Shown here: positions 1 through 64,000 of the stretch, piece after piece
How the letters are laid out: each line of letters begins with the position of its first letter
How positions within the stretch are numbered: the first letter of the stretch is position 1
Source: a virus
DNA: 64,000 nt
Virus record (IMG/VR): IMGVR_UViG_3300026382_000009
Location: 45,195-109,194 of that record
Strand: one strand, 5' to 3'
Notes under the pieces: model-generated
Database searches by the model: none
The model's input: the letters and a program-made list of their open reading frames with translations, nothing else
Told to the model about the DNA's origin: nothing
Made by a program: the position numbers and the translations under genes

Positions 1-668
1 TTTTCTAATAAATCCAATCCATAATAATTTTGTTTATCCATAACAAAAAGATTTAAAGATGTAAAATCAATTGATAAATCAACTGGTTTTCTAAAAATAA
101 CATAATCTTCTATATTATGGCTTATGTCTTTTTGAATATTATTAACATACAAATGAACAGCATTGTTGTCTATTGATTTTAAAAAGAAAGGTTTTAATTC
201 TTTGACAATATATTCTGATGTTACTTTTTCTTCAAAAGAATTAAATTTACCTATATATAAATCAAATTCATCACCTGCTTCGTATTTTTTTGTTGGACCA
301 AAATAGAAAATATCATAATCTCCGTATGAACCAAATTTTTCACCATCACCAAGTAATAATGTTTTTTCTGTTTGAAGTTTAACTTTAACACGTGGAGCTG
401 TAAATCTGTTTAATCTATAACCTAATAAACGTGCTAATCTAATAATAGAACTATCTAATTGAGCTTCTTGAATATAATTTTCATTTCTCCAAGCTCTATA
501 TTTGTATGTTTCATATGTTCCAAAAGAAGCTATTAGATTTAGTAATAAATCTAATGTAGATGCATCTATATTATCTTGTATTATATCCCAATTGGATAAT
601 GATTTTAGATAATTGTATAAATCTTCTTTTATTTTTTGTTGAGATATACTTTGTAAATTTACAGCCAT
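1..668 (-). CDS. Baseplate wedge protein, T4 gp6-like (3' part outside window)
   Basis: The start ATG is at 668 and the frame stays open to the left window edge, so only the N-terminal ~222 residues are seen. It begins MAVNLQSISQQKIKEDLYNY and continues with a pattern usual for gp6/J-type wedge proteins (residues around RAWRNENYIQEAQLDSSIIR, then a GYRLNRFTAPRVKVKL strand region). It directly follows a gp25-like gene, the order seen in T4 (25 then 6). The wedge protein would build the baseplate ring that triggers sheath contraction. Family call is by context plus pattern, not by a search. Confidence 0.7.
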   Translation of the reverse strand, partial: MAVNLQSISQQKIKEDLYNYLKSLSNWDIIQDNIDASTLDLLLNLIASFGTYETYKYRAWRNENYIQEAQLDSSIIRLARLLGYRLNRFTAPRVKVKLQTEKTLLLGDGEKFGSYGDYDIFYFGPTKKYEAGDEFDLYIGKFNSFEEKVTSEYIVKELKPFFLKSIDNNAVHLYVNNIQKDISHNIEDYVIFRKPVDLSIDFTSLNLFVMDKQNYYGLDLLE

Positions 669-669
669 T

Positions 670-1029
670 TTATTTTGCCTTCATTTTTAATGTTTTGTTA
701 TAATCTATAATTTCTTGAATTTTATCTATTTTTATGGATAAATTTATATCATATTCTTGACTATCAGGATTAAAATCTACTGATATATTTTCTACAGTAA
801 CCATCGGTAACCATCTTGCTATAGCTCTTTCAATTTCTAATTCTATTTTTTTAGCAACTAAAAAAGAATATGGTTCAAACAAGTAATTTTCTAAATAAGT
901 TCCAAAAGCTCTATTAAAAGGAACTTCACCAACTCTTATAGATAAAAGATTATCTAAATAATTTAATACAGCATTTTTATTATATAAATCTTTTCCATTT
1001 AAACTTATATCTTGATATACAATCTTCAT
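670..1029 (-). CDS. Baseplate wedge protein, gp25-like
   Basis: A 119-residue protein of the GPW/gp25 family. The family hallmarks are visible: an N-terminal region leading to LLSIRVGEVPFNRAFGTYLE and the later IARWLPMVTVENISVDFN segment before a final beta strand. In T4 this protein joins the wedge to the sheath and starts sheath assembly. It sits between the PAAR gene and the gp6-like gene, with 1-2 nt spacing, so all are on one transcript. The call is strong from sequence and context. Confidence 0.85.
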   Translation of the reverse strand: MKIVYQDISLNGKDLYNKNAVLNYLDNLLSIRVGEVPFNRAFGTYLENYLFEPYSFLVAKKIELEIERAIARWLPMVTVENISVDFNPDSQEYDINLSIKIDKIQEIIDYNKTLKMKAK

Positions 1030-1030
1030 T

Positions 1031-1321
1031 TTACGCCTTTACATTTGATGAACATCCTAATGCACTTCCACCACAACTTATTGGATCACCTATACGAGAT
1101 ATAGGGATACCATTAGCTTTTACAGTCGGATTACCAACTGCTTGAACAGCCCCATGTGATTCTGGAATAGGACAACAACAATGTGGTGGATAAACATCTC
1201 CAATTCTAGCAACGGGAATATTATTAGCAAATACATTAGGACTTCCTGTAACAACAGGCCTTGGAGGCCAACAACCATGTCCTGTTCCTATATCACCTAA
1301 TCTATGAACAAATGCTCCCAT
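1031..1321 (-). CDS. PAAR-motif tail spike tip protein
   Basis: A 96-residue protein rich in Gly, Pro, Cys and His, with two PAAR-like repeats: GSPNVFANNIPVARIGD near residues 26-42 and GNPTVKANGIPISRIGDP near residues 62-79. Cys and His residues (HCCC, CGG) could bind a metal at the tip. PAAR proteins form the cone that sharpens the central spike of contractile tails. The gene lies between the spike-like protein and gp25, as expected for a baseplate operon. Confidence 0.9.
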   Translation of the reverse strand: MGAFVHRLGDIGTGHGCWPPRPVVTGSPNVFANNIPVARIGDVYPPHCCCPIPESHGAVQAVGNPTVKANGIPISRIGDPISCGGSALGCSSNVKA

Positions 1322-1328
1322 TTTAACC

Positions 1329-2093
1329 TCAGTTATGATCTATACTTGGCGCAATTGTTTTATGTAAAACAGCACTTGTTGAAATATCAGGTCCTCCTAT
1401 ATTTGATGTTCTAAATCCACCAACAATATTGGCCATATTTCCAGAGACTAGAATATCTAAGTTACCTTTTACTTTCAACGTATAATCTTTTTCTATAACT
1501 TGTTTTAAACTTCCAACACAATGAAAAGTCATATTTCCATCTTTATCAATTTTTATTCTAGTTCCTGAAGAATGTGTTAAATCAATAGAATTTTTTAATA
1601 AATTTACTTTATAATAATTACCATTAATATCTCTAAATCCATAAGAATATGGATAATCTTCTTTTAAAGAATAATGACTATCTTCTAAATTTTCTGGATT
1701 TGTTACTACACCTGTAACAATTGGCTCTTTATAAAATATATTTTCACTCCCAGAAACACCTCCGGTAGGCTCTAAGACCTCATTATCAATTTGATATTTA
1801 GATATATATGCATCTTTTATTTTTTCCTCTGCGATGCTCTCTTGAATTTCTGATGAATTTTTTAATTGTGTCATAGATTCAGAACTTATTTTAGAAACTA
1901 AATCAGTTGTTTTAGATAAACTGTCAGAACTTTGTATAACTGTATCAGATACTTGATTTATTTCATCAGAAATTGTTTCAATATCTTCGTCTGTCCAACC
2001 ATAATCATTTTTTAATGTATTTATTATTTCTTGTTTATAATTATCTAATTCAAAAATACTTCTAACTTCACTGTTAATCCATTCAATATTCAT
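1329..2093 (-). CDS. Central spike protein with C-terminal beta-helix-like region
   Basis: A 254-residue protein. Residues 1-90 are polar and helical. Residues ~150-254 hold short repeated strands (TRIKIDKDGNMTFHCVG, then LKVKGNLDILVSGNMANIVGG) typical of gp5/VgrG C-terminal beta-helices. It precedes the PAAR gene in transcription order, so it likely forms the shaft capped by PAAR. In T4 the spike shaft is the C-terminal part of gp5; here it is a separate gene. Confidence 0.65.
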   Translation of the reverse strand: MNIEWINSEVRSIFELDNYKQEIINTLKNDYGWTDEDIETISDEINQVSDTVIQSSDSLSKTTDLVSKISSESMTQLKNSSEIQESIAEEKIKDAYISKYQIDNEVLEPTGGVSGSENIFYKEPIVTGVVTNPENLEDSHYSLKEDYPYSYGFRDINGNYYKVNLLKNSIDLTHSSGTRIKIDKDGNMTFHCVGSLKQVIEKDYTLKVKGNLDILVSGNMANIVGGFRTSNIGGPDISTSAVLHKTIAPSIDHN

Positions 2094-2147
2094 TTATAAA
2101 CCTTAATTTATTCATTAATGATTTAACAATAATCTAATAATATTAAT

Positions 2148-4097
2148 CTAATAACATTTAATATTTTTAGAACTGAAATAAGGAATATTTAAACTTATAT
2201 CTGTTATTTCAAAATTAAATGTTGGAGTAGATAATCCTATATCAAATGGTTTACAATTAGATGTATCTAACATGTTTATAATATTATTTACTGTATTTTC
2301 TGCACTTTCTTTTAAATTTTCAATAACTCTATCAACTTCTTGATGTATTATATCAGATATTTCTTGTTTTTTATTTTCAAAATATTCTTGAAATTTTTTA
2401 GATGCTGTTTCAGCAAATTGTTTAGCTTTATCTTTGTCTAATTTTTGAAAAACAGAACCATATAATGAATTAACCAAATAAGATTGATAACCTTTTATAT
2501 TGTTTTCATATGTATTTTCAAATTTTTCTTTCAATTCTTCCTTTATATGTTTTATTTTTTCATTTAAATCATTTAATGAATTACGTTTTCTTTTTAATTT
2601 GTCTATAAATGTTGTAACAGCGTTTATAGCTTTTTCGACTGTTTTAACAATTGATGCTATAAAACATAAAACAGATTTAATAGAACATATAATAGTATTT
2701 ATAACTGCTAAAATAGCTTCAAATGGTGTCACTAATAAATTTAAAAGACTTCCAATAGTTTTTCTTGGATTATTTATAAAAGAAATAACACCTACTATTG
2801 TTCCTAATCCTATAAGTAAATTTTGTATTTTTTCTTTACTTCCAAATAATAAATTATTTATATTATTTAATTTATTTTTAGCACTTTCAATAAATTTTTT
2901 TAAATCATTTTTGAAAGCTAAAATAATAGATGAAGTAATAGCACCAAACATAAGGATTTGTTTTTCTTTATTTTGTAGTGCTATTAATTTTGATTGAATT
3001 TCATTTGCATTATTTTTTAATTCATCTGCAATATTTTTCATTTTTCCATACGAACTTGATAAAGTTTTATAACTGTTATTTAATTTACTGTATTGTTCTT
3101 GTGTTATATCTTTGTTTTTTTCTATTTCTGATTTAATTGAATTAAGTGTGTTAGTTTCTATTTCTAACAATGAATTGAAGTCATCTAATTCTTTAGTTAA
3201 TTCTTCAGATTTCAATGTTTTAATATAAATAATAATTCTGTTTGTTTCTTGTTCGTCTAAATATAATAAACTTGATGATAATTCTGTTATATTGTTTACA
3301 GATTCTTGAAAAGAAGTATAATATTTATCTCTATCATATAATGTTGATGAGTATTTTCCAAATTTAGAAAATGTGTTTATAAATAAATTTGAATAAAAAT
3401 TTATTTTTTTATCCAATTTTGATAAATCTAATTGACTTTGTAATTTAAGAATTTCTTTTGTATATTCTTTTAATTCATTCGCTAAATTAAGTTTTGTATT
3501 TAAAAAATTGTAAAAAGTAGTTTTACTGTTAAAATAATTTTGGAGTAAATCTCTGTATTTTTCACTTTCTTTTGTTAGATAATAAAAATTTATTTCTATA
3601 TTTTTATTTTTTAAAAATTCCTCATATAATGTTTTTTCATCACTATCTGGTAAGTTTTTAACATATTCTTTAATCTCTTTTTTGTTTATGTTACATTTGT
3701 TATACAAATCAAAAGGATAATACAAATTTATTTTATCACATTTAAAATTTATTTCAGAATTAATATCTGTAAGTTTATAAAGATTTTCTATTGTATTGTA
3801 TTTTTGTAATGCAAGATAATCTGTATAATAATCATAAAAATATTTTAATGATTTTAATGTAAATATAAGTTCTTCATTTGTTGCTTTAGAGATAGCTTGA
3901 TTTAATAATGTATTCAAAAGCTCTTTATCTATCGAATAAGAATTAAAAAAATCATTTATTTCAGGTGTTAAATTATTGATAAGATAATCATTTTCATCTA
4001 TTATAGATGTATTTATAAAATAATCTAATGATTTCAATAATCCAGATAAACTTGTTCCTGTATGATATATATTATTTCCTAAATTATTCAAAATCAT
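2148..4097 (-). CDS. Large hub-operon protein with coiled coils and a hydrophobic core, unknown
   Basis: About 649 residues; the ATG at 4097 is preferred over the TTG one codon upstream. The N-terminal half is helical and charged with likely coiled coils. Residues ~375-490 carry several strongly hydrophobic stretches (ILMFGAITSSIILAF, LLIGLGTIVGVISF, AILAVINTIICSI, VLCFIASIV) that could be membrane-active. The C-terminus returns to helices and ends in a beta-rich tail. It sits between the OB-fold hub gene and the spike gene. I do not recognise a family; a role in the hub or in membrane penetration is inference from position. Confidence 0.55.
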   Translation of the reverse strand: MILNNLGNNIYHTGTSLSGLLKSLDYFINTSIIDENDYLINNLTPEINDFFNSYSIDKELLNTLLNQAISKATNEELIFTLKSLKYFYDYYTDYLALQKYNTIENLYKLTDINSEINFKCDKINLYYPFDLYNKCNINKKEIKEYVKNLPDSDEKTLYEEFLKNKNIEINFYYLTKESEKYRDLLQNYFNSKTTFYNFLNTKLNLANELKEYTKEILKLQSQLDLSKLDKKINFYSNLFINTFSKFGKYSSTLYDRDKYYTSFQESVNNITELSSSLLYLDEQETNRIIIYIKTLKSEELTKELDDFNSLLEIETNTLNSIKSEIEKNKDITQEQYSKLNNSYKTLSSSYGKMKNIADELKNNANEIQSKLIALQNKEKQILMFGAITSSIILAFKNDLKKFIESAKNKLNNINNLLFGSKEKIQNLLIGLGTIVGVISFINNPRKTIGSLLNLLVTPFEAILAVINTIICSIKSVLCFIASIVKTVEKAINAVTTFIDKLKRKRNSLNDLNEKIKHIKEELKEKFENTYENNIKGYQSYLVNSLYGSVFQKLDKDKAKQFAETASKKFQEYFENKKQEISDIIHQEVDRVIENLKESAENTVNNIINMLDTSNCKPFDIGLSTPTFNFEITDISLNIPYFSSKNIKCY

Positions 4098-4100
4098 CAA

Positions 4101-4433
4101 TTATCCTTTTAATTCTGGAGGAGTGTTAGGTAATTGAAACGAAACAATTCCATTATAAATATCTCTGTAAGGAAATTCTACAAAAACTTTTGTTCCAATT
4201 CTTGGTATTCGTCCTTGTTGATTATATGTGTCTGATGGTATTTGCTTAACAACATACCAAGGTAATAACTCTTTAGAAATTTTGTCTGTTAATCCTGGTA
4301 TTGAAACTTTAACTCTGAATAAAGGATAACCTGTGTTTTTGTAACCTTTATCAGTAACATCAACAACTGTTCCAACATAATAATTGTCAAGTATATGTTC
4401 ATTAAAAAGTTTTTCTTTTAATTTTACATTCAT
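4101..4433 (-). CDS. Baseplate hub OB-fold protein, gp5 N-domain-like without lysozyme
   Basis: A 110-residue beta-rich protein resembling the OB domain of T4 gp5 and VgrG-type hubs: YYVGTVVDVTDKGYKNTGYP, then RVKVSIPGLTD, and GRIPRIGTKVFVEFPYRD. The start overlaps the stop of the gp27-like gene by 4 nt. T4 gp5 fuses OB, lysozyme and beta-helix; here the OB part is alone and no lysozyme domain is visible in neighbouring genes. The family call is moderately firm. Confidence 0.7.
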   Translation of the reverse strand: MNVKLKEKLFNEHILDNYYVGTVVDVTDKGYKNTGYPLFRVKVSIPGLTDKISKELLPWYVVKQIPSDTYNQQGRIPRIGTKVFVEFPYRDIYNGIVSFQLPNTPPELKG

Positions 4434-5467
4434 AATAAATAATCCCTTGCTAATCTCAATGTAGTTTGAACATTTTTATTGGTTATATTCAAATCTTTCT
4501 GTAAAATTATATAATTACCATTCAATGATAAATTATCATTATTTTCATTTTTTATAAAAACACCGTCACAAATATTACATATTTCATCTGATATATAATA
4601 ATTATGTTTAGTAATGATATTTAACCTTTGTATATCAATCCATGTAGAAATATTTTTAGAAAATGTTGCATAATAATCTTCATAACAATTTCCACAGTTT
4701 ATAATAGGAGAAAAATTTTTATTATCTGTGTCTACTACTAAAGAACTTTTTCCTTTTGTGTTATAAAAAACATATCCTTGATGTAAAATGTCTATTACAG
4801 GTAGTTGTTTTCCATCAGAAAAGAAAAAAGCATTAGCATTATCACTTTCTATTTGATATTGATCTATTTTTAAACTTTTTTCATCAGCTAATGAAAAAAT
4901 AGCTCTTGTTTGTTTTAATGCATTTTTCACATCATCTACAACTAAAGAATTTGATAATGTAAATCCATAAATAGGACTTGATAATGTTTTCATATATGGT
5001 ATACTTTCATCAATAAATTGTTTTTCTGTGCAATACTGTATCCAAACTTGATAATCTTGACTTTCTGTTCTTATGTCAGGTCTGGCAAATTTTATTTGTT
5101 TAAGAAATTCTGATAATGTTGTTTTTTCAGCCCTTTGATAAGTTTTATGCATTAAATCCCATAAATCTGTTAATCCAGAAATTCTTATAGTAAATTCTTG
5201 ATTTCCAATTGCTTGAATAGTATAATTTACAAGAATTAATTGATGTTTTGACAAATTATCAGGACTATATCCTAAAAACAATTTAATTTTATCATAAGCT
5301 TTTAATTTATGAATAAAATCTATATTTGTAGTTTTTATTGATAATTCAAAATATGGTATTGTTCCAAAAGCTTTTTGAGTGACAACAAAAAAATTAAACA
5401 TTGAAATGTTATTTATTTTAATTCCATTTATTTCAAAATAAAAATAAAGATTTTGAATTTGAATCAC
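4430..5467 (-). CDS. Baseplate hub protein, gp27-like
   Basis: A 345-residue protein with a GTG start at 5467 after a GGAG site. N-terminal residues (GTIPYFELSIKTTNIDFIHKL, then LKAYDKIKLFLGYSPDN) match the tube-like domains of gp27/gpD hub proteins, which form the cylinder above the spike. It is followed by the OB gene with a 4-nt overlap and preceded by the gp53-like gene, the usual hub grouping. Function is by fold pattern and position. Confidence 0.65.
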   Translation of the reverse strand: MIQIQNLYFYFEINGIKINNISMFNFFVVTQKAFGTIPYFELSIKTTNIDFIHKLKAYDKIKLFLGYSPDNLSKHQLILVNYTIQAIGNQEFTIRISGLTDLWDLMHKTYQRAEKTTLSEFLKQIKFARPDIRTESQDYQVWIQYCTEKQFIDESIPYMKTLSSPIYGFTLSNSLVVDDVKNALKQTRAIFSLADEKSLKIDQYQIESDNANAFFFSDGKQLPVIDILHQGYVFYNTKGKSSLVVDTDNKNFSPIINCGNCYEDYYATFSKNISTWIDIQRLNIITKHNYYISDEICNICDGVFIKNENNDNLSLNGNYIILQKDLNITNKNVQTTLRLARDYLL

Positions 5468-5751
5468 TGTTTATACTCCGTAATTAAAGTTATCAATTCC
5501 ATTTTGTCTGGTATCTCTATAATATCTTTTTGTATATTAAAAGGATTAAGAATCTTGTTGTAAATAGCTATAACCCACCATAATGACTCATCACCATATT
5601 CATTAAACGCTATCTCATCTAAATGTTCTCCTGCATAAGGAATAGATTTTTGTATATTTAATTCTCTTAATTGTTTTACAAATGGACTATCTAATTCATC
5701 ATAAATTTTAGCTGCATTATTGTATTTTAAATAATCTTCCATTAAAACCAT
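5464..5751 (-). CDS. Baseplate wedge protein, gp53/LysM-like
   Basis: A 95-residue protein with the LysM-like signature of gp53: SIPYAGEHLDEIAFNEYGDE followed by SLWWVIAIYNKILNPFNI. In T4, gp53 helps join wedges into the ring. Its stop overlaps the start of the gp27-like gene by 4 nt, indicating translational coupling. Shorter than T4 gp53 (~196 residues), with only the core domain present. Confidence 0.8.
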   Translation of the reverse strand: MVLMEDYLKYNNAAKIYDELDSPFVKQLRELNIQKSIPYAGEHLDEIAFNEYGDESLWWVIAIYNKILNPFNIQKDIIEIPDKMELITLITEYKQ

Positions 5752-5752
5752 T

Positions 5753-6460
5753 TTATACCTTTATCATTTTTGCAACATCATCAGCTGTTAATACTCTATA
5801 AGATTCAAATGAACATGTCCATTTTATATAAAGCGGTTTTCCTTCCATATCTATAATAGTACTTATTTCAGGTGTAGAACTTGTAAGATATAATCCACAT
5901 GTTTTAAACCAATCACCTATAGTAACACAAATTAAACTTTTATCAAAAATTCTAAAGTTAGGTGTTTTAGATAATGGATTTATCAGTTCTTTTGCAATAG
6001 AAGGATCATACAAATGAGAAAACATTAAATTACCATTTGTTCTTATATCAGGTTGTGTTAATAAGGCAATTTGTCTCAAAATTTCAGTTACTTTTTTCGG
6101 ATTGCCAAATTTACCTATATAAATATTCATAGATAAAGAAAAACTCAATCTATTTGAACTTTCATAAGTATTTATAGTTGAGTTAATTGAGTGGAATTGA
6201 TCAACAATTCCACTACTTATGTTTCCAAACATTTTTGTGAGTCCTGCTTTAAAAACTCCTTTTATACCACCTTCAAGTCCTTGTGTCGCTAAACTTGAAG
6301 AATAATTTGCTCCCATAGGTAAAGAGATACTTTCTGCGTCAATTACTCCTGCTAATCTAACTTTCGCATGTTCACACGTGACAGTAATTATATAATCTTT
6401 AATTTCTTCTTCATTTAATAAATTTGTATAACTTTGTGTTAATGATTGTGACATTGTCAT
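5753..6460 (-). CDS. Tube-initiating baseplate protein, gp48/gp54-like
   Basis: A 235-residue protein encoded right after the tape measure gene, the place of T4 genes 48 and 54, which start tail-tube growth. Residues ~15-40 and ~100-125 show alternating strands like tube-fold proteins (IITVTCEHAKVRLAGVIDAE; RLSFSLSMNIYIGK). Only one such gene is present here instead of two. The assignment is mainly from gene order. Confidence 0.55.
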   Translation of the reverse strand: MTMSQSLTQSYTNLLNEEEIKDYIITVTCEHAKVRLAGVIDAESISLPMGANYSSSLATQGLEGGIKGVFKAGLTKMFGNISSGIVDQFHSINSTINTYESSNRLSFSLSMNIYIGKFGNPKKVTEILRQIALLTQPDIRTNGNLMFSHLYDPSIAKELINPLSKTPNFRIFDKSLICVTIGDWFKTCGLYLTSSTPEISTIIDMEGKPLYIKWTCSFESYRVLTADDVAKMIKV

Positions 6461-6462
6461 TT

Positions 6463-9165
6463 TTAATTCCTATTTGCTAAAAATTCATTTGATTTATCTA
6501 CAAATCTAACAGGTTCTGAGTTTTGATTGTAATAATTTTGAACAACGATTGATTGTTGAGATTGAGTATTTTTTTCATTACTTGTATTTTTATTTGTATC
6601 AATATTTACACTAAATGTTGCTTTTGATTGATTAGATTGTTTTTTAGCTAAATAAGTTTTAACAGTTTTAGCATCTAAATTTGATGCGGCAATTAAATTA
6701 GGTAAATCTCTTATACCTTGATTATAATAATTATCTAATATAACTTGTGCTTTTGAGTCAATACTTGTTTGACTATTAGATTGTTTTTTAAGTTTTTCTT
6801 TATATAATTCTTGTAATTTTTCTAATGTATCTTTATCCCAATCATTAAAATCTATAAGTTGTTTAATTTGTTTTGGAGATAATTGATCAATTTTTTTCCA
6901 ATCTACAATTTCAGAATCACCAAAAACATTATGAACTAATACACTTTCATCTTCAAGTTTTTGAATTAATTTATATTTATCGTCTCCAAACAAATATTGA
7001 AATGATTTTGTTGTATTAGCAATAGGACTTAAATTAGCCATTTGTTTTATTGCTAATTTATAAACATCTTTTACAGATTTTGGTTTTTTCTTTTTATTCC
7101 ATTTTTCTAATTTTTTGTCTTCTACAATTAAATTATTTACTTTGTTATTATTTTCTTTAAATGCTTGTTTTTCTAACAAATTTTTGGATTTATCATCTAA
7201 AATACTAATTATTAATTTAAAATCTTGTTCAGAAATTGAATCTGATTGACTCAATAACAATTTAATACCTTCTTTGGTTAAATACAATTTTCCATTTTTT
7301 ATTTCGCCTTCACCTCTATGTAAAATATTTGCTATTATATATCTAGTATCTTCTGAAACTTTAGCAAATGTTTTTATTAAATTTTCATCTTCTTTTGACC
7401 AATCATCAAAATGTATTAACGTCTTAAATTGACTATCTTTTAACATAAGAAGTCTAGACCAGTCTTTAATTTCAGTATCACCAATATAATGATGTTCAAG
7501 AACTCCTTGTTCTTCTAATGCGTCAATAAGTTCTCTATCTTTTCCGTATTTCCATTTATAAACACCATAACCAATAGCACCTACTGCGCCAATAGCCAAA
7601 ATTCCCCATCCAACTGGATTTGTAAGCAAAAAACTACCGGCAGATGATAAAACAGTTCCAGTTGCTGATAAAGCTCCAGTTGTGGCACTTGCTATTGATG
7701 GCATCAAAGCACCTGCACCTCTTGCAAGTAATCCAGTTCCACCTCTCATCATACCCATTAATGGTCTAGAAACAATATTTAAAAGTTTAGAAAAAAATCC
7801 TTTTCCACCTTTTAAAAGAATTCCACCTAATTTATCAATTTTAAGTTTTTTAATTATTTTTTCTATAATTTTTTCAGCTAATGTTCCTTCACCAAATACA
7901 GAATCTAATAATTTAGAAGTAACGTTAAAAGAAGCTTCTTCTATTGAGCTTGCTTCTGTTACACTTTTTAAAATGCTTGGATTATCTTTTACTTGTAAAG
8001 CATTAGTTAATTCTGCTATTTGTTTAGTGCTATCTTCTAATAATTCAAAACGTCTTTCTTCTAATATTTTTTGTTTGTTTGTTAATTTACCATTTTCTAT
8101 TAATTCTTCTGTTTTAATAAGTTGTTCTTTTAATAATACTTCGATTTCTGGATTTTTTGTTAACAAACTAATTTTTTTATAAAATGTTTCTTTATCAATA
8201 GATTTATTTTCATATTGATTTAATAATTGTTGTATATATTCTATTTCAGTTTTTGATAATTCATGATCTTTATTCAAAGTTTCTGTAATAGTATCAAATA
8301 ATAATGTTTGTTTCTCAAATTTTTTGTTGATTTCTTGATCTAAATTTCTAATTTCTTCTTGTATTTTTTTATTATTTTTAAATTCTTCATATATTTTTCC
8401 TAAATAATCTTCTATTGTCAAAGTTCCATCTAAAAGTTGTTTATATTCTTTTGTATTTTCTAATTTGTTTTCACGAGTAAAATTTTCTATTAATTCTAAT
8501 ATTCTATCGTATTGTCTAGATAACACAGAATTTTCAAGTTGTTTATCTAATAGTGTTGTTATTTTATCATTATCTTCTATTTCAAATATATTTTCACCTT
8601 TTTCAGTTTTAGCTGATTCTAGGATTTTTTTGAGTTGTTTTATTTCTGAAATAATTTCTGGTGTTAAAACTCCTTGTTCTTTGAAATCAGAAATAATTTG
8701 TTTGAGTTTTGTATTGTATTTTTCTTTTTCAAACAAAGATATTTTAGTCGTGCTATCAATACTATTTTTCAAAGATGATAATACTTTTACAATAGCTTTT
8801 GTATCTTCTTTATAAGTGTTTAATAAAGGTTTGAGAATTTCAAAGTCTTTAACATTTGAAATATTTTTAACTATGTTATTAAAAAGTTTTTTGTAATCAG
8901 AAGGTAAATATTTTTCTTCTTTTATTTGTTTAGAAATTTCTTTTAATTCTTTTTGAACAGTTTCTATTTTTAGTATTTCTTTTTCTATGTTTTTAGAACT
9001 TATTTTTCCTTCTTTATAAAGAGCTTCTATAGCATTTTTATCATTTTGTATTTTTAACAAATAATTTTTAAATTGATTGATATTAGAAAAAGAATCATTT
9101 TTGACTATACTCAGTAAATCTTCTACTTTTAAAGGTGTTTTTTCTAGAAATTCTATTGTATTCAC
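6463..9165 (-). CDS. Tail tape measure protein
   Basis: A 900-residue protein starting at GTG 9165, which overlaps the TGA of the upstream frame; AAAAGG lies upstream. Residues ~1-420 are long charged helices and coiled coil. Residues ~440-540 are a Gly/Ala-rich hydrophobic stretch typical of tape measures. A ~50-residue unit (VLEHHYIGDTEIKDW..., near residue 545) is repeated near residue 735 (VLVHNVFGDSEIVDW...), showing internal duplication. The C-terminus is Asn/Gln/Ser-rich. Length should set tail length. Position after the chaperone and before the gp48/54-like gene is canonical. Confidence 0.85.
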   Translation of the reverse strand: MNTIEFLEKTPLKVEDLLSIVKNDSFSNINQFKNYLLKIQNDKNAIEALYKEGKISSKNIEKEILKIETVQKELKEISKQIKEEKYLPSDYKKLFNNIVKNISNVKDFEILKPLLNTYKEDTKAIVKVLSSLKNSIDSTTKISLFEKEKYNTKLKQIISDFKEQGVLTPEIISEIKQLKKILESAKTEKGENIFEIEDNDKITTLLDKQLENSVLSRQYDRILELIENFTRENKLENTKEYKQLLDGTLTIEDYLGKIYEEFKNNKKIQEEIRNLDQEINKKFEKQTLLFDTITETLNKDHELSKTEIEYIQQLLNQYENKSIDKETFYKKISLLTKNPEIEVLLKEQLIKTEELIENGKLTNKQKILEERRFELLEDSTKQIAELTNALQVKDNPSILKSVTEASSIEEASFNVTSKLLDSVFGEGTLAEKIIEKIIKKLKIDKLGGILLKGGKGFFSKLLNIVSRPLMGMMRGGTGLLARGAGALMPSIASATTGALSATGTVLSSAGSFLLTNPVGWGILAIGAVGAIGYGVYKWKYGKDRELIDALEEQGVLEHHYIGDTEIKDWSRLLMLKDSQFKTLIHFDDWSKEDENLIKTFAKVSEDTRYIIANILHRGEGEIKNGKLYLTKEGIKLLLSQSDSISEQDFKLIISILDDKSKNLLEKQAFKENNNKVNNLIVEDKKLEKWNKKKKPKSVKDVYKLAIKQMANLSPIANTTKSFQYLFGDDKYKLIQKLEDESVLVHNVFGDSEIVDWKKIDQLSPKQIKQLIDFNDWDKDTLEKLQELYKEKLKKQSNSQTSIDSKAQVILDNYYNQGIRDLPNLIAASNLDAKTVKTYLAKKQSNQSKATFSVNIDTNKNTSNEKNTQSQQSIVVQNYYNQNSEPVRFVDKSNEFLANRN

Positions 9166-9296
9166 GAATTAACCTTTTTAAGATGTAACTTTAATAAATC
9201 ATAAAACTCTTTGTATTGTAAATTTTTATCTGGATAACAATGAAATTCTTTTAACCACATATATTTCATTTCTAAAAATTCTTTATAAACAAATTT
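9162..9296 (-). CDS. +1 frameshift extension of the tail assembly chaperone (44 codons)
   Basis: An open frame without a good start lies between the chaperone stop and the tape measure start. It reads KFVYKEFLEMKYMWLKEF... and ends with TGA at 9162-9164, overlapping the tape measure GTG. The chaperone ends GTT TAT CCC TAA; slipping +1 on CCC-T lets ribosomes continue in this frame, giving a ~346-residue fusion. The only internal ATG (codon 10) lacks a clear binding site. G/GT-type frameshifting before the tape measure gene is widespread in tailed phages, and +1 shifting on a proline CCC-stop site is described for Listeria phage PSA. The shift itself is inference. Confidence 0.6.
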   Translation of the reverse strand, partial: KFVYKEFLEMKYMWLKEFHCYPDKNLQYKEFYDLLKLHLKKVNS

Positions 9297-10200
9297 AGGG
9301 ATAAACCTTAATATCCAATAAACCTACATAAACTTTATTTTGATGACTACATTTTGGACAAATTTTAATAATAGGCTTATTATCTATTACAAGTTTTTCT
9401 TCCCATTCTACTAGTTTTTTGGAAAGACTTAATGGTGAATATAAAACAAAATTCATTTTTTCTTCTAAAGATTTATCCAAATTTTTAATTAATGCTGATA
9501 AATACAAAGCTCTTATTTGAGGATCTGATAAATTTTTTGATTCTTTAAATTTTTCAATTTCTATAATATCTTTTACTGTTAAAGGTCCTAGTTTTAATTT
9601 TTGTCCTTTAAATTCTATTTCTTCAAAATCTTTAACAATTGGTTCAGTAAATTCAAAATCAAATAAAGTTATAGGTGATTGTATTTTTGTTCCGCATTTA
9701 ACATATGGTTCTTCATTTTTATATTGTTTTTCAAGTTCAGCTATTTCTTCTGCTAATTTATCTAACTCTTCTTTATTTTTTATATCTTTTAATTGTTTTT
9801 TCTTTTCTTCAATTTTAAATAAAATTTCTTCTCTTTTTATATTAGGAACAATATTTTGACATTCAATATTAGTATATCCACCTGCAAAATCATTTATTGT
9901 TAAAGTTGATGAAAACATACATAAAGTTAAAAAATCTATTATTTCTAAATCTTCTATACTTCCATTTTCTATCAATATAACATCTTTGTAAATTCTAACC
10001 AATTCTTCTAAATTTTTATCTATATCTTTTGTTTCATCAATGTATTTAGATAGTGCTTCTGATTCTAATAAATTAAGTCCTCTAACATAAACTTCTTTAA
10101 ATGGATAAAATCTAAAATAAGTTGGTAGTTCAGTAATTTTTGTATATTCCAAAGGAATTCCATTTATTTCTTTTGTAATAGTTTGTAATTCTTTTTTCAT
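9295..10200 (-). CDS. Tail assembly chaperone / gp26-like baseplate protein
   Basis: A 301-residue protein; ATG 10200 (AAAAGGA upstream) is preferred over TTG 10203. It has a middle coiled coil (residues ~120-165) and a C-terminal CPKC...H zinc-ribbon-like half site near residue 283, as in the T4 gp26 base plate family. It sits between the tube genes and the tape measure gene, the place of G/GT chaperones. Its last codons are CCC TAA, a plausible +1 shift site (see the extension at 9162-9296). Confidence 0.6.
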   Translation of the reverse strand: MKKELQTITKEINGIPLEYTKITELPTYFRFYPFKEVYVRGLNLLESEALSKYIDETKDIDKNLEELVRIYKDVILIENGSIEDLEIIDFLTLCMFSSTLTINDFAGGYTNIECQNIVPNIKREEILFKIEEKKKQLKDIKNKEELDKLAEEIAELEKQYKNEEPYVKCGTKIQSPITLFDFEFTEPIVKDFEEIEFKGQKLKLGPLTVKDIIEIEKFKESKNLSDPQIRALYLSALIKNLDKSLEEKMNFVLYSPLSLSKKLVEWEEKLVIDNKPIIKICPKCSHQNKVYVGLLDIKVYP

Positions 10201-10226
10201 CAATTTTCCTTTTTATTTGTTTACAT

Positions 10227-10739
10227 TTATTCTTTTTCTGAATAGCCTAAAACTACAAAATCAATAGGCAAATTATTTAAGCTTGCAGAACTATCACCTC
10301 TTTTAGTTATATTTGAATTTGGCAATATTGTTACATAAATTGTTTTGAAATGTTCACCAAATTTATCAAAATGTTCTATTACTAAATCAAATCCATATTC
10401 ATTTAATTTATTTAAAGGTATAACTCTTTTATTTTTAAAAATTTTTTGCATATATTCTTTAAAAAAATTTAAAAATTCTTCCTGGTGTGTTTCATAAACA
10501 GTTAATGATAATTTATTTGGCTTTATAAAACTGTAAGGTATTTGTAAGTCTGAGAGAGGTAAACCTAAATTAACTGTAGTAGTTTTAATTTCATAATCAA
10601 AACTATAATCTTGTATAGGAGCATAATCACCTAATAAATTTAACTTGTTAGCACCATTTTTAGTTCCAAAATACATTACCCACTGACTTGTATGACCTGG
10701 TTCAAATGTTGATTTTTTGCGTAAATCTAAATATTTCAA
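10227..10739 (-). CDS. Second tail-tube-fold protein
   Basis: A 170-residue protein with a TTG start at 10739, chosen because a strong CAGGAGAAG site precedes it. The pattern (HTSQWVMYFGTKNG, DYSFDYEIKTTTVNLGLPL, KPNKLSLTVYE, YVTILPNSN) resembles tube proteins of the gp19 family. It follows the main tube gene and may be a baseplate-proximal or tube-cap paralogue. Its binding site lies in a hairpin that could hold expression below that of the tube protein. Confidence 0.55.
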   Translation of the reverse strand: MKYLDLRKKSTFEPGHTSQWVMYFGTKNGANKLNLLGDYAPIQDYSFDYEIKTTTVNLGLPLSDLQIPYSFIKPNKLSLTVYETHQEEFLNFFKEYMQKIFKNKRVIPLNKLNEYGFDLVIEHFDKFGEHFKTIYVTILPNSNITKRGDSSASLNNLPIDFVVLGYSEKE

Positions 10740-10740
10740 T

Positions 10741-10807
10741 TTCTTCTCCTGTTAAATTATTTCTTTACAATAATCTAACGGGAGAAGAAAAACTAAAGTT
10801 CTTCTCC
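10741..10807 (-). promoter_or_regulatory. Three-segment RNA switch covering the start site of the second tube gene
   Basis: On the minus strand GGAGAAGAA occurs in the end of the tube gene (10799-10807) and again at the binding site of the next gene (10741-10749). Between them TTCTTCTCC (10781-10789) is complementary to both. The middle segment with its flank CCCGTTA pairs 13 of 14 positions with the downstream segment. The two pairings exclude each other, so ribosomes on the tube gene end could decide whether the next start is hidden. The pairing is seen; the regulation is inferred. Confidence 0.5.
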
Positions 10808-11338
10808 TCCTTTTTTCTTCCATGTAAAATTGTCATAACTTAATGTAATTGTTGGTTGAAGAGCAGCACTATCTTGTCCTAAAGAACCGCCAGCACCAAT
10901 TTGTCCTGGTAATACACCATACAATGTATATGTTCTTGTTACTTCATTATTAGCATCTAATAAATCCATTTCTACTTTTATTTTACATTTTTCAGTGCCT
11001 ACTGAATTACCTTCTAAAGCACTGAAATATTTTGATTTCCAATAATAAAGTGCTTCTTGATCTTTTGCATCTGCTCCACCAACAATTGTTAATGTAATTT
11101 CACCATTTCTATTTTCTTTACCAACATAATTTATTGTTTGACCCTGTAATTGAACTTGAATATGTTCAGTGCTTCCTTGAGGTAAATCTAATGACTGACA
11201 TCTGATTTCTACATCTTCATCAAATTTTGCTTTGATATCAGGATCAGTATTTGTATCTTCTAAAAATCTAACAACCCATCTAAAGGTTGTTTGGACTTCT
11301 GATAAAGCTCCTCTAACTTTCTTATAATCGAACTTCAT
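10793..11338 (-). CDS. Tail tube protein, gp19-like
   Basis: A 181-residue protein immediately after the sheath gene, as gp19 follows gp18 in T4. Tube-fold features include FRWVVRFLED near residue 20, LDLPQGSTEHIQVQLQGQTI (residues ~50-70), and a C-terminal LQPTITLSYDNFTWKK strand. It would polymerise into the inner tube through which DNA passes. T4 gp19 has 163 residues, so the length fits. Confidence 0.85.
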   Translation of the reverse strand: MKFDYKKVRGALSEVQTTFRWVVRFLEDTNTDPDIKAKFDEDVEIRCQSLDLPQGSTEHIQVQLQGQTINYVGKENRNGEITLTIVGGADAKDQEALYYWKSKYFSALEGNSVGTEKCKIKVEMDLLDANNEVTRTYTLYGVLPGQIGAGGSLGQDSAALQPTITLSYDNFTWKKKGGEEL

Positions 11339-11362
11339 TTTTATCCTTTATAGTTTTTTATA

Positions 11363-11376
11363 ATCCCAAAAGGGAT
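11363..11376 (-). terminator. Small GC hairpin at the end of the sheath gene
   Basis: ATCCC-AAAA-GGGAT forms a 5-bp stem overlapping the sheath stop region. It is followed on the minus strand by an A/T-rich tract without a long U run, so it may be a weak terminator or an RNA-stabilising hairpin between sheath and tube. Confidence 0.4.
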
Positions 11377-13949
11377 CAAAGAGCTACCTGTATTTTTGCA
11401 CCACTGTTAAATATAGCAAGTGTTACAGGAATTTCTTTAATACTTCTCGTAGGTTTAATTCCAACAAATACAGGCATTCTATTGTTATCAATATCTTCAT
11501 CAGTAATTACTGAACTTACTGCTACTTGATAATCATACAAGCCATTTTTAGTTTTAATATCTTCAAGGAAATTTGTAATAGCATTTTCAACTTCTTTCCA
11601 AGTTCTTTCTACGTTTAATTCAAATTCTTTGTATTCAAGCATATTTTTAAGTCCATATTTGATAACAATTAGTAACATTGCAACACTTCTATCATTTAAT
11701 GGACTTGGTTTACTATAAAGTGTTCTGTTACCCCAAATTGCAAATCCAGAACCTTTAACATATTTAAGAGGATTAATTTTATTATCACATAAGAAATCTC
11801 TATCACCTTCATTCGGTTTAATTTTAGAATCTATTACAACAATTTTTCCTCTTAACCATCCAGCGGCAGGATACCACATATAGTAATTTCTGTATGTATA
11901 AGATTGACTTGCTGCTGCAAATGCATCTGGACCAACCCAAACATATTTTTGGTTATATCTATCAAATATTTTTACCCAACCTGCGAAATAGCTTGCTCTA
12001 TCAGTATCAAGATTTAATCTAGCAACATCATTTACTAATGCATTTTTCCAATCAGCTGCATCTTCAGCATTTGGATCACTTGAGATATATACATGTGTCA
12101 AATCTGTGCTTTGTGCTAATTTTACACATTCTTGAACATAAGGTGTATCATAATAACCACCTGTCATTAAAAGTGTTACTGGTGTTTCACTGTAATTCCA
12201 TAATTTATAAAGGGCATTGATCATATCACCTGTTGTGATTGCACTTCCTTGAGAACCACCTTGAAGTAAATTAACACCAGCATCTAGTAATTTTCCAGCT
12301 AATCCTCCAATATAGATTATTTTATTCAAAGGATAATTGTAAAATACTTTATCCAATTCAGTTATAGGATAATATTGTTTTCCTTTGTAAATTCCTTTTG
12401 ATAAATCATTGTATGTTTCATCAAATTTTAATACTTCAGTATTTTGAACATTACCATTTAGATCTGTATATGTTTTATCAATTTCTTCTTCTTCCAGAGG
12501 TCTATCAATAATAATGTAATTTTCAGAAGAATTAATTGATTGAACTTTGTATTCTTTTGAAATAACATCAGATCCATCAAGATTTACATCATATTTGAAT
12601 TTAATTCTATCTCCCATTGATAATGAAGATACATCACTTAGGTAAACTTGCGTATGTCCTTTTAAAATATTTTCGTTTAAAGTTATTCCTGTTTCTCTAA
12701 ATATTTCTTCTGGTAATCTTTGCCAATAACTATGATCAGTATACAAAGGTTTGTCTTTTACATTTTTATTATCTAGAACATTAATATATTTAGATTTTCC
12801 ATTAATGACATCTTCTAAATACAATTGATTACCAAATCCATCAATAAAGTCAGTTTTTGTTACTTCCCAAGTTTCTACTAATACTCCATCATAATAAACA
12901 AGTATTTTAAATGCTTCTTCATAATTTGTTGAAGGTGCAATTCCAATTGATACTTTATTAAATTCTACTGATGGATCTTTTCCATATACTAAAAAGCTAT
13001 CTCTTTCTTCATATTCAAAATGTTCAACTTTATATAATTTAGTATCAGACGCATCAATTGTTAATTCATTATCTAAATGAATGAATTTTTGCACATAATC
13101 ATAATTTTCTTTACTTTTGAATGTTGTATTAGTTCCATCAATTTGAACTGGATCACCTGATTCCATATAATCTGCATTGTATACAAGAATTTCTTTACTT
13201 GATTCAGCATCAACAGCAACTATTACAGGTTTAGTATAACTTGTGTAATTTCCATCATTATCTTTGTCTTGTAAAATTTCAGTTCCAGCTTTTACTGTAA
13301 CAGGATCTTCTAAAGTTATTTTATTCAATAAAGTATGTCTTACTTCTAAATCAACAACTTTCGCTATTTGTTTTGATTCACCATAATCAGTTTCATCATT
13401 TAGTGTATCAAGTTTTCCATCTTCATCAGATGTAACATAATCACCTTCTTGCAAATTTCCAAATGAACTTACTTCAATATCTTTTACAGTTTGTCCTTGA
13501 TATGCAGAAATATCTATACCAGTATCTACATATTGTCTATTTCCTATATAAGTTGGAAAAATAAAACTATCAACATCTTTTTGTGTTAAACCATCTTTCA
13601 ATGGTTGAACAATTCTCATTTCATCTGTAAATGTTGCTAATGGATCATTTGGAACTTTTGCTACTTTACTTCTAACTAATGCAGCTGAATATTTTACATC
13701 ATCATGTGCAGCTCTAACAACCCATAATTTATTTGATTCTTGCAAATAAGTTATAGCACTATAAAATTCAGGATATCTTGTATCAGGTTCACCAAAAACC
13801 TCAATAAGCTCATTTTCACTTGTAACCAAATAAGGTTTATTCACAGGTCCTTTTTTGCTTCTAATTACTATTCCACCATAAATTCCTGGTACTGATGGAA
13901 CAATAGTGCTTCTATCTTGTTGTTTTATAATTACTTTTGCGCTTCCCAT
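11376..13949 (-). CDS. Tail sheath protein, gp18-like
   Basis: An 857-residue protein. The N-terminus (KVIIKQQDRSTIVPSVPGIY, then VTSENELIEVFGEPD and LWVVRAAHDDVKYSAAL) and the C-terminal part (RDFLCDNKINPLKYVKGSGF, IWGNRTLYSKPSPLNDRSVA, then ERTWKEVENAITNFLEDI) are classic sheath signatures of conserved N- and C-terminal domains. It is longer than T4 gp18 (659 residues); extra domains fall in the middle (residues ~160-520). It contracts to drive the tube through the envelope. Confidence 0.93.
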   Translation of the reverse strand: MGSAKVIIKQQDRSTIVPSVPGIYGGIVIRSKKGPVNKPYLVTSENELIEVFGEPDTRYPEFYSAITYLQESNKLWVVRAAHDDVKYSAALVRSKVAKVPNDPLATFTDEMRIVQPLKDGLTQKDVDSFIFPTYIGNRQYVDTGIDISAYQGQTVKDIEVSSFGNLQEGDYVTSDEDGKLDTLNDETDYGESKQIAKVVDLEVRHTLLNKITLEDPVTVKAGTEILQDKDNDGNYTSYTKPVIVAVDAESSKEILVYNADYMESGDPVQIDGTNTTFKSKENYDYVQKFIHLDNELTIDASDTKLYKVEHFEYEERDSFLVYGKDPSVEFNKVSIGIAPSTNYEEAFKILVYYDGVLVETWEVTKTDFIDGFGNQLYLEDVINGKSKYINVLDNKNVKDKPLYTDHSYWQRLPEEIFRETGITLNENILKGHTQVYLSDVSSLSMGDRIKFKYDVNLDGSDVISKEYKVQSINSSENYIIIDRPLEEEEIDKTYTDLNGNVQNTEVLKFDETYNDLSKGIYKGKQYYPITELDKVFYNYPLNKIIYIGGLAGKLLDAGVNLLQGGSQGSAITTGDMINALYKLWNYSETPVTLLMTGGYYDTPYVQECVKLAQSTDLTHVYISSDPNAEDAADWKNALVNDVARLNLDTDRASYFAGWVKIFDRYNQKYVWVGPDAFAAASQSYTYRNYYMWYPAAGWLRGKIVVIDSKIKPNEGDRDFLCDNKINPLKYVKGSGFAIWGNRTLYSKPSPLNDRSVAMLLIVIKYGLKNMLEYKEFELNVERTWKEVENAITNFLEDIKTKNGLYDYQVAVSSVITDEDIDNNRMPVFVGIKPTRSIKEIPVTLAIFNSGAKIQVAL

Positions 13950-13958
13950 AAGTGTCCT

Positions 13959-14144
13959 TTATATTTTTCTTATAATAAGTTTATCTTTGAATTTTTTTAC
14001 ATTTTTTATAAAAACTTTTTCATTATCGAATTCTAAAATTAATTTTTCTTTTGGAGCAATAGGAACTATATCTTCAGGCAGTCCTACACCTCCAGTGTCA
14101 ATAAATTGTTGAAATTCAGTTTTATTAATTACTGCTACTTTCAT
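13959..14144 (-). CDS. Small conserved-position protein before sheath, unknown
   Basis: A 61-residue protein, mixed alpha/beta with a hydrophobic centre (GLPEDIVPIAPKEKLILEF). It lies between a neck-type gene and the sheath gene with ~10 nt spacing and its own ATG. I recognise no family. Position suggests a small virion or assembly factor. Confidence 0.5.
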   Translation of the reverse strand: MKVAVINKTEFQQFIDTGGVGLPEDIVPIAPKEKLILEFDNEKVFIKNVKKFKDKLIIRKI

Positions 14145-14146
14145 TT

Positions 14147-14875
14147 TTATCCTTTAAATTCTAATTTATAATCTATTTCTTTTAATGTTGGATATGTGTT
14201 TTCAAAATTATTTAATATTGGTCCTGTTAATTCACATGAAAAAGACAATTGTTGTAAATTACCATATTTTTCAAAATCTATATGACCAACTTCAGAAATT
14301 TCTTCAAAATTTACTTGATATTCTAATTCAATAGGTTTTTCATTAATTAAAACAACAATTGTAAAAGTTCTTGGTCTCAAAAATTCTTTACAATACAAAA
14401 ATTGTAAATCATTTATTATTTTAGAACTACTTGAAATAATTTGAAATTCATATTCTATTGTTCCCAATATTAAATCACGAACAATATAATTATCTGGATC
14501 GGTATTTATTTCTTCTCGTATATATTTTACAAATTCTAAAACATTTTCATCTTCGATTTTTATTTTTTGAAAATCACTCATATCAGATGTAAATACAGCT
14601 TCAAACGATATATTGTTTAATCTGTCATCAGTTTTTTTAAGAGGACTGTATCTATATAAGAGTAAATTATAACTTTCTTTTTGTAGTTTTTCTAAATCTT
14701 CATCAGTTAATCCAGGTAATGATAAATCTTTATACATATATCTATAGTTAAGACTACTAATATATTGTTTAATTATTCCTATTTCTGAATTGTATTGTGC
14801 TTGAATATTTATACCATATTTTTCAAATGTTTTTACGATAAATTCAGCCATTTTGTTATGGACTATTTCTAACAT
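14147..14875 (-). CDS. Putative tail completion / terminator protein, gp15-like by position
   Basis: A 242-residue protein placed just upstream of the sheath gene, where T4 has genes 13-15. It has an N-terminal helix region (VHNKMAEFIVKTFEKYGI) and alternating strands later (RTFTIVVLINEKPIELEYQV). It may cap the sheath or tube at the neck. The assignment is mostly positional; no decisive motif was seen. Confidence 0.4.
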   Translation of the reverse strand: MLEIVHNKMAEFIVKTFEKYGINIQAQYNSEIGIIKQYISSLNYRYMYKDLSLPGLTDEDLEKLQKESYNLLLYRYSPLKKTDDRLNNISFEAVFTSDMSDFQKIKIEDENVLEFVKYIREEINTDPDNYIVRDLILGTIEYEFQIISSSSKIINDLQFLYCKEFLRPRTFTIVVLINEKPIELEYQVNFEEISEVGHIDFEKYGNLQQLSFSCELTGPILNNFENTYPTLKEIDYKLEFKG

Positions 14876-14884
14876 TTTTAAATC

Positions 14885-15454
14885 CTATAATACCTTAATA
14901 GGTTTATAATTATTATGATTAGGTGTTTCTTCTTCTTTAGTATCTTTAACAATAGAATATTCTTCTTCAAAATTCAAAGAAGAAAATTCTTCACTATCAA
15001 ATTCTGATTTTTTTTCTTCTATTAATTCAAAATCTGTTTCTTTAGTTGTTATAACAGGAACTAAAATATATTTTCTAAAAACTATTGATTCATCATCTTT
15101 ATATTCTACTTCATCATTTATTCTGAATTTTAAAACACCTGTTGGAGGGTTAACTACAATCAAAGAATATTTAGGAAATCTTTTAGTATTAGGAAGATAA
15201 AGAACAGGTTCATCCTGAGTTAAATTATCAAAAATACCTGGAAGAGTTGTTTCACCTAAAGAATAAAAAGAAGGGATAAGTAATTTTCCAGAAAAATCTG
15301 GAGTGTCCGAATATTCTATATTATCATCATAAAAGCCATGATGAAGACTTTTATCATTTTTTGGAAAATAAACATCAGCAAATACTCCATATAAGTTTGT
15401 TAAAACTTTTATGGAAATATTTGCGCCAATTTTTATACCTTTTAATAACTTCAT
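14885..15454 (-). CDS. Putative neck protein, gp14-like by position
   Basis: A 189-residue protein with a beta-rich first part (KIGANISIKVLTNLYGVFAD; GKLLIPSFYSLGE; FPKYSLIVVNPPTG) and an acidic C-terminal tail (residues ~140-180). It sits in the neck gene cluster between the gp13-position and gp15-position genes. No family-specific motif recognised. Confidence 0.4.
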   Translation of the reverse strand: MKLLKGIKIGANISIKVLTNLYGVFADVYFPKNDKSLHHGFYDDNIEYSDTPDFSGKLLIPSFYSLGETTLPGIFDNLTQDEPVLYLPNTKRFPKYSLIVVNPPTGVLKFRINDEVEYKDDESIVFRKYILVPVITTKETDFELIEEKKSEFDSEEFSSLNFEEEYSIVKDTKEEETPNHNNYKPIKVL

Positions 15455-15457
15455 TTT

Positions 15458-15643
15458 TTACTCTTTAAAAGGATATTTTCTTCCAGTTAATTTTTCAAAA
15501 ATTTCTTTTTCATCTTCAATAAAAAAACTACCAATAACTTGATTATTATTTACATTTAAAAATTCAATAAATTTTTCACCATTTCTTTCTTTTATTACCG
15601 CTTTTAATGGTTTTGTCAAAAATCTAAATAAAACTTTATTCAT
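15458..15643 (-). CDS. Small basic protein in neck cluster, unknown
   Basis: A 61-residue protein (MNKVLFRFLTKPLKAVIKER...) whose stop is 3 nt from the next gene start. It has two short strand-like parts and a basic N-terminus. No family recognised; likely real because it fills the gap exactly and keeps the operon spacing. Confidence 0.5.
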   Translation of the reverse strand: MNKVLFRFLTKPLKAVIKERNGEKFIEFLNVNNNQVIGSFFIEDEKEIFEKLTGRKYPFKE

Positions 15644-15649
15644 TTTTTT

Positions 15650-16240
15650 TTATCCTATTGCTAAATACCAATTACTATCTGTTTCAGACAATTTTTCAAT
15701 AGCATTTTCAACAAGTTCTTTTCCTTGTTCATACAGTTCAGAACCATCATTTTCAAATGGAAGTTCTGTTAAATTAAATCCTTTAAATGGTTCAACTGCT
15801 GCTTGTAAATATAAACCAAGACAAATATCAATAAATTCTTTGTCTTGATTGGGATTAATATCTTTTAATATATTAGCTGCTAAAACTTCTATGTAAAAAT
15901 GTCCAGAAACCTGTGACATTAATTTTTTAGTTTGTCTATCAAAAGACCAATGAAATGTCACAGGTTTATCATTGAGATAAGGAGGTGTAATAAATATATT
16001 TTTCACATTAAAAACATCTCGTTCATTTCCATCTTCATCTATTATTTTTGAAAAATCACTAATTCCAGATGGAATGTATTGTTTTACAATTAAGTCTTTA
16101 TTTCTGTATTGATTGTAAATTGACAATGCTCTATTTGCTATAACTTCAATAACATCATCATTGATTTCTAAATTTTCTTCACCTATATAATACAGATTTG
16201 ATAAAATAAGTAATTGGTGTTTTAATTCTTGAATTGTCAT
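15650..16240 (-). CDS. Putative neck / head completion protein, gp13-like by position
   Basis: A 196-residue, mainly helical protein (ELKHQLLILSNLYYIGEEN; VIEVIANRALSIYNQYRNKD) with a central beta part (NVKNIFITPPYLNDKPVTFHW) and a C-terminal helical part. The place between capsid genes and sheath, and its length, suggest a portal-vertex neck protein. This is inference from order. Confidence 0.4.
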   Translation of the reverse strand: MTIQELKHQLLILSNLYYIGEENLEINDDVIEVIANRALSIYNQYRNKDLIVKQYIPSGISDFSKIIDEDGNERDVFNVKNIFITPPYLNDKPVTFHWSFDRQTKKLMSQVSGHFYIEVLAANILKDINPNQDKEFIDICLGLYLQAAVEPFKGFNLTELPFENDGSELYEQGKELVENAIEKLSETDSNWYLAIG

Positions 16241-16267
16241 ATTAAATTCTTTGATTTATATTTTAAT

Positions 16268-16891
16268 TTACGATAATATTCTTTCTACAAGTGTTTTAGG
16301 ATCTGAAGGATTTACTGTTTCTTCAACTCTTGTTAAGTCTTCTAAAATTCTTTCAAAAAGATCTTTAGATTCTTTTAATTTTTTTTCTTCTTTTTCATCG
16401 CCTTTTTCATCGCCTTTTTCATCATCTTTTTTATCATCTTCACCATCTTCTTCGTCATCTTCTACTTCTTCATCATCTTCAGATTTATCTTCTTTCTTTT
16501 CTTCTTTTTTTCCTTTATCTTCTTTATCACCTTCTTTTTCTTTGCTTTCTTCACCATCTTTATCATCTTTATCTTTTTTATCTTTTTCACTTTCTTTATC
16601 TTCTTTATCATCTTTTTCATCGGCTTCTTTGAGAGCTTCTTCAACTTTTTCTGCAATAATTTTTTCTAATTCTTCATCAACAGCATTAAGCATTTCTTCA
16701 TCTAAGACAATATAACCTTTTTCTTCAAGTTTTTCTTTTAATACAGCAATATCAACATATTTATCAAAATTTTCCATAAGTTCATGTTCTAGTTTGTTAA
16801 GTTCTTCTTCAGAAAGAACAACATAACCTTTTTCTTCAAGTTTTTCTTTGTATTCTTTAATTTTAATATTTTCTCTTAAATCTCTTATCAT
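16268..16891 (-). CDS. Highly charged low-complexity protein, possible scaffold
   Basis: A 207-residue protein. Residues ~10-95 carry two copies of a unit (KEKLEEKGYVVLSEEELN and KEKLEEKGYIVLDEEMLN) separated by ~34 residues. Residues ~95-175 are almost only D, E, K and G. The end (DLFERILEDL...LVERILS) is a short helix with paired ERIL motifs. It follows the capsid gene at a distance of two genes. A scaffold or head-internal role is possible, but no family is recognised. The antisense Ser-rich frame is a shadow. Confidence 0.6.
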   Translation of the reverse strand: MIRDLRENIKIKEYKEKLEEKGYVVLSEEELNKLEHELMENFDKYVDIAVLKEKLEEKGYIVLDEEMLNAVDEELEKIIAEKVEEALKEADEKDDKEDKESEKDKKDKDDKDGEESKEKEGDKEDKGKKEEKKEDKSEDDEEVEDDEEDGEDDKKDDEKGDEKGDEKEEKKLKESKDLFERILEDLTRVEETVNPSDPKTLVERILS

Positions 16892-16903
16892 ATTTTCCCC
16901 TTT

Positions 16904-17545
16904 TTATTTTATTATTATTTTGTCATCTTTTAAAATTATTTCTAGATGTGGATATTTTTTATCAACTTGTGCAGCAATATCTGCCAATGTATCACTATCT
17001 ACACCAGAAACTTCGATTCTATCATTATATATATCAACCAAAACTTTTTTGAATCCTAATGCATCAATAAATTTTGCTATTTCAATTGGGTTAAAATTAG
17101 TAGATTTTTCTTTAATTTTTTCAGATTTTTGTTCTTTTAAATCTTTATTACCTGCTACTTTTTCATTTAATTCTTTTTCTCTTACTAAAACAAGTTGTTC
17201 ATCAAAAGAATAATTATAATCTTTAAGTTTTTCTTCAATTTCTTTTAATTTTTCTTTATCACCATCAATAATAAAAGCTGTTTCTTTGATTTCTAATTTT
17301 ATATCAAATAAATTTTCATCCAAAAGTTCAATTAAACGTTCTAAAGTAATATTTAATTTATTTGATTTTTTAATTTCTAAAATATTTGATGATTTTATAA
17401 CATACTCATTAGATGGTTCTAATGAAGCTAAAATTAAAGCTAATTGAGGTGCTGTAATATTTTTTGTTTCAACTAAAATAGAATTAGCAGTAACAGTAAT
17501 AGAATCATCATTTTCGTATAATTTAATCACATCAATAATTTCCAT
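16904..17545 (-). CDS. Unknown head-region protein with repeated small alpha/beta units
   Basis: A 213-residue protein. It looks like three related small domains: residues ~12-55, ~75-120 and ~150-213 each show strand-helix-strand patterns (for example LFDIKLEIKETAFIIDGDKE and VDIYNDRIEVSGVDSDTLAD), the last reminiscent of BON-like folds. A charged linker (KDLKEQKSEKIKEK) precedes the third unit. No firm family. It lies between the capsid and neck genes, so a virion role is likely. Confidence 0.5.
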   Translation of the reverse strand: MEIIDVIKLYENDDSITVTANSILVETKNITAPQLALILASLEPSNEYVIKSSNILEIKKSNKLNITLERLIELLDENLFDIKLEIKETAFIIDGDKEKLKEIEEKLKDYNYSFDEQLVLVREKELNEKVAGNKDLKEQKSEKIKEKSTNFNPIEIAKFIDALGFKKVLVDIYNDRIEVSGVDSDTLADIAAQVDKKYPHLEIILKDDKIIIK

Positions 17546-17546
17546 G

Positions 17547-17879
17547 TTATTCCTTTATTTTTTTTGCTTTTCTTTTTGTTCTAGTTTTAGTTTCATTATT
17601 ATTTAATACTTTTTTCTTGTTAGCTTTTTCACTTGTATTTTCTTTTTTGTTTTCTTTTTTTACATCTTCTTCCATATCCATATTTTCTTCTGTTTCTATT
17701 TTAACAGGTTTTTCTTTTTTATATATAGGTTCAATTATAATAAATTCTTTAAAATTGTTTACAATGACTGAATTTCCATATATTTTTTTCTCAGATTTTG
17801 GTTCTAAAAAAACTTTTTCATTATTAATAATAACTTCAACTTTATATTTTGATGTATTTTTTATTTTATAACCTATCAT
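17547..17879 (-). CDS. Basic-tailed small protein near capsid gene, unknown
   Basis: The ATG at 17879 (MIGYKIKNTSKYKVEVIINN) is chosen because AAAAGGA lies at the right distance; the open frame extends to 17915 without a better site. Residues 1-60 form a beta-rich head; residues ~65-110 are a lysine-rich tail (NKKENTSEKANKKK). It may be a capsid-associated or DNA-contacting protein. No family recognised. Confidence 0.5.
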   Translation of the reverse strand: MIGYKIKNTSKYKVEVIINNEKVFLEPKSEKKIYGNSVIVNNFKEFIIIEPIYKKEKPVKIETEENMDMEEDVKKENKKENTSEKANKKKVLNNNETKTRTKRKAKKIKE

Positions 17880-17911
17880 ATAAATCCTTTTTTGTTTGAT
17901 TTTTGACATCT

Positions 17912-17998
17912 TCAAAGATTTATATATATCATATTTTAATATATGAGTTTAATATATAAATTTGATATGTAATTTTTAATATATAAATCTTTGAAAAT
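17912..17998. repeat. AT-rich inverted and direct repeats downstream of capsid gene
   Basis: CAAAGATTTATATAT near 17915 and ATATATAAATCTTTG near 17981-17995 form a long inverted repeat. Between them a TATATTAA-type motif recurs three times at ~20-nt spacing. The stretch lies just upstream of the 17547 gene and could hold a late promoter or a processing hairpin; no T4 late box (TATAAATA) is seen exactly. Confidence 0.45.
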
Positions 17999-18013
17999 GT
18001 CCCAAAAAGGGAC
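17999..18013 (-). terminator. Hairpin just after the major capsid gene
   Basis: GTCCC-AAAAA-GGGAC sits 6 nt past the capsid stop codon. The 5-bp GC stem resembles the one after the sheath gene. There is only a short T-rich tail, so termination may be partial. Confidence 0.45.
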
Positions 18014-18019
18014 AAAAGA

Positions 18020-19417
18020 TTAAAGGTTTTTAAGAACGATTTTTGTCATCATTCCAGGAATTACAGCTTTTACACCACTTACAGTTGCAATTCCTTTTTG
18101 AGATCTTAAAGGATTCAAGTTTACAGAACCTGCAAGATCAGTTAATGTAATAGGCATATAATCAGCTTTTACAAGTCCAGCTTCAAAAATTCCACTACCT
18201 TTTGTGATATATACAATTTCATTTGCTGGAACAACAGTAGATCTAATAACAACTTGTCCATTTAATGTTCCAACAACCATTGTTCCAACACCATTAAATC
18301 CTGTTCCAACACTTTGGAAACCTGGTAATCCCATAATATATGCTGTCGCAGCAGTTCCTGCAACAAGAACACCTTTATCTGTCAATCTTCCAGCATTGTT
18401 AAGAACATTTGCTTGAGCTTGTGGAATAACACTTGTCATAAATGCAAGTTTATGTTCAATTTGTGATACACCACTTGGAGGTGTAACATCCCAATCAACA
18501 ACACCTTGAGCATTGTTATATGCTTCTTTTACAAGAGCTGCACTTAAAAGTGCTACAAGTTCAGTTGTTAAATCTTTAGCAAGCATTTCTTCTGCATTCA
18601 ATCCAAATCTTTTTTGGATTGCATATTGTTTTAACAAGCTTAATTCTGTTCTAAGTGCAAATACTTTTGTTGTAATAGTTGTTGATTTATATTCTGTAAG
18701 AATAGTTGGAATTTCATCATTTTTATTGCTATCAAATGCAGTTTCATATTCTATAATGATTTTTTCACCATTTCCTGGTGCTGTTTCAAAATGAACAGTA
18801 ACTGCACCAGTATCATAATTAATAGTTCCTGAAACTCCATTACCGATTAATACACCATTTCCATCATCAATAGCTTTAACATTTGGATCACTTTCAAGAT
18901 AAACAACTACTGTTCTTTTGTAAACAGGTGCATTTGTAACAGTAAATGCAAAATCTTTGTTTGTTCCATCACCAGTAGCACCAACTTCTGCTACAGCATC
19001 ATCAGCAGCATTGAAAATTGCTTGTCTTCCTGTTAATCCACCTACAAGTGTTTGACCTTTAGTATTTCCATTTCTTGCTGTTTCTGAAACAACATCTTTA
19101 TAATAAACAATTCCTTGTTGTTCACCAATTGTTTGAACTGATGCCATAAGTGGTGCTGGATCAACAATACTTGCAGCAGTAATAACATCAAGTGCAATTT
19201 TTGGAAGAACAGCAAAATCTCCAATACCACCATTTGCTTCTAAAAATCTCATAGATTCTTCAGTTGCTTCTAATTTTTGAACTAAGTTTGCAAGTTCTTC
19301 AATTGAAGCACTACCATTAATTTTTGAACTTAAAGATTTGCTTTCATAAACATCAATATATTTTTTATATTTTTTAAATCCTTGTTCTACTACTCTTTCT
19401 AAATTTTTTGCTCCCAT
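18020..19417 (-). CDS. Major capsid protein, T4 gp23-like
   Basis: About 465 residues, start ATG 19417 after GGGGAG. The HK97-fold pattern is visible: N-terminal helical arm, then a G-loop region (SVQTIGEQQGIVYYKDVVSE), a spine helix (AEEMLAKDLTTELVALLSAA) and a C-terminal P-domain ending in PGMMTKIVLKN. Residues ~148-235 are a Gly/Asp-rich beta insertion (DGNGVLIGNGVSGTINYDTG), at the position of the gp23 insertion domain. The gene is richer in G and C than its neighbours, as often seen for highly expressed genes. Confidence 0.88.
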   Translation of the reverse strand: MGAKNLERVVEQGFKKYKKYIDVYESKSLSSKINGSASIEELANLVQKLEATEESMRFLEANGGIGDFAVLPKIALDVITAASIVDPAPLMASVQTIGEQQGIVYYKDVVSETARNGNTKGQTLVGGLTGRQAIFNAADDAVAEVGATGDGTNKDFAFTVTNAPVYKRTVVVYLESDPNVKAIDDGNGVLIGNGVSGTINYDTGAVTVHFETAPGNGEKIIIEYETAFDSNKNDEIPTILTEYKSTTITTKVFALRTELSLLKQYAIQKRFGLNAEEMLAKDLTTELVALLSAALVKEAYNNAQGVVDWDVTPPSGVSQIEHKLAFMTSVIPQAQANVLNNAGRLTDKGVLVAGTAATAYIMGLPGFQSVGTGFNGVGTMVVGTLNGQVVIRSTVVPANEIVYITKGSGIFEAGLVKADYMPITLTDLAGSVNLNPLRSQKGIATVSGVKAVIPGMMTKIVLKNL

Positions 19418-19460
19418 CAACTCCCCTTTATATTTTATTTTTATTTTTTATTAATTTGAG

Positions 19461-19480
19461 TTGGTATTTTGTGCTACCAA
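19461..19480 (-). promoter_or_regulatory. Leader hairpin upstream of capsid gene
   Basis: TTGGTA and TACCAA form a 6-bp stem with an 8-nt loop, about 45 nt before the capsid start. It could end the upstream transcript, mark a processing site or stabilise the capsid mRNA. Confidence 0.35.
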
Positions 19481-19514
19481 TTACTAATTTATTTAATATT
19501 ATTTAATGATAGTC

Positions 19515-20081
19515 TCATTTGTCTTTTTTAATTTCTTCAACAGTATTTAATTGAACACGTATAGATTCTTCCAAGAATTTATCATCACTTAATATTTTTT
19601 CTACTATTTCATCAAGTGAAGTAATTTCATTTTTATCATTTTGAATATTGAGAGATTGAATTTGTCCTTCAAGTCTTTCAGTATCAACTTTTTCTCTCAA
19701 TTCATTAAGAGATTTTAAAAGTTCTGCTCTCATAATACGTGTTTGTGCATATAATTGAAGTAATTTACCTTTATCAAGTTCAACAAGTGTTTTATCATTG
19801 TAGATTATATCTTCTATTTTTGAAAGGAATTTTTCTAATTTTAATAATTTATTTGACGTTGACTTCATTAATGCTACAAGAGATAAATCAATTTCCAACA
19901 TTGTTGTTGAAACTTTTTCGGCTATTTCTTTGTTAGGAACCTTTTTTTCTCCAGAAAGGAGTTTTTCATGTTCTTCTTCTAAATCTTTTACATATTCAAC
20001 TGATTTTGAAAATTCATTATTATCTTGCATTTGAAGTTTAATATCTTCTTCAATGTAAGCTTCAATTACATCATTGCTCAT
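19515..20081 (-). CDS. Helical protein upstream of capsid gene, scaffold candidate
   Basis: A 188-residue, almost entirely helical and charged protein (KDLEEEHEKLLSGEKK; LLKLEKFLSKIEDIIYND; RAELLKSLNELREKVDTERL). In T4 the core scaffold gene 22 lies immediately before gene 23; the position and composition here agree, but no motif proves it. No protease or portal gene is visible next to it inside the window. Confidence 0.45.
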   Translation of the reverse strand: MSNDVIEAYIEEDIKLQMQDNNEFSKSVEYVKDLEEEHEKLLSGEKKVPNKEIAEKVSTTMLEIDLSLVALMKSTSNKLLKLEKFLSKIEDIIYNDKTLVELDKGKLLQLYAQTRIMRAELLKSLNELREKVDTERLEGQIQSLNIQNDKNEITSLDEIVEKILSDDKFLEESIRVQLNTVEEIKKDK

Positions 20082-20188
20082 TTTATTCCTTTATCAATTT
20101 TTATTTTTTTATCAAAAATTCACGTTTTTTAATTTATTTAACTTTTTATTTAATTCTCATAATTTTCGATACAATAAGGCACATCAAA

Positions 20189-20217
20189 GTATAATACACA
20201 ATAATACACAATGTAAA
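20189..20217 (-). promoter_or_regulatory. Sigma70-like promoter before the capsid-region genes
   Basis: TTTACA (20212-20217) and TTATAC (20189-20194) are spaced by 17 nt on the minus strand. It would start a transcript about 100 nt upstream of the 188-residue gene. It lies in the 170-nt gap after the topoisomerase gene. Confidence 0.4.
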
Positions 20218-20252
20218 TATTACAAATGAACTTAACAACAGAAAAAAAGGGA

Positions 20253-21542
20253 TTAATTTAAGTTTAATTGAGAGAGTTCTTCTAACCAAATTTCTTTTGG
20301 AGATTTTTTTGAGAGTAAATTTATTTTTTCTTGGAGAGATTTAATTTGTATTTTTAATTCATTTATTTTTTCTTCAGTTAAATTATAAAGATTCATTTTT
20401 AAATGTTCTTCAGGATATTGAATAGCAAGATTTTTACATTGTTCTAAAATATCATTTTTATTTCTTTTGTTAATTACTAGTTTATTTTCAATTATTGATT
20501 TAATAAATTTAGCTCTATCTAGTAAAAAGTTTATTTCTTTTTGATATTTTTCCAACAAATATTTTTTTCTTTTTTCATAGAATTTTAATCTTATTTCAAT
20601 ATATTTATCTATTAATTCATAAACGCTGTTAAATTCAATTATCCTATTATTTTCATCTATACATGTATAATTTTCAACAATTTTTTTAGATAATTTTAAC
20701 TTTTTAATAATTTCTTCATCATCTAAATTACTAAAATCAGAACTTACATTTATTTCAAATAAAAATTCACCATTTTGAGATTTGTCTTTAAATCCTTTGA
20801 TAATTTTTTTGTTTTCTAATTCATTTAAAATTTTCAAATAAGCTTTTAAGTCATAACCTATTGGTAATTCAGAAATGATTATTTTAGTTTTTCCAATTCG
20901 TTCGAATTTACCTAAAATTTCCCATCCATTTTCATATTCTTTAATTGTCCCTTTAAATCCCTTAAAATATGGCTTTAAATTAACTTTTTTACCTTTAATG
21001 TAATTTATTATATCTGTTAAATTTCTTGGAAGAATTTTTTGAGCAAAACCTGTTGAAACACCTTCACTTCCATTAACTAAAATCATAGGAATAATAGGAA
21101 CATAATATTTATATTCTATTCTTTGTCCTTCAAAATATTGTTCTTCTAAAATACTATCATCTTCTTGTCTATAAATATCTCTAAGATATGGTTGCATATA
21201 TGTATAAATATATCTGCTTGCTGCAGGTTCTGGAGATAATCTATCACCAAAATGTCCTTCCGGAACAAGATATGGAATATTATTTGTTCCAGCAAAATTT
21301 TGTGTCATATTAACAATAACACCTTCTATATTACCTTGACCATGTATATAATTAGTATGTTCAGCAACAGTTGCTGCAAGTCTTGCTACTTGTGTTTCTT
21401 TTTTAATATTTTTATCTAGAACAGTAAAAAGAACTTTTCTTGATGTATTTTTTAAACCATCAATATAACTAGCAATTTTTCTTGTGTTATCATAAACAGG
21501 ATAATTAATAAAATCATTGTTTATAAATTCTTGTAGCGTCAT
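20253..21542 (-). CDS. DNA topoisomerase II medium subunit, gp52-like
   Basis: A 429-residue GyrA/ParC-type breakage-reunion protein. It begins with the conserved FINYPVYDNTRKIASYIDGL and has VARLAATVAEHTNYIHGQGN, then FAGTNNIPYLVPEGHFGDRL and PAASRYIYTYM, where Tyr follows the conserved Arg and is the likely DNA-cleaving residue. A coiled coil (residues ~310-400) follows. T4 gp52 has 442 residues. It works with the two genes just upstream. Confidence 0.92.
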   Translation of the reverse strand: MTLQEFINNDFINYPVYDNTRKIASYIDGLKNTSRKVLFTVLDKNIKKETQVARLAATVAEHTNYIHGQGNIEGVIVNMTQNFAGTNNIPYLVPEGHFGDRLSPEPAASRYIYTYMQPYLRDIYRQEDDSILEEQYFEGQRIEYKYYVPIIPMILVNGSEGVSTGFAQKILPRNLTDIINYIKGKKVNLKPYFKGFKGTIKEYENGWEILGKFERIGKTKIIISELPIGYDLKAYLKILNELENKKIIKGFKDKSQNGEFLFEINVSSDFSNLDDEEIIKKLKLSKKIVENYTCIDENNRIIEFNSVYELIDKYIEIRLKFYEKRKKYLLEKYQKEINFLLDRAKFIKSIIENKLVINKRNKNDILEQCKNLAIQYPEEHLKMNLYNLTEEKINELKIQIKSLQEKINLLSKKSPKEIWLEELSQLNLN

Positions 21543-21551
21543 TTTAACTCC

Positions 21552-22670
21552 TCATATTTTATTTATATCTAAAGATGTTTCTTTTATATATTCTTTTCTT
21601 TTATCAACTTTTTCTTTTGATAACCAATCATCAAGTAATTTTTCATCTATTTCATCAAGTTTCACAATCATATTTTCAAGTCCATCTTTATTTATAATTT
21701 CCAATAATTGTTTCTTTGTCCATCTACCAAGACCTTTAGCATATTGAACCTCTCTGTTTGGTATATCTTTCATAGAATACCACCAATTTTTTAATTTTCC
21801 ATTTTTTATTTCAAATGCAATAGGAGTATAAAAACGATAAATTTTATTTCTATAATTAGGTAAGTATTTTACAATATTTCCTATTAAAAGTAAATTAATC
21901 TTAAATCCATCTAAATCTTGATCAGAAGCTATAATAATTTTTTCAAAATTATAACTATTACATATAGTAATAAGATCTTTTAATTCTTTATTAGAATTAA
22001 CTTTACTGATAGGCACTTCCCATGCATTTAATGGAACACCTTTTAGCTCGTAATAAGCATATTCATTTCTTCCTAATATATTCATTAAACCTGATCTTGC
22101 TGATGTTCCTTCACAAATTAACAAATATTTGTTATTTTTAATTGCTGGAAAAAATTTTTCAGATTTGATTTTCTTTTCTTTTTTAGATAATTTTTTTAAT
22201 TCAGCATTTTCTTTAGCTTTTTGTTTAAGTATAAAATATTCAGTTATAGCAGTCATCAAATTTTCATCTTTTAATAATTGCTTAACTATTTTATCCCAAT
22301 CTACATTTTCAAAAAATTTTTCTATATCTTTAATAGAATTTGATACTTCTATTTTTTCTTGAGAACTAAATTCAAGCTTTGGAAAAAATCTCATAATAAG
22401 AAGAATTTTCATTTTGTTTTTAATATCACTTGGTTTTATTGATGGAAATTTTTTAAGAAGTTTTTCTCTTATTTTTGGCACAATTTTATTATTAATAATA
22501 TACGAAATAGGTGTTCCACCATTTCTTATATAAAGTCCATTAACTATTAAACACTGAGAAAAATCATCATTTTCATTGTGTTTTATTTCAAAATAAAAAT
22601 TATCCTTTTTTATATTACCGTATTTCACAATAACTCCTTTTATGATTTCTAAATCACATAACAAATTCAT
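21552..22670 (-). CDS. DNA topoisomerase II large subunit, transducer and TOPRIM part
   Basis: A 372-residue protein holding the second half of a GyrB/gp39-type subunit. The transducer part includes VNGLYIRNGGTPISYIIN. The TOPRIM domain shows LLICEGTSARSGL (catalytic Glu) and IIASDQDLDGFKI (metal-binding Asp triad). The ATPase domain is in a separate frame upstream. The ATG at 22670 has no good binding site and is preceded directly by an in-frame TAA, so expression may depend on coupling. T4 splits its subunit too (39/60), but at a different point. Confidence 0.88.
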   Translation of the reverse strand: MNLLCDLEIIKGVIVKYGNIKKDNFYFEIKHNENDDFSQCLIVNGLYIRNGGTPISYIINNKIVPKIREKLLKKFPSIKPSDIKNKMKILLIMRFFPKLEFSSQEKIEVSNSIKDIEKFFENVDWDKIVKQLLKDENLMTAITEYFILKQKAKENAELKKLSKKEKKIKSEKFFPAIKNNKYLLICEGTSARSGLMNILGRNEYAYYELKGVPLNAWEVPISKVNSNKELKDLITICNSYNFEKIIIASDQDLDGFKINLLLIGNIVKYLPNYRNKIYRFYTPIAFEIKNGKLKNWWYSMKDIPNREVQYAKGLGRWTKKQLLEIINKDGLENMIVKLDEIDEKLLDDWLSKEKVDKRKEYIKETSLDINKI

Positions 22671-22719
22671 TTAATAATTGATAAGTGTCAATATTATTGT
22701 AATTAGACCAATAAATTAA
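22654..22719 (-). CDS. Possible -1 frame continuation of the topoisomerase ATPase gene
   Basis: Just after the ATPase frame stops, the -1 frame reads LIYWSNYNNIDTYQLLNEFV with protein-like composition and ends in TGA 22654-22656, overlapping the next gene start by 17 nt. The change of frame falls on a run of five T. One more T would make the frame continuous. It could be a sequencing error, a natural mutation or ribosomal slippage. Confidence 0.35.
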   Translation of the reverse strand, partial: LIYWSNYNNIDTYQLLNEFVM

Positions 22720-23438
22720 AAATTAATTTCTTGAATATTTATTCTTTCTTTATTGTAATAAAACTTAATTTCAGGATATGTTAAAGCCAACATAATGACT
22801 CTACTATAAATAGCTAATTTTTCATTTTCAGTAAATTTATTAACTTCAAATCTACTAAAATCAGGCTCTACATAAACTTCAACACCTGTTTTAGTAGTTT
22901 TCTTTTCTTTAACTTTTATTTTTGTTGCATTTTCTATACTCGTATAAACTATTTCTTTTCCAGAATTTCTATTTTTTCCAATAAAAACTTTACTAAAATA
23001 ATTTGTTAGTGCTGCTCCCATACCATTGGCACCAGCTGATTTTCTTTTTGAATCATCAAAATTACTCCCAGCTTTTAAAGTCCCCCAAGCTGATTCACAC
23101 ATCCAAACTTCTTTATTTAATATTTTATTAAAATGTTTTATGTTAGGTATTCCAACACCATTGTCTTTTACAGTAAATGATGTATCATCTAAAAAAATGT
23201 CTATTCTTGGATTACCATTAAAATTGTTATCTACAAAAGCATCAACTGAATTATCTAAAATTTCTTCAAAAATTTTTACAAGTCCTGGAACATATTCAAG
23301 TTCTGTTTCTACAAATTTATTATTTTTTACGACGTATCTTTTTTCACGTATTTTTTTAACAGCACCAATATAAACATTTGGTCTTTTTAATGCATGTTCT
23401 CTATCATCTAAAATTTCAATTTTCCTTTCTTTTGTCAA
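22716..23438 (-). CDS. DNA topoisomerase II large subunit, GHKL ATPase part
   Basis: A 240-residue GHKL ATPase domain of gp39/GyrB type. Motifs: EILDDREHALKRPNVYIGAV, EILDNSVDAF (Bergerat N box), VKDNGVGIPN and the Gly-rich lid SAGANGMGAALTNYFS. It ends near the start of the transducer domain; the rest is at 21552-22670. Together they have ~612 residues, close to an unsplit phage subunit. Confidence 0.9.
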   Translation of the reverse strand: MTKERKIEILDDREHALKRPNVYIGAVKKIREKRYVVKNNKFVETELEYVPGLVKIFEEILDNSVDAFVDNNFNGNPRIDIFLDDTSFTVKDNGVGIPNIKHFNKILNKEVWMCESAWGTLKAGSNFDDSKRKSAGANGMGAALTNYFSKVFIGKNRNSGKEIVYTSIENATKIKVKEKKTTKTGVEVYVEPDFSRFEVNKFTENEKLAIYSRVIMLALTYPEIKFYYNKERINIQEINF

Positions 23439-23459
23439 TGTAACTCCTTTTTATAATGA

Positions 23460-23487
23460 ATTATACTAATTTTTATAAAAAAGTAAA
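23460..23487 (-). promoter_or_regulatory. Sigma70-like promoter of the topoisomerase operon
   Basis: TTTACT (23482-23487), 16-nt spacer, TATAAT (23460-23465) on the minus strand. The transcript would begin about 15 nt before the ATPase gene start, with AAAGGAGT between. Confidence 0.6.
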
Positions 23488-23530
23488 TAGCTTCAAATTT
23501 TGTTGTATATTATTTTTTAAATAATAACTC

Positions 23531-23644
23531 AAATTTACTTATCTGAGCCTCTCTGGAGGTCTCTGGTTAATTTTTTAATTATTCTAATAATTTTTATTAT
23601 CAAAATTTTAAATTTTTACCAGAGAGGCTCTAATAAGTAAATTT
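23531..23644 (-). repeat. Conserved long-hairpin element, copy A
   Basis: Outer arms AAATTTACTTAT / ATAAGTAAATTT pair perfectly and continue into GAGCCTCTCTGG / CCAGAGAGGCTC, around an AT-rich loop with an inner ACCAGAGACCTCC segment. Same design as copies at 44618, 60242 and 63891. Here it starts 4 nt after the stop of the 134-residue gene and lies upstream of the topoisomerase promoter rather than after a promoter. Confidence 0.85.
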
Positions 23645-23648
23645 AAAA

Positions 23649-24053
23649 TTATGAATTACAAATTTCTTTACATTTATCACAACATTTTTTCAATTCTTCT
23701 TCATATTTTTTTATTACTCTTTTAAGAGATATTTTTTTAGCTTCATCATAATGTATTTTAGCTTTTTTACCATGAATAGTTGGATTCTTTATTACATATT
23801 TTATATCATCATCAACCTTACTAAGATATTTTTTAACTTCTGCTTTGAAAATATTTGTTATAATAGGCCAATCAGATTTTTTAGGTTTACAACCCTTTTT
23901 ACCATCTTCTAAAAACACACAAATTGCTCTTTTCCAAAGAACCATTACATAATAATCAGGTAATTCAAATTTTTTAACCCATCCTTTAACAATTTTTGAA
24001 TTTGTTTTAAGATTTAATTTTTCTTGGATTTTATTTAAAACTTCTCTTATCAT
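23649..24053 (-). CDS. Unknown basic protein with Cys-rich C-terminus
   Basis: A 134-residue Lys-rich protein (pattern LPDYYVMVLWKRAICVFLED; KKSDWPIITNIFKAEVKKYL) ending in CCDKCKEIC, a possible metal site. Its ATG overlaps the stop of the small upstream gene. I do not recognise the family. Context is the ribonucleotide reductase operon. Confidence 0.6.
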   Translation of the reverse strand: MIREVLNKIQEKLNLKTNSKIVKGWVKKFELPDYYVMVLWKRAICVFLEDGKKGCKPKKSDWPIITNIFKAEVKKYLSKVDDDIKYVIKNPTIHGKKAKIHYDEAKKISLKRVIKKYEEELKKCCDKCKEICNS

Positions 24054-24214
24054 AGTTTTTCTTTTATTAGTTTTAAAATTATTTTCTTATATTCATCAAG
24101 AGAATATTTTGTATTGTTAAAAAAATTGAAAAAATAAACGTCATTTTGATTACATATTTTTAAATAATAAGTCAGTGCTTCTAGAATTATAAATTCTTTT
24201 TCTTCTTTAGTCAT
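24050..24214 (-). CDS. Small protein between nrdB and the 134-residue gene, unknown
   Basis: A 54-residue frame (MTKEEKEFIILEALTYYLKI...) joined to both neighbours by ATGA overlaps, which strongly supports that it is translated. It is helical and charged with a short aromatic patch. No family recognised. Confidence 0.55.
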   Translation of the reverse strand: MTKEEKEFIILEALTYYLKICNQNDVYFFNFFNNTKYSLDEYKKIILKLIKEKL

Positions 24215-25323
24215 TTTTTATACCCTTTAAATCTATCTTTTAAAAGATCAAATTTATACAAATCATTTTTTAAACTACCTTTTTGATAGTTAGTATTATC
24301 AGCTTCTTGTAAAGCAACTTGAGTTTTATTTAAGTTTCGATATTCGTTATACCAAACAATTATGTCAGATTTTTCTTCATTATAAATAGGTTTTAATCCT
24401 ATTTCTTTTAATCTATAATCAGTCCAGTATTTTATAAAATGATTATTAATTTTTTGATTAAATCCTTGAAAATCACCATCTTTTAATAAGTAATCACTCC
24501 ATTCCATTTCAAGTTCTGTTGTTTCTTCAGCCATTTTATATGCTAAATCTTCAAAATAACTTTTTAAATGTAAAAATTCTTGAGAATCATCTTTCATTAA
24601 AATTTTCATTACATTAGCACCTGTAGTTGTGTGAACTGTCATCTCATCCCAAGCAATCAATTTAAGCATTTGTGAAAATCCCTGAATTGAATTTCCATAA
24701 GCTTTATTGATACTCCACGTTGAAAAAAAACTAAAAGGAAATTTAACACCTTCTAAGAAAAATGTTCTCAAAAGATTTTCTAATAATAATTTTTTAAGTT
24801 CATCATCAACAATATCTTCTTTTAATTTCTCTATTAATTTATTAGCACTTTCTATTTCTTTATCTGCTCTTTTTTTCACAACATTATCTTCATAAATTAA
24901 ATCAAGCATTTCAGTAACTTTACTTCCAAATGCTTGATTTAAACCTGTGCTGTAACTTAGTGCATGAATATCTTCTTCTACCTTTATTCTTGCATATAAA
25001 TAAGATAACCATGTATCTGAAGCCAAATCTGATAAAATACCAAAAGTTCCAGGAACTAAACTATCCATTACATTTTGATATAAAATGTTGAGATGGAATA
25101 TTCTTTTAGGAATATCATCCATCATATCCCATCCCTTTTTATCTTTGGAACAGTCAATTTCTTTTGTAAACCACGTATTAGATTCAGAAGCTTCAGCTAA
25201 TTTTTGAAAAATATCATAAGATTTTTTATCTATTCTTTGAAAGTTTCCATAATCCCCAAAAAATAATTTATTATACTCTTTTGGTTTTTCTGCTAGACAC
25301 AAAGTATGACAAATTTTATTCAT
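24211..25323 (-). CDS. nrdB: Ribonucleoside-diphosphate reductase beta subunit (class I)
   Basis: A 370-residue ferritin-like radical subunit. Ligand and radical motifs: MDSL (Asp), EEDIHALSY (Glu, His and the Tyr four residues after His), LEGVKFPFSF (Glu), and WDEMTVH. In the last motif Glu and His are separated by three residues, one more than the usual E-x-x-H (RDExxH). It acts with NrdA to make deoxynucleotides. The gene is separated from nrdA by one small gene. Confidence 0.9.
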   Translation of the reverse strand: MNKICHTLCLAEKPKEYNKLFFGDYGNFQRIDKKSYDIFQKLAEASESNTWFTKEIDCSKDKKGWDMMDDIPKRIFHLNILYQNVMDSLVPGTFGILSDLASDTWLSYLYARIKVEEDIHALSYSTGLNQAFGSKVTEMLDLIYEDNVVKKRADKEIESANKLIEKLKEDIVDDELKKLLLENLLRTFFLEGVKFPFSFFSTWSINKAYGNSIQGFSQMLKLIAWDEMTVHTTTGANVMKILMKDDSQEFLHLKSYFEDLAYKMAEETTELEMEWSDYLLKDGDFQGFNQKINNHFIKYWTDYRLKEIGLKPIYNEEKSDIIVWYNEYRNLNKTQVALQEADNTNYQKGSLKNDLYKFDLLKDRFKGYKK

Positions 25324-25591
25324 TGTTATTCCTTTTTAAATAGTCTAATTCATTTAACATTTCTTTAATTGTATTGATAATTTCTTTATTTCCTTCTACT
25401 TCAGCTTTTTCAACAAATTCATATAAAACATGTATTAATCCATTAACAATAACAAAATCATTAAATGTTATAGCTTTTAAAAAATTAACAAAATTTTCCA
25501 TGTATTCAAAAATATCAGTATCAGAATTAAAAGAGAAATTAATCTCTTTATCATTCATTTTGTAATTAAAAATTACTCTTCCATTTTCCAT
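25316..25591 (-). CDS. Small acidic protein between nrdA and nrdB, unknown
   Basis: The ATG at 25591 (MENGRVIFNYKMNDKEINF) is preferred because AAAGGAG lies just upstream; the frame is open to 25630 but that part overlaps the end of nrdA. It has 91 residues, with a strand pair then helices. Its stop overlaps the nrdB start. No family recognised; an RNR accessory role is a guess from position. Confidence 0.55.
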   Translation of the reverse strand: MENGRVIFNYKMNDKEINFSFNSDTDIFEYMENFVNFLKAITFNDFVIVNGLIHVLYEFVEKAEVEGNKEIINTIKEMLNELDYLKRNNNE

Positions 25592-25601
25592 TGTTTCTCC
25601 T

Positions 25602-28340
25602 TTAACTTGAGCAACTTTCGCAGACATCATTATCTGTTTCAGCTTTTAAACTATTCATATAATATAATGTCTTAACTCCTAAACTTTCAGCAAATATAAT
25701 ATCTTCTATAATTTCAAAAGCACTTTCAGGATTTTTGTAATAAAGATTTACTGATTGTGATTGGTCTAAAAATTTTTGTCTAATTGCTGCAAGTTCTATA
25801 AGACGCTTTTGTGGAATATCCCAAGCCAATTCATAATACATTCTATTTTTATTTAGATTAGGTGCTAAAAATGGTAATGTATATGTTCCTTCTTTTATTA
25901 TTTTGTATTGTCTAATTGGTTCTATTCCTTCTGTGCTTGAAATGACTAATCCAGAAGTATTATGACTGATACATCCATTACTTAATACATATTCTTCATA
26001 TTCAGGAACATGTATATCCCAGGTTGGTTCAACACCTACTTTTTTAACTGATTTAACTCCTAATAATAAATTATTTTGTTGTTTAATATTATCCCCATCT
26101 TCTAAATCCTTTACTTGTTTCCAAATTAATTTGTCATCCTCTGTTTCAACAAGCAATAAATGGTTACCTGTAAATTTATATTTATTTCCATCTTCAAATT
26201 CTACTTCATAAACTTCTCTTTTTCCATTATAATATATTTTATTAGTTTCTTTATAACCAAATCTTGTTTTTACATTAATAGGGGATTTTAATTCATACCA
26301 ACCAAGAACTTCTAAGTTTTCTATTGTTTTGTAATCAATACCTCCTTCTTCAAGAATTTCTTGAATTGATTTGATACCATCTTTAGTTATTATCTCATTT
26401 TCTTTTGATTGGCATTGTGTAGGCGCTATTGCAAATAAATTTTCAAATCTTATTCCAAATTCTTTGAGTTCTTTTCTTAAACTTTCCCAATCTTTTTTCA
26501 TTTCAAAATTATATTTTTCTGGAAGTTTACTCAATTCCCAAGGAAATAAACCTTTATCCCAAGATGTTCCAGAAATTCCCTTATATTTTCCTCTTTCTTT
26601 AGCTAATCTTATTGCTTGCTTGATAAAATGATATGTCAAATCTTCAAATAATTCGTGTGTAAATCTTAAAACTTCATCATCAGTAAATTTTATACCTTTA
26701 CTCGCTAATAGATTTGCATAATTATTTACACCTATTCCTATACTTCTTAAATCTCTATTAAATTTTTCACCTAAACGAACTTTGTATTTTGCTACATCAA
26801 ATGCATTGTCCATACCTAATAAAATACTATAAGCTAATTCATCTTTTTCTTCTTCTGTCATTTCATACCATTTAACTAAATTAACAGAAGAAAGATTACA
26901 AATACCTATCAAACCATCATATTTTCTTACATTTATCCATTTATCATTATCTGAATCTTTAATTAACTTATCTTCTATAAGTCTAATAGGTTTTGTTCTA
27001 ACAGTCACCTCCATGCAGAGATTACTCATTTTTATAACATCAGGTGATACTCTCTGTTCATTTACATTATCCATACTCATCCAATAAATATTTCCTGTCT
27101 CACTTCTAACTTTAGCATAAAGAAATGCTAATTCTCTTGCTTTAATTTTTCTTTTTCTGATACCAGGTTTTTTAGAATAATAATCATACCACTTATCAAA
27201 TTCATCACCGTATGCTTCTACTAACTCAGGAGTATCTAAAGGATCAAATAAAAATACTTCTTCATCATTTATAATAGCTTCAGAAAATCTTCTATTCCAT
27301 TTCATTGTATATTTTAATTTTCTAGCTCTTTCTTCATCAGCACCACCAGCATCTCTTAACATAATTATTTCTGGTGACTCATAATGCCACCAAGCAAAAT
27401 TAACAACCGCTGCACCACTTCTAACACCTCTTTGATTAAATGATGAAATAACACTTTCAAATAATTTAATAAAATAAATAACTCCAGATGTTTTTCCGAC
27501 TAAATCTACAATTGCTCCTATAGCTCTTAACAATGTAACATCTATTCCTATTCCACTTCCATATTTAGAATAAATACCCATACTTCTTGCTACTTCTAAA
27601 ATACTTTCAGAATCATCATCTACTTCTATTAAAACACAACTTGTTGGATTAAAAACTCTTTCTAAAGCATTCACTATCATAGGTGTAGGAGCAGTAAATT
27701 TATGTAAAGATAAATCATCGTATTTTCTTTTAATTGTTTCTAATCTGTTTTTATCTTTATAATGTAATTGAATAGCAACAGCCATATATCTATGTTGAGG
27801 CAATTCTAAAAATTTTGTTTTACTGTATTTTTTAGCATATTTCTGCATAAACAATTCAAATCCACCAAACGTAAAAAGAAAATCTCTTTCTGGTTTAATA
27901 TAATCTCCAAGTTCTTTTAATTCTTCTTCTGTAAAAGTGTCAAAAATTTCTTTATTATAAACCTTGTATTGAATTCCTTTTTGAATAACATCTAAGTAAT
28001 TAGGATATTCATTTCTACTTACATTCCAAACTTCTTTTCTATATCTCAATATCAATAAATTTTTTGCTATATCATCCCAAACAGGATATAAATCAGAAAT
28101 AAAATTTGCACATGTTTCAATTACTTCATCTAATAATTTAATAACTGAAATTTTATTTCCTATTTTCAAATTAATTGCATTTAATACGTCTTTAACAAAA
28201 GTATCATCATATGGTTCTTGTATGCCTGCTTTATTTACAGCCCATTTAATGACTTTATAAAGTTTTTCTTCAGAATAAGGTTCTTCTCTTCCATCTCTTT
28301 TTATGACAATATGTTTTTTTCCTTCTTTTAATTCGATCAT
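25602..28340 (-). CDS. nrdA: Ribonucleoside-diphosphate reductase alpha subunit with mini-intein
   Basis: A 912-residue precursor. Residues ~8-95 are an ATP-cone (KHIVIKRDGREEPYSEEKLY). Catalytic features: PTSCVLIEV (redox Cys), SNLCMEVTV (Asn, Cys, Glu), GICNLSSVNL (redox Cys), TLYYMNS (radical-transfer Tyr pair) and the C-terminal CESC. Residues 643-794 interrupt the conserved IAPTQ/TSGLVISSTEGIEP site with an intein; the spliced enzyme would have 760 residues. It pairs with the nrdB product. Confidence 0.93.
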   Translation of the reverse strand: MIELKEGKKHIVIKRDGREEPYSEEKLYKVIKWAVNKAGIQEPYDDTFVKDVLNAINLKIGNKISVIKLLDEVIETCANFISDLYPVWDDIAKNLLILRYRKEVWNVSRNEYPNYLDVIQKGIQYKVYNKEIFDTFTEEELKELGDYIKPERDFLFTFGGFELFMQKYAKKYSKTKFLELPQHRYMAVAIQLHYKDKNRLETIKRKYDDLSLHKFTAPTPMIVNALERVFNPTSCVLIEVDDDSESILEVARSMGIYSKYGSGIGIDVTLLRAIGAIVDLVGKTSGVIYFIKLFESVISSFNQRGVRSGAAVVNFAWWHYESPEIIMLRDAGGADEERARKLKYTMKWNRRFSEAIINDEEVFLFDPLDTPELVEAYGDEFDKWYDYYSKKPGIRKRKIKARELAFLYAKVRSETGNIYWMSMDNVNEQRVSPDVIKMSNLCMEVTVRTKPIRLIEDKLIKDSDNDKWINVRKYDGLIGICNLSSVNLVKWYEMTEEEKDELAYSILLGMDNAFDVAKYKVRLGEKFNRDLRSIGIGVNNYANLLASKGIKFTDDEVLRFTHELFEDLTYHFIKQAIRLAKERGKYKGISGTSWDKGLFPWELSKLPEKYNFEMKKDWESLRKELKEFGIRFENLFAIAPTQCQSKENEIITKDGIKSIQEILEEGGIDYKTIENLEVLGWYELKSPINVKTRFGYKETNKIYYNGKREVYEVEFEDGNKYKFTGNHLLLVETEDDKLIWKQVKDLEDGDNIKQQNNLLLGVKSVKKVGVEPTWDIHVPEYEEYVLSNGCISHNTSGLVISSTEGIEPIRQYKIIKEGTYTLPFLAPNLNKNRMYYELAWDIPQKRLIELAAIRQKFLDQSQSVNLYYKNPESAFEIIEDIIFAESLGVKTLYYMNSLKAETDNDVCESCSS
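25959..26414 (-). mobile_element. Mini-intein within NrdA
   Basis: 152 residues, from Cys1 (CQSKENEIITKDGIKSI) to the end motif NGCISHN, followed by Thr+1 of the C-extein. Block B is GNKYKFTGNHLLL (Thr and His), block F is WDIHVPEYEEYVLSN. No homing endonuclease domain is present, and none fits in this length. The N-terminal Cys, penultimate His and final Asn needed for splicing are all there. Confidence 0.9.
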
Positions 28341-28349
28341 TTCACCCCT

Positions 28350-29039
28350 TTATAATTCTATTCCTAATTTATTTAGTTCTTCCAAATATTTTTCTGTATA
28401 TGAAACAATACCAGAATTAACACCCATATCAGCTATTAAATTTCCAAAATTATCAAATAAAATATTTCCTGTTGGTGTTCTTATTAAAAATACTTTTTTA
28501 AAATCATCATTTTCTAAAACTTTTTCTATACTTATATCGATACCTAGATCTTTTTTAAAATTTTTAATAAAAATATTTTTATTGAATTTTTTATTGACAT
28601 TGTTTTTATAATTTTTAAACCATGTTGTTTCTTTAAAATCTGTTGTACCAATACTAATTAAATTAAAAACTAAACTTCTAAATTCACTTTCTGGATAATT
28701 TTTTCCTATGTTATATCTTTTTCTGTTTCCAAAAACATCTGTTGTTTCAATAATCAAAGACCTTTTTCTCAAAATTAATTTAAGATATTTTTTCAAATTA
28801 GTAATTTTAATAATTATTGATTTATTTTTAATCAAATATTCTTTCCAATTTTCAATTTCATAAAATGAATTTGGATTTAAACCAACAATATTATCTTTTC
28901 CAAACATTTTTTCTAAAATATCCAAAAAATTATAAGGAAACTCATTAAAATCTTTTATTTCTAATTCTTCTATTACTAAATTTAGTAATTCTTCTAATTC
29001 TTTTGTAAAAATTTTTTCAAATCCGTCAAAACAAATCAT
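28350..29039 (-). CDS. Unknown protein upstream of nrdA
   Basis: A 229-residue protein. N-terminal ~60 residues are helical and acidic; the middle is basic (LKKYLKLILRKRSLIIETTD) and the end has a beta pattern (KKVFLIRTPTGNILFDNFGN). First gene after the promoter at 29064-29092 and followed by nrdA after ~10 nt. No family recognised. Confidence 0.55.
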   Translation of the reverse strand: MICFDGFEKIFTKELEELLNLVIEELEIKDFNEFPYNFLDILEKMFGKDNIVGLNPNSFYEIENWKEYLIKNKSIIIKITNLKKYLKLILRKRSLIIETTDVFGNRKRYNIGKNYPESEFRSLVFNLISIGTTDFKETTWFKNYKNNVNKKFNKNIFIKNFKKDLGIDISIEKVLENDDFKKVFLIRTPTGNILFDNFGNLIADMGVNSGIVSYTEKYLEELNKLGIEL

Positions 29040-29063
29040 GCAAACTCCTTTATTTTTTGTTAA

Positions 29064-29092
29064 ATTATATAATGTTTTTAATTAAAAGTAAA
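29064..29092 (-). promoter_or_regulatory. Sigma70-like promoter of the nrd operon
   Basis: TTTACT (29087-29092), 17-nt spacer, TATAAT (29064-29069) on the minus strand, about 25 nt before the start of the first gene of the RNR operon. Confidence 0.6.
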
Positions 29093-29100
29093 CTTTTAAT

Positions 29101-29529
29101 TCATGAACATAGAAAATTTATTAATTTTTGTTTTAAATTAATTTTTTTCATGTCAAATTCCTTTAAAAGATATTTAGCTTTGAGTATGAGAGATTCAATA
29201 TTATATTTTTCATATAAACCTTTACATATATCAAATCCTTTAGTATTCATTTCATCATGAAGATTTTTCACATAAAATAATTCATCCATGTCTTTGCTTG
29301 TTATTCTTAAACTCACGTCGGTACCATATAGTCGTAATTCTAAAGAAAAATTTTCTCCATCTATCTTTATTTCTTTTGTCAAAGAAAATAAAATATTACC
29401 ACATGAAATCTTACTTATTCCAATTGATTTTGCAAATTTCTCAAAATCTTTATGAATATCTTTATCCATTAATTTCATTTGAAGTTTGTGTAATTCTTTT
29501 ATTTTTTCTAAAAATTTTTTGTATATCAT
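29101..29529 (-). CDS. Unknown small protein downstream of helicase gene
   Basis: The ATG at 29529 (MIYKKFLEKIKELHKLQMKL) follows AAAGGAG; the open frame to 29547 is an extension. About 142 residues: N-terminal helices, a central beta part (GENFSLELRLYGTDVSLRIT) and a C-terminal basic helix. No family recognised. The helicase gene ends a few bases away. Confidence 0.5.
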   Translation of the reverse strand: MIYKKFLEKIKELHKLQMKLMDKDIHKDFEKFAKSIGISKISCGNILFSLTKEIKIDGENFSLELRLYGTDVSLRITSKDMDELFYVKNLHDEMNTKGFDICKGLYEKYNIESLILKAKYLLKEFDMKKINLKQKLINFLCS

Positions 29530-29539
29530 ATTTTCTCCT

Positions 29540-32050
29540 TTAAACAATTAATTTTTCTATAACTTTTAAATAATCATCACTAATATAATAACTATTATAT
29601 TTGTATTTGTATCCAAGTTCTTTTAAAAAAGATTTTAATTCTTTATTCAATTCTTTAGGAACAAATCTTTGTTTTAGTTTTAAATTATCTTTGTAATACA
29701 GCATCTTTTTCATCAGTTTAATTTTTTCTAAACCTATTCCATTTTTTTCTAAAATACTAAGATAATTTACTAAATCTTCTTTTTTCATTAAAAATAATTT
29801 ATGATTTATCATTTTATTAAAATCTTTTTTATTTTTTAAAATTATTTTTAAAAGTTGAATTTTTTCATCTTCAGAACTAAAGGTCAAAAACTTTTCATAG
29901 TATTTTATCTTTTGTTCTTCATTGTATGTTAAATCATTATTTTTTAATCTATTAATTAAAAGTTCTATTTTTTGTTGTTCTTTTTCTTTAATTTGTCGTT
30001 TGATTTCTTTTAAATTTAATGTCGTTTTTTCTTCAACAATTTTTATAGATTGTGTATTAAATTGATGCTCAAGCAATTTCAAAAAACTTTTTTTATGATT
30101 AACTTCTAATAAATTCAAAAAAGTTTCAATTTCAAACATAAATTCACCAAAATTATTTATAATTTTGTTGCCAAATTCATCAAAAGAAAAATATATTGAT
30201 TCATCTAAAAAATATAAATATTCATTTTTTAAAATTTCTTTATCTATAATTTTAAATTTTTTTATATCTTTTACAAAAAAAATTATTTTTTCAGCGAATC
30301 TATTTCTTTTTAATTGCTGTAATGAAGAAATTACATCTATTGTTTGACTTTCATCTATATGATAATGTATTTTGACATTTGGACAATTTATTGAAATTCC
30401 AACAGTAATAGTTGGTGTATAAACCAATGCATCCCATGTAGCTTCTTGTGAAAACGTTTCAAATATTTTATTTTTTTCTTCTTCAGACGTGTCCCCATTT
30501 AAAAATACAACTTTTTTTCCTTTTTGTTTCAAAAGTTCACTTATCAAATATCCTGTATTTTTGTTTGATACAGAAATAGTAATTTTTTCTTTTTCATTCA
30601 AAATTTTTGAGATAATAGTATTTTTATCAGTAAATTGAATTAATTCAATATTATCTTTATATTCATTAAAAATATATTTCTTTTTTCTATTTTTGAAAAA
30701 ATCAGGTTCAATTTCTAAAAACGCATCAAGTAAAATGAGTTTAAATTTTTTATTTGTTAATATTTTATATAATTTCATTTTATTTAAAACTGATTTATCA
30801 GTTAAATTAGATAATAAATGAATAAGCAATGAAATATATTCATCAATTATTACAACATCAAAATTTTTGATATCATATTTCCATAAGCTGTCAAACTGCG
30901 TTACAAGATGTCCATTATTCTGATAATCATCGTAATAAATATTAATGTTATACTTTTTTGAAATATCTTCAGCTAAACTTCTTCTATTTGTTATGAATAA
31001 ACATCTTTTATTATTTTTTGTAAAATAATTAAGATATTTAGCAATCAAATTTGATTTTCCTGTTCCCATTGGTGATTTTATTTTTAAAACATCGAAATCT
31101 TCTATGATTTCTAAAGATACATATCTTTCATTTATAAAAATTGTATTTTTTTGCTTTAATTTCAATTTTATGGCATTTATTGATAATTTTTCTAGTTTTT
31201 TATCTAATTTTTCTTCATTTTTTCTATTTATAAATTCTTTTACAGATTTCAATTTAGAAATATCTTTATAAAAGTTTATTGATTTAGATGGATCAAAGTG
31301 ATGTAAAATAAAAGGATTATTTTTAAAAAGAAAATATCCTTTAGGTGTTTTTTCATTAGGATGTCTAAAAACTAACAAATCTCCTTTATCTTGAACAACA
31401 GAAAATCCAAGACCATTAAGATATTTTATACTCTCAAATAAAATATCTTCATATCCTTCATTTTTAATTATTTTCTTTTTAATTTTTGGGAGTTTTTTTA
31501 TTTCACCTTTGTGAAATATTACAAAATCATTATTGAGAGTTGGTGCTTGAAATGTTGCTTCTCTAATTACAGATAAATCTGTTTTTCCTAATCCTTTGAT
31601 TAAAAAATTTATATTTAAAAGAAATTGTTTCAAAGACTCTTCATTATTTGAACCTTCTACTAAAATTGCACCTTTTAAATTGTATTTTCCTTTTCCATAA
31701 CTTCTACTAGGTAAAACGAAAAAATAATAATTTTCTTTTTTAAGAATTTCAACAATTTTTTCTGAATCTTCTTTTGAAAAAACATCATCAATATCTAAAA
31801 CAATATATTGAACTTGTTTACAAAGATAATCTTTTAATTCTCTTTTTAATCTTTTTTTGATGACAGGTTCTTTGATATTATAACAACGATTTAAATGAAA
31901 ATGATTTATGAAATAATAAGGAAGATTTTCAAATGAAGTTTTAATTGTCCTAAATTCGAAAGTATTGTCACCATATGGAGAAATAGGAAATTTAGAAGTG
32001 CTTTTTGAATTAAAAATTGTAATTTTTATATTATTAATATTTTTATCCAT
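29540..32050 (-). CDS. SF2 helicase of origin-binding type with possible primase-like N-domain
   Basis: About 836 residues; ATG 32050 has AAGGTG upstream, and GTG 32056 is an alternative. The helicase part has Walker A SPMGTGKSNL (near residue 335), FITNRRSLAEDI, motif II VVIIDEY and QQLKRNRFAEKI (motif VI). The N-terminal ~200 residues have VLDIDD and later hydrophobic-Asp motifs (KTDLSVIREATFQAPTLN) reminiscent of archaeo-eukaryotic primases, though the usual His motif is not clear. Role in replication initiation is likely; the primase part is tentative. Confidence 0.65.
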   Translation of the reverse strand: MDKNINNIKITIFNSKSTSKFPISPYGDNTFEFRTIKTSFENLPYYFINHFHLNRCYNIKEPVIKKRLKRELKDYLCKQVQYIVLDIDDVFSKEDSEKIVEILKKENYYFFVLPSRSYGKGKYNLKGAILVEGSNNEESLKQFLLNINFLIKGLGKTDLSVIREATFQAPTLNNDFVIFHKGEIKKLPKIKKKIIKNEGYEDILFESIKYLNGLGFSVVQDKGDLLVFRHPNEKTPKGYFLFKNNPFILHHFDPSKSINFYKDISKLKSVKEFINRKNEEKLDKKLEKLSINAIKLKLKQKNTIFINERYVSLEIIEDFDVLKIKSPMGTGKSNLIAKYLNYFTKNNKRCLFITNRRSLAEDISKKYNINIYYDDYQNNGHLVTQFDSLWKYDIKNFDVVIIDEYISLLIHLLSNLTDKSVLNKMKLYKILTNKKFKLILLDAFLEIEPDFFKNRKKKYIFNEYKDNIELIQFTDKNTIISKILNEKEKITISVSNKNTGYLISELLKQKGKKVVFLNGDTSEEEKNKIFETFSQEATWDALVYTPTITVGISINCPNVKIHYHIDESQTIDVISSLQQLKRNRFAEKIIFFVKDIKKFKIIDKEILKNEYLYFLDESIYFSFDEFGNKIINNFGEFMFEIETFLNLLEVNHKKSFLKLLEHQFNTQSIKIVEEKTTLNLKEIKRQIKEKEQQKIELLINRLKNNDLTYNEEQKIKYYEKFLTFSSEDEKIQLLKIILKNKKDFNKMINHKLFLMKKEDLVNYLSILEKNGIGLEKIKLMKKMLYYKDNLKLKQRFVPKELNKELKSFLKELGYKYKYNSYYISDDYLKVIEKLIV

Positions 32051-32141
32051 TTTCACACCTTAAATTCTTTTTTATTTTCATCTACCGTGTGCTCTGTTTA
32101 ATTTTCTCTTTTTTGAAATATAAAATATTATCAAAAATTAA

Positions 32142-32172
32142 AAGACCTCTTACAGGTGTTCTGAGAGGTCTT
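32142..32172 (-). terminator. Rho-independent terminator
   Basis: A perfect 9-bp hairpin AAGACCTCT / AGAGGTCTT with a 13-nt loop, followed on the minus strand by TTTTAATTTTT. It lies ~50 nt after the stop of the PD-(D/E)XK nuclease gene and ends that transcript before the helicase gene. Confidence 0.75.
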
Positions 32173-32223
32173 GTAATGTTACATATAATTTTAATAAATT
32201 TTTATTAAATTGAAATTAATTTT

Positions 32224-33000
32224 TTAGATTTTGGTTTTAAATTGTTCAAAATCCTCTTCTCCATCACAATAACCAAATTTTTTAAATGGACACCAATCAC
32301 AAAGAGGCGATATATTTTTATCAAATTTAGATTCATTTTCTACAGGTTTTATATATTCTACCATTTTTTTAATTAATTCATTTAATTGCTCTCTATAATA
32401 TGTTCTTAAAACATATTTATTGTGTTCTACAAAATAAAAATAAGCTTCAATTTTTTTGACATTAGGAAATTTTAAAAAAATCCAAATGCTATAAATTATT
32501 AACTGCATTTCATTTTGATCTTCTTTAAATTTACCAGTTTTCCAATCAACAATAATAGCAATATCGTCTTTAATGGCTAAAAAATCTATAAAGCCTCTTA
32601 TTAAAATATTTTCTTTTTCATTTTTATTACTTTTACTTTCATATTCATCAGGTATAATTTTATCTTTTCCTTTTTTAGATAAATCAAGTTTTAATGAAAA
32701 ACCTTTTTCTATGTATTTTTCTTTCAATGATTTAAAAAAAGAATAATGTGGTGATATTACAAAATTATTAAAAATTTGATCATATTTTTGAATATCTTCT
32801 TTTTTAGATAATTCAAAAGAAAAATCTTTGTTTTTGTTTGTTAAATCACATTCTATTAAATGATGTAAATATTTACCTTTTTCTAAAGCAATATTAGTTT
32901 CAAATGGAATTTTTATTTTATCGATATATTGCAATTTGAATTTTCTTGGACAATGATAAAAAGCTCCAAGCTTAGAAAAACTATAAGGTGCGTATTTCAT
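32224..33000 (-). CDS. PD-(D/E)XK exonuclease, Cas4/RecB type with Cys cluster
   Basis: A 258-residue nuclease. FSKLGAFYHCPRKF has the first Cys; KGKYLHHLIE holds a His; GFIDFLAIKDD and IVDWKTGKF give the Asp and D-x-K catalytic motif; CDWCPFKKFGYC provides three more Cys for an Fe-S cluster. This matches Cas4/AddB-like exonucleases that process DNA ends. It is within the replication-recombination operon, upstream of the terminator. Confidence 0.8.
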   Translation of the reverse strand: MKYAPYSFSKLGAFYHCPRKFKLQYIDKIKIPFETNIALEKGKYLHHLIECDLTNKNKDFSFELSKKEDIQKYDQIFNNFVISPHYSFFKSLKEKYIEKGFSLKLDLSKKGKDKIIPDEYESKSNKNEKENILIRGFIDFLAIKDDIAIIVDWKTGKFKEDQNEMQLIIYSIWIFLKFPNVKKIEAYFYFVEHNKYVLRTYYREQLNELIKKMVEYIKPVENESKFDKNISPLCDWCPFKKFGYCDGEEDFEQFKTKI

Positions 33001-33017
33001 TTTTTATCCTAAAAAAA

Positions 33018-33305
33018 TTAAATCAATGATGCTATTGAATTCAATAAATCTTCATCTCTCTTTATAATATCTTCAATAGCATCAACCAAATCTTTTTCTT
33101 GTGAATATTGTTCTTTTAATTCTTTTTTAATTTCTTTAATAGCTTTATCTATTTCTTTGATAAGAATTCCATTTTCTTTTGCTTCTTGTTTAATTGCTTT
33201 CATATCTTCTTTAATACCTTTTATTTCCATTTCTAATGCAATTAGTTGTTTTACATATTTTTTAATTTGTTCTTCTTGATTTTGAATTTCAGTAATCATA
33301 CACAT
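33018..33305 (-). CDS. Small coiled-coil protein, unknown
   Basis: A 95-residue protein that is nearly all coiled coil (NQEEQIKKYVKQLIALEMEI, then KQEAKENGILIKEIDKAIKE). The heptad pattern is continuous for ~75 residues. It might be an oligomeric accessory factor for neighbouring replication proteins. No family recognised. Confidence 0.55.
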   Translation of the reverse strand: MCMITEIQNQEEQIKKYVKQLIALEMEIKGIKEDMKAIKQEAKENGILIKEIDKAIKEIKKELKEQYSQEKDLVDAIEDIIKRDEDLLNSIASLI

Positions 33306-33306
33306 T

Positions 33307-33756
33307 TTACACTCCTAATTTGTTTTTAATTTCTTGATAAACATTTAACATATCATCTTTTTCTTTGAATTTCCAATAAACAAATTTAGAAATTTTTATC
33401 ATATCACCACTTTTATAATCTTTTACATCAATACCAAAATCAAGATTAAAAATTATCTTGTTTATTTCATTTATTTCATAAGAAATAGTGTTAATATGAT
33501 TTTTATTAACAATTTCATCTTGAATTGAACATATTAGAAAATTCTCTTTTACGTAATCTAAGTTTAAAAGTTTATTTTTTAATTTATCAAAATCATAATC
33601 ATTATTAAATTCTTGTATATAAAAATCAGCTGTATCTTTTCCTAAAATATTTATAGCATTTGAAAAATTAAAAATAATTTGTTTTTTTCTTTTATTAAAA
33701 ATTATTGTTGCAACTTTTTTTAAATTAACAATTTTTTTACTCAGTTCTATGAACAT
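33307..33756 (-). CDS. Unknown protein in replication operon
   Basis: A 149-residue mixed alpha/beta protein (KKVATIIFNKRKKQIIFNFS; DIKVKDYKSG-like middle; FVYWKFKEKDDMLNVYQE). It lies between primase and the coiled-coil gene with 1-25 nt spacing. No motif recognised. Confidence 0.5.
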   Translation of the reverse strand: MFIELSKKIVNLKKVATIIFNKRKKQIIFNFSNAINILGKDTADFYIQEFNNDYDFDKLKNKLLNLDYVKENFLICSIQDEIVNKNHINTISYEINEINKIIFNLDFGIDVKDYKSGDMIKISKFVYWKFKEKDDMLNVYQEIKNKLGV

Positions 33757-33782
33757 CGTTAACTCCTTTCCATTTTTGTAGT

Positions 33783-34811
33783 TTATAATAATTTTAATTT
33801 TAATTTTCCTTTAAAACCTTTATAAATATTATCTAAAATCAAATGTTTGATCATATCTTTATTCCATCCATTTTGAATAAGTTCATTAAAATCTTTTGCA
33901 GAAATTGGTTCACCTTTGTAAATTTTTGGCCAAATAAATACATAATAATCATCAATATATTTTAAACTTTGATTTCTTGATGCTTCATCGTAATTTTGAT
34001 TATCTAAACAAAATATTGGTTTTTCTAATTTGTCCAATAAATCTTGAGGAAAACTAATTCCTAAGTTTGCCACAATTCTATTAAGAGGTAAACCACTACT
34101 TAAAGCATCAAATACAGATTCAAAAATAAAAACAGCTTTATCCCAATCAACATTAAAAATGTTCCATACTTTTAATCCATGATTTGGTAAAAAAGTATAA
34201 AATTCTTTTTTATCTAATTTTCTTGATTGAAATCCATATAGTTTTCCATCTTTTTCAAGTGGTATAATTATACTATTTTTAATAAAAAGTGTTTTATCTT
34301 TTAATTTAACATTACTTTCACAATAATAAAATAAATCTGTATATTGACTAAGACCTCTTTTTGCAAGATAATCTTCTGCAGGTGTTCCTTTTATTTTAAC
34401 AAATTCTTTTGGAACATCAAAAAGAATAAATTCATTTTTGAATTTTTTGCCAGACTTTTCATTTAATTCTTTTATTTCATTTATTTGTTTTGATTTATTT
34501 TTAAGTTTTTCTAAATAAATTTTTCTTATTTCTGTTTTATATTGTTCATATAAATTCATATTTACAGTTTTAAGATATGTTTTTAAAGAGCCTGAAAAGC
34601 CACAATTAAAACATTTTACATTTGGTTTTTTTAAATAATGATCAAAATAAAAATGAAGACGTTGTTTTTTATTCCAAGATTTTCCTTCTCTACAAATAGG
34701 ACAACAAATAGCAATATCACATTCTTTTTCTTTTGGTGGTAAATCACTTATGTTTGTCAATTTAAAATAGTATTTTTCTCGCTCATCTAAATGACACATT
34801 TTTAACTCCAT
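33783..34811 (-). CDS. DNA primase, DnaG/gp61 type
   Basis: A 342-residue primase. Zinc ribbon in residues ~28-62: CCPICREGKS then VKCFNCGFSGSL. TOPRIM part: AVFIFESVFDALSSGLP (Glu) and IFCLDNQNYDEASRN (Asp). It makes RNA primers for lagging-strand synthesis. The start overlaps the RNase H gene end by 10 nt. A matching hexameric helicase is not in this window. Confidence 0.85.
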   Translation of the reverse strand: MELKMCHLDEREKYYFKLTNISDLPPKEKECDIAICCPICREGKSWNKKQRLHFYFDHYLKKPNVKCFNCGFSGSLKTYLKTVNMNLYEQYKTEIRKIYLEKLKNKSKQINEIKELNEKSGKKFKNEFILFDVPKEFVKIKGTPAEDYLAKRGLSQYTDLFYYCESNVKLKDKTLFIKNSIIIPLEKDGKLYGFQSRKLDKKEFYTFLPNHGLKVWNIFNVDWDKAVFIFESVFDALSSGLPLNRIVANLGISFPQDLLDKLEKPIFCLDNQNYDEASRNQSLKYIDDYYVFIWPKIYKGEPISAKDFNELIQNGWNKDMIKHLILDNIYKGFKGKLKLKLL

Positions 34812-35866
34812 TCATTAATATTAGATGTTTTATGATTATTTTGATGTAACTTTTCTTGAACTTTAGCTTGCATTGTAAAATCATTCATATTCATAAATTG
34901 TTCATTGAGATTAAATTTTAACAAAAACTTCTGAATGCATTGACCATTATAATTAACCTCTTTTTCTAAATATGTTTTCCAAATTTTATCTTCAATTTCT
35001 TTTGGAATAAAATCAAAATCAATTAATGTTTTATTTCTTTCATAATTATATCTAAATTTTTTATTTTGTAAAGCTTCTTCTAACTGATCATTGTTCAAAA
35101 ATTTTAATGCTGTTTTTTCACCAAATCGAGCTTTTTTATAAACATCTTTTTCAGGATATTTTTCTTGAAATTTTTGTTTTAATTTTTCAAATAAATCTTT
35201 ATAATCATATTCTAATTTTTCAACATCATATATATAAACATTACTGTCTTTTAAAAATTTAATAAAATCTTGTGAATATTCTAATCCTTCTTTTACTGAT
35301 GGAATATTGTCAGATTTATCTCCAATCAACACATGAATATCTTTAAATAGTTTAACGTTTTCAATTGAATCATCTATATCTTTTTGTTTAATTGGATCAT
35401 ATATTTTTGCATTGTATAAAAGACATTGTTTCATATCTTTGTCTGATGTAACTATAATTACATTATTTATTTTTTTAGCTAATACAGCAATAATATCATC
35501 AGCTTCTGCTTCATCTATTTTTAAAACTTTATAAGGAAAACATTTATCTAAAATATTTATAAAAGCTTCTAATTTAGAAAAATATTCATTGAAATCAATT
35601 TCACTTTCATCTCTATTTTTCTTTCTATTACTTTTGTAATCAGGACAAATCTTTTTTCTCCAATTGTTTTTTCCATCAATTGCAAGAATAATTTCATTGT
35701 TAGGAAATTTTTTTGAAATATGTCTCAAAGAATTTAACATAAGATGATAAAACATCGGCATAAATTCATCAGTGACAAATTTTCCACTAACTTTTTTTGG
35801 TTTTACAAGAGAAATAGCCGTATAAAGATTACGATGAGAAAGATGACTAAAATCTACTATTATCAT
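34802..35866 (-). CDS. 5'-3' exonuclease / RNase H, T4 Rnh-like
   Basis: A 354-residue FEN-type nuclease. Motifs: MIIVDFSHLSHRN (Asp), LAIDGKNNWRKKICPDYKSN, EAEADDIIAVLA, VTSDKDMKQ and IGDKSDNIPSV, giving the acidic metal-binding set. It removes primers during lagging-strand synthesis, next to gp32 as in T4-like recombination and replication clusters. Length is near T4 RNase H (305) with a longer C-terminus. Confidence 0.9.
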   Translation of the reverse strand: MIIVDFSHLSHRNLYTAISLVKPKKVSGKFVTDEFMPMFYHLMLNSLRHISKKFPNNEIILAIDGKNNWRKKICPDYKSNRKKNRDESEIDFNEYFSKLEAFINILDKCFPYKVLKIDEAEADDIIAVLAKKINNVIIVTSDKDMKQCLLYNAKIYDPIKQKDIDDSIENVKLFKDIHVLIGDKSDNIPSVKEGLEYSQDFIKFLKDSNVYIYDVEKLEYDYKDLFEKLKQKFQEKYPEKDVYKKARFGEKTALKFLNNDQLEEALQNKKFRYNYERNKTLIDFDFIPKEIEDKIWKTYLEKEVNYNGQCIQKFLLKFNLNEQFMNMNDFTMQAKVQEKLHQNNHKTSNINEWS

Positions 35867-35892
35867 TTTTACTCCTTATTTAAAAGAAAAAA

Positions 35893-36930
35893 TCACAGAT
35901 CAGCTAAAAGATCTTCCAACTCTTGATCTGTAATATTTGGAGATACTGTTGTTTTAGGTTTTTCTTGAATTGTCTCAGATTTTGGTTCTTCTTTTATTTC
36001 TGATGTTATATTATATTTTGTTTCAGGTTTTATTTCAGGTTTCGTTTCAGATGTTAAATCAGATGATATTTCAGGTTTCACAATAGATTTTTTAAATAAT
36101 TTTCTATTTGGATTGCTAATATCATCATATGGTTCAGTAATAATTTCAGATCCATTTCTTAATAAAAATTCTTCAAGTTCTGTTCCAGCAATAGCTTTTT
36201 TAAATTTTGCTAAAAGTTTTTCATAAGGTTCAAATGTATCTTCACCAAGTATAATTTCATTTAAATCATAACAATTTTCTTCTATAAATCTTCGTGCTTC
36301 TTCAGGATCTGTAAATAAAGCACTTGGTTTATCAAATGTCGTGTTATCATAATTTGGAAAATCTTTTTTAGACTTTTTAATTCTTACAAGAATCATATTA
36401 GCACCATCAATTGGATCAAAAACATTTATAGGTTGTATTCCTGCATTTCTTAAATCTTCTGGTGGATTTATTGCTGCTTTAATTTTATCAAGAAGCTTTA
36501 CACCATATGTCCAATAAAATACTTTTCCATTGTTGTCAGGATTTCCATTATCTTTTACTACATAAATATTACTTGCAAATTTTGTTTTTCTACTAATTTG
36601 CTTAGCAAATTCTTTAGCTTCTTCAGTTCCAATAGCTTGAAGTTCATAATAAATATCAGATACTGGACAAGGTTTTCCAATAGTTTGTGGTGATTTTGCT
36701 CTATAATATTTTATATTTCCTGTTTTATCTTGAAATCTTATATAATGTTCATAATATTTCACAATAGGAACTTCATTAATATTTTTTTGAGGTAAAAGTC
36801 TTATAACAGCACTTCCATTTCCTTTTTCATCCGTTGTTAAATCCCACTGTCTTTCATCACCAAATTTCTTTTTCGGTTCAAATACTTGTTGTAATTGTTG
36901 TGTTAATGTTTCTGTATCAAATAATCCCAT
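35893..36930 (-). CDS. Single-stranded DNA-binding protein, gp32-like
   Basis: A 345-residue protein. The N-terminus (MGLFDTETLTQQLQQVFEPK) and the core (GNGSAVIRLLPQKN, VKYYEHYIRFQDKTGNIKYY, KVFYWTYGVKLLDKIKAAIN) match gp32, with a Pro/Glu/Lys linker and an acidic C-terminal peptide (ELEDLLADL). The zinc site of T4 gp32 is largely missing: only one Cys remains near KPCPVS. It coats ssDNA at forks. Leader repeats upstream may mediate self-regulation. Confidence 0.9.
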   Translation of the reverse strand: MGLFDTETLTQQLQQVFEPKKKFGDERQWDLTTDEKGNGSAVIRLLPQKNINEVPIVKYYEHYIRFQDKTGNIKYYRAKSPQTIGKPCPVSDIYYELQAIGTEEAKEFAKQISRKTKFASNIYVVKDNGNPDNNGKVFYWTYGVKLLDKIKAAINPPEDLRNAGIQPINVFDPIDGANMILVRIKKSKKDFPNYDNTTFDKPSALFTDPEEARRFIEENCYDLNEIILGEDTFEPYEKLLAKFKKAIAGTELEEFLLRNGSEIITEPYDDISNPNRKLFKKSIVKPEISSDLTSETKPEIKPETKYNITSEIKEEPKSETIQEKPKTTVSPNITDQELEDLLADL

Positions 36931-36932
36931 GT

Positions 36933-37004
36933 TCGTCCTTTCGTATTATTTTTCGATTTTTTTTCGAATTTTTTCGTAGTTTAACGACATTCCGACAGGT
37001 CGAA
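36933..37004 (-). promoter_or_regulatory. gp32 mRNA leader: CGAAA repeats and compact hairpin
   Basis: Upstream of the gp32 start the minus strand carries four CGAAA-containing units (ACGAAAAAA, TCGAAAAAAAA, TCGAAAAAT, ACGAAAGG) preceded by a compact CGAC...GTCG hairpin region. T4 gp32 represses its own translation by binding an unstructured A/U leader next to a pseudoknot; this layout is similar. Regulation is inferred. Confidence 0.45.
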
Positions 37005-37006
37005 GA

Positions 37007-37696
37007 TTAAAATTCTTTTTTGATAGAAATTAATAATTCAAATGGTTCTTCAATATTTTTTAAATAAGCTATAGGGTTATTTGTCTTAGGATTTCTTTTA
37101 ATATGAAATTCATATTCACAGTCTGGAATTTTACTAATATTCATTATATCAAAAACAAATTTATTTTCTTCATTTGAAAGAATATCTTTTTCATAATAAT
37201 TAGGATTTTGAAAATTATTGTTAGCATCAATTGTTGTAATAATTAATTGATGAACAGAAGAATCAATAACTAAATCACTATGACCAAGAATGTTTGATAT
37301 TTTTTTAATATGTTTTAAATCTTCTCGCGTTAAATCAAATTTAACTGTTGATGTAACCGATTTAACTTTATCAAAAATGTCAGGTGCAACTGAAAATTTT
37401 TCAAGTAAATTAACACTTGTTGTTTCATATATTTGCTTTAATTTTCCATTATTTATAATAATTTTTTCACCATCTTTTTCTAAAAAGACATTTTCACCAA
37501 AATAGTCAACAAGATTCAAAAATTGAGCTAAATTATAAATACCAAATTTTTCAAATTTTTCTTCATCTAATTCATCTAAATTAATCAAAGCTATTATAGA
37601 ATAATCATTTGTCATTGTTGTTTTTGGATATTCTATAATAACAGAATTAGAAATTTGAATTAATTTTTTCAAAATAGGTATTGTATTTTCTAACAT
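37007..37696 (-). CDS. DNA polymerase sliding clamp, gp45-like
   Basis: A 229-residue protein with the gp45 pattern: short helices and strands in two repeated domains (IALINLDELDEEKFEKFGIY; LAQFLNLVDYFGENVFLEKD; VKFDLTREDLKHIKKISNIL) and a C-terminal strand EPFELLISIKKEF. Length is equal to T4 gp45 (228). It tethers the polymerase. It is upstream of gp32 in the same transcript. Confidence 0.85.
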   Translation of the reverse strand: MLENTIPILKKLIQISNSVIIEYPKTTMTNDYSIIALINLDELDEEKFEKFGIYNLAQFLNLVDYFGENVFLEKDGEKIIINNGKLKQIYETTSVNLLEKFSVAPDIFDKVKSVTSTVKFDLTREDLKHIKKISNILGHSDLVIDSSVHQLIITTIDANNNFQNPNYYEKDILSNEENKFVFDIMNISKIPDCEYEFHIKRNPKTNNPIAYLKNIEEPFELLISIKKEF

Positions 37697-37705
37697 GGTT
37701 ATCCT

Positions 37706-37963
37706 TTAATTAATTGATTGAATTTCAGCTAATGTTTTTTCAAAAATATGTTCTACAATATTTTTTGCCATCTTTTTAGCTGTTTTCTTATTAGAACAAA
37801 CTCTTTTTAAAATATCGTCTGTAAATTTTTCTATATATTCTTTTTTTAAATCATTCAAATTATAATTTTTAAAAAGTCCAAATTTATCGTCACCTAAAAT
37901 AACAACTCTTGTATACAAATTAATATCTTCAACAAGTTTATGTTGTAAATCTAATGAAACCAT
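37706..37963 (-). CDS. Small helical protein upstream of clamp gene, unknown
   Basis: The ATG at 37963 (MVSLDLQHKLVEDINLYTRV) follows AAAAGGAG; the frame is open to 38008 but overlaps the promoter. 85 residues, helical and basic at the C-terminus. It is the first gene of the replication transcript. No family recognised. Confidence 0.55.
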   Translation of the reverse strand: MVSLDLQHKLVEDINLYTRVVILGDDKFGLFKNYNLNDLKKEYIEKFTDDILKRVCSNKKTAKKMAKNIVEHIFEKTLAEIQSIN

Positions 37964-37988
37964 CTTAGCTCCTTTTTTCTTTTTTATT

Positions 37989-38016
37989 ATTATATCATAT
38001 TTTTTCAAAAAGTAAA
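37989..38016 (-). promoter_or_regulatory. Sigma70-like promoter of replication operon
   Basis: TTTACT (38011-38016), 16-nt spacer, TATAAT (37989-37994) on the minus strand. It lies ~25 nt before the start at 37963 and would drive gp45, gp32, RNase H and primase. Confidence 0.6.
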
Positions 38017-38112
38017 TAAAATTTAATCATATATTTTAATTCTGAAAAATTTATAACATTTTTTCATAAATATTTCATCAATAAAAATATCATCAATGTT
38101 TTGTCCAAATTT

Positions 38113-38307
38113 TTAAAAAATATCTTTTATAATTTCTTTTATTGCATTTTTATCATATTCATTCAAAGGAAATGCAATAAAAGTTATTTCACCTTTATCC
38201 AAACCCAACGTTAAATTTTTAATGTTATATACATCATTTAAAGTAATTTTTAAAACTTCTTTTAGTTTTTTCTCATTTATTCTTTTTAATAATTCTTCTT
38301 TTTTCAT
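38113..38307 (-). CDS. Small early protein, unknown
   Basis: A 64-residue protein (MKKEELLKRINEKKLKEVLK...) with an N-terminal basic helix and a C-terminal strand-helix (GEITFIAFPLNEYDKNAIKE). Its start is 1 nt from the stop of the 130-residue gene. No family recognised. Confidence 0.5.
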   Translation of the reverse strand: MKKEELLKRINEKKLKEVLKITLNDVYNIKNLTLGLDKGEITFIAFPLNEYDKNAIKEIIKDIF

Positions 38308-38308
38308 T

Positions 38309-38701
38309 TTAAATACCCTCTTTTTTCATAATAGTATTTGGATGCAAATCTTTATCGTTTACAATTACACTGGTTAAATGTTTATCATCAATTATTTTAT
38401 ACTCTAAATCAAAATCTTTTTTTAATAATTCAAACAATTCTTCTAATGAATTAAATTTTGTTATTTCAATATTATCATTTTCGTATACTTTTATATCTCC
38501 ATCTTCATATAATTTTTGAAACATATTTTCATAATTATCTAAATCTATCAATGAACGAATATAAAGCTTACCATTTTCAACAGTCATTATTCCTTTATAC
38601 TCAACTTCATTAAATAATGTAATTTTTACTTCATAAGTCATTGTTATATCCTTATTCATGTGGGAATGTAATTTTAAACTTTTTAGTCTTTTCTCATTCA
38701 T
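38309..38701 (-). CDS. Small early protein, unknown
   Basis: A 130-residue protein with beta-rich first half (MTYEVKITLFNEVEYKGIMT; VENGKLYIRSL) and an acidic helix (NSLEELFELLKKDFDLEYKI). Its start overlaps the stop of the upstream zinc-finger-like frame by 2 nt. No family recognised. Confidence 0.5.
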   Translation of the reverse strand: MNEKRLKSLKLHSHMNKDITMTYEVKITLFNEVEYKGIMTVENGKLYIRSLIDLDNYENMFQKLYEDGDIKVYENDNIEITKFNSLEELFELLKKDFDLEYKIIDDKHLTSVIVNDKDLHPNTIMKKEGI

Positions 38702-38817
38702 TTTAACTTCTTAAATTTTTCCTGTTCCACCACAATATTGACAATTAATCCATTCTGTTTTTCCCAACAGTCATATGTTTCAATGTAACACACTCCATTA
38801 CAAACATTACATTTCAT
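38698..38817 (-). pseudogene. Small DnaJ-type zinc-finger gene with a frame change
   Basis: From ATG 38817 (AAAGGA upstream) the frame reads MKCNVCNGVCYIETYDCWEK, then on to a TGA at 38698. After a run of five A (38758-38762) the -1 frame instead reads TEWINCQYCGGTGKI and stops at 38711. Joined, the two parts give CxxCxG...CxxCxGxG, the four-Cys zinc ribbon of DnaJ-like small proteins. One extra A would repair it. It is either a sequencing error, a damaged gene or a slippage site. Confidence 0.5.
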
Positions 38818-39064
38818 ATTCATCCTTTATTTTGAAATAAAATTTACAAATTCTAACTTTAATCTCTTTATTTGAATTTACATTTTGTTTCATACATTAA
38901 AAATATTTTTTCTTCAGAAAAAGTTTATTTGATGGAATAAATTCTTTTTTCATAAATTTATAAATTCTTAAAACTCACACAAGATCTTTTATTCTTTGAT
39001 GAAAATTTTTCCTGTGAAACTAAACATTCTTTTTGAAACATTTTCAATATCACTCATATCAAAT

Positions 39065-39238
39065 TTATTTTAAATTTTCATTTTTATTTTTTACTAGTTC
39101 TTTAATATTTTCTATAATTTCATCAATTTCATCATAATCTAAATCTATACCGTCTTCTTCTGCATATTCTGGAAGATATATATTCATATCGTCTAATATT
39201 TTAACAAAATCCAAAATCCACAAAGCTTTTTCTTTCAT
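39065..39238 (-). CDS. Small acidic protein, unknown
   Basis: A 57-residue frame (MKEKALWILDFVKILDDMNI...) with an AAAGGGG site upstream. It is acidic in the middle (EYAEEDGIDLDYDEIDE) and ends in a Lys/Asn-rich helix. No family recognised. The ~235 nt beyond it (38823-39062) shows only short broken frames. Confidence 0.45.
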   Translation of the reverse strand: MKEKALWILDFVKILDDMNIYLPEYAEEDGIDLDYDEIDEIIENIKELVKNKNENLK

Positions 39239-39248
39239 TATTACCCCT

Positions 39249-39434
39249 TTAAAAAGTTTTTTCTATTTTTTTAATTACTTCTTTTATTTTTTCATATTGT
39301 GTATATTCATCTATTTCTTCTTTGTCATTCAAAGTGAGTTCATAAAAAACATCAAACTTTTCAGATAGAACTTTTTTTCCTAATTCTTCTAATGAAAAAA
39401 TAATCAAATCTTTTTCAAATTGTGACAATTTCAT
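39249..39434 (-). CDS. Small early protein, unknown
   Basis: A 61-residue, helical, charged protein (MKLSQFEKDLIIFSLEELGK...) with a short linker and a second helix. Spaced 10 nt from the next gene. No family recognised. Confidence 0.5.
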   Translation of the reverse strand: MKLSQFEKDLIIFSLEELGKKVLSEKFDVFYELTLNDKEEIDEYTQYEKIKEVIKKIEKTF

Positions 39435-39453
39435 TTTAAATCCTTGAAGTTAC

Positions 39454-39717
39454 TTATAATCTTTTTAAAAATTGTTTATAAAATTCTTTCACAAATTTTA
39501 ATTCATCTTCAAGAGGCATAAATTTTGATTGTGTTTTTTCAAGATAATCAAGATATTTTTCAATGCCTTTTTGTATATGAATTTCTGTTATTTTTTCATT
39601 ATTTTCTTCAGCTATTTTTTTCACCATATCAATTATCATTTTAAGTGAATTTATTTTTATTTTATTTTTTTCTTTTTCAGCCTTTAAGAGTTCTTTTTTA
39701 AGATCTTGAAATGTCAT
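39454..39717 (-). CDS. YqeY/GatB-C-terminal-like small protein
   Basis: 87 residues. The pattern LKKELLKAEKEKNKIKINSL, then KMIIDMVKKIAEENNEKITE and IQKGIEKYLDYLEKTQSKFM resembles the N-terminal helical domain of YqeY, a relative of the GatB C-terminal domain that binds tRNA. The second YqeY domain is absent. What it does in a phage is unknown. The call is by pattern only. Confidence 0.45.
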   Translation of the reverse strand: MTFQDLKKELLKAEKEKNKIKINSLKMIIDMVKKIAEENNEKITEIHIQKGIEKYLDYLEKTQSKFMPLEDELKFVKEFYKQFLKRL

Positions 39718-39747
39718 ATTATCTCCTTGATAATATTTGTAAATACA

Positions 39748-40182
39748 TTATGTTATAAAATCTTCATCTAATATAAATGTATGCAAACTTAAAAATTTAT
39801 TATCTTTTTTGTAAGAAATACATAAGACATTTTCTGCTTTACATATAAAAACTTTTTTAATGAATTCTTCTTGTTCACAAAAATAATCTTCCATAATTTC
39901 TGATTTTAACCATAAAGGAGTATCATTCTGTGATTTTAAATTCTCAATAGCACATTCTAAACAACAAAAATTATTTTTTAGATATATTTTTTCAATACTT
40001 TTTAAAACAAAATAATCAATATATTGCATAAGAACATTAACAAACAATCTTTTAAGTGTTTTTATTTCAACATTTTCAGGATTTTTAAAATTATTTACTC
40101 GTGTTTCCATTTCTTTTGCTGTTAAATATAAACATTTATCAAAATACTTGTTTTCAAAATATTTTTTTATTTTATTTTTCAT
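39748..40182 (-). CDS. Unknown protein with Cys pairs
   Basis: A 144-residue protein, helical at the start (KMETRVNNFKNPENVEIKT-like) with several Cys (CLYLT, NNFCCLECAIENLK, VLCISYK). The CCLEC group may bind metal. No family recognised. It stands alone in a run of small early genes. Confidence 0.5.
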   Translation of the reverse strand: MKNKIKKYFENKYFDKCLYLTAKEMETRVNNFKNPENVEIKTLKRLFVNVLMQYIDYFVLKSIEKIYLKNNFCCLECAIENLKSQNDTPLWLKSEIMEDYFCEQEEFIKKVFICKAENVLCISYKKDNKFLSLHTFILDEDFIT

Positions 40183-40239
40183 ATTTACTCCTTAATAATT
40201 TTAAAATGAAAAAATTAGTATTTTTATAATTCATAATTT

Positions 40240-40572
40240 TTATTTGCACCAATAAATTTTTACAATATTAGGATATTCACTTAATATTGGAATTCTATGA
40301 CCCACTGTGTGAACTTTACAAACCTTTTTGTTTAACATTTCATTTTGTAAATCACTTGAATTAAACTTTCCAATAAACAATCTATCAACATTTTCAAAAA
40401 CACCTTCTTTTGTAAAAATAAGATATTTTGTATTTTCTCCTGTAACATTTGTAACAGATTTAATATGAATTATTCTATCTTGTCCATTCGTATAATGTAA
40501 AATTATAGATGTGATACTTATTAATGTGAAAAAAATTAAAATAATAATTAATTCTATATTACCTTTTCTCAT
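40240..40572 (-). CDS. Small single-pass membrane protein, unknown
   Basis: ATG 40572 (MRKGNIELIIILIFFTLISI) follows AAAGGA; the open frame to 40602 is longer. 110 residues with one N-terminal transmembrane segment (residues ~6-26) after a basic start, so the C-terminal ~80 beta-rich residues probably face outside the cytoplasm. It could act on the host envelope. No family recognised. Confidence 0.55.
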   Translation of the reverse strand: MRKGNIELIIILIFFTLISITSIILHYTNGQDRIIHIKSVTNVTGENTKYLIFTKEGVFENVDRLFIGKFNSSDLQNEMLNKKVCKVHTVGHRIPILSEYPNIVKIYWCK

Positions 40573-40594
40573 GTTGTATCCTTTTGTTTGTATT

Positions 40595-40813
40595 TTAAAC
40601 ATATTTCACTGAAAAAATCTTGTTATCATTTAAAAAGCTATTTCCTATTGAAATTACTTTTATAATTCCTTCATTTATAAATTCATTGTAATGATTTCCA
40701 AATATTTTTTCCAATATTGTTTGTAATACAGTAACTTTTTGTTTTAATTTATCTTCAGTAATAAATTTTATTTTATCATTACCATAAACTTTTTTTGCTA
40801 TAATTTTATAAGT
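40595..40813 (-). pseudogene. 72-codon open frame directly after a stop, in frame with the upstream gene
   Basis: After the TAA of the 235-residue gene the same frame continues (TYKIIAKKVYGNDKIKFITE...) for 72 codons to TAA 40595. The composition is protein-like but there is no start codon near its beginning and no binding site. It could be the lost C-terminus of the upstream gene, a remnant, or readthrough. Confidence 0.4.
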
Positions 40814-41521
40814 TTATATAATATCACTTGTAATAACTTTCTTATCTTTTGGATAAATTACAACATAAACATAAGGAAATTTTGATCTTATAAAATAATT
40901 TACTAAAACTTTTTGATCATTCTTTAATTTTTTTATTAATTCAATTTTTAAATTTTTAATTTCTGAAAAATCCTCACAATCAGGAAGAAAATGTATGATT
41001 TTTTCAAGTTCTTTTGAATAATTTTCTAATTCTATAACATTATCAATAAGAAGGTTCAATGCCTTTAGTGATGTATTAATTGTTAATCTGTTTTTTATTG
41101 TTCTCTCAATAAAAGGGAGAGCCTTTTCAAGTTTTGTTAGTGTTGTTCCTATTAATTCAATTAAAATAGGAATTTGATTTGTCAACAACTCACTATTTTC
41201 AACAAATTTTGTTCTCAAATTTACAAGCAATTCTATATCAATATTTGGACTTGATTCAATTTTATCTATTTGTTTTTGAAGTTCTTTGTTTTCTTCTTCT
41301 AATTCTACATTTAATTTTTCAAGAATTTGTAAGTACTTTGTCAAATAATTTCTTTTTTCATATAAATAAGATAATGCTATTTCTAAATCTTTAAATTCAT
41401 TTTTTGGAAATACTTTATAAATAATTCTTTTTATTAATGGTCTGTGGACAATTTTGTCTAGATTGAGATTAATATCTTGTACAGTCTTTTCTATTTCTGT
41501 TGATAATTTGGTGAATTCCAT
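40814..41521 (-). CDS. Coiled-coil early protein, unknown
   Basis: A 235-residue protein dominated by helices and a coiled coil (ILEKLNVELEEENKELQKQI, residues ~60-90), ending in a strand (YVYVVIYPKDKKVITSDII). It is the first gene after a consensus promoter. No family recognised. The frame continues after its stop (see 40595-40813). Confidence 0.55.
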   Translation of the reverse strand: MEFTKLSTEIEKTVQDINLNLDKIVHRPLIKRIIYKVFPKNEFKDLEIALSYLYEKRNYLTKYLQILEKLNVELEEENKELQKQIDKIESSPNIDIELLVNLRTKFVENSELLTNQIPILIELIGTTLTKLEKALPFIERTIKNRLTINTSLKALNLLIDNVIELENYSKELEKIIHFLPDCEDFSEIKNLKIELIKKLKNDQKVLVNYFIRSKFPYVYVVIYPKDKKVITSDII

Positions 41522-41546
41522 TTTAACTCCTTTTCATTTTTTTATA

Positions 41547-41574
41547 ATTATAACACATTTTTAAAAAATGTTAA
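41547..41574 (-). promoter_or_regulatory. Sigma70-like early promoter
   Basis: TTAACA (41569-41574), 16-nt spacer, TATAAT (41547-41552) on the minus strand, ~25 nt before the 235-residue gene. The ~210 nt upstream is very AT-rich, with a second possible TTTACA/TATAAA pair near 41640-41670. Confidence 0.55.
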
Positions 41575-41782
41575 CATTTTTGTGATTTTTTTGTATGTTT
41601 TTTGTTTTTACACACATACTTTATAAAATATTATTATTTATATAAATATAATTTATCTATGTAAATATTTGCATTTAAAATTCACACATGTAAAAAATAT
41701 TTTTATAGCAACTATAACAAAACATTTTTAAACATACATTTTGTTTTAAAAATTTGAATTTTCAAAAATATTTCCAATAATC

Positions 41783-42193
41783 TCAAAATTTTTTTTCTAA
41801 TTTATATATTGTTTTGTTTTTACTATCTACAACCATAAAACAACAATCATTTTGAATATATTTTACAAATCCAATTTCAGTTACTTCTTCACATGTATAC
41901 TTATTAAAGGATGTATTATTTAGACGTTTTATAATTCTTTTTACTATATCTCCTTCATAAATTTCTTTATTGTTTTTATCTTTTAAACCTGTATATTGTC
42001 CTATACTTTTTTTTCAACTTTAAATATATCTTTATTTTCTTCAAAACCTAATGCATTAACATATATCAAAACATTCATAGATACCTATATATCTTTGTTC
42101 TGTTATATAAAATTTATTATTTTCTTGAATTAAATTACCATATATCCATTTATCCAATATTTTTGAAAATCCTCTAAATTTTATTTTTCTCAC
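41783..42193 (-). pseudogene. YopX-family gene broken by frame changes
   Basis: Starting at GTG 42193 (AAAAGGA upstream) the sequence reads VRKIKFRGFSKILDKWIYGN, the YopX N-terminus. After ~50 codons the frame ends, another frame covers MNVLIYVNALGFEENKDIF, and after a run of eight A a third frame gives SIGQYTGLKDKNNKEIYEGD, the YopX hallmark, ending at TGA 41783. YopX proteins are common small phage proteins of unknown function. At least two frame changes are needed, so it is decayed or mis-sequenced. Confidence 0.65.
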
Positions 42194-42263
42194 TATAATT
42201 CCTTTTATCATGTTTTTAATTAAACAATAATTTTATTTTTCAAAATAATATGAAGTTAACATT

Positions 42264-42539
42264 TTATTCAATTATTTTTCTTTCAAATCTGTTACATCCA
42301 AATTTTTCATCAGTAATAATAAAATCATAATTAACTGGATTATTACATAACAATCCTTTTTTAGTTTTTAAAAAATATTTACAACCCCTACATATTTTGC
42401 TTTCAAAATCATCATAAATTTTATCTATTAATTTATAAACAAAACAAGATTTTACAACTTCATCTTCATATTCATCAAAATCATTTTTAACAATTTCTTT
42501 GACACAATTAATATATTTTTTAGCTTCTTCTCTTGTCAT
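42264..42539 (-). CDS. Small Cys-rich protein, possible zinc binder
   Basis: A 91-residue protein. N-terminal helices (TREEAKKYINCVKEIVKN), then a C-terminal Cys domain CRGCKYFLKTKKGLLC...FGCNRFERK that looks like a small zinc ribbon. A related motif (FDCNKFKRK) is found again ~350 nt upstream. No named family. Confidence 0.55.
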   Translation of the reverse strand: MTREEAKKYINCVKEIVKNDFDEYEDEVVKSCFVYKLIDKIYDDFESKICRGCKYFLKTKKGLLCNNPVNYDFIITDEKFGCNRFERKIIE

Positions 42540-42610
42540 TTTATTCTCCTTAACAATTTATTGTTTTTGTGTTATAAGTTACAAATGATAATACTAATCC
42601 ATATATCGTT

Positions 42611-42850
42611 TTACTGCTCCAAAAAGAATTTAATTAAATCATCAAAATTTAAAGGTAATTCATCAATTTTTACTTTAATCTCTTTCTCTAAAAAGTGTGA
42701 CAATCTTAAACCTTGTTTTTTTATTTCATCTTCAATCTCATAATAAAAATCTTTATTACTAAATCTGTCTGATTCAACCCACAAATGAGTTAGAGAAACT
42801 GCTAAATATGCTTTTGCAATTATCTTTATTTTTCTTTTAGTTAATTTCAT
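42611..42850 (-). CDS. Small early protein, unknown
   Basis: The ATG at 42850 (MKLTKRKIKIIAKAYLAVSL) follows AAAAGGAAG; the frame stays open upstream because a Cys-motif remnant lies in the same frame. 79 residues: basic N-terminus, then an acidic helical part (YYEIEDEIKKQGLRLSHFLE). No family recognised. Confidence 0.5.
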   Translation of the reverse strand: MKLTKRKIKIIAKAYLAVSLTHLWVESDRFSNKDFYYEIEDEIKKQGLRLSHFLEKEIKVKIDELPLNFDDLIKFFLEQ

Positions 42851-42962
42851 TTTCTTCCTTTTAAATTTGTTACAATCAAAGTTTTCACTAATTAATAAAT
42901 AATAATCACTGTTTGTTACCATATCACGCAGACTTTTACAACCATTTGTTCCTTTTAAATTT
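42850..42962 (-). pseudogene. Remnant of a Cys-motif domain
   Basis: Directly after the stop of the 74-residue gene, and in frame with it, the sequence reads LKGTNGCKSLRDMVTNSDYY then LLISENFDCNKFKRK. This parallels the C-terminal part of the 91-residue gene (FIITDEKFGCNRFERK). It has no start of its own and looks like a partial duplicate. Confidence 0.35.
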
Positions 42963-42964
42963 AT

Positions 42965-43189
42965 TTACACCTCCTCTATTTCTTCTTCTAAATATTTCAA
43001 AATATCCTCTTTTGTTTTAAAAACAAATTCTTCTGAAAACCAATCTGTATTTTCTACATAATATTTTATTTCAGAAGTTTCTGGTATATCAATATTGACT
43101 TTTATACAACATACTTTACTTTTAACAATTTTATTTTTATGAACCACATAACAATCATCACCTATATTTAGTTTTGTTTTTATTATCAT
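42965..43189 (-). CDS. Small beta-rich early protein, unknown
   Basis: A 74-residue protein (MIIKTKLNIGDDCYVVHKNK...) with a barrel-like strand pattern and an acidic C-terminal helix (EDILKYLEEEIEEV). The pattern GDDCYVVHKNKIVKSKV is like short SH3-type or KOW-like modules, but weakly. It is adjacent to the 215-residue gene. Confidence 0.5.
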   Translation of the reverse strand: MIIKTKLNIGDDCYVVHKNKIVKSKVCCIKVNIDIPETSEIKYYVENTDWFSEEFVFKTKEDILKYLEEEIEEV

Positions 43190-43190
43190 T

Positions 43191-43817
43191 TCATTCTCCT
43201 TCTAAATCAAATCTACCTGAATTAAGAATGTCACAAATTTTCTGAGCATCTTCTCTTGTTCTAAAATATACTTTGTCGGGATTATAAAGCCATTGAAATT
43301 CTACCACACCCCATTTTTCCACTTCATCTTCTTTAAAAAGTGAAATACCATAAGATAATTTTCCTAATTCAAATTCATACCCTCTACTATTTGGACATTC
43401 TTGATCCCTAAGTGCCAAAAGTCTTGTAAATCTTTTAATAGTTTTAAGAGCTTTTTCAGCTGTTTTTCTATCATTTCTAGTAAATCCATTTTTAATCGCA
43501 AAATCATATCCACACAAATTTATTTTATCACTTAAACTAACAAGATTATTATAATCTATTGGATTTAATAAATAATTACATTCTTTAAGTTTAATTTTAG
43601 GTGATTTAGGGATTTCAAATTTAATTTCATCCCAGAATAATGTTTGGTTTAAATATTTATTTGTTTTACCATCAAAGTTGTATGCTTTGTGATAACCAAG
43701 TGAAGGAAAATACACTACTATAGGATATTCTTCTGTATTAATATATTTTACAATCCCCCATCCGTATCGAAAATCCCATACTCTATCTCCAATTTTAATT
43801 CCATCAAAATACCTCAT
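43191..43817 (-). CDS. Unknown early protein with SH3-like N-terminus
   Basis: ATG 43817 (MRYFDGIKIGDRVWDFRYGW) follows AAGGAA; the frame is open to 43838. 208 residues. The N-terminal ~50 residues (IGDRVWDFRYGWGIVKYI...YPIVVYFPSLG) look like a small beta barrel. The rest mentions aromatic-rich helices ending in YFRTREDAQKICDILNSGRF, a pattern frequent in phage early proteins. No named family. Confidence 0.5.
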   Translation of the reverse strand: MRYFDGIKIGDRVWDFRYGWGIVKYINTEEYPIVVYFPSLGYHKAYNFDGKTNKYLNQTLFWDEIKFEIPKSPKIKLKECNYLLNPIDYNNLVSLSDKINLCGYDFAIKNGFTRNDRKTAEKALKTIKRFTRLLALRDQECPNSRGYEFELGKLSYGISLFKEDEVEKWGVVEFQWLYNPDKVYFRTREDAQKICDILNSGRFDLEGE

Positions 43818-43992
43818 TTTTAATTCCTTATTTTTCAATTATTTTTTCTGAAATTTTAAAATTGTCCTCATTCCAGAACAACACACAACCGACATATCTT
43901 AATAACTACATATTACAATAAAACTATTAAAAGTATGTTTGTTTCTATTTATCTTCATGTTTGTTACTAAATCTGCAATTTTTTCTCATATA

Positions 43993-44020
43993 ATTATAAC
44001 ACATTTCCAAAAAACTTCAA
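43993..44020 (-). promoter_or_regulatory. Sigma70-like early promoter
   Basis: TTGAAG (44015-44020), 16-nt spacer, TATAAT (43993-43998) on the minus strand. It lies in the 238-nt gap 43818-44055, where only short broken frames (for example VGCVLFWNEDNFKISEKI) are seen. Confidence 0.5.
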
Positions 44021-44055
44021 AAGGTTTAAATAAAATTCAAAAACCAACTTTAAAT

Positions 44056-44250
44056 TTAATCATTTTTAACTTCTTCTAAAGTTTTATATAAGGCAATAGT
44101 AATATTTTTAGTTAAAACATCAAAAAACTTTTTGGTATCCTCTTTATTTTGTCGAGGAATATCTTTATGTTCAACAATAAATTTACCTAAATAATCCCCT
44201 GAATCAAAAAGTGGAAAAATTAAAAGATTTTCTTTTCTATTAACAATCAT
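44056..44250 (-). CDS. Small early protein, unknown
   Basis: A 64-residue protein (MIVNRKENLLIFPLFDSGDY...) with a strand pair and a helix ending KTLEEVKND. It is 1 nt from the preceding gene stop. No family recognised. Confidence 0.5.
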   Translation of the reverse strand: MIVNRKENLLIFPLFDSGDYLGKFIVEHKDIPRQNKEDTKKFFDVLTKNITIALYKTLEEVKND

Positions 44251-44251
44251 T

Positions 44252-44602
44252 TTAATTTTCCTTTAAATTTTTTAAATTATCTAAATCAAGTTCAACTGTA
44301 AAATTTTTATTGAAATTTTCTATAGCTTTTTTAACTTCTTCTATAAGTGTATTCAAAATATCAACAAAAATGTTGTATTCATAATCACGAAATGAATCTT
44401 CTATGATATCTTTATATACTGAATTATAATTTTTTAAAAAGATAGAAATATTATGACCTTTCTTTAAAAGTCTACTATTTTCAATCACAAATCCTTTTTC
44501 TTCTGCATATTTTTCAACTATTGATGAAAAATATTTTACTTCTTCATCATTAATAAAAACTTTATTGATTTTTCCTGAAATTACATTTACTTTAAGTTTC
44601 AT
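44252..44602 (-). CDS. Unknown early protein behind hairpin leader B
   Basis: A 116-residue protein: a short beta part (KLKVNVISGKINKVFINDEE) followed by helices with many charged residues. It is the first gene after the structured leader at 44618-44728, whose 3' arm ends right before its AAAGGAG site. No family recognised. Confidence 0.55.
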   Translation of the reverse strand: MKLKVNVISGKINKVFINDEEVKYFSSIVEKYAEEKGFVIENSRLLKKGHNISIFLKNYNSVYKDIIEDSFRDYEYNIFVDILNTLIEEVKKAIENFNKNFTVELDLDNLKNLKEN

Positions 44603-44617
44603 TCTTAACTCCTTTAA

Positions 44618-44728
44618 ATTTACTTATCAGAGCCTCTCTGGAGGTCCCTGGTTAATTTTCTAATTATTCTAATATATTTTTTATAATTAAAATTTGAATA
44701 TTTACCAGAGAGGCTCCAATAAACAAAT
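44618..44728 (-). repeat. Conserved long-hairpin element, copy B (5' leader)
   Basis: Arms of ~28 positions pair almost fully, with G-U wobbles where the arms differ, closing on GAGCCTCTCTGG / CCAGAGAGGCTC. Inside, ACCAGGGA can pair with TCTCTGGT of the 5' arm, and CCTCCAGAGAGG can fold locally, so a second fold is possible. The transcript from the promoter at 44741 would begin ~6 nt before the first arm; the element ends next to the binding site of the 116-residue gene. Confidence 0.88.
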
Positions 44729-44740
44729 ACTAACAATAAA

Positions 44741-44769
44741 ATTATAACATGTTTTTTTCAAAATGTAAA
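44741..44769 (-). promoter_or_regulatory. Consensus early promoter joined to hairpin leader B
   Basis: TTTACA (44764-44769), 17-nt spacer, TATAAT (44741-44746) on the minus strand. The region from TATAAT to the hairpin (TTTTATTGTTAGTATTTGT-like) is nearly the same as at the 60.3-kb copy, so promoter and leader form one unit. Confidence 0.65.
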
Positions 44770-44775
44770 TTAAAA

Positions 44776-45138
44776 TCAAATTCCCATTTCTAATTTTTGC
44801 CATTCTATAAATAATTTGATATCCCATCTAAAACTTTCAATATTTTTTAAATGTTTTTCTAAATATTCAATGTCATTTTCAAGTTCTTTTAATTTATATT
44901 TTAACTCAATATATTCTTTATCTCTTTCAATAAAATCTTTTATTTCATTTTGTTTCAAAGAAATAGGAAAATCATTTTTATAGTAAAGATATCTTTCCAA
45001 CCATAAAGAATCAAGCTCTTTTGAAACTTTTATTAATTCATAACGCTTTTGTTTAATTTCTTTTAAAACTTTTTCATATTCACCAGCAATCTCTCTAAGT
45101 TTTTCTTTTATATTTGTATTATCAAATGTAAAATCCAT
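44776..45138 (-). CDS. Coiled-coil early protein, unknown
   Basis: A 120-residue helical protein (REIAGEYEKVLKEIKQKRYE; LKYKLKELENDIEYLEKHLK) immediately downstream of the UvsW C-part gene. Two long heptad regions indicate a dimer or oligomer. No family recognised. Confidence 0.55.
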   Translation of the reverse strand: MDFTFDNTNIKEKLREIAGEYEKVLKEIKQKRYELIKVSKELDSLWLERYLYYKNDFPISLKQNEIKDFIERDKEYIELKYKLKELENDIEYLEKHLKNIESFRWDIKLFIEWQKLEMGI

Positions 45139-45139
45139 T

Positions 45140-46732
45140 TTAATCTCCTATTTGAATTTCTTTTTCTATAATAGGATAAGAATTTTGTAAATACAAATTA
45201 ATTCTTTCATCTGCATGTTTTAGTATATAATTTTTCTTTTTTCTACAACTTGTAAAATCATCTACATAATCAAAAATTTTAACTTTTTCTTTTGACTCAT
45301 GTTGACGCATTCCTCTTCCAATACTTTGATTAAGAATTATAAAAGATTTAATACTAGAAACCAAATGTATATTATGAATTTTCTTTATATTAACTCCCGT
45401 TGATAATGTTCCAAATGTTGCAATTAATATACCACCATCTTTTAATTCAAACATTTTTCTTATTTCTTCTCTTTTTTCTCCTTTTACATCACCTCTAATA
45501 AAGAAAATGTTCAAATCATCTAAAACAATAATTTTATCATGTTTTACATCATTTTTTATAAGATTTCTTGATTGAATAATATAATATTTTGAATTGTCTT
45601 TTATAGATTTGATTTCTTTTTTATAAATTAAATCTTCATTAGGAACATCTAAATTTAATTTTAATTTAATAATTTCTTTTAACAAAGTTTCACCATGAGT
45701 AATTTTATTATAAAGAATTAAATTATTTTCTTTTTTGTTTAAAGAAAGTTTATTTACTATTTTAGCTATAAAAATGTTTCTTACATTCAAATCTTCTATA
45801 AATTTAACTTCTTGTTGATACGTTTTACATTTTTGCCAAAATTCTTTACAAATCTCCTTATTGTAATTTAAAAAGAACATGACAACTTCAACAGGTGTAG
45901 CATATCCTTGATTAATAAGTTCTTGAGGAGTAATAATTGTGATAGGTTTACCCAATGTTGAAAGAAGTGTAAATTTATCTACACTGTTCTGAGGGAGTGT
46001 TCCTGTTAAACCTATTTTATATTCAGCATTTACAGAAGCTTTAAGTATTTTATTAAGAGAATCAGATTTTGCAACATGAGATTCATCAATTATGACAAAA
46101 TTAGCTTTAGGTAATAAATGCATAGCATTTTTCAAACTTTGCCAAGTTGATATAACAACATCCTTTTTAAACTCTTTTTCTTTTCCTGAATAAATTTTAT
46201 GAATGTATTTATCTAAATCTTTCCAACCATATTCTTTAAAATCACTATACATTTGTTCTACAAGATTTATTGTTGGAACAACTAAAACACCTTTTAATCC
46301 TTTGGATAAAAGATATCTAATAATTACATACAAAACAAAACTTTTACCTGAATTATGATGAACTATGTTATTTTGAACATAACACTCTTCTTCAAAATCA
46401 ATATTGAAATCAATCCATTCTTGCTTTTTTAAATCTTCAATTGAAACAATTTTTTTTGTGTCAAACAAATTACCTTTTAGTATTTCATCTCCTATTTTTA
46501 AATTTGAAGAAGACTCCCAAATTGGTTTATTTTTATCTTTTTTTAATAAAAAATGTGTAATAGAACATTTTATTGATGAACCATCATCAAATGTAATTTT
46601 TTTACCATCTAAATCTTTTTTAATAAAATAATCATTTATTTTTTTAAATCCAAATGGTGTTTCAATTTTTACATTTTTTCCTTGTTTTATTAATTCAACA
46701 ATTTCACCAAAAGTTCTTTCTTCTATTTTCAT
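45140..46732 (-). CDS. UvsW-type helicase, C-terminal part, with C-intein at its N-terminus
   Basis: A 530-residue precursor. Residues 1-127 are a C-intein (ends NNIVHHN); residue 128 is Ser+1 of the C-extein. The extein starts SGKSFVLYVIIRYLL, the second half of Walker A, then has VVISTWQSL, VIIDESH (DExH), IGLTGTLPQ and SIGRGMRQHE (motif VI). Joined with the gene at 46756-47244, the spliced protein has 551 residues, close to T4 UvsW (587). Its own TAGGAG start site lies in the 23-nt gap. UvsW unwinds branched DNA and R-loops. Confidence 0.9.
   Translation of the reverse strand: MKIEERTFGEIVELIKQGKNVKIETPFGFKKINDYFIKKDLDGKKITFDDGSSIKCSITHFLLKKDKNKPIWESSSNLKIGDEILKGNLFDTKKIVSIEDLKKQEWIDFNIDFEEECYVQNNIVHHNSGKSFVLYVIIRYLLSKGLKGVLVVPTINLVEQMYSDFKEYGWKDLDKYIHKIYSGKEKEFKKDVVISTWQSLKNAMHLLPKANFVIIDESHVAKSDSLNKILKASVNAEYKIGLTGTLPQNSVDKFTLLSTLGKPITIITPQELINQGYATPVEVVMFFLNYNKEICKEFWQKCKTYQQEVKFIEDLNVRNIFIAKIVNKLSLNKKENNLILYNKITHGETLLKEIIKLKLNLDVPNEDLIYKKEIKSIKDNSKYYIIQSRNLIKNDVKHDKIIVLDDLNIFFIRGDVKGEKREEIRKMFELKDGGILIATFGTLSTGVNIKKIHNIHLVSSIKSFIILNQSIGRGMRQHESKEKVKIFDYVDDFTSCRKKKNYILKHADERINLYLQNSYPIIEKEIQIGD
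46352..46732 (-). mobile_element. C-half of an atypically split intein
   Basis: 127 residues, from MKIEERTFGEIVEL to NNIVHHN. It holds the block-B-like region GSSIKCSITHFLL (Thr, His), block F (EWIDFNIDFEEECYVQ) and the final His-Asn. There is no endonuclease domain. The break point falls after the first ~14 residues of the intein, so nearly all of the intein fold is here. Confidence 0.88.
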
Positions 46733-46755
46733 ATTAACTCCTATAAATTTTTATG

Positions 46756-47244
46756 TTAATCTTCAATTATAACTCTTATTTTTTCATTTTTATCTAGACA
46801 ACCTGTTGCAGAAATAAGAATACAATTTTTATTATTTATAGCTTCAACAATAGCTTTTATTTGATAATCTCTTGGTTTAAATGGTGGATTTAATGAGTTA
46901 ATGAATTCTTTAATTTCTTCTTCAGTTACTTTTTCATTATTTGAATCTATATTTTCGTATTCAAATTCTGGAAATTTATTTAAAATTAATTTTACTAATC
47001 CTCTTGGTATTATCATTCCAGATGGTGTTAAAGAATAAAATTTCTTCTTTCCATCCCATAAACCTGCTCTAAAAGCAGGTGTAAATCTATATCCATCAAC
47101 ATAAATTGAAAGCATATTCATGAGTTTTAACCGTAATTCCATTCCTTCTTCAGTATTAGGAATTTCTATTAAAGAATATGAATAATTTATATCTTTTATT
47201 TTCACATTAATCCTTTGATTTAGAATTTTAACCTTTATATCCAA
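46756..47244 (-). CDS. UvsW-type helicase, N-terminal part, with N-intein at its C-terminus
   Basis: A 162-residue precursor. The extein (residues 1-148) matches the UvsW N-domain (YRFTPAFRAGLWDGKKKFYS, then FKPRDYQIKAIVEAINNKN) and ends ILISATG, the first half of the Walker A motif. Residues 149-162 (CLDKNEKIRVIIED) are the N-intein. The partner is the next gene downstream, 23 nt away. Without trans-splicing, the ATP-binding loop would be cut in two. Confidence 0.9.
   Translation of the reverse strand: MDIKVKILNQRINVKIKDINYSYSLIEIPNTEEGMELRLKLMNMLSIYVDGYRFTPAFRAGLWDGKKKFYSLTPSGMIIPRGLVKLILNKFPEFEYENIDSNNEKVTEEEIKEFINSLNPPFKPRDYQIKAIVEAINNKNCILISATGCLDKNEKIRVIIED
46759..46800 (-). mobile_element. 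N-half (14 residues) of an atypically split intein
   Basis: CLDKNEKIRVIIED, starting with the nucleophile Cys1 directly after ISATG. This is one of the shortest natural N-inteins one could expect; known atypical ones (AceL-TerL, VidaL) have about 25 and 16 residues. The stop codon follows at 46756. Confidence 0.85.
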
Positions 47245-47449
47245 TTCTTTCTATTTCTTTTTCTATTTCTTCTAATAATTCATCATGATTTAATAAAAAT
47301 TCAATTGTATTTGAAAACATGTTATCAAATTTATCTAAAAGATAATCATCATCTTCTTCATAAGAATAAGCTTTTTTCCATAATTCTTTGAATGTATAAA
47401 AATCAATTCTATTGTAAATATAAAGTAAAATTTTTCTTGTTTTGCTCAT
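47228..47449 (-). CDS. Small protein overlapping the UvsW start, unknown
   Basis: A 73-residue helical acidic protein (MSKTRKILLYIYNRIDFYTF, then a DDDY segment). Its end overlaps the start of the UvsW N-part by 17 nt. It is the first gene after the promoter at 47479. No family recognised. Confidence 0.55.
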   Translation of the reverse strand: MSKTRKILLYIYNRIDFYTFKELWKKAYSYEEDDDYLLDKFDNMFSNTIEFLLNHDELLEEIEKEIERIGYKG

Positions 47450-47478
47450 TTTAACTCCTTTTCATTTTATTTTTTATA

Positions 47479-47507
47479 ATTATAACATATTTTTTCATAT
47501 TTTTGAA
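47479..47507 (-). promoter_or_regulatory. Sigma70-like promoter of the uvsW operon
   Basis: TTCAAA (47502-47507), 17-nt spacer, TATAAT (47479-47484) on the minus strand, ~30 nt before the 73-residue gene. The -35 box is weaker than in other copies. Confidence 0.5.
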
Positions 47508-47533
47508 TAGTAAATACAAGTTTTTAAAAAAAA

Positions 47534-48931
47534 TTATTTTATTCCTAAAATTGATTTCTCAATTTCAATACATTTTTCATACGAATCGGCTTCATCTTTA
47601 TCTTCTCTAATACATACAAAACTTGGATGTAAAAGAGCTTCTACTTTTCCATCTTTCCAAGATAATCCTCTACAATTAATTGTTGCAATTTTACCAATTA
47701 ACTTGTCTTTATGTTTAGTAATATAATTCATGTCTTCTTCTGTTAAACCTCCAGCTTTAACTTTTATTTTACCATCAGAACTTTCAGCTATAACTCTGTT
47801 AATAAAATTTTCATATTTTGTTCCTGGTGTGCCATATTCAAAACCAATAATTTTAAAATCAACATCAAAATTTATTTTAATTTTTATTTGATAATCAGGT
47901 TTTTTATTTATAAATTTCCCATATTTACTTTTAACAACAGTTCCTTCTCCACCTCTTTGAAAAATTTCTTTAAAATGTTCTATAACTTCTTCTTTTATTT
48001 TTACAGGTCTAGTAGAAATTTCTAAAATATTATCTGTTTGCCACAAACATTCTTTTAAATTTGAATATCTTTTGTAATAAGGAATTTCACAATATCCTTT
48101 GCTCCAATCTTTGAAAGGAATTATATCCCAAGCAACAATATAAATATCTTTTAAAAATTCAGATGGTTTTTTTCCATATTTTTCAATAAATGCTTTAATA
48201 TCTTTTTCTTTTAATTTTCCTTCTTTCTTTTTAGACAAAAGTGTTTTTATTGAATTAATTAATCCATTAGCTTTATATCTATCAAAATTTTTAACAAGAA
48301 TCTCACCAGTAATAACAAATTCATCATAAACAGGTGAAAAATAATTGTGTTTAAAAGCCCTTTCTAAATGTAAATCTTTTCCATTTCTCGCAAATGTTCT
48401 TAATTCTCCTGTTTCACAATTATAATAGAGGTTACAAAACATTCCATCAAGCTTTTCTTGTGACCAAACTTCACCTTCTTCAAGAAGTTTTTCAAGTTTT
48501 TTCATATTAAAAGGAATTGCTCCCATATATGAAGTAATTGGTATAAAATTTTCAAATACTTTGTTTATTAATTTAGCATTAATACCTATTTTAAAATCTT
48601 TTTGAAGAATTCCATCAAATACCCAAGCATCGTGTTCATCAAGCTTTTGATATAAATATTCAACTTCATTTCTTGCAGCATTTCCTGTAATTTTTCTTAA
48701 TCTTAAATTATCTAAAGTATCAAATATAATATGACTTGAATGCTCTAAAGTAATTTCACCTTTATTTGGAAGTTTATCATATTTTTTAACATAGTATTGA
48801 TAAAATGGATTATAAGCGTAAAATAAAACTTTTTTAAGAAGATCATTATCTTTATGTTGTTTAAGTATCTCTTGTTTTTTGTTAGTAGAAGAAGTTTCTT
48901 TTATTTGTTGTAGAATTTCATAAACTTTCAT
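47534..48931 (-). CDS. ATP-dependent DNA ligase, T4 gp30-like
   Basis: A 465-residue ligase. Motif I is EVWSQEKLDGMFCNLYYN (adenylated Lys near residue 158). Motif III region DEFVITGEILVKNFDR, motif IV GGEGTVVKSKYGKF and motif V DYQIKIKINFDVDF follow. An N-terminal helical domain is present as in gp30 (487 residues). It seals nicks in replication. The gene is preceded by a structured leader that is a divergent member of the hairpin family. Confidence 0.93.
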   Translation of the reverse strand: MKVYEILQQIKETSSTNKKQEILKQHKDNDLLKKVLFYAYNPFYQYYVKKYDKLPNKGEITLEHSSHIIFDTLDNLRLRKITGNAARNEVEYLYQKLDEHDAWVFDGILQKDFKIGINAKLINKVFENFIPITSYMGAIPFNMKKLEKLLEEGEVWSQEKLDGMFCNLYYNCETGELRTFARNGKDLHLERAFKHNYFSPVYDEFVITGEILVKNFDRYKANGLINSIKTLLSKKKEGKLKEKDIKAFIEKYGKKPSEFLKDIYIVAWDIIPFKDWSKGYCEIPYYKRYSNLKECLWQTDNILEISTRPVKIKEEVIEHFKEIFQRGGEGTVVKSKYGKFINKKPDYQIKIKINFDVDFKIIGFEYGTPGTKYENFINRVIAESSDGKIKVKAGGLTEEDMNYITKHKDKLIGKIATINCRGLSWKDGKVEALLHPSFVCIREDKDEADSYEKCIEIEKSILGIK

Positions 48932-48949
48932 TTTAACTCCTTTTATTAA

Positions 48950-49037
48950 TTTACTTCTCAGAGTGCTTCTGAAAGGTAAATAGAGGTGAAAGCTAAAATT
49001 TTTCTTATCAAATAAATAAGGAAGCCTTTTTACCTTT
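48950..49037 (-). promoter_or_regulatory. Divergent structured leader of the ligase gene
   Basis: AAAGGTAAA near 49028-49036 and TTTACCTTT near 48970-48978 (minus strand) form the stem; GCTTC/GAAGC offers another pairing, and CAGA-AGCAC-TCTG a small hairpin. The 3' end CTCTGAGAAGTAAATT closely resembles that of copies A-D (CTCTGATAAGTAAATTT) and again runs into AAAGGAG. The promoter-leader-gene arrangement is the same, so it seems a distant family member. Confidence 0.55.
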
Positions 49038-49042
49038 ATAAA

Positions 49043-49069
49043 ATTATGGTGTGTTTTTGAAAAAGTAAA
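49043..49069 (-). promoter_or_regulatory. Probable promoter of the ligase leader
   Basis: TTTACT (49064-49069) and CATAAT (49043-49048) on the minus strand, 15-nt spacer, slightly short. The predicted transcript starts at the base of the structured leader. Confidence 0.4.
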
Positions 49070-49654
49070 CTATTTTAAAAAATTTTTATAAATTTCTTCT
49101 AATGAAATAGGTGTAAAATTTATATTTTCAACTGAAACATTAAAATGAGGTATTTCACATTCTTGACAAGGATTTGCACTATGTGTATGACCATGAATTA
49201 ATAAATCAATATTACCAAGCTTTTTCTTAAATTCTCTAAGAGAAGTGTTTGTATCCAAATATTTTTCACACAATGGATAATGACAAATACCGATCTTCTT
49301 TTTATTAACATTCAAAATAAAATATGCGTTAGTGCTTTGAAACCCCACATCTTTGTACCATCCATTAGATTTATGGTCATGGTTTCCATAAATTAAAATC
49401 TTATTTCCATTCATATTATCTAAAATTCTTTTGGCTAAAAATTTTTCTGAAAGCACAAATTCATATTTTCTTTTATATTGACCAAATCCTACAAAAATAT
49501 CTCCAACAAAAAACACAGTGTCTTCTGGTTTAACAACACTATTATATCTTTTTATCATTTCTTCTATGTATGAATCTTGAAATTGCTTTCTTTTAGGTTC
49601 ATATTCAAATATGTTTTGATGAAAGAAATGATAATCACTTACAAACCAAATCAT
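49070..49654 (-). CDS. Calcineurin-like metallophosphoesterase
   Basis: A 194-residue protein with the full metal-binding set: FVSDYHFFHQN (D-x-H), VFFVGDIFVG (GD), ILIYGNHDHKS (GNHD), GICHYPL and LLIHGHTHSANP (GHxH). Such enzymes hydrolyse phosphodiesters or nucleotides; the substrate is not evident. Its end is joined to the membrane-protein gene by a 4-nt overlap with that gene upstream. Confidence 0.85.
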   Translation of the reverse strand: MIWFVSDYHFFHQNIFEYEPKRKQFQDSYIEEMIKRYNSVVKPEDTVFFVGDIFVGFGQYKRKYEFVLSEKFLAKRILDNMNGNKILIYGNHDHKSNGWYKDVGFQSTNAYFILNVNKKKIGICHYPLCEKYLDTNTSLREFKKKLGNIDLLIHGHTHSANPCQECEIPHFNVSVENINFTPISLEEIYKNFLK

Positions 49655-49914
49655 CTTTCTTCCATTGGTGTAATAAATAATCCCGTTAAAATATAGTTTA
49701 CAACGGCACCTATTATTTCACCAATTATCATATAAATAGGTGTCATAATTACACTGAAATGTGTAAAGCTAAACCATTCAATTCCTTGAACATCAAAAAT
49801 TTTAGCACATAACAAAATTAAAAAGACAGGCCCTGATAAATACACAATAAAAGATGATACAATTGCTAAAAGAAATGTATTTGCACTTAAAGTTCCTAGA
49901 ATATATTTTTTCAT
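49651..49914 (-). CDS. Small membrane protein, unknown
   Basis: An 87-residue protein with two to three hydrophobic segments: residues ~10-37 (TFLLAIVSSFIVYLSGPVFL) and ~53-82 (HFSVIMTPIYMIIGEIIGAV). No signal-cleavage site is evident. It may alter the host membrane, for example in exclusion or lysis control, but nothing specific is seen. Confidence 0.6.
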   Translation of the reverse strand: MKKYILGTLSANTFLLAIVSSFIVYLSGPVFLILLCAKIFDVQGIEWFSFTHFSVIMTPIYMIIGEIIGAVVNYILTGLFITPMEER

Positions 49915-49922
49915 ATTTTCTC

Positions 49923-50153
49923 CTATAAATAATTTATATAAATATTTGGAATACTATCAAGTCTTTCAACTAATTTTACTGGAATATTATTTATTTTAGC
50001 TACTTTTTCACATGTGTTAAATTTTAATTCTGATTTCATCTTTTTAATCCAATTAATCACACTTAACGAGTAATCTCCATCTTTATTTTTAATTTTAACT
50101 AATTCACAATAAATCCCTTGTATTTCTTTAATCATTTCTGGATTTATTTTCAT
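49923..50153 (-). CDS. Small protein after dCMP deaminase, unknown
   Basis: ATG 50153 (MKINPEMIKEIQGIYCELVK) overlaps the TGA of the deaminase gene, which decides the start. 76 residues, helical with a short basic part. No family recognised. Confidence 0.55.
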   Translation of the reverse strand: MKINPEMIKEIQGIYCELVKIKNKDGDYSLSVINWIKKMKSELKFNTCEKVAKINNIPVKLVERLDSIPNIYINYL

Positions 50154-50659
50154 TTTACGTCTTTTATTTGTTCTACAGTAATTCCACATTTTTTTAAAAA
50201 CTCAATTCCATCAGTGTTTCTATATTCTTCATAATAAAAAACTCTTTTTATTCCTGACTGAACAATTAATTTAGCACATTCAGGACAAGGACTCAAAGTA
50301 ACATACATATCACATTCATTAGTCGATATTCCAGCTTTTGCTGCAAAAGCAATAGCATTCATTTCAGCGTGAACTGTGAAAGGTGATGTTTTTAAAATTT
50401 CTTTTGGATCATCAAATTGTTTTTTACATTTACGACAAAAATATAAAAAATCATCAAATTTTCCAATTTCTTTAGAACCACAAAAAGGACATAATTTTTC
50501 TATTTCTTCACATACATTTTCATATCCTGATACTGTTCCATTATAACCACAAGAAATAATCCTATTATCTCTAGTAAGAACTGCACCAACTTTATTTCTT
50601 TTACAATAAGATAACTTAGCAGTTTCCAAAGCAACTCTCATAAAATATTTTTCTTTCAT
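50150..50659 (-). CDS. dCMP deaminase
   Basis: A 169-residue deaminase: VHAEMNAIAFAAKAG (zinc His and catalytic Glu) and TLSPCPECAKLIVQSG (zinc Cys pair). An inserted zinc ribbon (CPFCGSKEIGKFDDF...CRKC) lies before HAE, as in many phage dCMP deaminases. It converts dCMP to dUMP for ThyX. Its start overlaps the sigma4-like gene stop by 4 nt. Confidence 0.92.
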   Translation of the reverse strand: MKEKYFMRVALETAKLSYCKRNKVGAVLTRDNRIISCGYNGTVSGYENVCEEIEKLCPFCGSKEIGKFDDFLYFCRKCKKQFDDPKEILKTSPFTVHAEMNAIAFAAKAGISTNECDMYVTLSPCPECAKLIVQSGIKRVFYYEEYRNTDGIEFLKKCGITVEQIKDVK

Positions 50660-50877
50660 AATATGTCCTTAAATTTAGCAAGTTTCATCAAAGCTTGTGC
50701 TTCTATTGCTTTGACCGCTTGTTTAGTTATTCCAAATAAATAAGCTATTTCATCTAATTTATATTCTCTGCATTCTACAATACCCATTTCAATCAAATAA
50801 TTTAAAACTATCCATTTTTCATTTTTATCTTCAATTTCATCTAAAATTAATTTTACTTCTTTTAATGTTAATTCCAT
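50656..50877 (-). CDS. Sigma factor region 4-like HTH protein
   Basis: A 73-residue protein whose C-terminal half, LDEIAYLFGITKQAVKAIEA followed by QALMKLAKF, matches sigma70 region 4.2 (typical [27 protein letters not shown]). No region 2 or 3 is present. It could guide host RNA polymerase to phage promoters or act as a sigma decoy. First gene after the promoter at 50908. Confidence 0.65.
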   Translation of the reverse strand: MELTLKEVKLILDEIEDKNEKWIVLNYLIEMGIVECREYKLDEIAYLFGITKQAVKAIEAQALMKLAKFKDIL

Positions 50878-50907
50878 TTTAACTCCTTTTCTTTTAGTTA
50901 CATGTTA

Positions 50908-50936
50908 ATTATAACAAAAATAAAAATAAATGTAAA
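50908..50936 (-). promoter_or_regulatory. Consensus early promoter
   Basis: TTTACA (50931-50936), 17-nt spacer, TATAAT (50908-50913) on the minus strand. It drives the sigma4-like gene and dCMP deaminase. Confidence 0.65.
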
Positions 50937-50971
50937 TACTTTTTACTAATTTTTGTTAATTTTCTAATTTT

Positions 50972-51682
50972 TTAATCTTCTAAATTTACAGAATAAAGAT
51001 ATTTATGTTCATCAGGAATAGCCAAATATAAATTATAAACCAATATTCTAAAATCCCAAAAAACATCTTTTTGTGATCTTAATTCTAATAAATGTTGTAA
51101 TTCTTGTCCATTAATTGTATAAACACCTCTTGTTTTATATCCTTCAGGAAGAAGTATTTTGATTCTATCTAAATTTTTTCCCTTATAATGTGCTACAATT
51201 TTTCTTGTATTTTCTAAATTTTGTAATGCGTATTTATCAATAACTTCATCTCCAGAAAAAACAAAATATTTTGAAGCTCTTTGAATATCATCGATAAATT
51301 CTTTTTCTTGTGCTAATTCTTTCAATGTATATCGTGTTGATTTAACTGTCGGTGCAATTCCAACACAATGACGTGACAATTCTTGTAATGTTGCTCTACT
51401 AAAATTCATAATCCTGAATGTATATGTTAGATGCCTTAAAATAGATTTATGTTTAAATTTATTACCTATCCTTTCTATAAATTCTTTATCTTTTTCACCT
51501 GTTATATTATTTTTTATATCACTATCTGATTTACTATGACTTTGCCATGCTTCTCTTCCACCTTCAGCACATACCCATAATGGTGTATACCAAAGAACTT
51601 CAGATTTTTGTGGATTTAATTCTTCAAAATCGTAATTCCATTGTCTTAATTCTTTTATTTTATTTTTAATTTTTTCGATCAT
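50972..51682 (-). CDS. thyX: FAD-dependent thymidylate synthase ThyX
   Basis: A 236-residue protein. The ThyX signature appears as QELSRHCVGIAPTVKSTRYT (RHR-x7-S form with Cys in place of the second Arg), and the C-terminal LLELRSQKDVFWDFRILVY corresponds to the substrate-binding R...Q...R segment. It makes dTMP from dUMP using flavin. A separate thymidylate-synthase-fold gene is at 56543, so that gene probably has another job. Confidence 0.85.
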   Translation of the reverse strand: MIEKIKNKIKELRQWNYDFEELNPQKSEVLWYTPLWVCAEGGREAWQSHSKSDSDIKNNITGEKDKEFIERIGNKFKHKSILRHLTYTFRIMNFSRATLQELSRHCVGIAPTVKSTRYTLKELAQEKEFIDDIQRASKYFVFSGDEVIDKYALQNLENTRKIVAHYKGKNLDRIKILLPEGYKTRGVYTINGQELQHLLELRSQKDVFWDFRILVYNLYLAIPDEHKYLYSVNLED

Positions 51683-52163
51683 TTAAAACTCCTATTTCAA
51701 TTAAAATTTTTTTAACTTTATCTTTTAATTTGTTAATATCTTTTTCTGTATTATCTAAAATAATTTCTTTATCAAAATCAATTTTTTCAATAAATTCTTC
51801 TTTTATATTTTTATCAATAACATGTATAACAATTACATTATCAACTTCTTTAATTCTCTCATATTCAACTTTAAATCTCAAATCTGTTATTAAATTAATT
51901 TTTGTAACATTCATTTGTTTCTTCACAAAATCAGCCCAAATATAAGGATACCCTTTTTTTATTTCTTCTGAAAACCATATCAAATCTTTTCGATATTTTT
52001 CTTTGTTTTTTTCAAAATCATCTAAAGATATACCTTTTATTTTACAAAATATTTCTTTAGGTTTTTTAGCAAAAGAAAATCTATCAACTTTTATATATTT
52101 TTCAATGACATCTGCAACAGTATCTTTTCCAACTCTTTTTTCACCATATAAAAAAATTGTCAT
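51666..52163 (-). CDS. Deoxynucleoside monophosphate kinase, T4 gp1-like
   Basis: A 165-residue P-loop protein: MTIFLYGEKRVGKDTVADVI, with Walker A GEKRVGKDT as in T4 gp1. T4 gp1 phosphorylates dTMP, dGMP and hydroxymethyl-dCMP, which fits the hydroxymethylase in the same locus. It is shorter than T4 gp1 (241). Overlaps the ThyX start by 17 nt and follows the nucleotidyltransferase by ATGA overlap. Confidence 0.75.
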   Translation of the reverse strand: MTIFLYGEKRVGKDTVADVIEKYIKVDRFSFAKKPKEIFCKIKGISLDDFEKNKEKYRKDLIWFSEEIKKGYPYIWADFVKKQMNVTKINLITDLRFKVEYERIKEVDNVIVIHVIDKNIKEEFIEKIDFDKEIILDNTEKDINKLKDKVKKILIEIGVLNDRKN

Positions 52164-52747
52164 TTTAATTCCTTTAAAACTTTTTTATACTCTTCTGGTG
52201 TGTTGAAAAATAAAGTTTTTTCTTTTACAATATTAACATGAAAATTATTTTTAACAGCTAAATCTAAAAATTCTTTTTCTTTTTCTTTTAATTCTTTAAT
52301 TATAAAAATTGAATTATCTTGATAACCTTCTTTTTGACCTTTAGTCCAATCTATTAATTTATTTTCTTTAAAAACCAAAGAAACATATGGATTTTTTCTT
52401 TTTGTTACAGTCAAACAATTATTATCAAATTTTTTATATGTTTCTAAAATATCTTTTATATTTTGTTCATTAAAAAATACGTCACTCCAACAAATACAAA
52501 TAGGTTCTTTAATTTTCTTTTTTAATTCAAAAACATCTGCTCCTGATCCATTCCCAAAATCACCTGTTATAGTTTTAGAAAATGTTTTAATTTTCGGATA
52601 ATTATTTAAAATATTATCTGTTGTAACTATATAAATATTATCAAAAAATTTTTTAAAAATTTTTTCATTATATTCAAACGTTTCTAATATTTTTGGCTTA
52701 TAGGAAAATCTTGATGATTTTCCTGCTGCCATAATATATAAATTCAT
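52160..52747 (-). CDS. MobA/CofC/GlmU-like nucleotidyltransferase
   Basis: A 195-residue Rossmann-type nucleotidyltransferase: MNLYIMAAGKSSRFSYKPKI is the nucleotide-binding start (G-x-G/S-x-R...P-K), and ICICWSDVFFNEQNIKDIL holds the metal-binding Asp. It would activate a sugar phosphate or phospho-acid with an NTP. It ends 4 nt inside the kinase gene and follows the CofD-like gene at 3 nt, hinting at a two-step activate-and-transfer pathway. Confidence 0.7.
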   Translation of the reverse strand: MNLYIMAAGKSSRFSYKPKILETFEYNEKIFKKFFDNIYIVTTDNILNNYPKIKTFSKTITGDFGNGSGADVFELKKKIKEPICICWSDVFFNEQNIKDILETYKKFDNNCLTVTKRKNPYVSLVFKENKLIDWTKGQKEGYQDNSIFIIKELKEKEKEFLDLAVKNNFHVNIVKEKTLFFNTPEEYKKVLKELK

Positions 52748-52750
52748 TGT

Positions 52751-54409
52751 TTATCCTTTTCTTAAAAGATATTTTAAAAATACATTAGTATCATAAACAT
52801 TTTTTACATGAAGTGATGGTAATTTTTTAATCATATCTTTATCATTTCCATTTATTTCATCACCAATATAAAACACTTTATTTTTATCTATATCAATTAA
52901 TTCAAGCAACTTTTTAAAATTATTATATTTATTATTGTCTTTTTTCATTATATCAATAGTTGAAATACCTGCTTTAATAACTTGTAAATCAGGTAGTTTA
53001 ATTAACAAATATTTATGTAGAACTTCTCTATATTCATAATCTAAAAATCTTAATGAAATAATACAATTATTTCTATTTTCAATTTTTGAAACATTGAATG
53101 ATATATCTCTCAAAACATCAAAAATCTCATTTAATTCATTTGTTTTTAATTCAAAATTTTTATAAATAATTTTATTATCTTTATAAATAGTACTTCCATA
53201 ATTTGTCGCATAATAATTACATTTTAATTCTTTAGGAATTTCAGAAAGTTTTTTACCTGTAAAAAGTATTATTTTGTATTTATCATAAAGTTTATTTATC
53301 AAATTATTATTTTCTAATGAAACATCTACATCTTTTATATTTCTAGAAAAAATAGTATCATCAAAATCAAATATCAATGTATTAAAATCATCAAAATTAA
53401 AATAACTGTCAAAAATTGTAAATGCTAACTCATCAGGATCATGTTTATCTTTATTTTTTATTTTTTCATTGATAACAACAGGAATATCTAACTTTGAATA
53501 AATTTTTGTATGAGATATAATTTTTGAAACATCATAATTTAGACTTTTTAAAATAATTTTAAGTTCTTCTTCTAAAGAATACCCTATCATATCTTTATCA
53601 CGTGTAATATTGACCACAAGATATTTTTCTTTTTCTTTTATTGCTTCTTTAAATCCTTTAGTTTTATATGTTGGTATTAGTGAAGAAAATTGTGTTCCTG
53701 AACTAAATATTATTAAATCACTTTTTTTAATTACTTTTTTAGCTCTTTCAGACAAAATTGGAATTTTTTCGTTTCCATATTTATCAATAAAAAATATGTC
53801 AGTAATTCTGTTGTTAGGATTATTCCAATCAACTATTTCAGCTTCATCATATATATTAACTGATTTCTCAGTTTTTGCGCATAAAAATAATGATTCATCA
53901 GAATTAACAATAACATTTTTAGGTAAATTAAGATATTCTGCCATAATATCAGCCGCTTTTTGTAACGACTTATTATTAATATAAGCAAGACCACCATATA
54001 CAATATTAGCAATAGAAAAATCTACATATCTTATTTTATGTGAAAGTTTTTGTTTAAAATACACTTCAACAGCTTGTTTAATTTCATCAGGAAAATCTGA
54101 AACTAATTCTTTTATTTTATATTCAGCATCTTTATAAAACGTGTATCTCTTTGATAAAACATTAAAAATTTTTTCTGATAAATCTGTTTTAATTTTATCT
54201 CTATATAATTCATAATCTAAAAATTGTTGTTTTCTGACATCAGATGGACCGAGTATTTCACCATTAAAAACTTTTCTAACAATACCAGTAGAAAGACCAT
54301 TATCATACGCATTTACTAAAGTATACATATTATTAATATCTAAATATTTAGAAAGTCCTTTTTTTAATTGTTTACTTCCTGTTCCTCCTGAAATTATTAA
54401 CACTTTCAT
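52751..54409 (-). CDS. CofD/YvcK-family protein fused to a HAD phosphatase
   Basis: About 552 residues; ATG 54409 after AAAGGA. Residues ~1-330 are CofD/YvcK-like: VLIISGGTGSKQLKKGLSKY, NAYDNGLSTGIVRKVFNGEI, GPSDVRKQQF, and IANIVYGGLAYINNKSLQKA. Residues ~340-550 are a Cof/PMM-type HAD: LIFDFDDTIFSR (catalytic Asp pair), ILFTGKKLSEI and YIGDEINGNDKDM. CofD moves phospholactate from an activated donor to a flavin; YvcK's role is not settled. The substrate here is unknown; context is DNA modification. Confidence 0.7.
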   Translation of the reverse strand: MKVLIISGGTGSKQLKKGLSKYLDINNMYTLVNAYDNGLSTGIVRKVFNGEILGPSDVRKQQFLDYELYRDKIKTDLSEKIFNVLSKRYTFYKDAEYKIKELVSDFPDEIKQAVEVYFKQKLSHKIRYVDFSIANIVYGGLAYINNKSLQKAADIMAEYLNLPKNVIVNSDESLFLCAKTEKSVNIYDEAEIVDWNNPNNRITDIFFIDKYGNEKIPILSERAKKVIKKSDLIIFSSGTQFSSLIPTYKTKGFKEAIKEKEKYLVVNITRDKDMIGYSLEEELKIILKSLNYDVSKIISHTKIYSKLDIPVVINEKIKNKDKHDPDELAFTIFDSYFNFDDFNTLIFDFDDTIFSRNIKDVDVSLENNNLINKLYDKYKIILFTGKKLSEIPKELKCNYYATNYGSTIYKDNKIIYKNFELKTNELNEIFDVLRDISFNVSKIENRNNCIISLRFLDYEYREVLHKYLLIKLPDLQVIKAGISTIDIMKKDNNKYNNFKKLLELIDIDKNKVFYIGDEINGNDKDMIKKLPSLHVKNVYDTNVFLKYLLRKG

Positions 54410-54441
54410 CAATTTTCCTTTATTTTAAATATTCATTTAAA

Positions 54442-54469
54442 ATTATATTATATTTTTTAAAAATGCTAA
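54442..54469 (-). promoter_or_regulatory. Possible promoter before the CofD-like gene
   Basis: TTAGCA (54464-54469), 16-nt spacer, TATAAT (54442-54447) on the minus strand, ~30 nt before the start. The -35 box overlaps the end of the glycosylase-like gene. Confidence 0.4.
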
Positions 54470-55005
54470 CTTAAAATTTTTAAAAGTTGTTTTTTGAAAA
54501 TTTCTTTTTTATTAAATCTTCTTACATACGATGGATGATAAACTTTAAAAGAATTAAATTTTTCAAAAACATCATTGTATTCTTTATAATTTCCTAAAAA
54601 TACAAACCTATCAAAATCATATTCATTTTTTAGAAAATTCAATTCATCTAAAAGAATATTAGTCCATTCTTTTAATGATAAATTAGATTCATCTTTTATT
54701 AAATTAGTAAAATAAGGAAATAATTTTATTTCTTTTAAAACATCTAAAAGTGTTTTTGATGAAGGACCAAATAACCAAGCAGATTCACATTTATATAAAT
54801 GTTTAAATTTTGTTCCAGGTTTGTAACCTATAAAAACAATTTTTGAAAATAAATTTCCTCTAGGAGGAGTATAGAATTTTTTAAAATTATTAAAATACTT
54901 TTGATGTTTCTTTAATCCAAAAATTCCTGGATATTCTATATCATCTATATTTGGTTTTATTTCTTTAATTTTTAAAATATTTTTACAGATACTATCCCAA
55001 TTCAT
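54466..55005 (-). CDS. Uracil-DNA glycosylase superfamily protein
   Basis: A 179-residue protein with superfamily traits: FIGYKPGTKF (G-x-x-PG), WLFGPSSKTLLDVLKEI, PYFTNLIKD, RFVFLGN and VYHPSYVRRF (HPS loop). It is short, like family 4/SMUG-type members. Its stop-start relation with the glucosyltransferase gene is a 4-nt overlap. In a modified-base locus it might act on unmodified or misplaced bases; the substrate cannot be told from sequence. Confidence 0.6.
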   Translation of the reverse strand: MNWDSICKNILKIKEIKPNIDDIEYPGIFGLKKHQKYFNNFKKFYTPPRGNLFSKIVFIGYKPGTKFKHLYKCESAWLFGPSSKTLLDVLKEIKLFPYFTNLIKDESNLSLKEWTNILLDELNFLKNEYDFDRFVFLGNYKEYNDVFEKFNSFKVYHPSYVRRFNKKEIFKKQLLKILS

Positions 55006-56093
55006 ATTCTTTCTTTTATTATTTGATATAATTCTTTTGCATATTCATCAACATTAATTTTAGTATTCTCATATTGTAAATCACAAATTTTTTTACATTT
55101 CTCTTCATCATTTTTCAACATTTTCATTCTTTTTTCAATATCATCTTTACTTTTAACATATAACAATTTTCTCAAAGTTTCATCTGTATAAATTTTCATT
55201 TGTGGATCTAATTCTTTATCAACAAATGTTATGTTGTTTGCTAAAATTGACTCATATACTCTTTGATTTATATTATTACCATTATATTTTTTATCACCTA
55301 TGATTACTGTCGCTTTAAATTCATTCATCTTGTTTAAAAATTCTGAATATTCAACTGGTTTTCCAAATAGTGGTGGTCTACCATGTATTTCTTCTTTGTA
55401 TTTTTTAAATTTTTCTAATTTTATAGGACCAAAAACTTCAACAATTAAATCATTATATCCAAATAAAAACTGAAGAATTTTTTCTTCTCTTTTTCCACCT
55501 CTTAATGTTCCACCATATCCTAAGTCTTTTATTTTTTTAGACCAATCCCAAGGAAGTCTTTCATTTAATAAAGGAAATTTATAAAAAGGAAAATGGACAT
55601 ATTCTTTAACTTTCACTTCTTTTTCAATTTGTTTTCTAAAAGGATTAATATTATAAGGTTGATGAATATAAATAATTTCTTTGTCTATATAAATATCCTC
55701 TTTTTTATATTTTTTACTCCATGGTTTCTTTTCAATCGATTTCCAAATTTGTTTCAAATGTAATTCAGGGTCACAATACATATAAAATATAGGTCCATTA
55801 AATTTATTAATCATAATATAATTCATTATTTGAGCTTTATCTTCAGCACCTCCAAAAAAGTTAACATTACCATTAATAACTACAAGTGCATCAAAATTAT
55901 CTAAATTATTGTCTTCTAAAATATTGTGTCCTATTGCAAAATCAATTTTTGGATCTTTTTTTAAAATTTTAGTAAAATAATGAACTTCAAAATTTTTAGA
56001 CAAAAGCTTCATAATTGATAGTGCTTCTCCTGAACCGCCTGATGTTCCTTTATTTACAATTCTAGCTCCTAATTTTAAAACAGCTATTTTCAT
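55002..56093 (-). CDS. DNA beta-glucosyltransferase, T4 BGT-like
   Basis: A 363-residue GT-B enzyme closely patterned on T4 BGT (351 residues): LVVINGNVNFFGG, FYMYCDPELHLKQIWKSIEK, KPWSKKYKKEDIYI, YGGTLRGGKREEKILQFLFG and VIIGDKKYNGNNINQRVYES. The BGT residues Glu22 (GEAL), Asp100 (CDPEL), Arg191/Arg195 (LRGGKRE) and Glu272 (VYES) seem kept. T4 BGT transfers glucose from UDP-glucose to 5-hydroxymethylcytosine in DNA. This supports modified cytosine in this phage. Confidence 0.85.
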   Translation of the reverse strand: MKIAVLKLGARIVNKGTSGGSGEALSIMKLLSKNFEVHYFTKILKKDPKIDFAIGHNILEDNNLDNFDALVVINGNVNFFGGAEDKAQIMNYIMINKFNGPIFYMYCDPELHLKQIWKSIEKKPWSKKYKKEDIYIDKEIIYIHQPYNINPFRKQIEKEVKVKEYVHFPFYKFPLLNERLPWDWSKKIKDLGYGGTLRGGKREEKILQFLFGYNDLIVEVFGPIKLEKFKKYKEEIHGRPPLFGKPVEYSEFLNKMNEFKATVIIGDKKYNGNNINQRVYESILANNITFVDKELDPQMKIYTDETLRKLLYVKSKDDIEKRMKMLKNDEEKCKKICDLQYENTKINVDEYAKELYQIIKERI

Positions 56094-56497
56094 TTGTTTT
56101 CCTTAAATTCTTTTAATTCTTTTAGTTTTTTATCAAGTTCTAAATTAATTATTTTTAAAGATTTATCTAAAATTGGTGATAATTTTTCATCTATTTTAAT
56201 CTTTTTACCAACATTGTATCCTAAATAAGAATAAAACAAATATTTTCTAGGACTTAAAACAATAAGTAAAAGACCAATAATAGTCAATATAACACTCACT
56301 TTTATATATTTTTTGAGATTTGATTTTATATCTTTTATTCTTTTTATTTCTTCTTCTTTTTTCAAGCAACATTCATCTAAAACCAATTCATAATAAAAAG
56401 ATAAAATAGATAATACAAGTAGTCCACCAAAAAACAAAACATTTTCCAATTTTCCTATCATATCATAAAGATAAAGATAAACAAAAATTTTTTCCAT
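56090..56497 (-). CDS. Small membrane protein, unknown
   Basis: A 135-residue protein with two hydrophobic segments: residues ~18-40 (NVLFFGGLLVLSILSFYYEL) and ~68-92 (KVSVILTIIGLLLIVLSPRK), and a charged C-terminal helix ending LDKKLKELKEFKENK. Joined to the glucosyltransferase start by a 4-nt overlap. No family recognised. Confidence 0.6.
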   Translation of the reverse strand: MEKIFVYLYLYDMIGKLENVLFFGGLLVLSILSFYYELVLDECCLKKEEEIKRIKDIKSNLKKYIKVSVILTIIGLLLIVLSPRKYLFYSYLGYNVGKKIKIDEKLSPILDKSLKIINLELDKKLKELKEFKENK

Positions 56498-56542
56498 CTT
56501 AACTTCCTTTTCATGTTTTGTATAACCACCACATCATATTTA

Positions 56543-57310
56543 TTAAAAAACGTAAATATATTCATTTTCATTTATAAATCTTTCAATGTATTTGAAATGT
56601 CTTTCATAAACATGTAAAGAGCTCGCTGTCCAGATAATAGGTCCTTTTTTTAATTCCGGGTATGTCTTTTTTAGTTCATCAAAAACTTTATTTTGGACAT
56701 ACAAATCCCAATAAAAATCGGAAGAATACCCAAACACAATATCATTACTGCGCATTACATAATGACTAATTAACACATTATCTCTAATAAAAAATTGATT
56801 ATACATTGTGCAAATAAAATCTGACATACCATTTTTATTGTATTCATAATGCATAGAAGGTCTATTGTAAATCATAATAGCTCTTCTACTATCCGGATTT
56901 CGTTTTAATTCTCTTATACAATTTTTGTATTGATCAAAATTTTCTTTACTAAAAATAACCCAACCATAATTAGAATTTATAAAACCATCTTTATCTGCAA
57001 CTTGCTGCCAAATTAACGGAACTTTTCCTGGAATATCATAAACATTTAATGATTGACTTTCATACCATTGTATTTCTCTTTGTGCATAATCTAAATTTGT
57101 CTCTCTAAGAATATACGGTTCATCAACTATAAATGTTGCTCCAATAATTTCAATTAATTTTTGTCCTGTCTTATCAATAACAAATTCTTTATTTTTATAT
57201 TTTTGAATTATTTCATTTCTTATATCTTTTATTTTTTTATAAAAATTAGTTTTATCTGTCCAATTTGACATTCTTTCATTTATTTCTTTGTTTATATCTA
57301 TTACACACAT
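56543..57310 (-). CDS. Thymidylate-synthase-fold enzyme, likely dCMP hydroxymethylase
   Basis: A 255-residue protein with TS-family motifs: PDSRRAIMIYNRP (phosphate-binding Arg), DFICTMYNQFFIRDN (nucleophile Cys), HYVMRSNDIVFGYSSDFYWD and GPIIWTASSLHVYERHF. At the place of TS Asn177 (eleven residues after the RSxD Arg) there is Asp, as in T4 dCMP hydroxymethylase, where Asp selects cytosine. ThyX and BGT in the same locus agree. Product would be 5-hydroxymethyl-dCMP. Confidence 0.75.
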   Translation of the reverse strand: MCVIDINKEINERMSNWTDKTNFYKKIKDIRNEIIQKYKNKEFVIDKTGQKLIEIIGATFIVDEPYILRETNLDYAQREIQWYESQSLNVYDIPGKVPLIWQQVADKDGFINSNYGWVIFSKENFDQYKNCIRELKRNPDSRRAIMIYNRPSMHYEYNKNGMSDFICTMYNQFFIRDNVLISHYVMRSNDIVFGYSSDFYWDLYVQNKVFDELKKTYPELKKGPIIWTASSLHVYERHFKYIERFINENEYIYVF

Positions 57311-57313
57311 TTT

Positions 57314-57817
57314 TCATCCTTTATATTTTTTAATAATATCTTTATATCTCGGATCAGTTTCTTTTACAAAATTACCTTCAGGAGTTAAAAAACCTTTCCT
57401 ATCTTTTATTTCATTATAAGCAACTTCTAATGCATAATCAGAATCTATTCCTAAATATCTAGAATATCCTACTAAATAAATATATGATTTTTTAATTAAA
57501 TCTAATGCTGATTTTGTATCTTCTTTAATAATCATATCACCAATATTGCAAATAGTTTCTGTCAACAAATCTAAGTCATAAAATTCATTAGATTTTTCAA
57601 ATTCAATTCCACCTAACATTTCACTCAAATTAATCAAAACAACTTGAACATCACCTATAGCGTCCACTAATTTATCATTATCTTTTAATCTTTTAGCTTC
57701 AAATATTTCACTAAATTCGCTCATTAATTTTGCAAATTGAGTCAATGGTTTACCGTTATCAATAATTCCTCTATCTTTACTCCATTGTATAACTTTTTGC
57801 TTAAGTTCTTTTTTCAC
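57314..57817 (-). CDS. MazG-like nucleotide pyrophosphohydrolase
   Basis: GTG 57817 is chosen because AAAGGAGATAAC precedes it; the hydrophobic upstream extension to 57952 overlaps another gene and the promoter. About 167 residues. MazG traits: FAKLMSEFSEIFEAKRLKDN and DAIGDVQVVLINLSEM (E-x-x-E...D-x-x-D), and the phage-typical AYNEIKDRKGFLTPEGNFVK end. It might hydrolyse dCTP, as gp56 does in T4, to keep cytosine out of DNA. Confidence 0.8.
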   Translation of the reverse strand: MKKELKQKVIQWSKDRGIIDNGKPLTQFAKLMSEFSEIFEAKRLKDNDKLVDAIGDVQVVLINLSEMLGGIEFEKSNEFYDLDLLTETICNIGDMIIKEDTKSALDLIKKSYIYLVGYSRYLGIDSDYALEVAYNEIKDRKGFLTPEGNFVKETDPRYKDIIKKYKG

Positions 57818-57851
57818 GTTATCTCCTTTATCAAAATATTTTTCATAAATA

Positions 57852-57879
57852 ATTATATTAAATTTCACAAATTTGTAAA
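57852..57879 (-). promoter_or_regulatory. Early promoter before the MazG-like gene
   Basis: TTTACA (57874-57879), 16-nt spacer, TATAAT (57852-57857) on the minus strand, ~30 nt before GTG 57817. It would drive MazG, hydroxymethylase and glucosyltransferase. Confidence 0.6.
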
Positions 57880-57905
57880 TCAAAATAGACAAAAATATTT
57901 TTTGT

Positions 57906-58367
57906 TTAAAAAACTTCACATTGACAAAAATGATTAAAATAATAACCTCCATAATTTGACTCTTTTATATTTTCAATAAATATGTCAGTTCTAACTTTGT
58001 ATTTAAAGTTAATATCACCATTAGGAAATATTTCACATAATAAAACAAAATCAATTAAATTAGAATTTTGTTTCACGTATTTCATATCTTGTCTAATTGG
58101 AAACCATTTGTGTCCATTCACTCTTGCAGTTTTGACTTCATATTTTGTATTAAAACAATCAATTAAATCATATCTCCAATCAAAACTTTTCTTGAAACCA
58201 AAATTTTTAATTAAAAAATATTCTGCTGCTATTCCATTAAATGCATCTTTATAAATTTGTTGAGATGTTCTTCCACTAGTATTGTTTGTTTGGATTATTT
58301 TGTTAACTTCAAAATTTACAAAATTTAAAAAATCTTTATCTTTACAATTAATATTTCCTATAATCAT
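57906..58367 (-). CDS. Putative PD-(D/E)XK endonuclease
   Basis: A 153-residue protein. GIAAEYFLIKNFGF (Glu), FDWRYDLIDCFNTKYEVKTA (Asp, then E-x-K as EVK) and GHKWFPIRQD follow the core order of PD-(D/E)XK nucleases. It sits between two nucleotide genes in the modification locus. It could cut unmodified DNA, as T4 endonucleases do, but the target is not known. Confidence 0.6.
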   Translation of the reverse strand: MIIGNINCKDKDFLNFVNFEVNKIIQTNNTSGRTSQQIYKDAFNGIAAEYFLIKNFGFKKSFDWRYDLIDCFNTKYEVKTARVNGHKWFPIRQDMKYVKQNSNLIDFVLLCEIFPNGDINFKYKVRTDIFIENIKESNYGGYYFNHFCQCEVF

Positions 58368-58888
58368 TTTAACACCTTATCTAGAAAATATTTTACAATA
58401 TCAAATACATCATCTTCATTTTTGTCTTCTATATTTATAAGAAATTTACTTTTTATGTTAGATAATTCATATGCCTTTTCAAAAAGATTAATTTCTTTTT
58501 CTTTTAATTTCAAATCAGTAGTAAATGACTGTCCATCATCACGTTGTATTAAATTTTTAGGATTATCAATAAAAATAAATAAAATACTATCTTTTAAAAA
58601 AATTTTTTCAAATTCTAGAACTTTTTCTATTTCTTTTTTTGTATAATTTCTATAAATTGGTCCATAAACCAACTCACCTATATGTAATCTATTAGAAATA
58701 ATTGGATAAATTAAATCTAGCTCTGATATTCTTATATATTCTTCTAATGCTAATTCAGGATTATTTATACCATAATAACTACAGTGTGTTTTTATTAAAG
58801 GCTCTTTATACTTTTTATAATACCATTTTTGTATTTTTTTAATTTGCGTATCTTTGCCAACATTATCAGGACCTTCAATTATTATCAT
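58364..58888 (-). CDS. Thymidylate kinase-like P-loop kinase
   Basis: ATG 58888 (MIIIEGPDNVGKDTQIKKIQ) follows AAAGGAGG. 174 residues with Walker A EGPDNVGKDTQ, a DR-like NRLHIGELVYGPIY segment and LFIFIDNPKNLIQRDDG. Pattern fits dTMP kinases of phages. A second dNMP kinase is at 51666; this one may serve a modified nucleotide. Confidence 0.7.
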   Translation of the reverse strand: MIIIEGPDNVGKDTQIKKIQKWYYKKYKEPLIKTHCSYYGINNPELALEEYIRISELDLIYPIISNRLHIGELVYGPIYRNYTKKEIEKVLEFEKIFLKDSILFIFIDNPKNLIQRDDGQSFTTDLKLKEKEINLFEKAYELSNIKSKFLINIEDKNEDDVFDIVKYFLDKVLK

Positions 58889-58933
58889 AATTCCTCCTTT
58901 ATGCAATTATAATATAACAATATTAATTTTATA

Positions 58934-59167
58934 TTAATTATTATATTTTTTTAAAAATTCTTTAGTATATTCAATAAAAGTTTCTAGACAATTAAAATCA
59001 TCAGGAAGTAAATATTCAAATTCTTTATGACCATCCATAATGAATCTATTATCCCATCTTCCTACTATCATTTCTTTTTCATTAACAATTATACCATTTC
59101 CAAAATAAAATTTTCCATCTATATAAGATTTCTTATATTTATTAAGTAATTTTTCACCAAAATTCAT
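58934..59167 (-). CDS. Small early protein, unknown
   Basis: A 77-residue protein (MNFGEKLLNKYKKSYIDGKF...) with a beta part (GIIVNEKEMIVGRWDNRFIM) and a helical end. It follows the HD-kinase gene by 9 nt. No family recognised. Confidence 0.5.
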   Translation of the reverse strand: MNFGEKLLNKYKKSYIDGKFYFGNGIIVNEKEMIVGRWDNRFIMDGHKEFEYLLPDDFNCLETFIEYTKEFLKKYNN

Positions 59168-59176
59168 TTAACTCCT

Positions 59177-60226
59177 TTAATTATGAAAGAAAAGACATTG
59201 TGTTGTATCTTTCATATATTCAAAATAAATTCTATTAAATCCTTCAGTATACAAAGGAAGTTCAAATCTTTTTGCAAAATCTATTAAAATATTTTCTGGA
59301 ATAAATTTTCCATCAATTTCACTTCTTTCTTTATTTCTTTTGAGAATTTCATCTAAAGATGATAACATGACAACTGCTTTTACATTATAATCATCAAGTT
59401 GAGATAACCATCTTCTTCTTGATTTCCAACTAATATTTGTCATATCTATAACAAAATCTTTATTTGATTTTTTAAGTTTATTAAATTTTTGTAAAAGAAT
59501 TTTATTAATTTCTTTTTGATCCTCTGAGCTTAATTTTTTCCAAATATCTGTATATGTATCACCATATCCTTTCTTTTTTCCATATTCTAAAAGAATATCA
59601 TCTCTACTTAAAACTTCTAAGTCTTTAAAATTCTTTTTTATATAAGTCGATTTTCCAGATCCTGGAAGTCCTATCATAATATAACAATTTTTATCTAATA
59701 TTGTATTACAAATTTTATTAAATCCATATTTTTCTTTTTCTTTATATTGAAAATCTTTAAAAGAAATATTTCCTTTGGCATCATAAGATGAAAATTCATA
59801 AAGTTTTTCATATAAATCATAATGTCCATTGACAAAATATTTTTTAATTTGTTTGTCTGATTTTCTCCAAAATATTCCATGATAATTTGTTATGTAAAGA
59901 ATTTCAATAGCATTCAAAAAAGATACAGTATCTTTATAAACTAAATTTATTAAAAAATCAATAGACATCAAAGTAGAAATTCCTTCATGTCCTCTAAATA
60001 CTATTTTACCATTTTCTAGATGATTTTTTGCAAGAGGTTTTCCAATATCATGAAGAAGTGCAGCAATTTGAAGATTCTTTGAAGCATTATTTAAGCGAGC
60101 TTGATTAAATACAAGCATAGTATGAGTCCAAACATCCCCTTCAAGATGATATAAATCACCCTGATGAGAAGTAGATTTTAACAAAGTTTCATAAGTTTTC
60201 TTAAAATCTTTAAATATTCTTTCCAT
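59177..60226 (-). CDS. HD-domain hydrolase fused to a polynucleotide-kinase-like domain
   Basis: A 349-residue two-domain protein. Residues ~1-165 are an HD domain: DVWTHTMLVF (His), ALLHDIGKPLAKNH (HD) and RGHEGIST (His). Residues ~180-345 are a P-loop kinase: CYIMIGLPGSGKSTYIKK, SRDDILLEYG, VIDMTNISWKSRRRWLS. The order HD-kinase suggests a phosphatase or phosphodiesterase plus kinase for RNA or DNA ends, comparable in logic to T4 Pnkp. Preceded by hairpin leader C. Confidence 0.8.
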   Translation of the reverse strand: MERIFKDFKKTYETLLKSTSHQGDLYHLEGDVWTHTMLVFNQARLNNASKNLQIAALLHDIGKPLAKNHLENGKIVFRGHEGISTLMSIDFLINLVYKDTVSFLNAIEILYITNYHGIFWRKSDKQIKKYFVNGHYDLYEKLYEFSSYDAKGNISFKDFQYKEKEKYGFNKICNTILDKNCYIMIGLPGSGKSTYIKKNFKDLEVLSRDDILLEYGKKKGYGDTYTDIWKKLSSEDQKEINKILLQKFNKLKKSNKDFVIDMTNISWKSRRRWLSQLDDYNVKAVVMLSSLDEILKRNKERSEIDGKFIPENILIDFAKRFELPLYTEGFNRIYFEYMKDTTQCLFFHN

Positions 60227-60241
60227 TTTAACTCCTTTAAA

Positions 60242-60351
60242 ATTTATTTATCAGAACCTCTCTGGAGGTCTCTGGTTAATTTTTTAATTATCGTAATAGT
60301 TTTAATTATCAAAGTTTTAAATTTTCACCAGAGAGGCTCCAATAAATAAAT
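60242..60351 (-). repeat. Conserved long-hairpin element, copy C (5' leader)
   Basis: Arms ATTTATTTAT / ATAAATAAAT pair perfectly (at positions where copy B has G-U pairs), then GAGCCTCTCTGG pairs with CCAGAGAGGTTC through one G-U. The inner segment ACCAGAGACCTCC is the same as in copy A. Position is again between a promoter and the AAAGGAG site of a gene (HD-kinase). Confidence 0.88.
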
Positions 60352-60363
60352 ACTAACAATAAA

Positions 60364-60392
60364 ATTATAACAAATTTTTTGAAAAAAGTAAA
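60364..60392 (-). promoter_or_regulatory. Early promoter joined to hairpin leader C
   Basis: TTTACT (60387-60392), 17-nt spacer, TATAAT (60364-60369) on the minus strand. The ~13 nt after TATAAT match those at the 44.7-kb copy. Confidence 0.65.
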
Positions 60393-60407
60393 TAAATTAC
60401 AATTTAT

Positions 60408-60827
60408 TTATATTTCAAAATCATTTTTTGAATATTCATAAACATCTTTGATAACTTCTTTGAGATATTTTTCTAATTCTTTTAATGGTTTATCCTTAAA
60501 GAAAAATACCTCATTATCTGTAGCACAAGCTCTTTCTATTAATTCTTTAAATTTACCATCTTCTTTTAGAACTTTAAAAATTAATTCTTTCATTCTATAA
60601 GGATACTTAACATTTTTAATATGTATTTTTGGACCTTTTATTGATATCAAAAATACAGAATCATTTTGATTTATTTCTTTATCCCATACATTTATTTCTT
60701 TGCCAACAATTTTAAAATGAAATTCTACATCATCAATTTCAAAAATAACAGGTTGATCAATACTGTATTCAAAAATTAATTTTGTTTCTTTAACTTCTTT
60801 TCCAGTTTTTGGTAAAATAACATTCAT
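60408..60827 (-). CDS. Unknown early protein
   Basis: A 139-residue protein with a beta-rich first part (TKLIFEYSIDQPVIFEIDDV; EFHFKIVGKEINVWDKEI) and a helical C-terminus. No family recognised. It lies just upstream of the promoter for leader C. Confidence 0.5.
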   Translation of the reverse strand: MNVILPKTGKEVKETKLIFEYSIDQPVIFEIDDVEFHFKIVGKEINVWDKEINQNDSVFLISIKGPKIHIKNVKYPYRMKELIFKVLKEDGKFKELIERACATDNEVFFFKDKPLKELEKYLKEVIKDVYEYSKNDFEI

Positions 60828-60829
60828 AT

Positions 60830-61183
60830 TTACTCCTTAATTTTTTTATAAATATATTTGATATCATCCCAATCAGCACCAAACATACTGTATGTTTTAA
60901 TTTCTATTTTACTTTCCCAATTTTTATCTTTTTCAAGTAATTCATTTTTCATATTTGTTTTATAAACAAAACCAACAGGAGCATATTTTTGTAGAAATTT
61001 ATCTTTTCTCACATGAATTTCATTTTTAAATTTTGATTTATTACAATCAATTTCAAAAATATGAATACAATTGTCAATTTCATCAATATTATCCAAAATG
61101 TATTTTTTAATTTCTTCAAACGTTTTAAATAATTTTAAAAAATTATATCTTTCAAAACAATTTGAATCTGAAAACAAAAACAT
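60830..61183 (-). CDS. Unknown early protein
   Basis: A 117-residue protein (MFLFSDSNCFERYNFLKLFK...) with a helical start and mixed C-terminus (IEIKTYSMFGADWDDIKYIY). Binding site AAGGAGG precedes it. No family recognised. Confidence 0.5.
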   Translation of the reverse strand: MFLFSDSNCFERYNFLKLFKTFEEIKKYILDNIDEIDNCIHIFEIDCNKSKFKNEIHVRKDKFLQKYAPVGFVYKTNMKNELLEKDKNWESKIEIKTYSMFGADWDDIKYIYKKIKE

Positions 61184-61326
61184 CTTTTCCTCCTTATATA
61201 TATATTTTCTAAAAATTCTTTTGCTTTTGATAATTTGTTTGTATTTTTAATAATTTTTATTTTGAGCAAATTTTGAAGTTCTTCTTCATTTTTTGCTTTC
61301 ATTGAAACACTGGGTGAGGGTGTTCT

Positions 61327-61623
61327 TTATTCAACATATACCCCTTCATAAAAAATATAATAAAAATTTTTTCTAACTCTAGATTTTGAATTCAAAACAT
61401 CTTCAATTTCTTCTTTTGAATATACCTCTATATGTTCAGGTTCTCTTTCATCATTTAAAATTGGAACAGGATATTTTTTATCAAAATAAAATCCTATTTC
61501 ATAAAATTCTTCTTCTGGATAATTTTCTTTTTTAATTAATTTTTTTAGCCACCACTTATCATATTTGTTTAATTTTATAGTAATATCTTCTCCTGTAGAA
61601 AATTTATTTTTATAAACTTCCAT
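61327..61623 (-). CDS. Unknown early protein
   Basis: A 98-residue protein, basic at the start, with EEFYEIGFYFDKKYPVPILN in the middle and an aromatic end (VRKNFYYIFYEGVYVE). First gene after the promoter at 61648; AAAGGAG precedes the ATG. No family recognised. Downstream (61184-61326) only a weak short frame is present. Confidence 0.55.
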   Translation of the reverse strand: MEVYKNKFSTGEDITIKLNKYDKWWLKKLIKKENYPEEEFYEIGFYFDKKYPVPILNDEREPEHIEVYSKEEIEDVLNSKSRVRKNFYYIFYEGVYVE

Positions 61624-61647
61624 TTTAACTCCTTTTTCTTTTTTATA

Positions 61648-61676
61648 ATTATAACATATTTTTTGAAAAATGTAAA
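61648..61676 (-). promoter_or_regulatory. Consensus early promoter
   Basis: TTTACA (61671-61676), 17-nt spacer, TATAAT (61648-61653) on the minus strand, the best match among the promoters in this window, ~25 nt before the 98-residue gene. Confidence 0.65.
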
Positions 61677-61728
61677 TAGTAGAATAGATATTCCAAAAAT
61701 TTTACACAACAAATGATTTATATAATGT

Positions 61729-61835
61729 ATATTTGAAAATGTAACTTGAAGATATATTTTGAAAATGTAATTTGAAGATATATTTTGAAGGATATATTTT
61801 GAAGGATATATTTTGAAGGATATATTTTAAATCAA
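61729..61835. repeat. Short tandem repeats (iteron-like)
   Basis: Two ~26-nt units (ATATTTTGAAAATGTAATTT plus GAAGAT, with small changes) are followed by three 14-nt units ATATTTTGAAGGAT and a partial one. They lie in a 430-nt gap without genes. Such iterons occur at replication origins or protein-binding sites; here function is unknown. Confidence 0.75.
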
Positions 61836-61906
61836 TGGAAGATTTGCAATAAAGAGTTTTTAATTTAACTTTTGAAAACTCTTTGAAGATTTTTAAAGAA
61901 AATACA

Positions 61907-61970
61907 GAGAGAGTTGAAGACTAACAGTTACTTTAATTATAAAAACAAAGGAAGTCTTTTTAACTCTCTC
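61907..61970. repeat. Inverted repeat in gene-free region
   Basis: GAGAGAGTTGAAGACT and AGTCTTTTTAACTCTCTC pair over ~14 positions around a ~30-nt AT-rich loop. It has no similarity to copies A-D beyond its general design. Confidence 0.55.
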
Positions 61971-61987
61971 ATTAATGATCATAAAAA

Positions 61988-62063
61988 CTTAAGAGGGCGG
62001 AGACAACAAATAACCCCTTTTATTAAAATATATCAAGGATGTCTCTTTGCCCTTTTTTTTAAG
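61988..62063 (-). terminator. Hairpin at the end of the 605-residue gene
   Basis: On the minus strand GGGCAAAGAGACA pairs with TGTCTCCGCCC around a ~34-nt loop, followed by TCTTAAGTTTTTA. It overlaps the stop codon of the 605-residue gene and probably ends that transcript before the repeat region. Confidence 0.5.
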
Positions 62064-63876
62064 AAAAAAGTCTCAATTGAACATCTTTTGTATATTCCAC
62101 TTTTTTGAAATCCTTAGAATTTAAAAATCCTTTTAAAATTTCTAATAAATCTTCTGATAAAATATCTTCAATTCTCAATCTTGCTTCATTGTAAGCTTTT
62201 ATCACATTCATAAAAAGCGTTTCGTTTTCATTTGCTACAGATTTTGGAGGCATTTTGAAATTATTAATATAAAAAGTATCTTCTATTAATACACCTAATG
62301 TTTTATGAATATTTTTTTCATCCACATAATCATTACATTTAAAAATAATTTCATCAGCCATTGTATTTTTTGGTAATTCATTTGTTCTTTCTATATTTCC
62401 AAACCAAAGTGTATAAGGAACCTTTACATCTTGTGGTGAAAAATAATTAATATTCAATATATAAATTGAACCTTTTGTGTTTAACAAAAGAAAACTTTCA
62501 GCAGCACCATTTTTTGCGTCAGTCATATCACCACTAAAAATTACATTATTGTTTTTCCAATCAGAATTCCAACCAATTTTTCTAAATTGATTTGTCAAAG
62601 AAAGATCTAAATCTATACTTTTTCCATTAACATTTTCCCAATAAATACCCATTAAATTAAAATTTGTTATTTTTGTTCCAAATGGAACATCATTTAAAAA
62701 TTGTTTTCCAGAAACAGGTAAAGCATAATTTTTATATTTTTCTATATCAAAAATGATTTTCTCTTTAACAATTTTTTTAATAAATTTCATTTGTATAAAA
62801 TTTATTAATATTTCTAAAAATGGTTTATATTCACCTGTAAAATATGTTTTTGTATACCATATTTTTCCATTTCTTATAACATACATTGCACCGTTAATAT
62901 TATTTTCTTGACAATAAACTCTGTATTTAAAGGCATTCCCTAATTTAATAACATATGATAAATCCATATTTGATATCAATTTCATAAAATCATCATAACA
63001 TATATTTCCATATTCTATTAATTCTGTGATTCTTAGATATTTTGGAAGTCCTTTAGGTTTGTGATATTTTTTAGATAATTTAGAGATTCTATTTATAGTC
63101 CATTTTAATTTTCTATTATTAGAATTTGCTTTCACTGCTACAAATATTTTCTTATATCTATTAAACCCTTCAGCTAAAGGAATAAATCCATATTTTTCTA
63201 TAAATTTTTTAAGATATTCAAAAAACTCATTTGATTTATTCACAAAAACACCAAGTGTCTCTTCATCTTTAACAAATAAGGTATTACCTGTTAAAATATA
63301 ATTTACGTATCCAAAAAATTCATCAATATTATCTGGTAATTTATTAAACTTATCAAAAAGTGCATATCTTAATTCTTTAGAAGGAATTTTATCAAAATCA
63401 AGTTCTAAATTGTTATAGTTTATGAAATTAACAATAAAAGAAATTTCTTCAAAAGTCCATTGTTTAGTATTGTAAATATCTTCTACAAATCTTTTAACAA
63501 ATTCTTCAAAAGACATTGATTCAATTACAATAACTTCTTTGATAATTTGATTAAATTCAGGATTATCTAAAAATACATCTTCACCTTGAAGACCTAATCC
63601 ATATGTTGTAAAATAATGTAATAATTGTTTTACTAAAATATCAAATCTTGAAGAATTAGCTACTTTTTTAAAAGTACTAAATGTTTTAGCAGTTCTAGCT
63701 TTTGTAATTTCAGTTTTTAAAACTTCTTTAATATTTTGAATATCATCTTTTGTTAAATGCTGAAAATTTTTAACAACAAAAGGCAAAAGATCTTCCATTT
63801 CTTGAAAATTATTTTCATCTTTTCCTGTATAAACAAATTTGTTGTATCTATCATAAACAAATTTTTGTAAATTCAT
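62059..63876 (-). CDS. Large unknown protein with possible TerD-like C-terminal part
   Basis: A 605-residue protein. Residues ~1-330 are helical; residues ~400-560 show a TerD-like trail (SIDLDLSLTNQFRKIGWNSD; NNVIFSGDMTDAKNGAAESF; YILNINYFSP), which in TerD proteins forms a calcium-binding beta fold. Whether this is a true TerD domain is uncertain. It is the first gene after hairpin D, so probably early. Its role is unknown. Confidence 0.5.
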   Translation of the reverse strand: MNLQKFVYDRYNKFVYTGKDENNFQEMEDLLPFVVKNFQHLTKDDIQNIKEVLKTEITKARTAKTFSTFKKVANSSRFDILVKQLLHYFTTYGLGLQGEDVFLDNPEFNQIIKEVIVIESMSFEEFVKRFVEDIYNTKQWTFEEISFIVNFINYNNLELDFDKIPSKELRYALFDKFNKLPDNIDEFFGYVNYILTGNTLFVKDEETLGVFVNKSNEFFEYLKKFIEKYGFIPLAEGFNRYKKIFVAVKANSNNRKLKWTINRISKLSKKYHKPKGLPKYLRITELIEYGNICYDDFMKLISNMDLSYVIKLGNAFKYRVYCQENNINGAMYVIRNGKIWYTKTYFTGEYKPFLEILINFIQMKFIKKIVKEKIIFDIEKYKNYALPVSGKQFLNDVPFGTKITNFNLMGIYWENVNGKSIDLDLSLTNQFRKIGWNSDWKNNNVIFSGDMTDAKNGAAESFLLLNTKGSIYILNINYFSPQDVKVPYTLWFGNIERTNELPKNTMADEIIFKCNDYVDEKNIHKTLGVLIEDTFYINNFKMPPKSVANENETLFMNVIKAYNEARLRIEDILSEDLLEILKGFLNSKDFKKVEYTKDVQLRLFS

Positions 63877-63890
63877 TTTAACTCCTTTAA

Positions 63891-64000
63891 ATTTACTTAT
63901 CAGAACCTCTCTGGAGGTCCCTGGACAATTTTTATAATGTATAAATATTTTTTACAATCAACTTTTTAAACTTTAACCAGAGAGGCTCCAATAAATAAAT
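63891..64000 (-). repeat. Conserved long-hairpin element, copy D (at window edge)
   Basis: Arms ATTTACTTAT and ATAAATAAAT (the latter ending at 64000) plus GAGCCTCTCTGG / CCAGAGAGGTTC. It runs to the AAAGGAG of the 605-residue gene. By analogy with B and C a promoter should lie just beyond the window. Confidence 0.85.

What the first reader, a model, noticed from the sequence alone, without database searches (positions are those of the whole stretch)
46352..47244. Split intein cutting the UvsW helicase inside Walker A, with a 14-residue N-half
One gene ends ISATG + CLDKNEKIRVIIED; the next, 23 nt downstream, starts with a 127-residue C-intein ending NNIVHHN and then SGKSFVLY. Joining the exteins restores ATGSGKS, so the helicase can only bind ATP after trans-splicing. 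The split falls very early in the intein, as in the atypical AceL-TerL and VidaL inteins. The gap holds only a stop, a ribosome site and a start.
Basis: partly seen in the sequence, partly recalled or inferred. Interest (0 to 1): 0.92.

Follow-up and report, generated by a model that had tools for sequence, protein, structure and literature searches.

The report
Split intein in phage UvsW helicase
A T4-like phage encodes its UvsW DNA helicase as two genes, each carrying one piece of a self-excising protein element (a split intein) that should join the halves inside the ATP-binding loop; the small piece, 14 residues, would be one residue shorter than the shortest characterised natural one.

Summary
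Two adjacent minus-strand genes encode UvsW: an N-half ending ATG|CLDKNEKIRVIIED-stop, a 23-nt gap with its own ribosome site, and a C-half beginning with a 127-residue C-intein ending HHN|SGKS. Removing the intein restores an uninterrupted P-loop that aligns without a gap to an intein-free relative. The C-intein model (pLDDT 87) matches the VidaL crystal structure (TM 0.83, 1.8 A). All class 1 residues are present, and the intein is under purifying selection. The same split, at the same codon, occurs in a second phage at 86-88% identity. There the two contig ends carry the two ends of a convergent endonuclease gene between the halves, so the window is the endonuclease-free form. Atypically split inteins with an endonuclease between the halves occupy the same P-loop position in phage UvsX and PhoH genes, including cultured phage PA5oct (UvsX). 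The intein is therefore a new member of a known kind (atypical split inteins: VidaL, PolB16, AceL-TerL). Its 14-residue N-piece is one shorter than the 15 called shortest characterised. The spliced protein is most likely 538 residues, not 551. Splicing itself has not been shown here.

The parts
46801..47205 (-). UvsW N-extein: 135 codons from GTG 47205 to ...ILISATG (UvsW N-terminal domain up to the first part of the Walker A loop); alternative start TTG 47244
   Evidence: Pfam UvsW_N 4.5e-8 and PHROG DNA helicase 5.5e-17; start codon by alignment to L007
46759..46800 (-). IntN: 14-residue N-intein CLDKNEKIRVIIED with Cys1 (intein block A)
   Evidence: identical but for one residue (I/V) in L006
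46756..46758 (-). stop codon TAA of the N gene
   Evidence: the same TAA in L006
46733..46755 (-). 23-nt intergenic gap CATAAAAATTTATAGGAGTTAAT; position of the homing endonuclease gene in the relative L006/L001
46738..46742 (-). ribosome-binding site AGGAG, 5 nt before the ATG of the C gene; the stretch TAGGAGTTAATATG is identical in L001
46352..46732 (-). IntC: 127-residue C-intein MKIEERTF...YVQNNIVHHN; block B C-S-I-T-H60, penultimate His126, terminal Asn127
   Evidence: AlphaFold model pLDDT 87.4 matching VidaL, gp41-1 and other inteins in the PDB
45140..46351 (-). UvsW C-extein, 403 codons plus stop, beginning SGKSFVLY (Ser+1, rest of Walker A, then RecA-like helicase domains)
   Evidence: PDB 2oca uvsW 1.9e-42; Pfam ResIII, DEAD, Helicase_C
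46340..46351 (-). SGKS, C-terminal part of Walker A; Lys aligns with residue 141 of T4 UvsW
44776..45138 (-). uvsY directly downstream, as expected for the T4-like uvsW-uvsY order (context, not part of the intein)
   Evidence: Pfam UvsY 2.5e-10

Best explanation
This is a naturally split, class 1 mini-intein with an atypical (S1-type) split site, lodged in the P-loop of the UvsW helicase of a T4-like phage. Gene 1 makes UvsW-N (135 aa) fused to a 14-residue IntN; gene 2 makes a 127-residue IntC fused to UvsW-C (403 aa). IntN docks into the nearly complete HINT fold of IntC. Cys1 takes the acyl shift at the N junction, Ser+1 attacks to give the branched ester, Asn127 (with His126) cyclises, and an ester-to-amide shift leaves a 538-aa UvsW with a seamless ATGSGKS Walker A loop. 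The element belongs to the 'fractured gene' system: in a close relative a homing endonuclease gene lies between the halves, and the window carries the compact endonuclease-free form. Shown: gene structure, homology, fold of IntC, conservation and selection, a relative with the same split, intein-free alleles. Inferred: association, splicing chemistry, and dependence of helicase activity on splicing.
For: Anatomy and catalytic residues. UvsW on both halves. C-intein sequence matches to CatC, gp41-1, VidaL. AlphaFold model of IntC pLDDT 87.4 with 62 PDB matches at E<=0.001, those listed nearly all inteins, VidaL TMq 0.83. Same split at the same codon in L006 (N half, 88% aa) and L001 (C half, 86% aa). 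dN/dS about 0.14 for IntC (0.066/0.47) and about 0.06-0.11 for exteins, so the intein is kept under selection. Spliced protein aligns gap-free across the joint to intein-free L007. The L006 and L001 contig ends both lie inside an endonuclease ORF and overlap by 12 nt in frame. Atypically split inteins at the identical P-loop register in UvsX (L018, L019, L021, PA5oct) and PhoH (L010/L017), each with an endonuclease gene between the halves.
Against: No splicing experiment exists. The 14-residue IntN is one residue below the shortest characterised natural example (15; PMC10189870, PMC13014065). IntC sequence identity to VidaL is only about 25%, and block F carries ECYV where most relatives have NHRYW. 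The Pfam intein model scores IntC below its cut-off. The joining of L006 and L001 rests on a 12-nt AT-rich overlap and the same metagenome label.
Confidence: 0.93

Rival explanations
1. Sequencing or assembly error in an ordinary one-piece intein: the stop and frame change are artefacts.
For: Contiguous mini-inteins of similar size exist, even in the same phage (NrdA).
Against: L006 has the same stop at the same codon, L001 has the same ATG and ribosome site, and an endonuclease gene separates the halves there. Simple indels do not create a stop, a Shine-Dalgarno sequence and a start in two independent contigs.
Confidence: 0.02
2. Dead intein: splicing has been lost, and UvsW works as two separate subunits or not at all.
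For: Phage genes-in-pieces enzymes without splicing are known; PMC3322345 cites the T4-like ribonucleotide reductase (Friedrich et al. 2007). IntN is very short.
Against: All class 1 residues are intact, IntC dN/dS is about 0.14, and IntN changed by one conservative residue. The break lies inside the P-loop, which two separate chains could hardly form, and both extein halves remain under purifying selection.
Confidence: 0.04
3. The two reading frames are joined by programmed frameshifting or read-through into one chain that then cis-splices.
For: The genes are only 23 nt apart.
Against: Stop plus gap is 26 nt, so a stop must be read and the frame changed. The gap holds a good AGGAG site and an ATG. 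In the relative the gap holds an endonuclease gene on the opposite strand, so no continuous frame is possible.
Confidence: 0.02
4. The split intein is a regulatory device: slow or conditional trans-splicing times UvsW activity, which in T4 shuts off origin-dependent replication late. (This is an addition to the best explanation rather than an alternative to it.)
For: The split persists without an endonuclease in the window (one search finds no related endonuclease in the record) and sits in the ATP-binding loop of a protein whose timing matters.
Against: No test of rate or conditionality. Retention after endonuclease loss is equally explained by the difficulty of precise removal.
Confidence: 0.08

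Closest known systems
VidaL split intein (PDB 6vgv/6vgw)
   Same: Cys-dependent class 1, split after beta-2 with a very short IntN (16 aa) and a long IntC; best fold match by TM-score (0.83, 1.8 A); crystallised C-extein begins SGK, the same P-loop register
   Different: About 25% identity in IntC; different block F and probably a different gene: its closest match here is the PA5oct UvsX intein. From memory, not checkable here: Neugebauer 2017 described VidaL inteins in a T4-like helicase and in UvsX.
PolB16 OarG split intein (PMC10189870)
   Same: Naturally split at the S1 position; IntN of 15 aa, called the shortest characterised
   Different: Ser1/Ser+1 chemistry, IntC 168 aa, DNA polymerase host; the window has Cys1/Ser+1 and a 14-aa IntN
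AceL-TerL / GOS-TerL and consensus Cat (PDB 6dsl)
   Same: Atypically split phage intein with short IntN; CatC matches IntC at 7.8e-6, 34% identity in the fold search
   Different: Split after the first helix (S2), IntN 25-37 aa; terminase gene
Fractured genes with split inteins and a homing endonuclease family (Dassa et al. 2009, cited in PMC11766414)
   Same: The relative L006/L001 has an endonuclease gene between split-intein halves
   Different: The window lacks the endonuclease; in L006/L001 it lies on the opposite strand; the split is atypical. The original paper is not in the library, so this comparison rests on its title and general knowledge
PA5oct UvsX split intein (L012, NC_071039)
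   Same: IntN CLPETAKVKIRLSKKQS (17 aa), endonuclease gene, IntC ending SHN|SGKS: same register and same +1 residue
   Different: UvsX host gene, 26% intein identity, endonuclease present
One-piece intein in Bacillus phage Bp8p-C UvsW-like helicase (L005)
   Same: Intein in the P-loop of the homologous helicase
   Different: Contiguous, with an in-frame extra domain, inserted after GGK (GGK|T), three residues further on: a different insertion site

Membership tests
Class 1 intein | Nucleophile Cys/Ser at position 1 | tested here: met
   Cys1 of CLDKNEKIRVIIED
Class 1 intein | Block B TxxH (or SxxH) motif | tested here: met
   S57-I-T-H60 in IntC, conserved in the alignments
Class 1 intein | Penultimate His, terminal Asn, Cys/Ser/Thr at +1 | tested here: met
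   H126-N127 | S
Class 1 intein | HINT fold | tested here: met
   IntC model pLDDT 87.4; listed PDB matches nearly all inteins, plus HINT relatives
Class 1 intein | Autocatalytic splicing | not testable with these tools
   needs expression of the precursors
Naturally split intein | Halves encoded as separate genes with own stop, ribosome site and start | tested here: met
   same in L006/L001
Naturally split intein | Extein halves are one protein in relatives without the intein | tested here: met
   L007, L008, L009 and others uninterrupted; gap-free joint
Atypically split intein with short IntN (S1 type) | IntN of about 15-37 aa, break after beta-2, long IntC | tested here: met
   14 + 127 aa; PMC13014065 gives 15-37 aa for natural cases, so this is one below the range; IntC begins with the helix
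VidaL intein family (as a clade) | Groups with VidaL in a tree of inteins | tested here: inconclusive
   VidaL pairs with PA5oct UvsX (0.998); UvsW inteins branch elsewhere, deep nodes mostly weak
Fractured gene with endonuclease between intein halves | Free-standing endonuclease gene between the halves | tested here: not met
   Window gap is 23 nt; the close relative L006/L001 meets it by contig-end overlap
UvsW helicase | UvsW N domain, RecA-like helicase domains, Walker A | tested here: met
   Pfam UvsW_N, PDB 2oca 1.9e-42, PHROG DNA helicases, uvsY neighbour

The most novel reading that the evidence does not exclude
A natural 14-residue IntN, shorter than any characterised, drives efficient trans-splicing, and after loss of its endonuclease the split intein is kept because trans-splicing gates when UvsW gains ATPase activity during infection.
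Probability: 0.08. Interest if true: 0.8.

Novelty: new member of a known kind. Interest (0 to 1): 0.5.

Why it matters
It adds a UvsW allele to the small set of naturally split inteins with very short N pieces, with a predicted IntN one residue below the published record, easily made by peptide synthesis and so of direct use as a protein-ligation tool. The window and its close relative form a pair, with and without the endonuclease, that lets one ask how split inteins persist after losing their mobility gene. Atypically split inteins at the identical P-loop register in UvsW, UvsX and PhoH suggest that one position shared by different phage ATPases is a recurrent target.

Tried and rejected
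A scan with the two-sequence C-intein alignment chose poor patterns and found nothing. A junction pattern (ATGCLDKNEK) found only the known relative. A genome-contig scan found nothing. The endonuclease fragment folded alone gave pLDDT 42 and is not used; PDB sequence search gave nothing for it. A tree of 13 inteins did not resolve where the UvsW intein belongs, so descent from the UvsX/PhoH inteins is not claimed. Lower synonymous divergence in the intein than in the exteins (0.33 vs 0.51, Fisher p 0.004) hints at more recent exchange of the intein, but it is one pair of phages and is left as a hint. Dassa 2009, Neugebauer 2017 and Burton 2020 are not held.

Full report
What is there. On the minus strand of the window two adjacent genes encode the halves of a UvsW helicase. 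The first (GTG 47205 to TAA 46756) carries 135 residues of UvsW ending ILISATG and then CLDKNEKIRVIIED. After 23 nt containing AGGAG comes the second gene (ATG 46732 to 45140): 127 residues ending NNIVHHN, then SGKSFVLY and the rest of the helicase. The start TTG 47244 is less likely than GTG 47205, because the uninterrupted relative L007 starts at the corresponding codon; the spliced protein is then 538 rather than 551 residues.

The exteins. The N half matches UvsW_N (4.5e-8) and the C half matches T4 UvsW, PDB 2oca (1.9e-42). In that alignment the intein falls one residue before the GK pair of Walker A; the Walker A lysine position is residue 141 of T4 UvsW. Removing the intein gives ATGSGKS, and the spliced protein aligns to L007 UvsW with 366 of 535 identities and no gap at the joint, L007 reading ATSSGKS. 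The other relatives found in IMG/VR are also uninterrupted here. The uvsY gene follows, as in T4.

The intein. IntC matches CatC, gp41-1 and VidaL by sequence. AlphaFold, given seven sequences of the window and fetched loci, models it at pLDDT 87.4. Foldseek returns inteins and HINT relatives for all the PDB matches listed, VidaL having the best query TM-score (0.83 at 1.8 A). Cys1, the block B SxxH, the penultimate His, the terminal Asn and Ser+1 are present. With 14 + 127 residues it is a mini-intein without an endonuclease domain, split in the S1 region like VidaL and PolB16.

Independent evidence for the split. A scan for the N half found L006 (88%) with CLDKNEKIRVIVED and the same stop; a scan for the C half found L001 (86%) with the same ATG and ribosome site. 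Both loci come from metagenome 3300026512 and both end, at the contig edge, inside an ORF on the opposite strand. The ends overlap by 12 nt (TTATTATTTATT), and the overlap keeps one frame, giving an endonuclease-like protein of about 407 residues between the halves. The L006 part matches a PHROG of homing endonucleases at 4.7e-4, and the L001 part is related to the endonuclease-like gene between the halves of the PhoH gene of LR756500 (51% over 68 residues). The window shares both edges of this insertion but lacks the gene, and no relative of it was found in the window's 109-kb record. Whether the window lost it or the relative gained it is not resolved.

Selection. Between the two phages dN/dS is 0.066/0.47 for IntC, 0.079/0.92 for the N-extein and 0.099/0.87 and 0.047/0.81 for two parts of the C-extein. 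The intein is kept. Its synonymous divergence is lower than that of the exteins (p 0.004), which hints at a more recent common origin of the intein DNA than of the host gene.

A wider pattern. Searching with the C-intein found further atypically split inteins in T4-like and jumbo phages: UvsX in L018, L019, L021/L022 and cultured Pseudomonas phage PA5oct, and PhoH in LR756500/L017. Each has an endonuclease-like gene between the halves, and each sits exactly one residue before the GK (AK in L021) of the P-loop: GDSG|TGKT, GETG|TGKT, GESG|TAKT, GESG|SGKS, GKAG|TGKT, as ATG|SGKS here. VidaL's crystallised chain ends SHA-SGK, in the same register. The classic P-loop insertion lies between K and T (PMC5050341), so this is a distinct recurrent position. 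A tree of the inteins does not show whether this reflects one lineage spreading between ATPases or repeated arrival.

What is known. Atypically split inteins are a recognised kind: natural IntN pieces of 15-37 residues (PMC13014065), 15 in PolB16, called the shortest characterised (PMC10189870), 16 in VidaL, 25 in AceL-TerL. Fractured genes with split inteins and endonucleases were described in 2009 (cited in PMC11766414; original not held). No held paper joins UvsW with a split intein. From memory, and not checkable here, a VidaL intein in a T4-like helicase was reported in 2017; if so the host gene may not be new. The finding is therefore a new member of a known kind, with a predicted IntN one residue below the record and an informative endonuclease-free form.

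What is not shown. Splicing, its rate, and the dependence of ATPase activity on it are inferences from anatomy and homology. Searches may leave out records very near the window's own genome, as the tools state.

Noticed in passing
window 25602-28340 (-), intein about 25959-26400: Ribonucleotide reductase large chain with a contiguous mini-intein (CQSKENEII...ISHN|T), the only other intein detected in the 109-kb record.
   Followed up: partly
L012 1197-4203 (Pseudomonas phage PA5oct NC_071039): UvsX is a fractured gene: N half with 17-residue IntN, a 477-aa endonuclease-like gene, C half with IntC; the record annotates them as hypothetical proteins and UvsX-like recombinase.
   Followed up: partly
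L010/L017 (LR756500, 462-kb phage): PhoH gene split by an atypical intein (IntN 26 aa) with a 430-aa endonuclease-like gene between the halves.
   Followed up: partly
L018, L019, L021, L022: UvsX genes split by atypical inteins with overlapping endonuclease-like genes; L021/L022 reads HN|TAKT, an altered GK in Walker A.
   Followed up: partly
L014 2344-4922 (Yersinia phage TG1): UvsX with a canonically split intein and a GIY-YIG endonuclease gene between the halves, annotated as DNA repair protein and recombinase.
   Followed up: no
L020 2-1503: TerL C-half with an AceL-like C-intein (SHN|CEFLGS) preceded by the end of a nuclease-like ORF.
   Followed up: no
window 20253-23438 (-): Type II topoisomerase apparently encoded in three genes (240, 372 and 429 aa), reminiscent of T4 genes 39, 60 and 52; judged by eye from the translations.
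   Followed up: no
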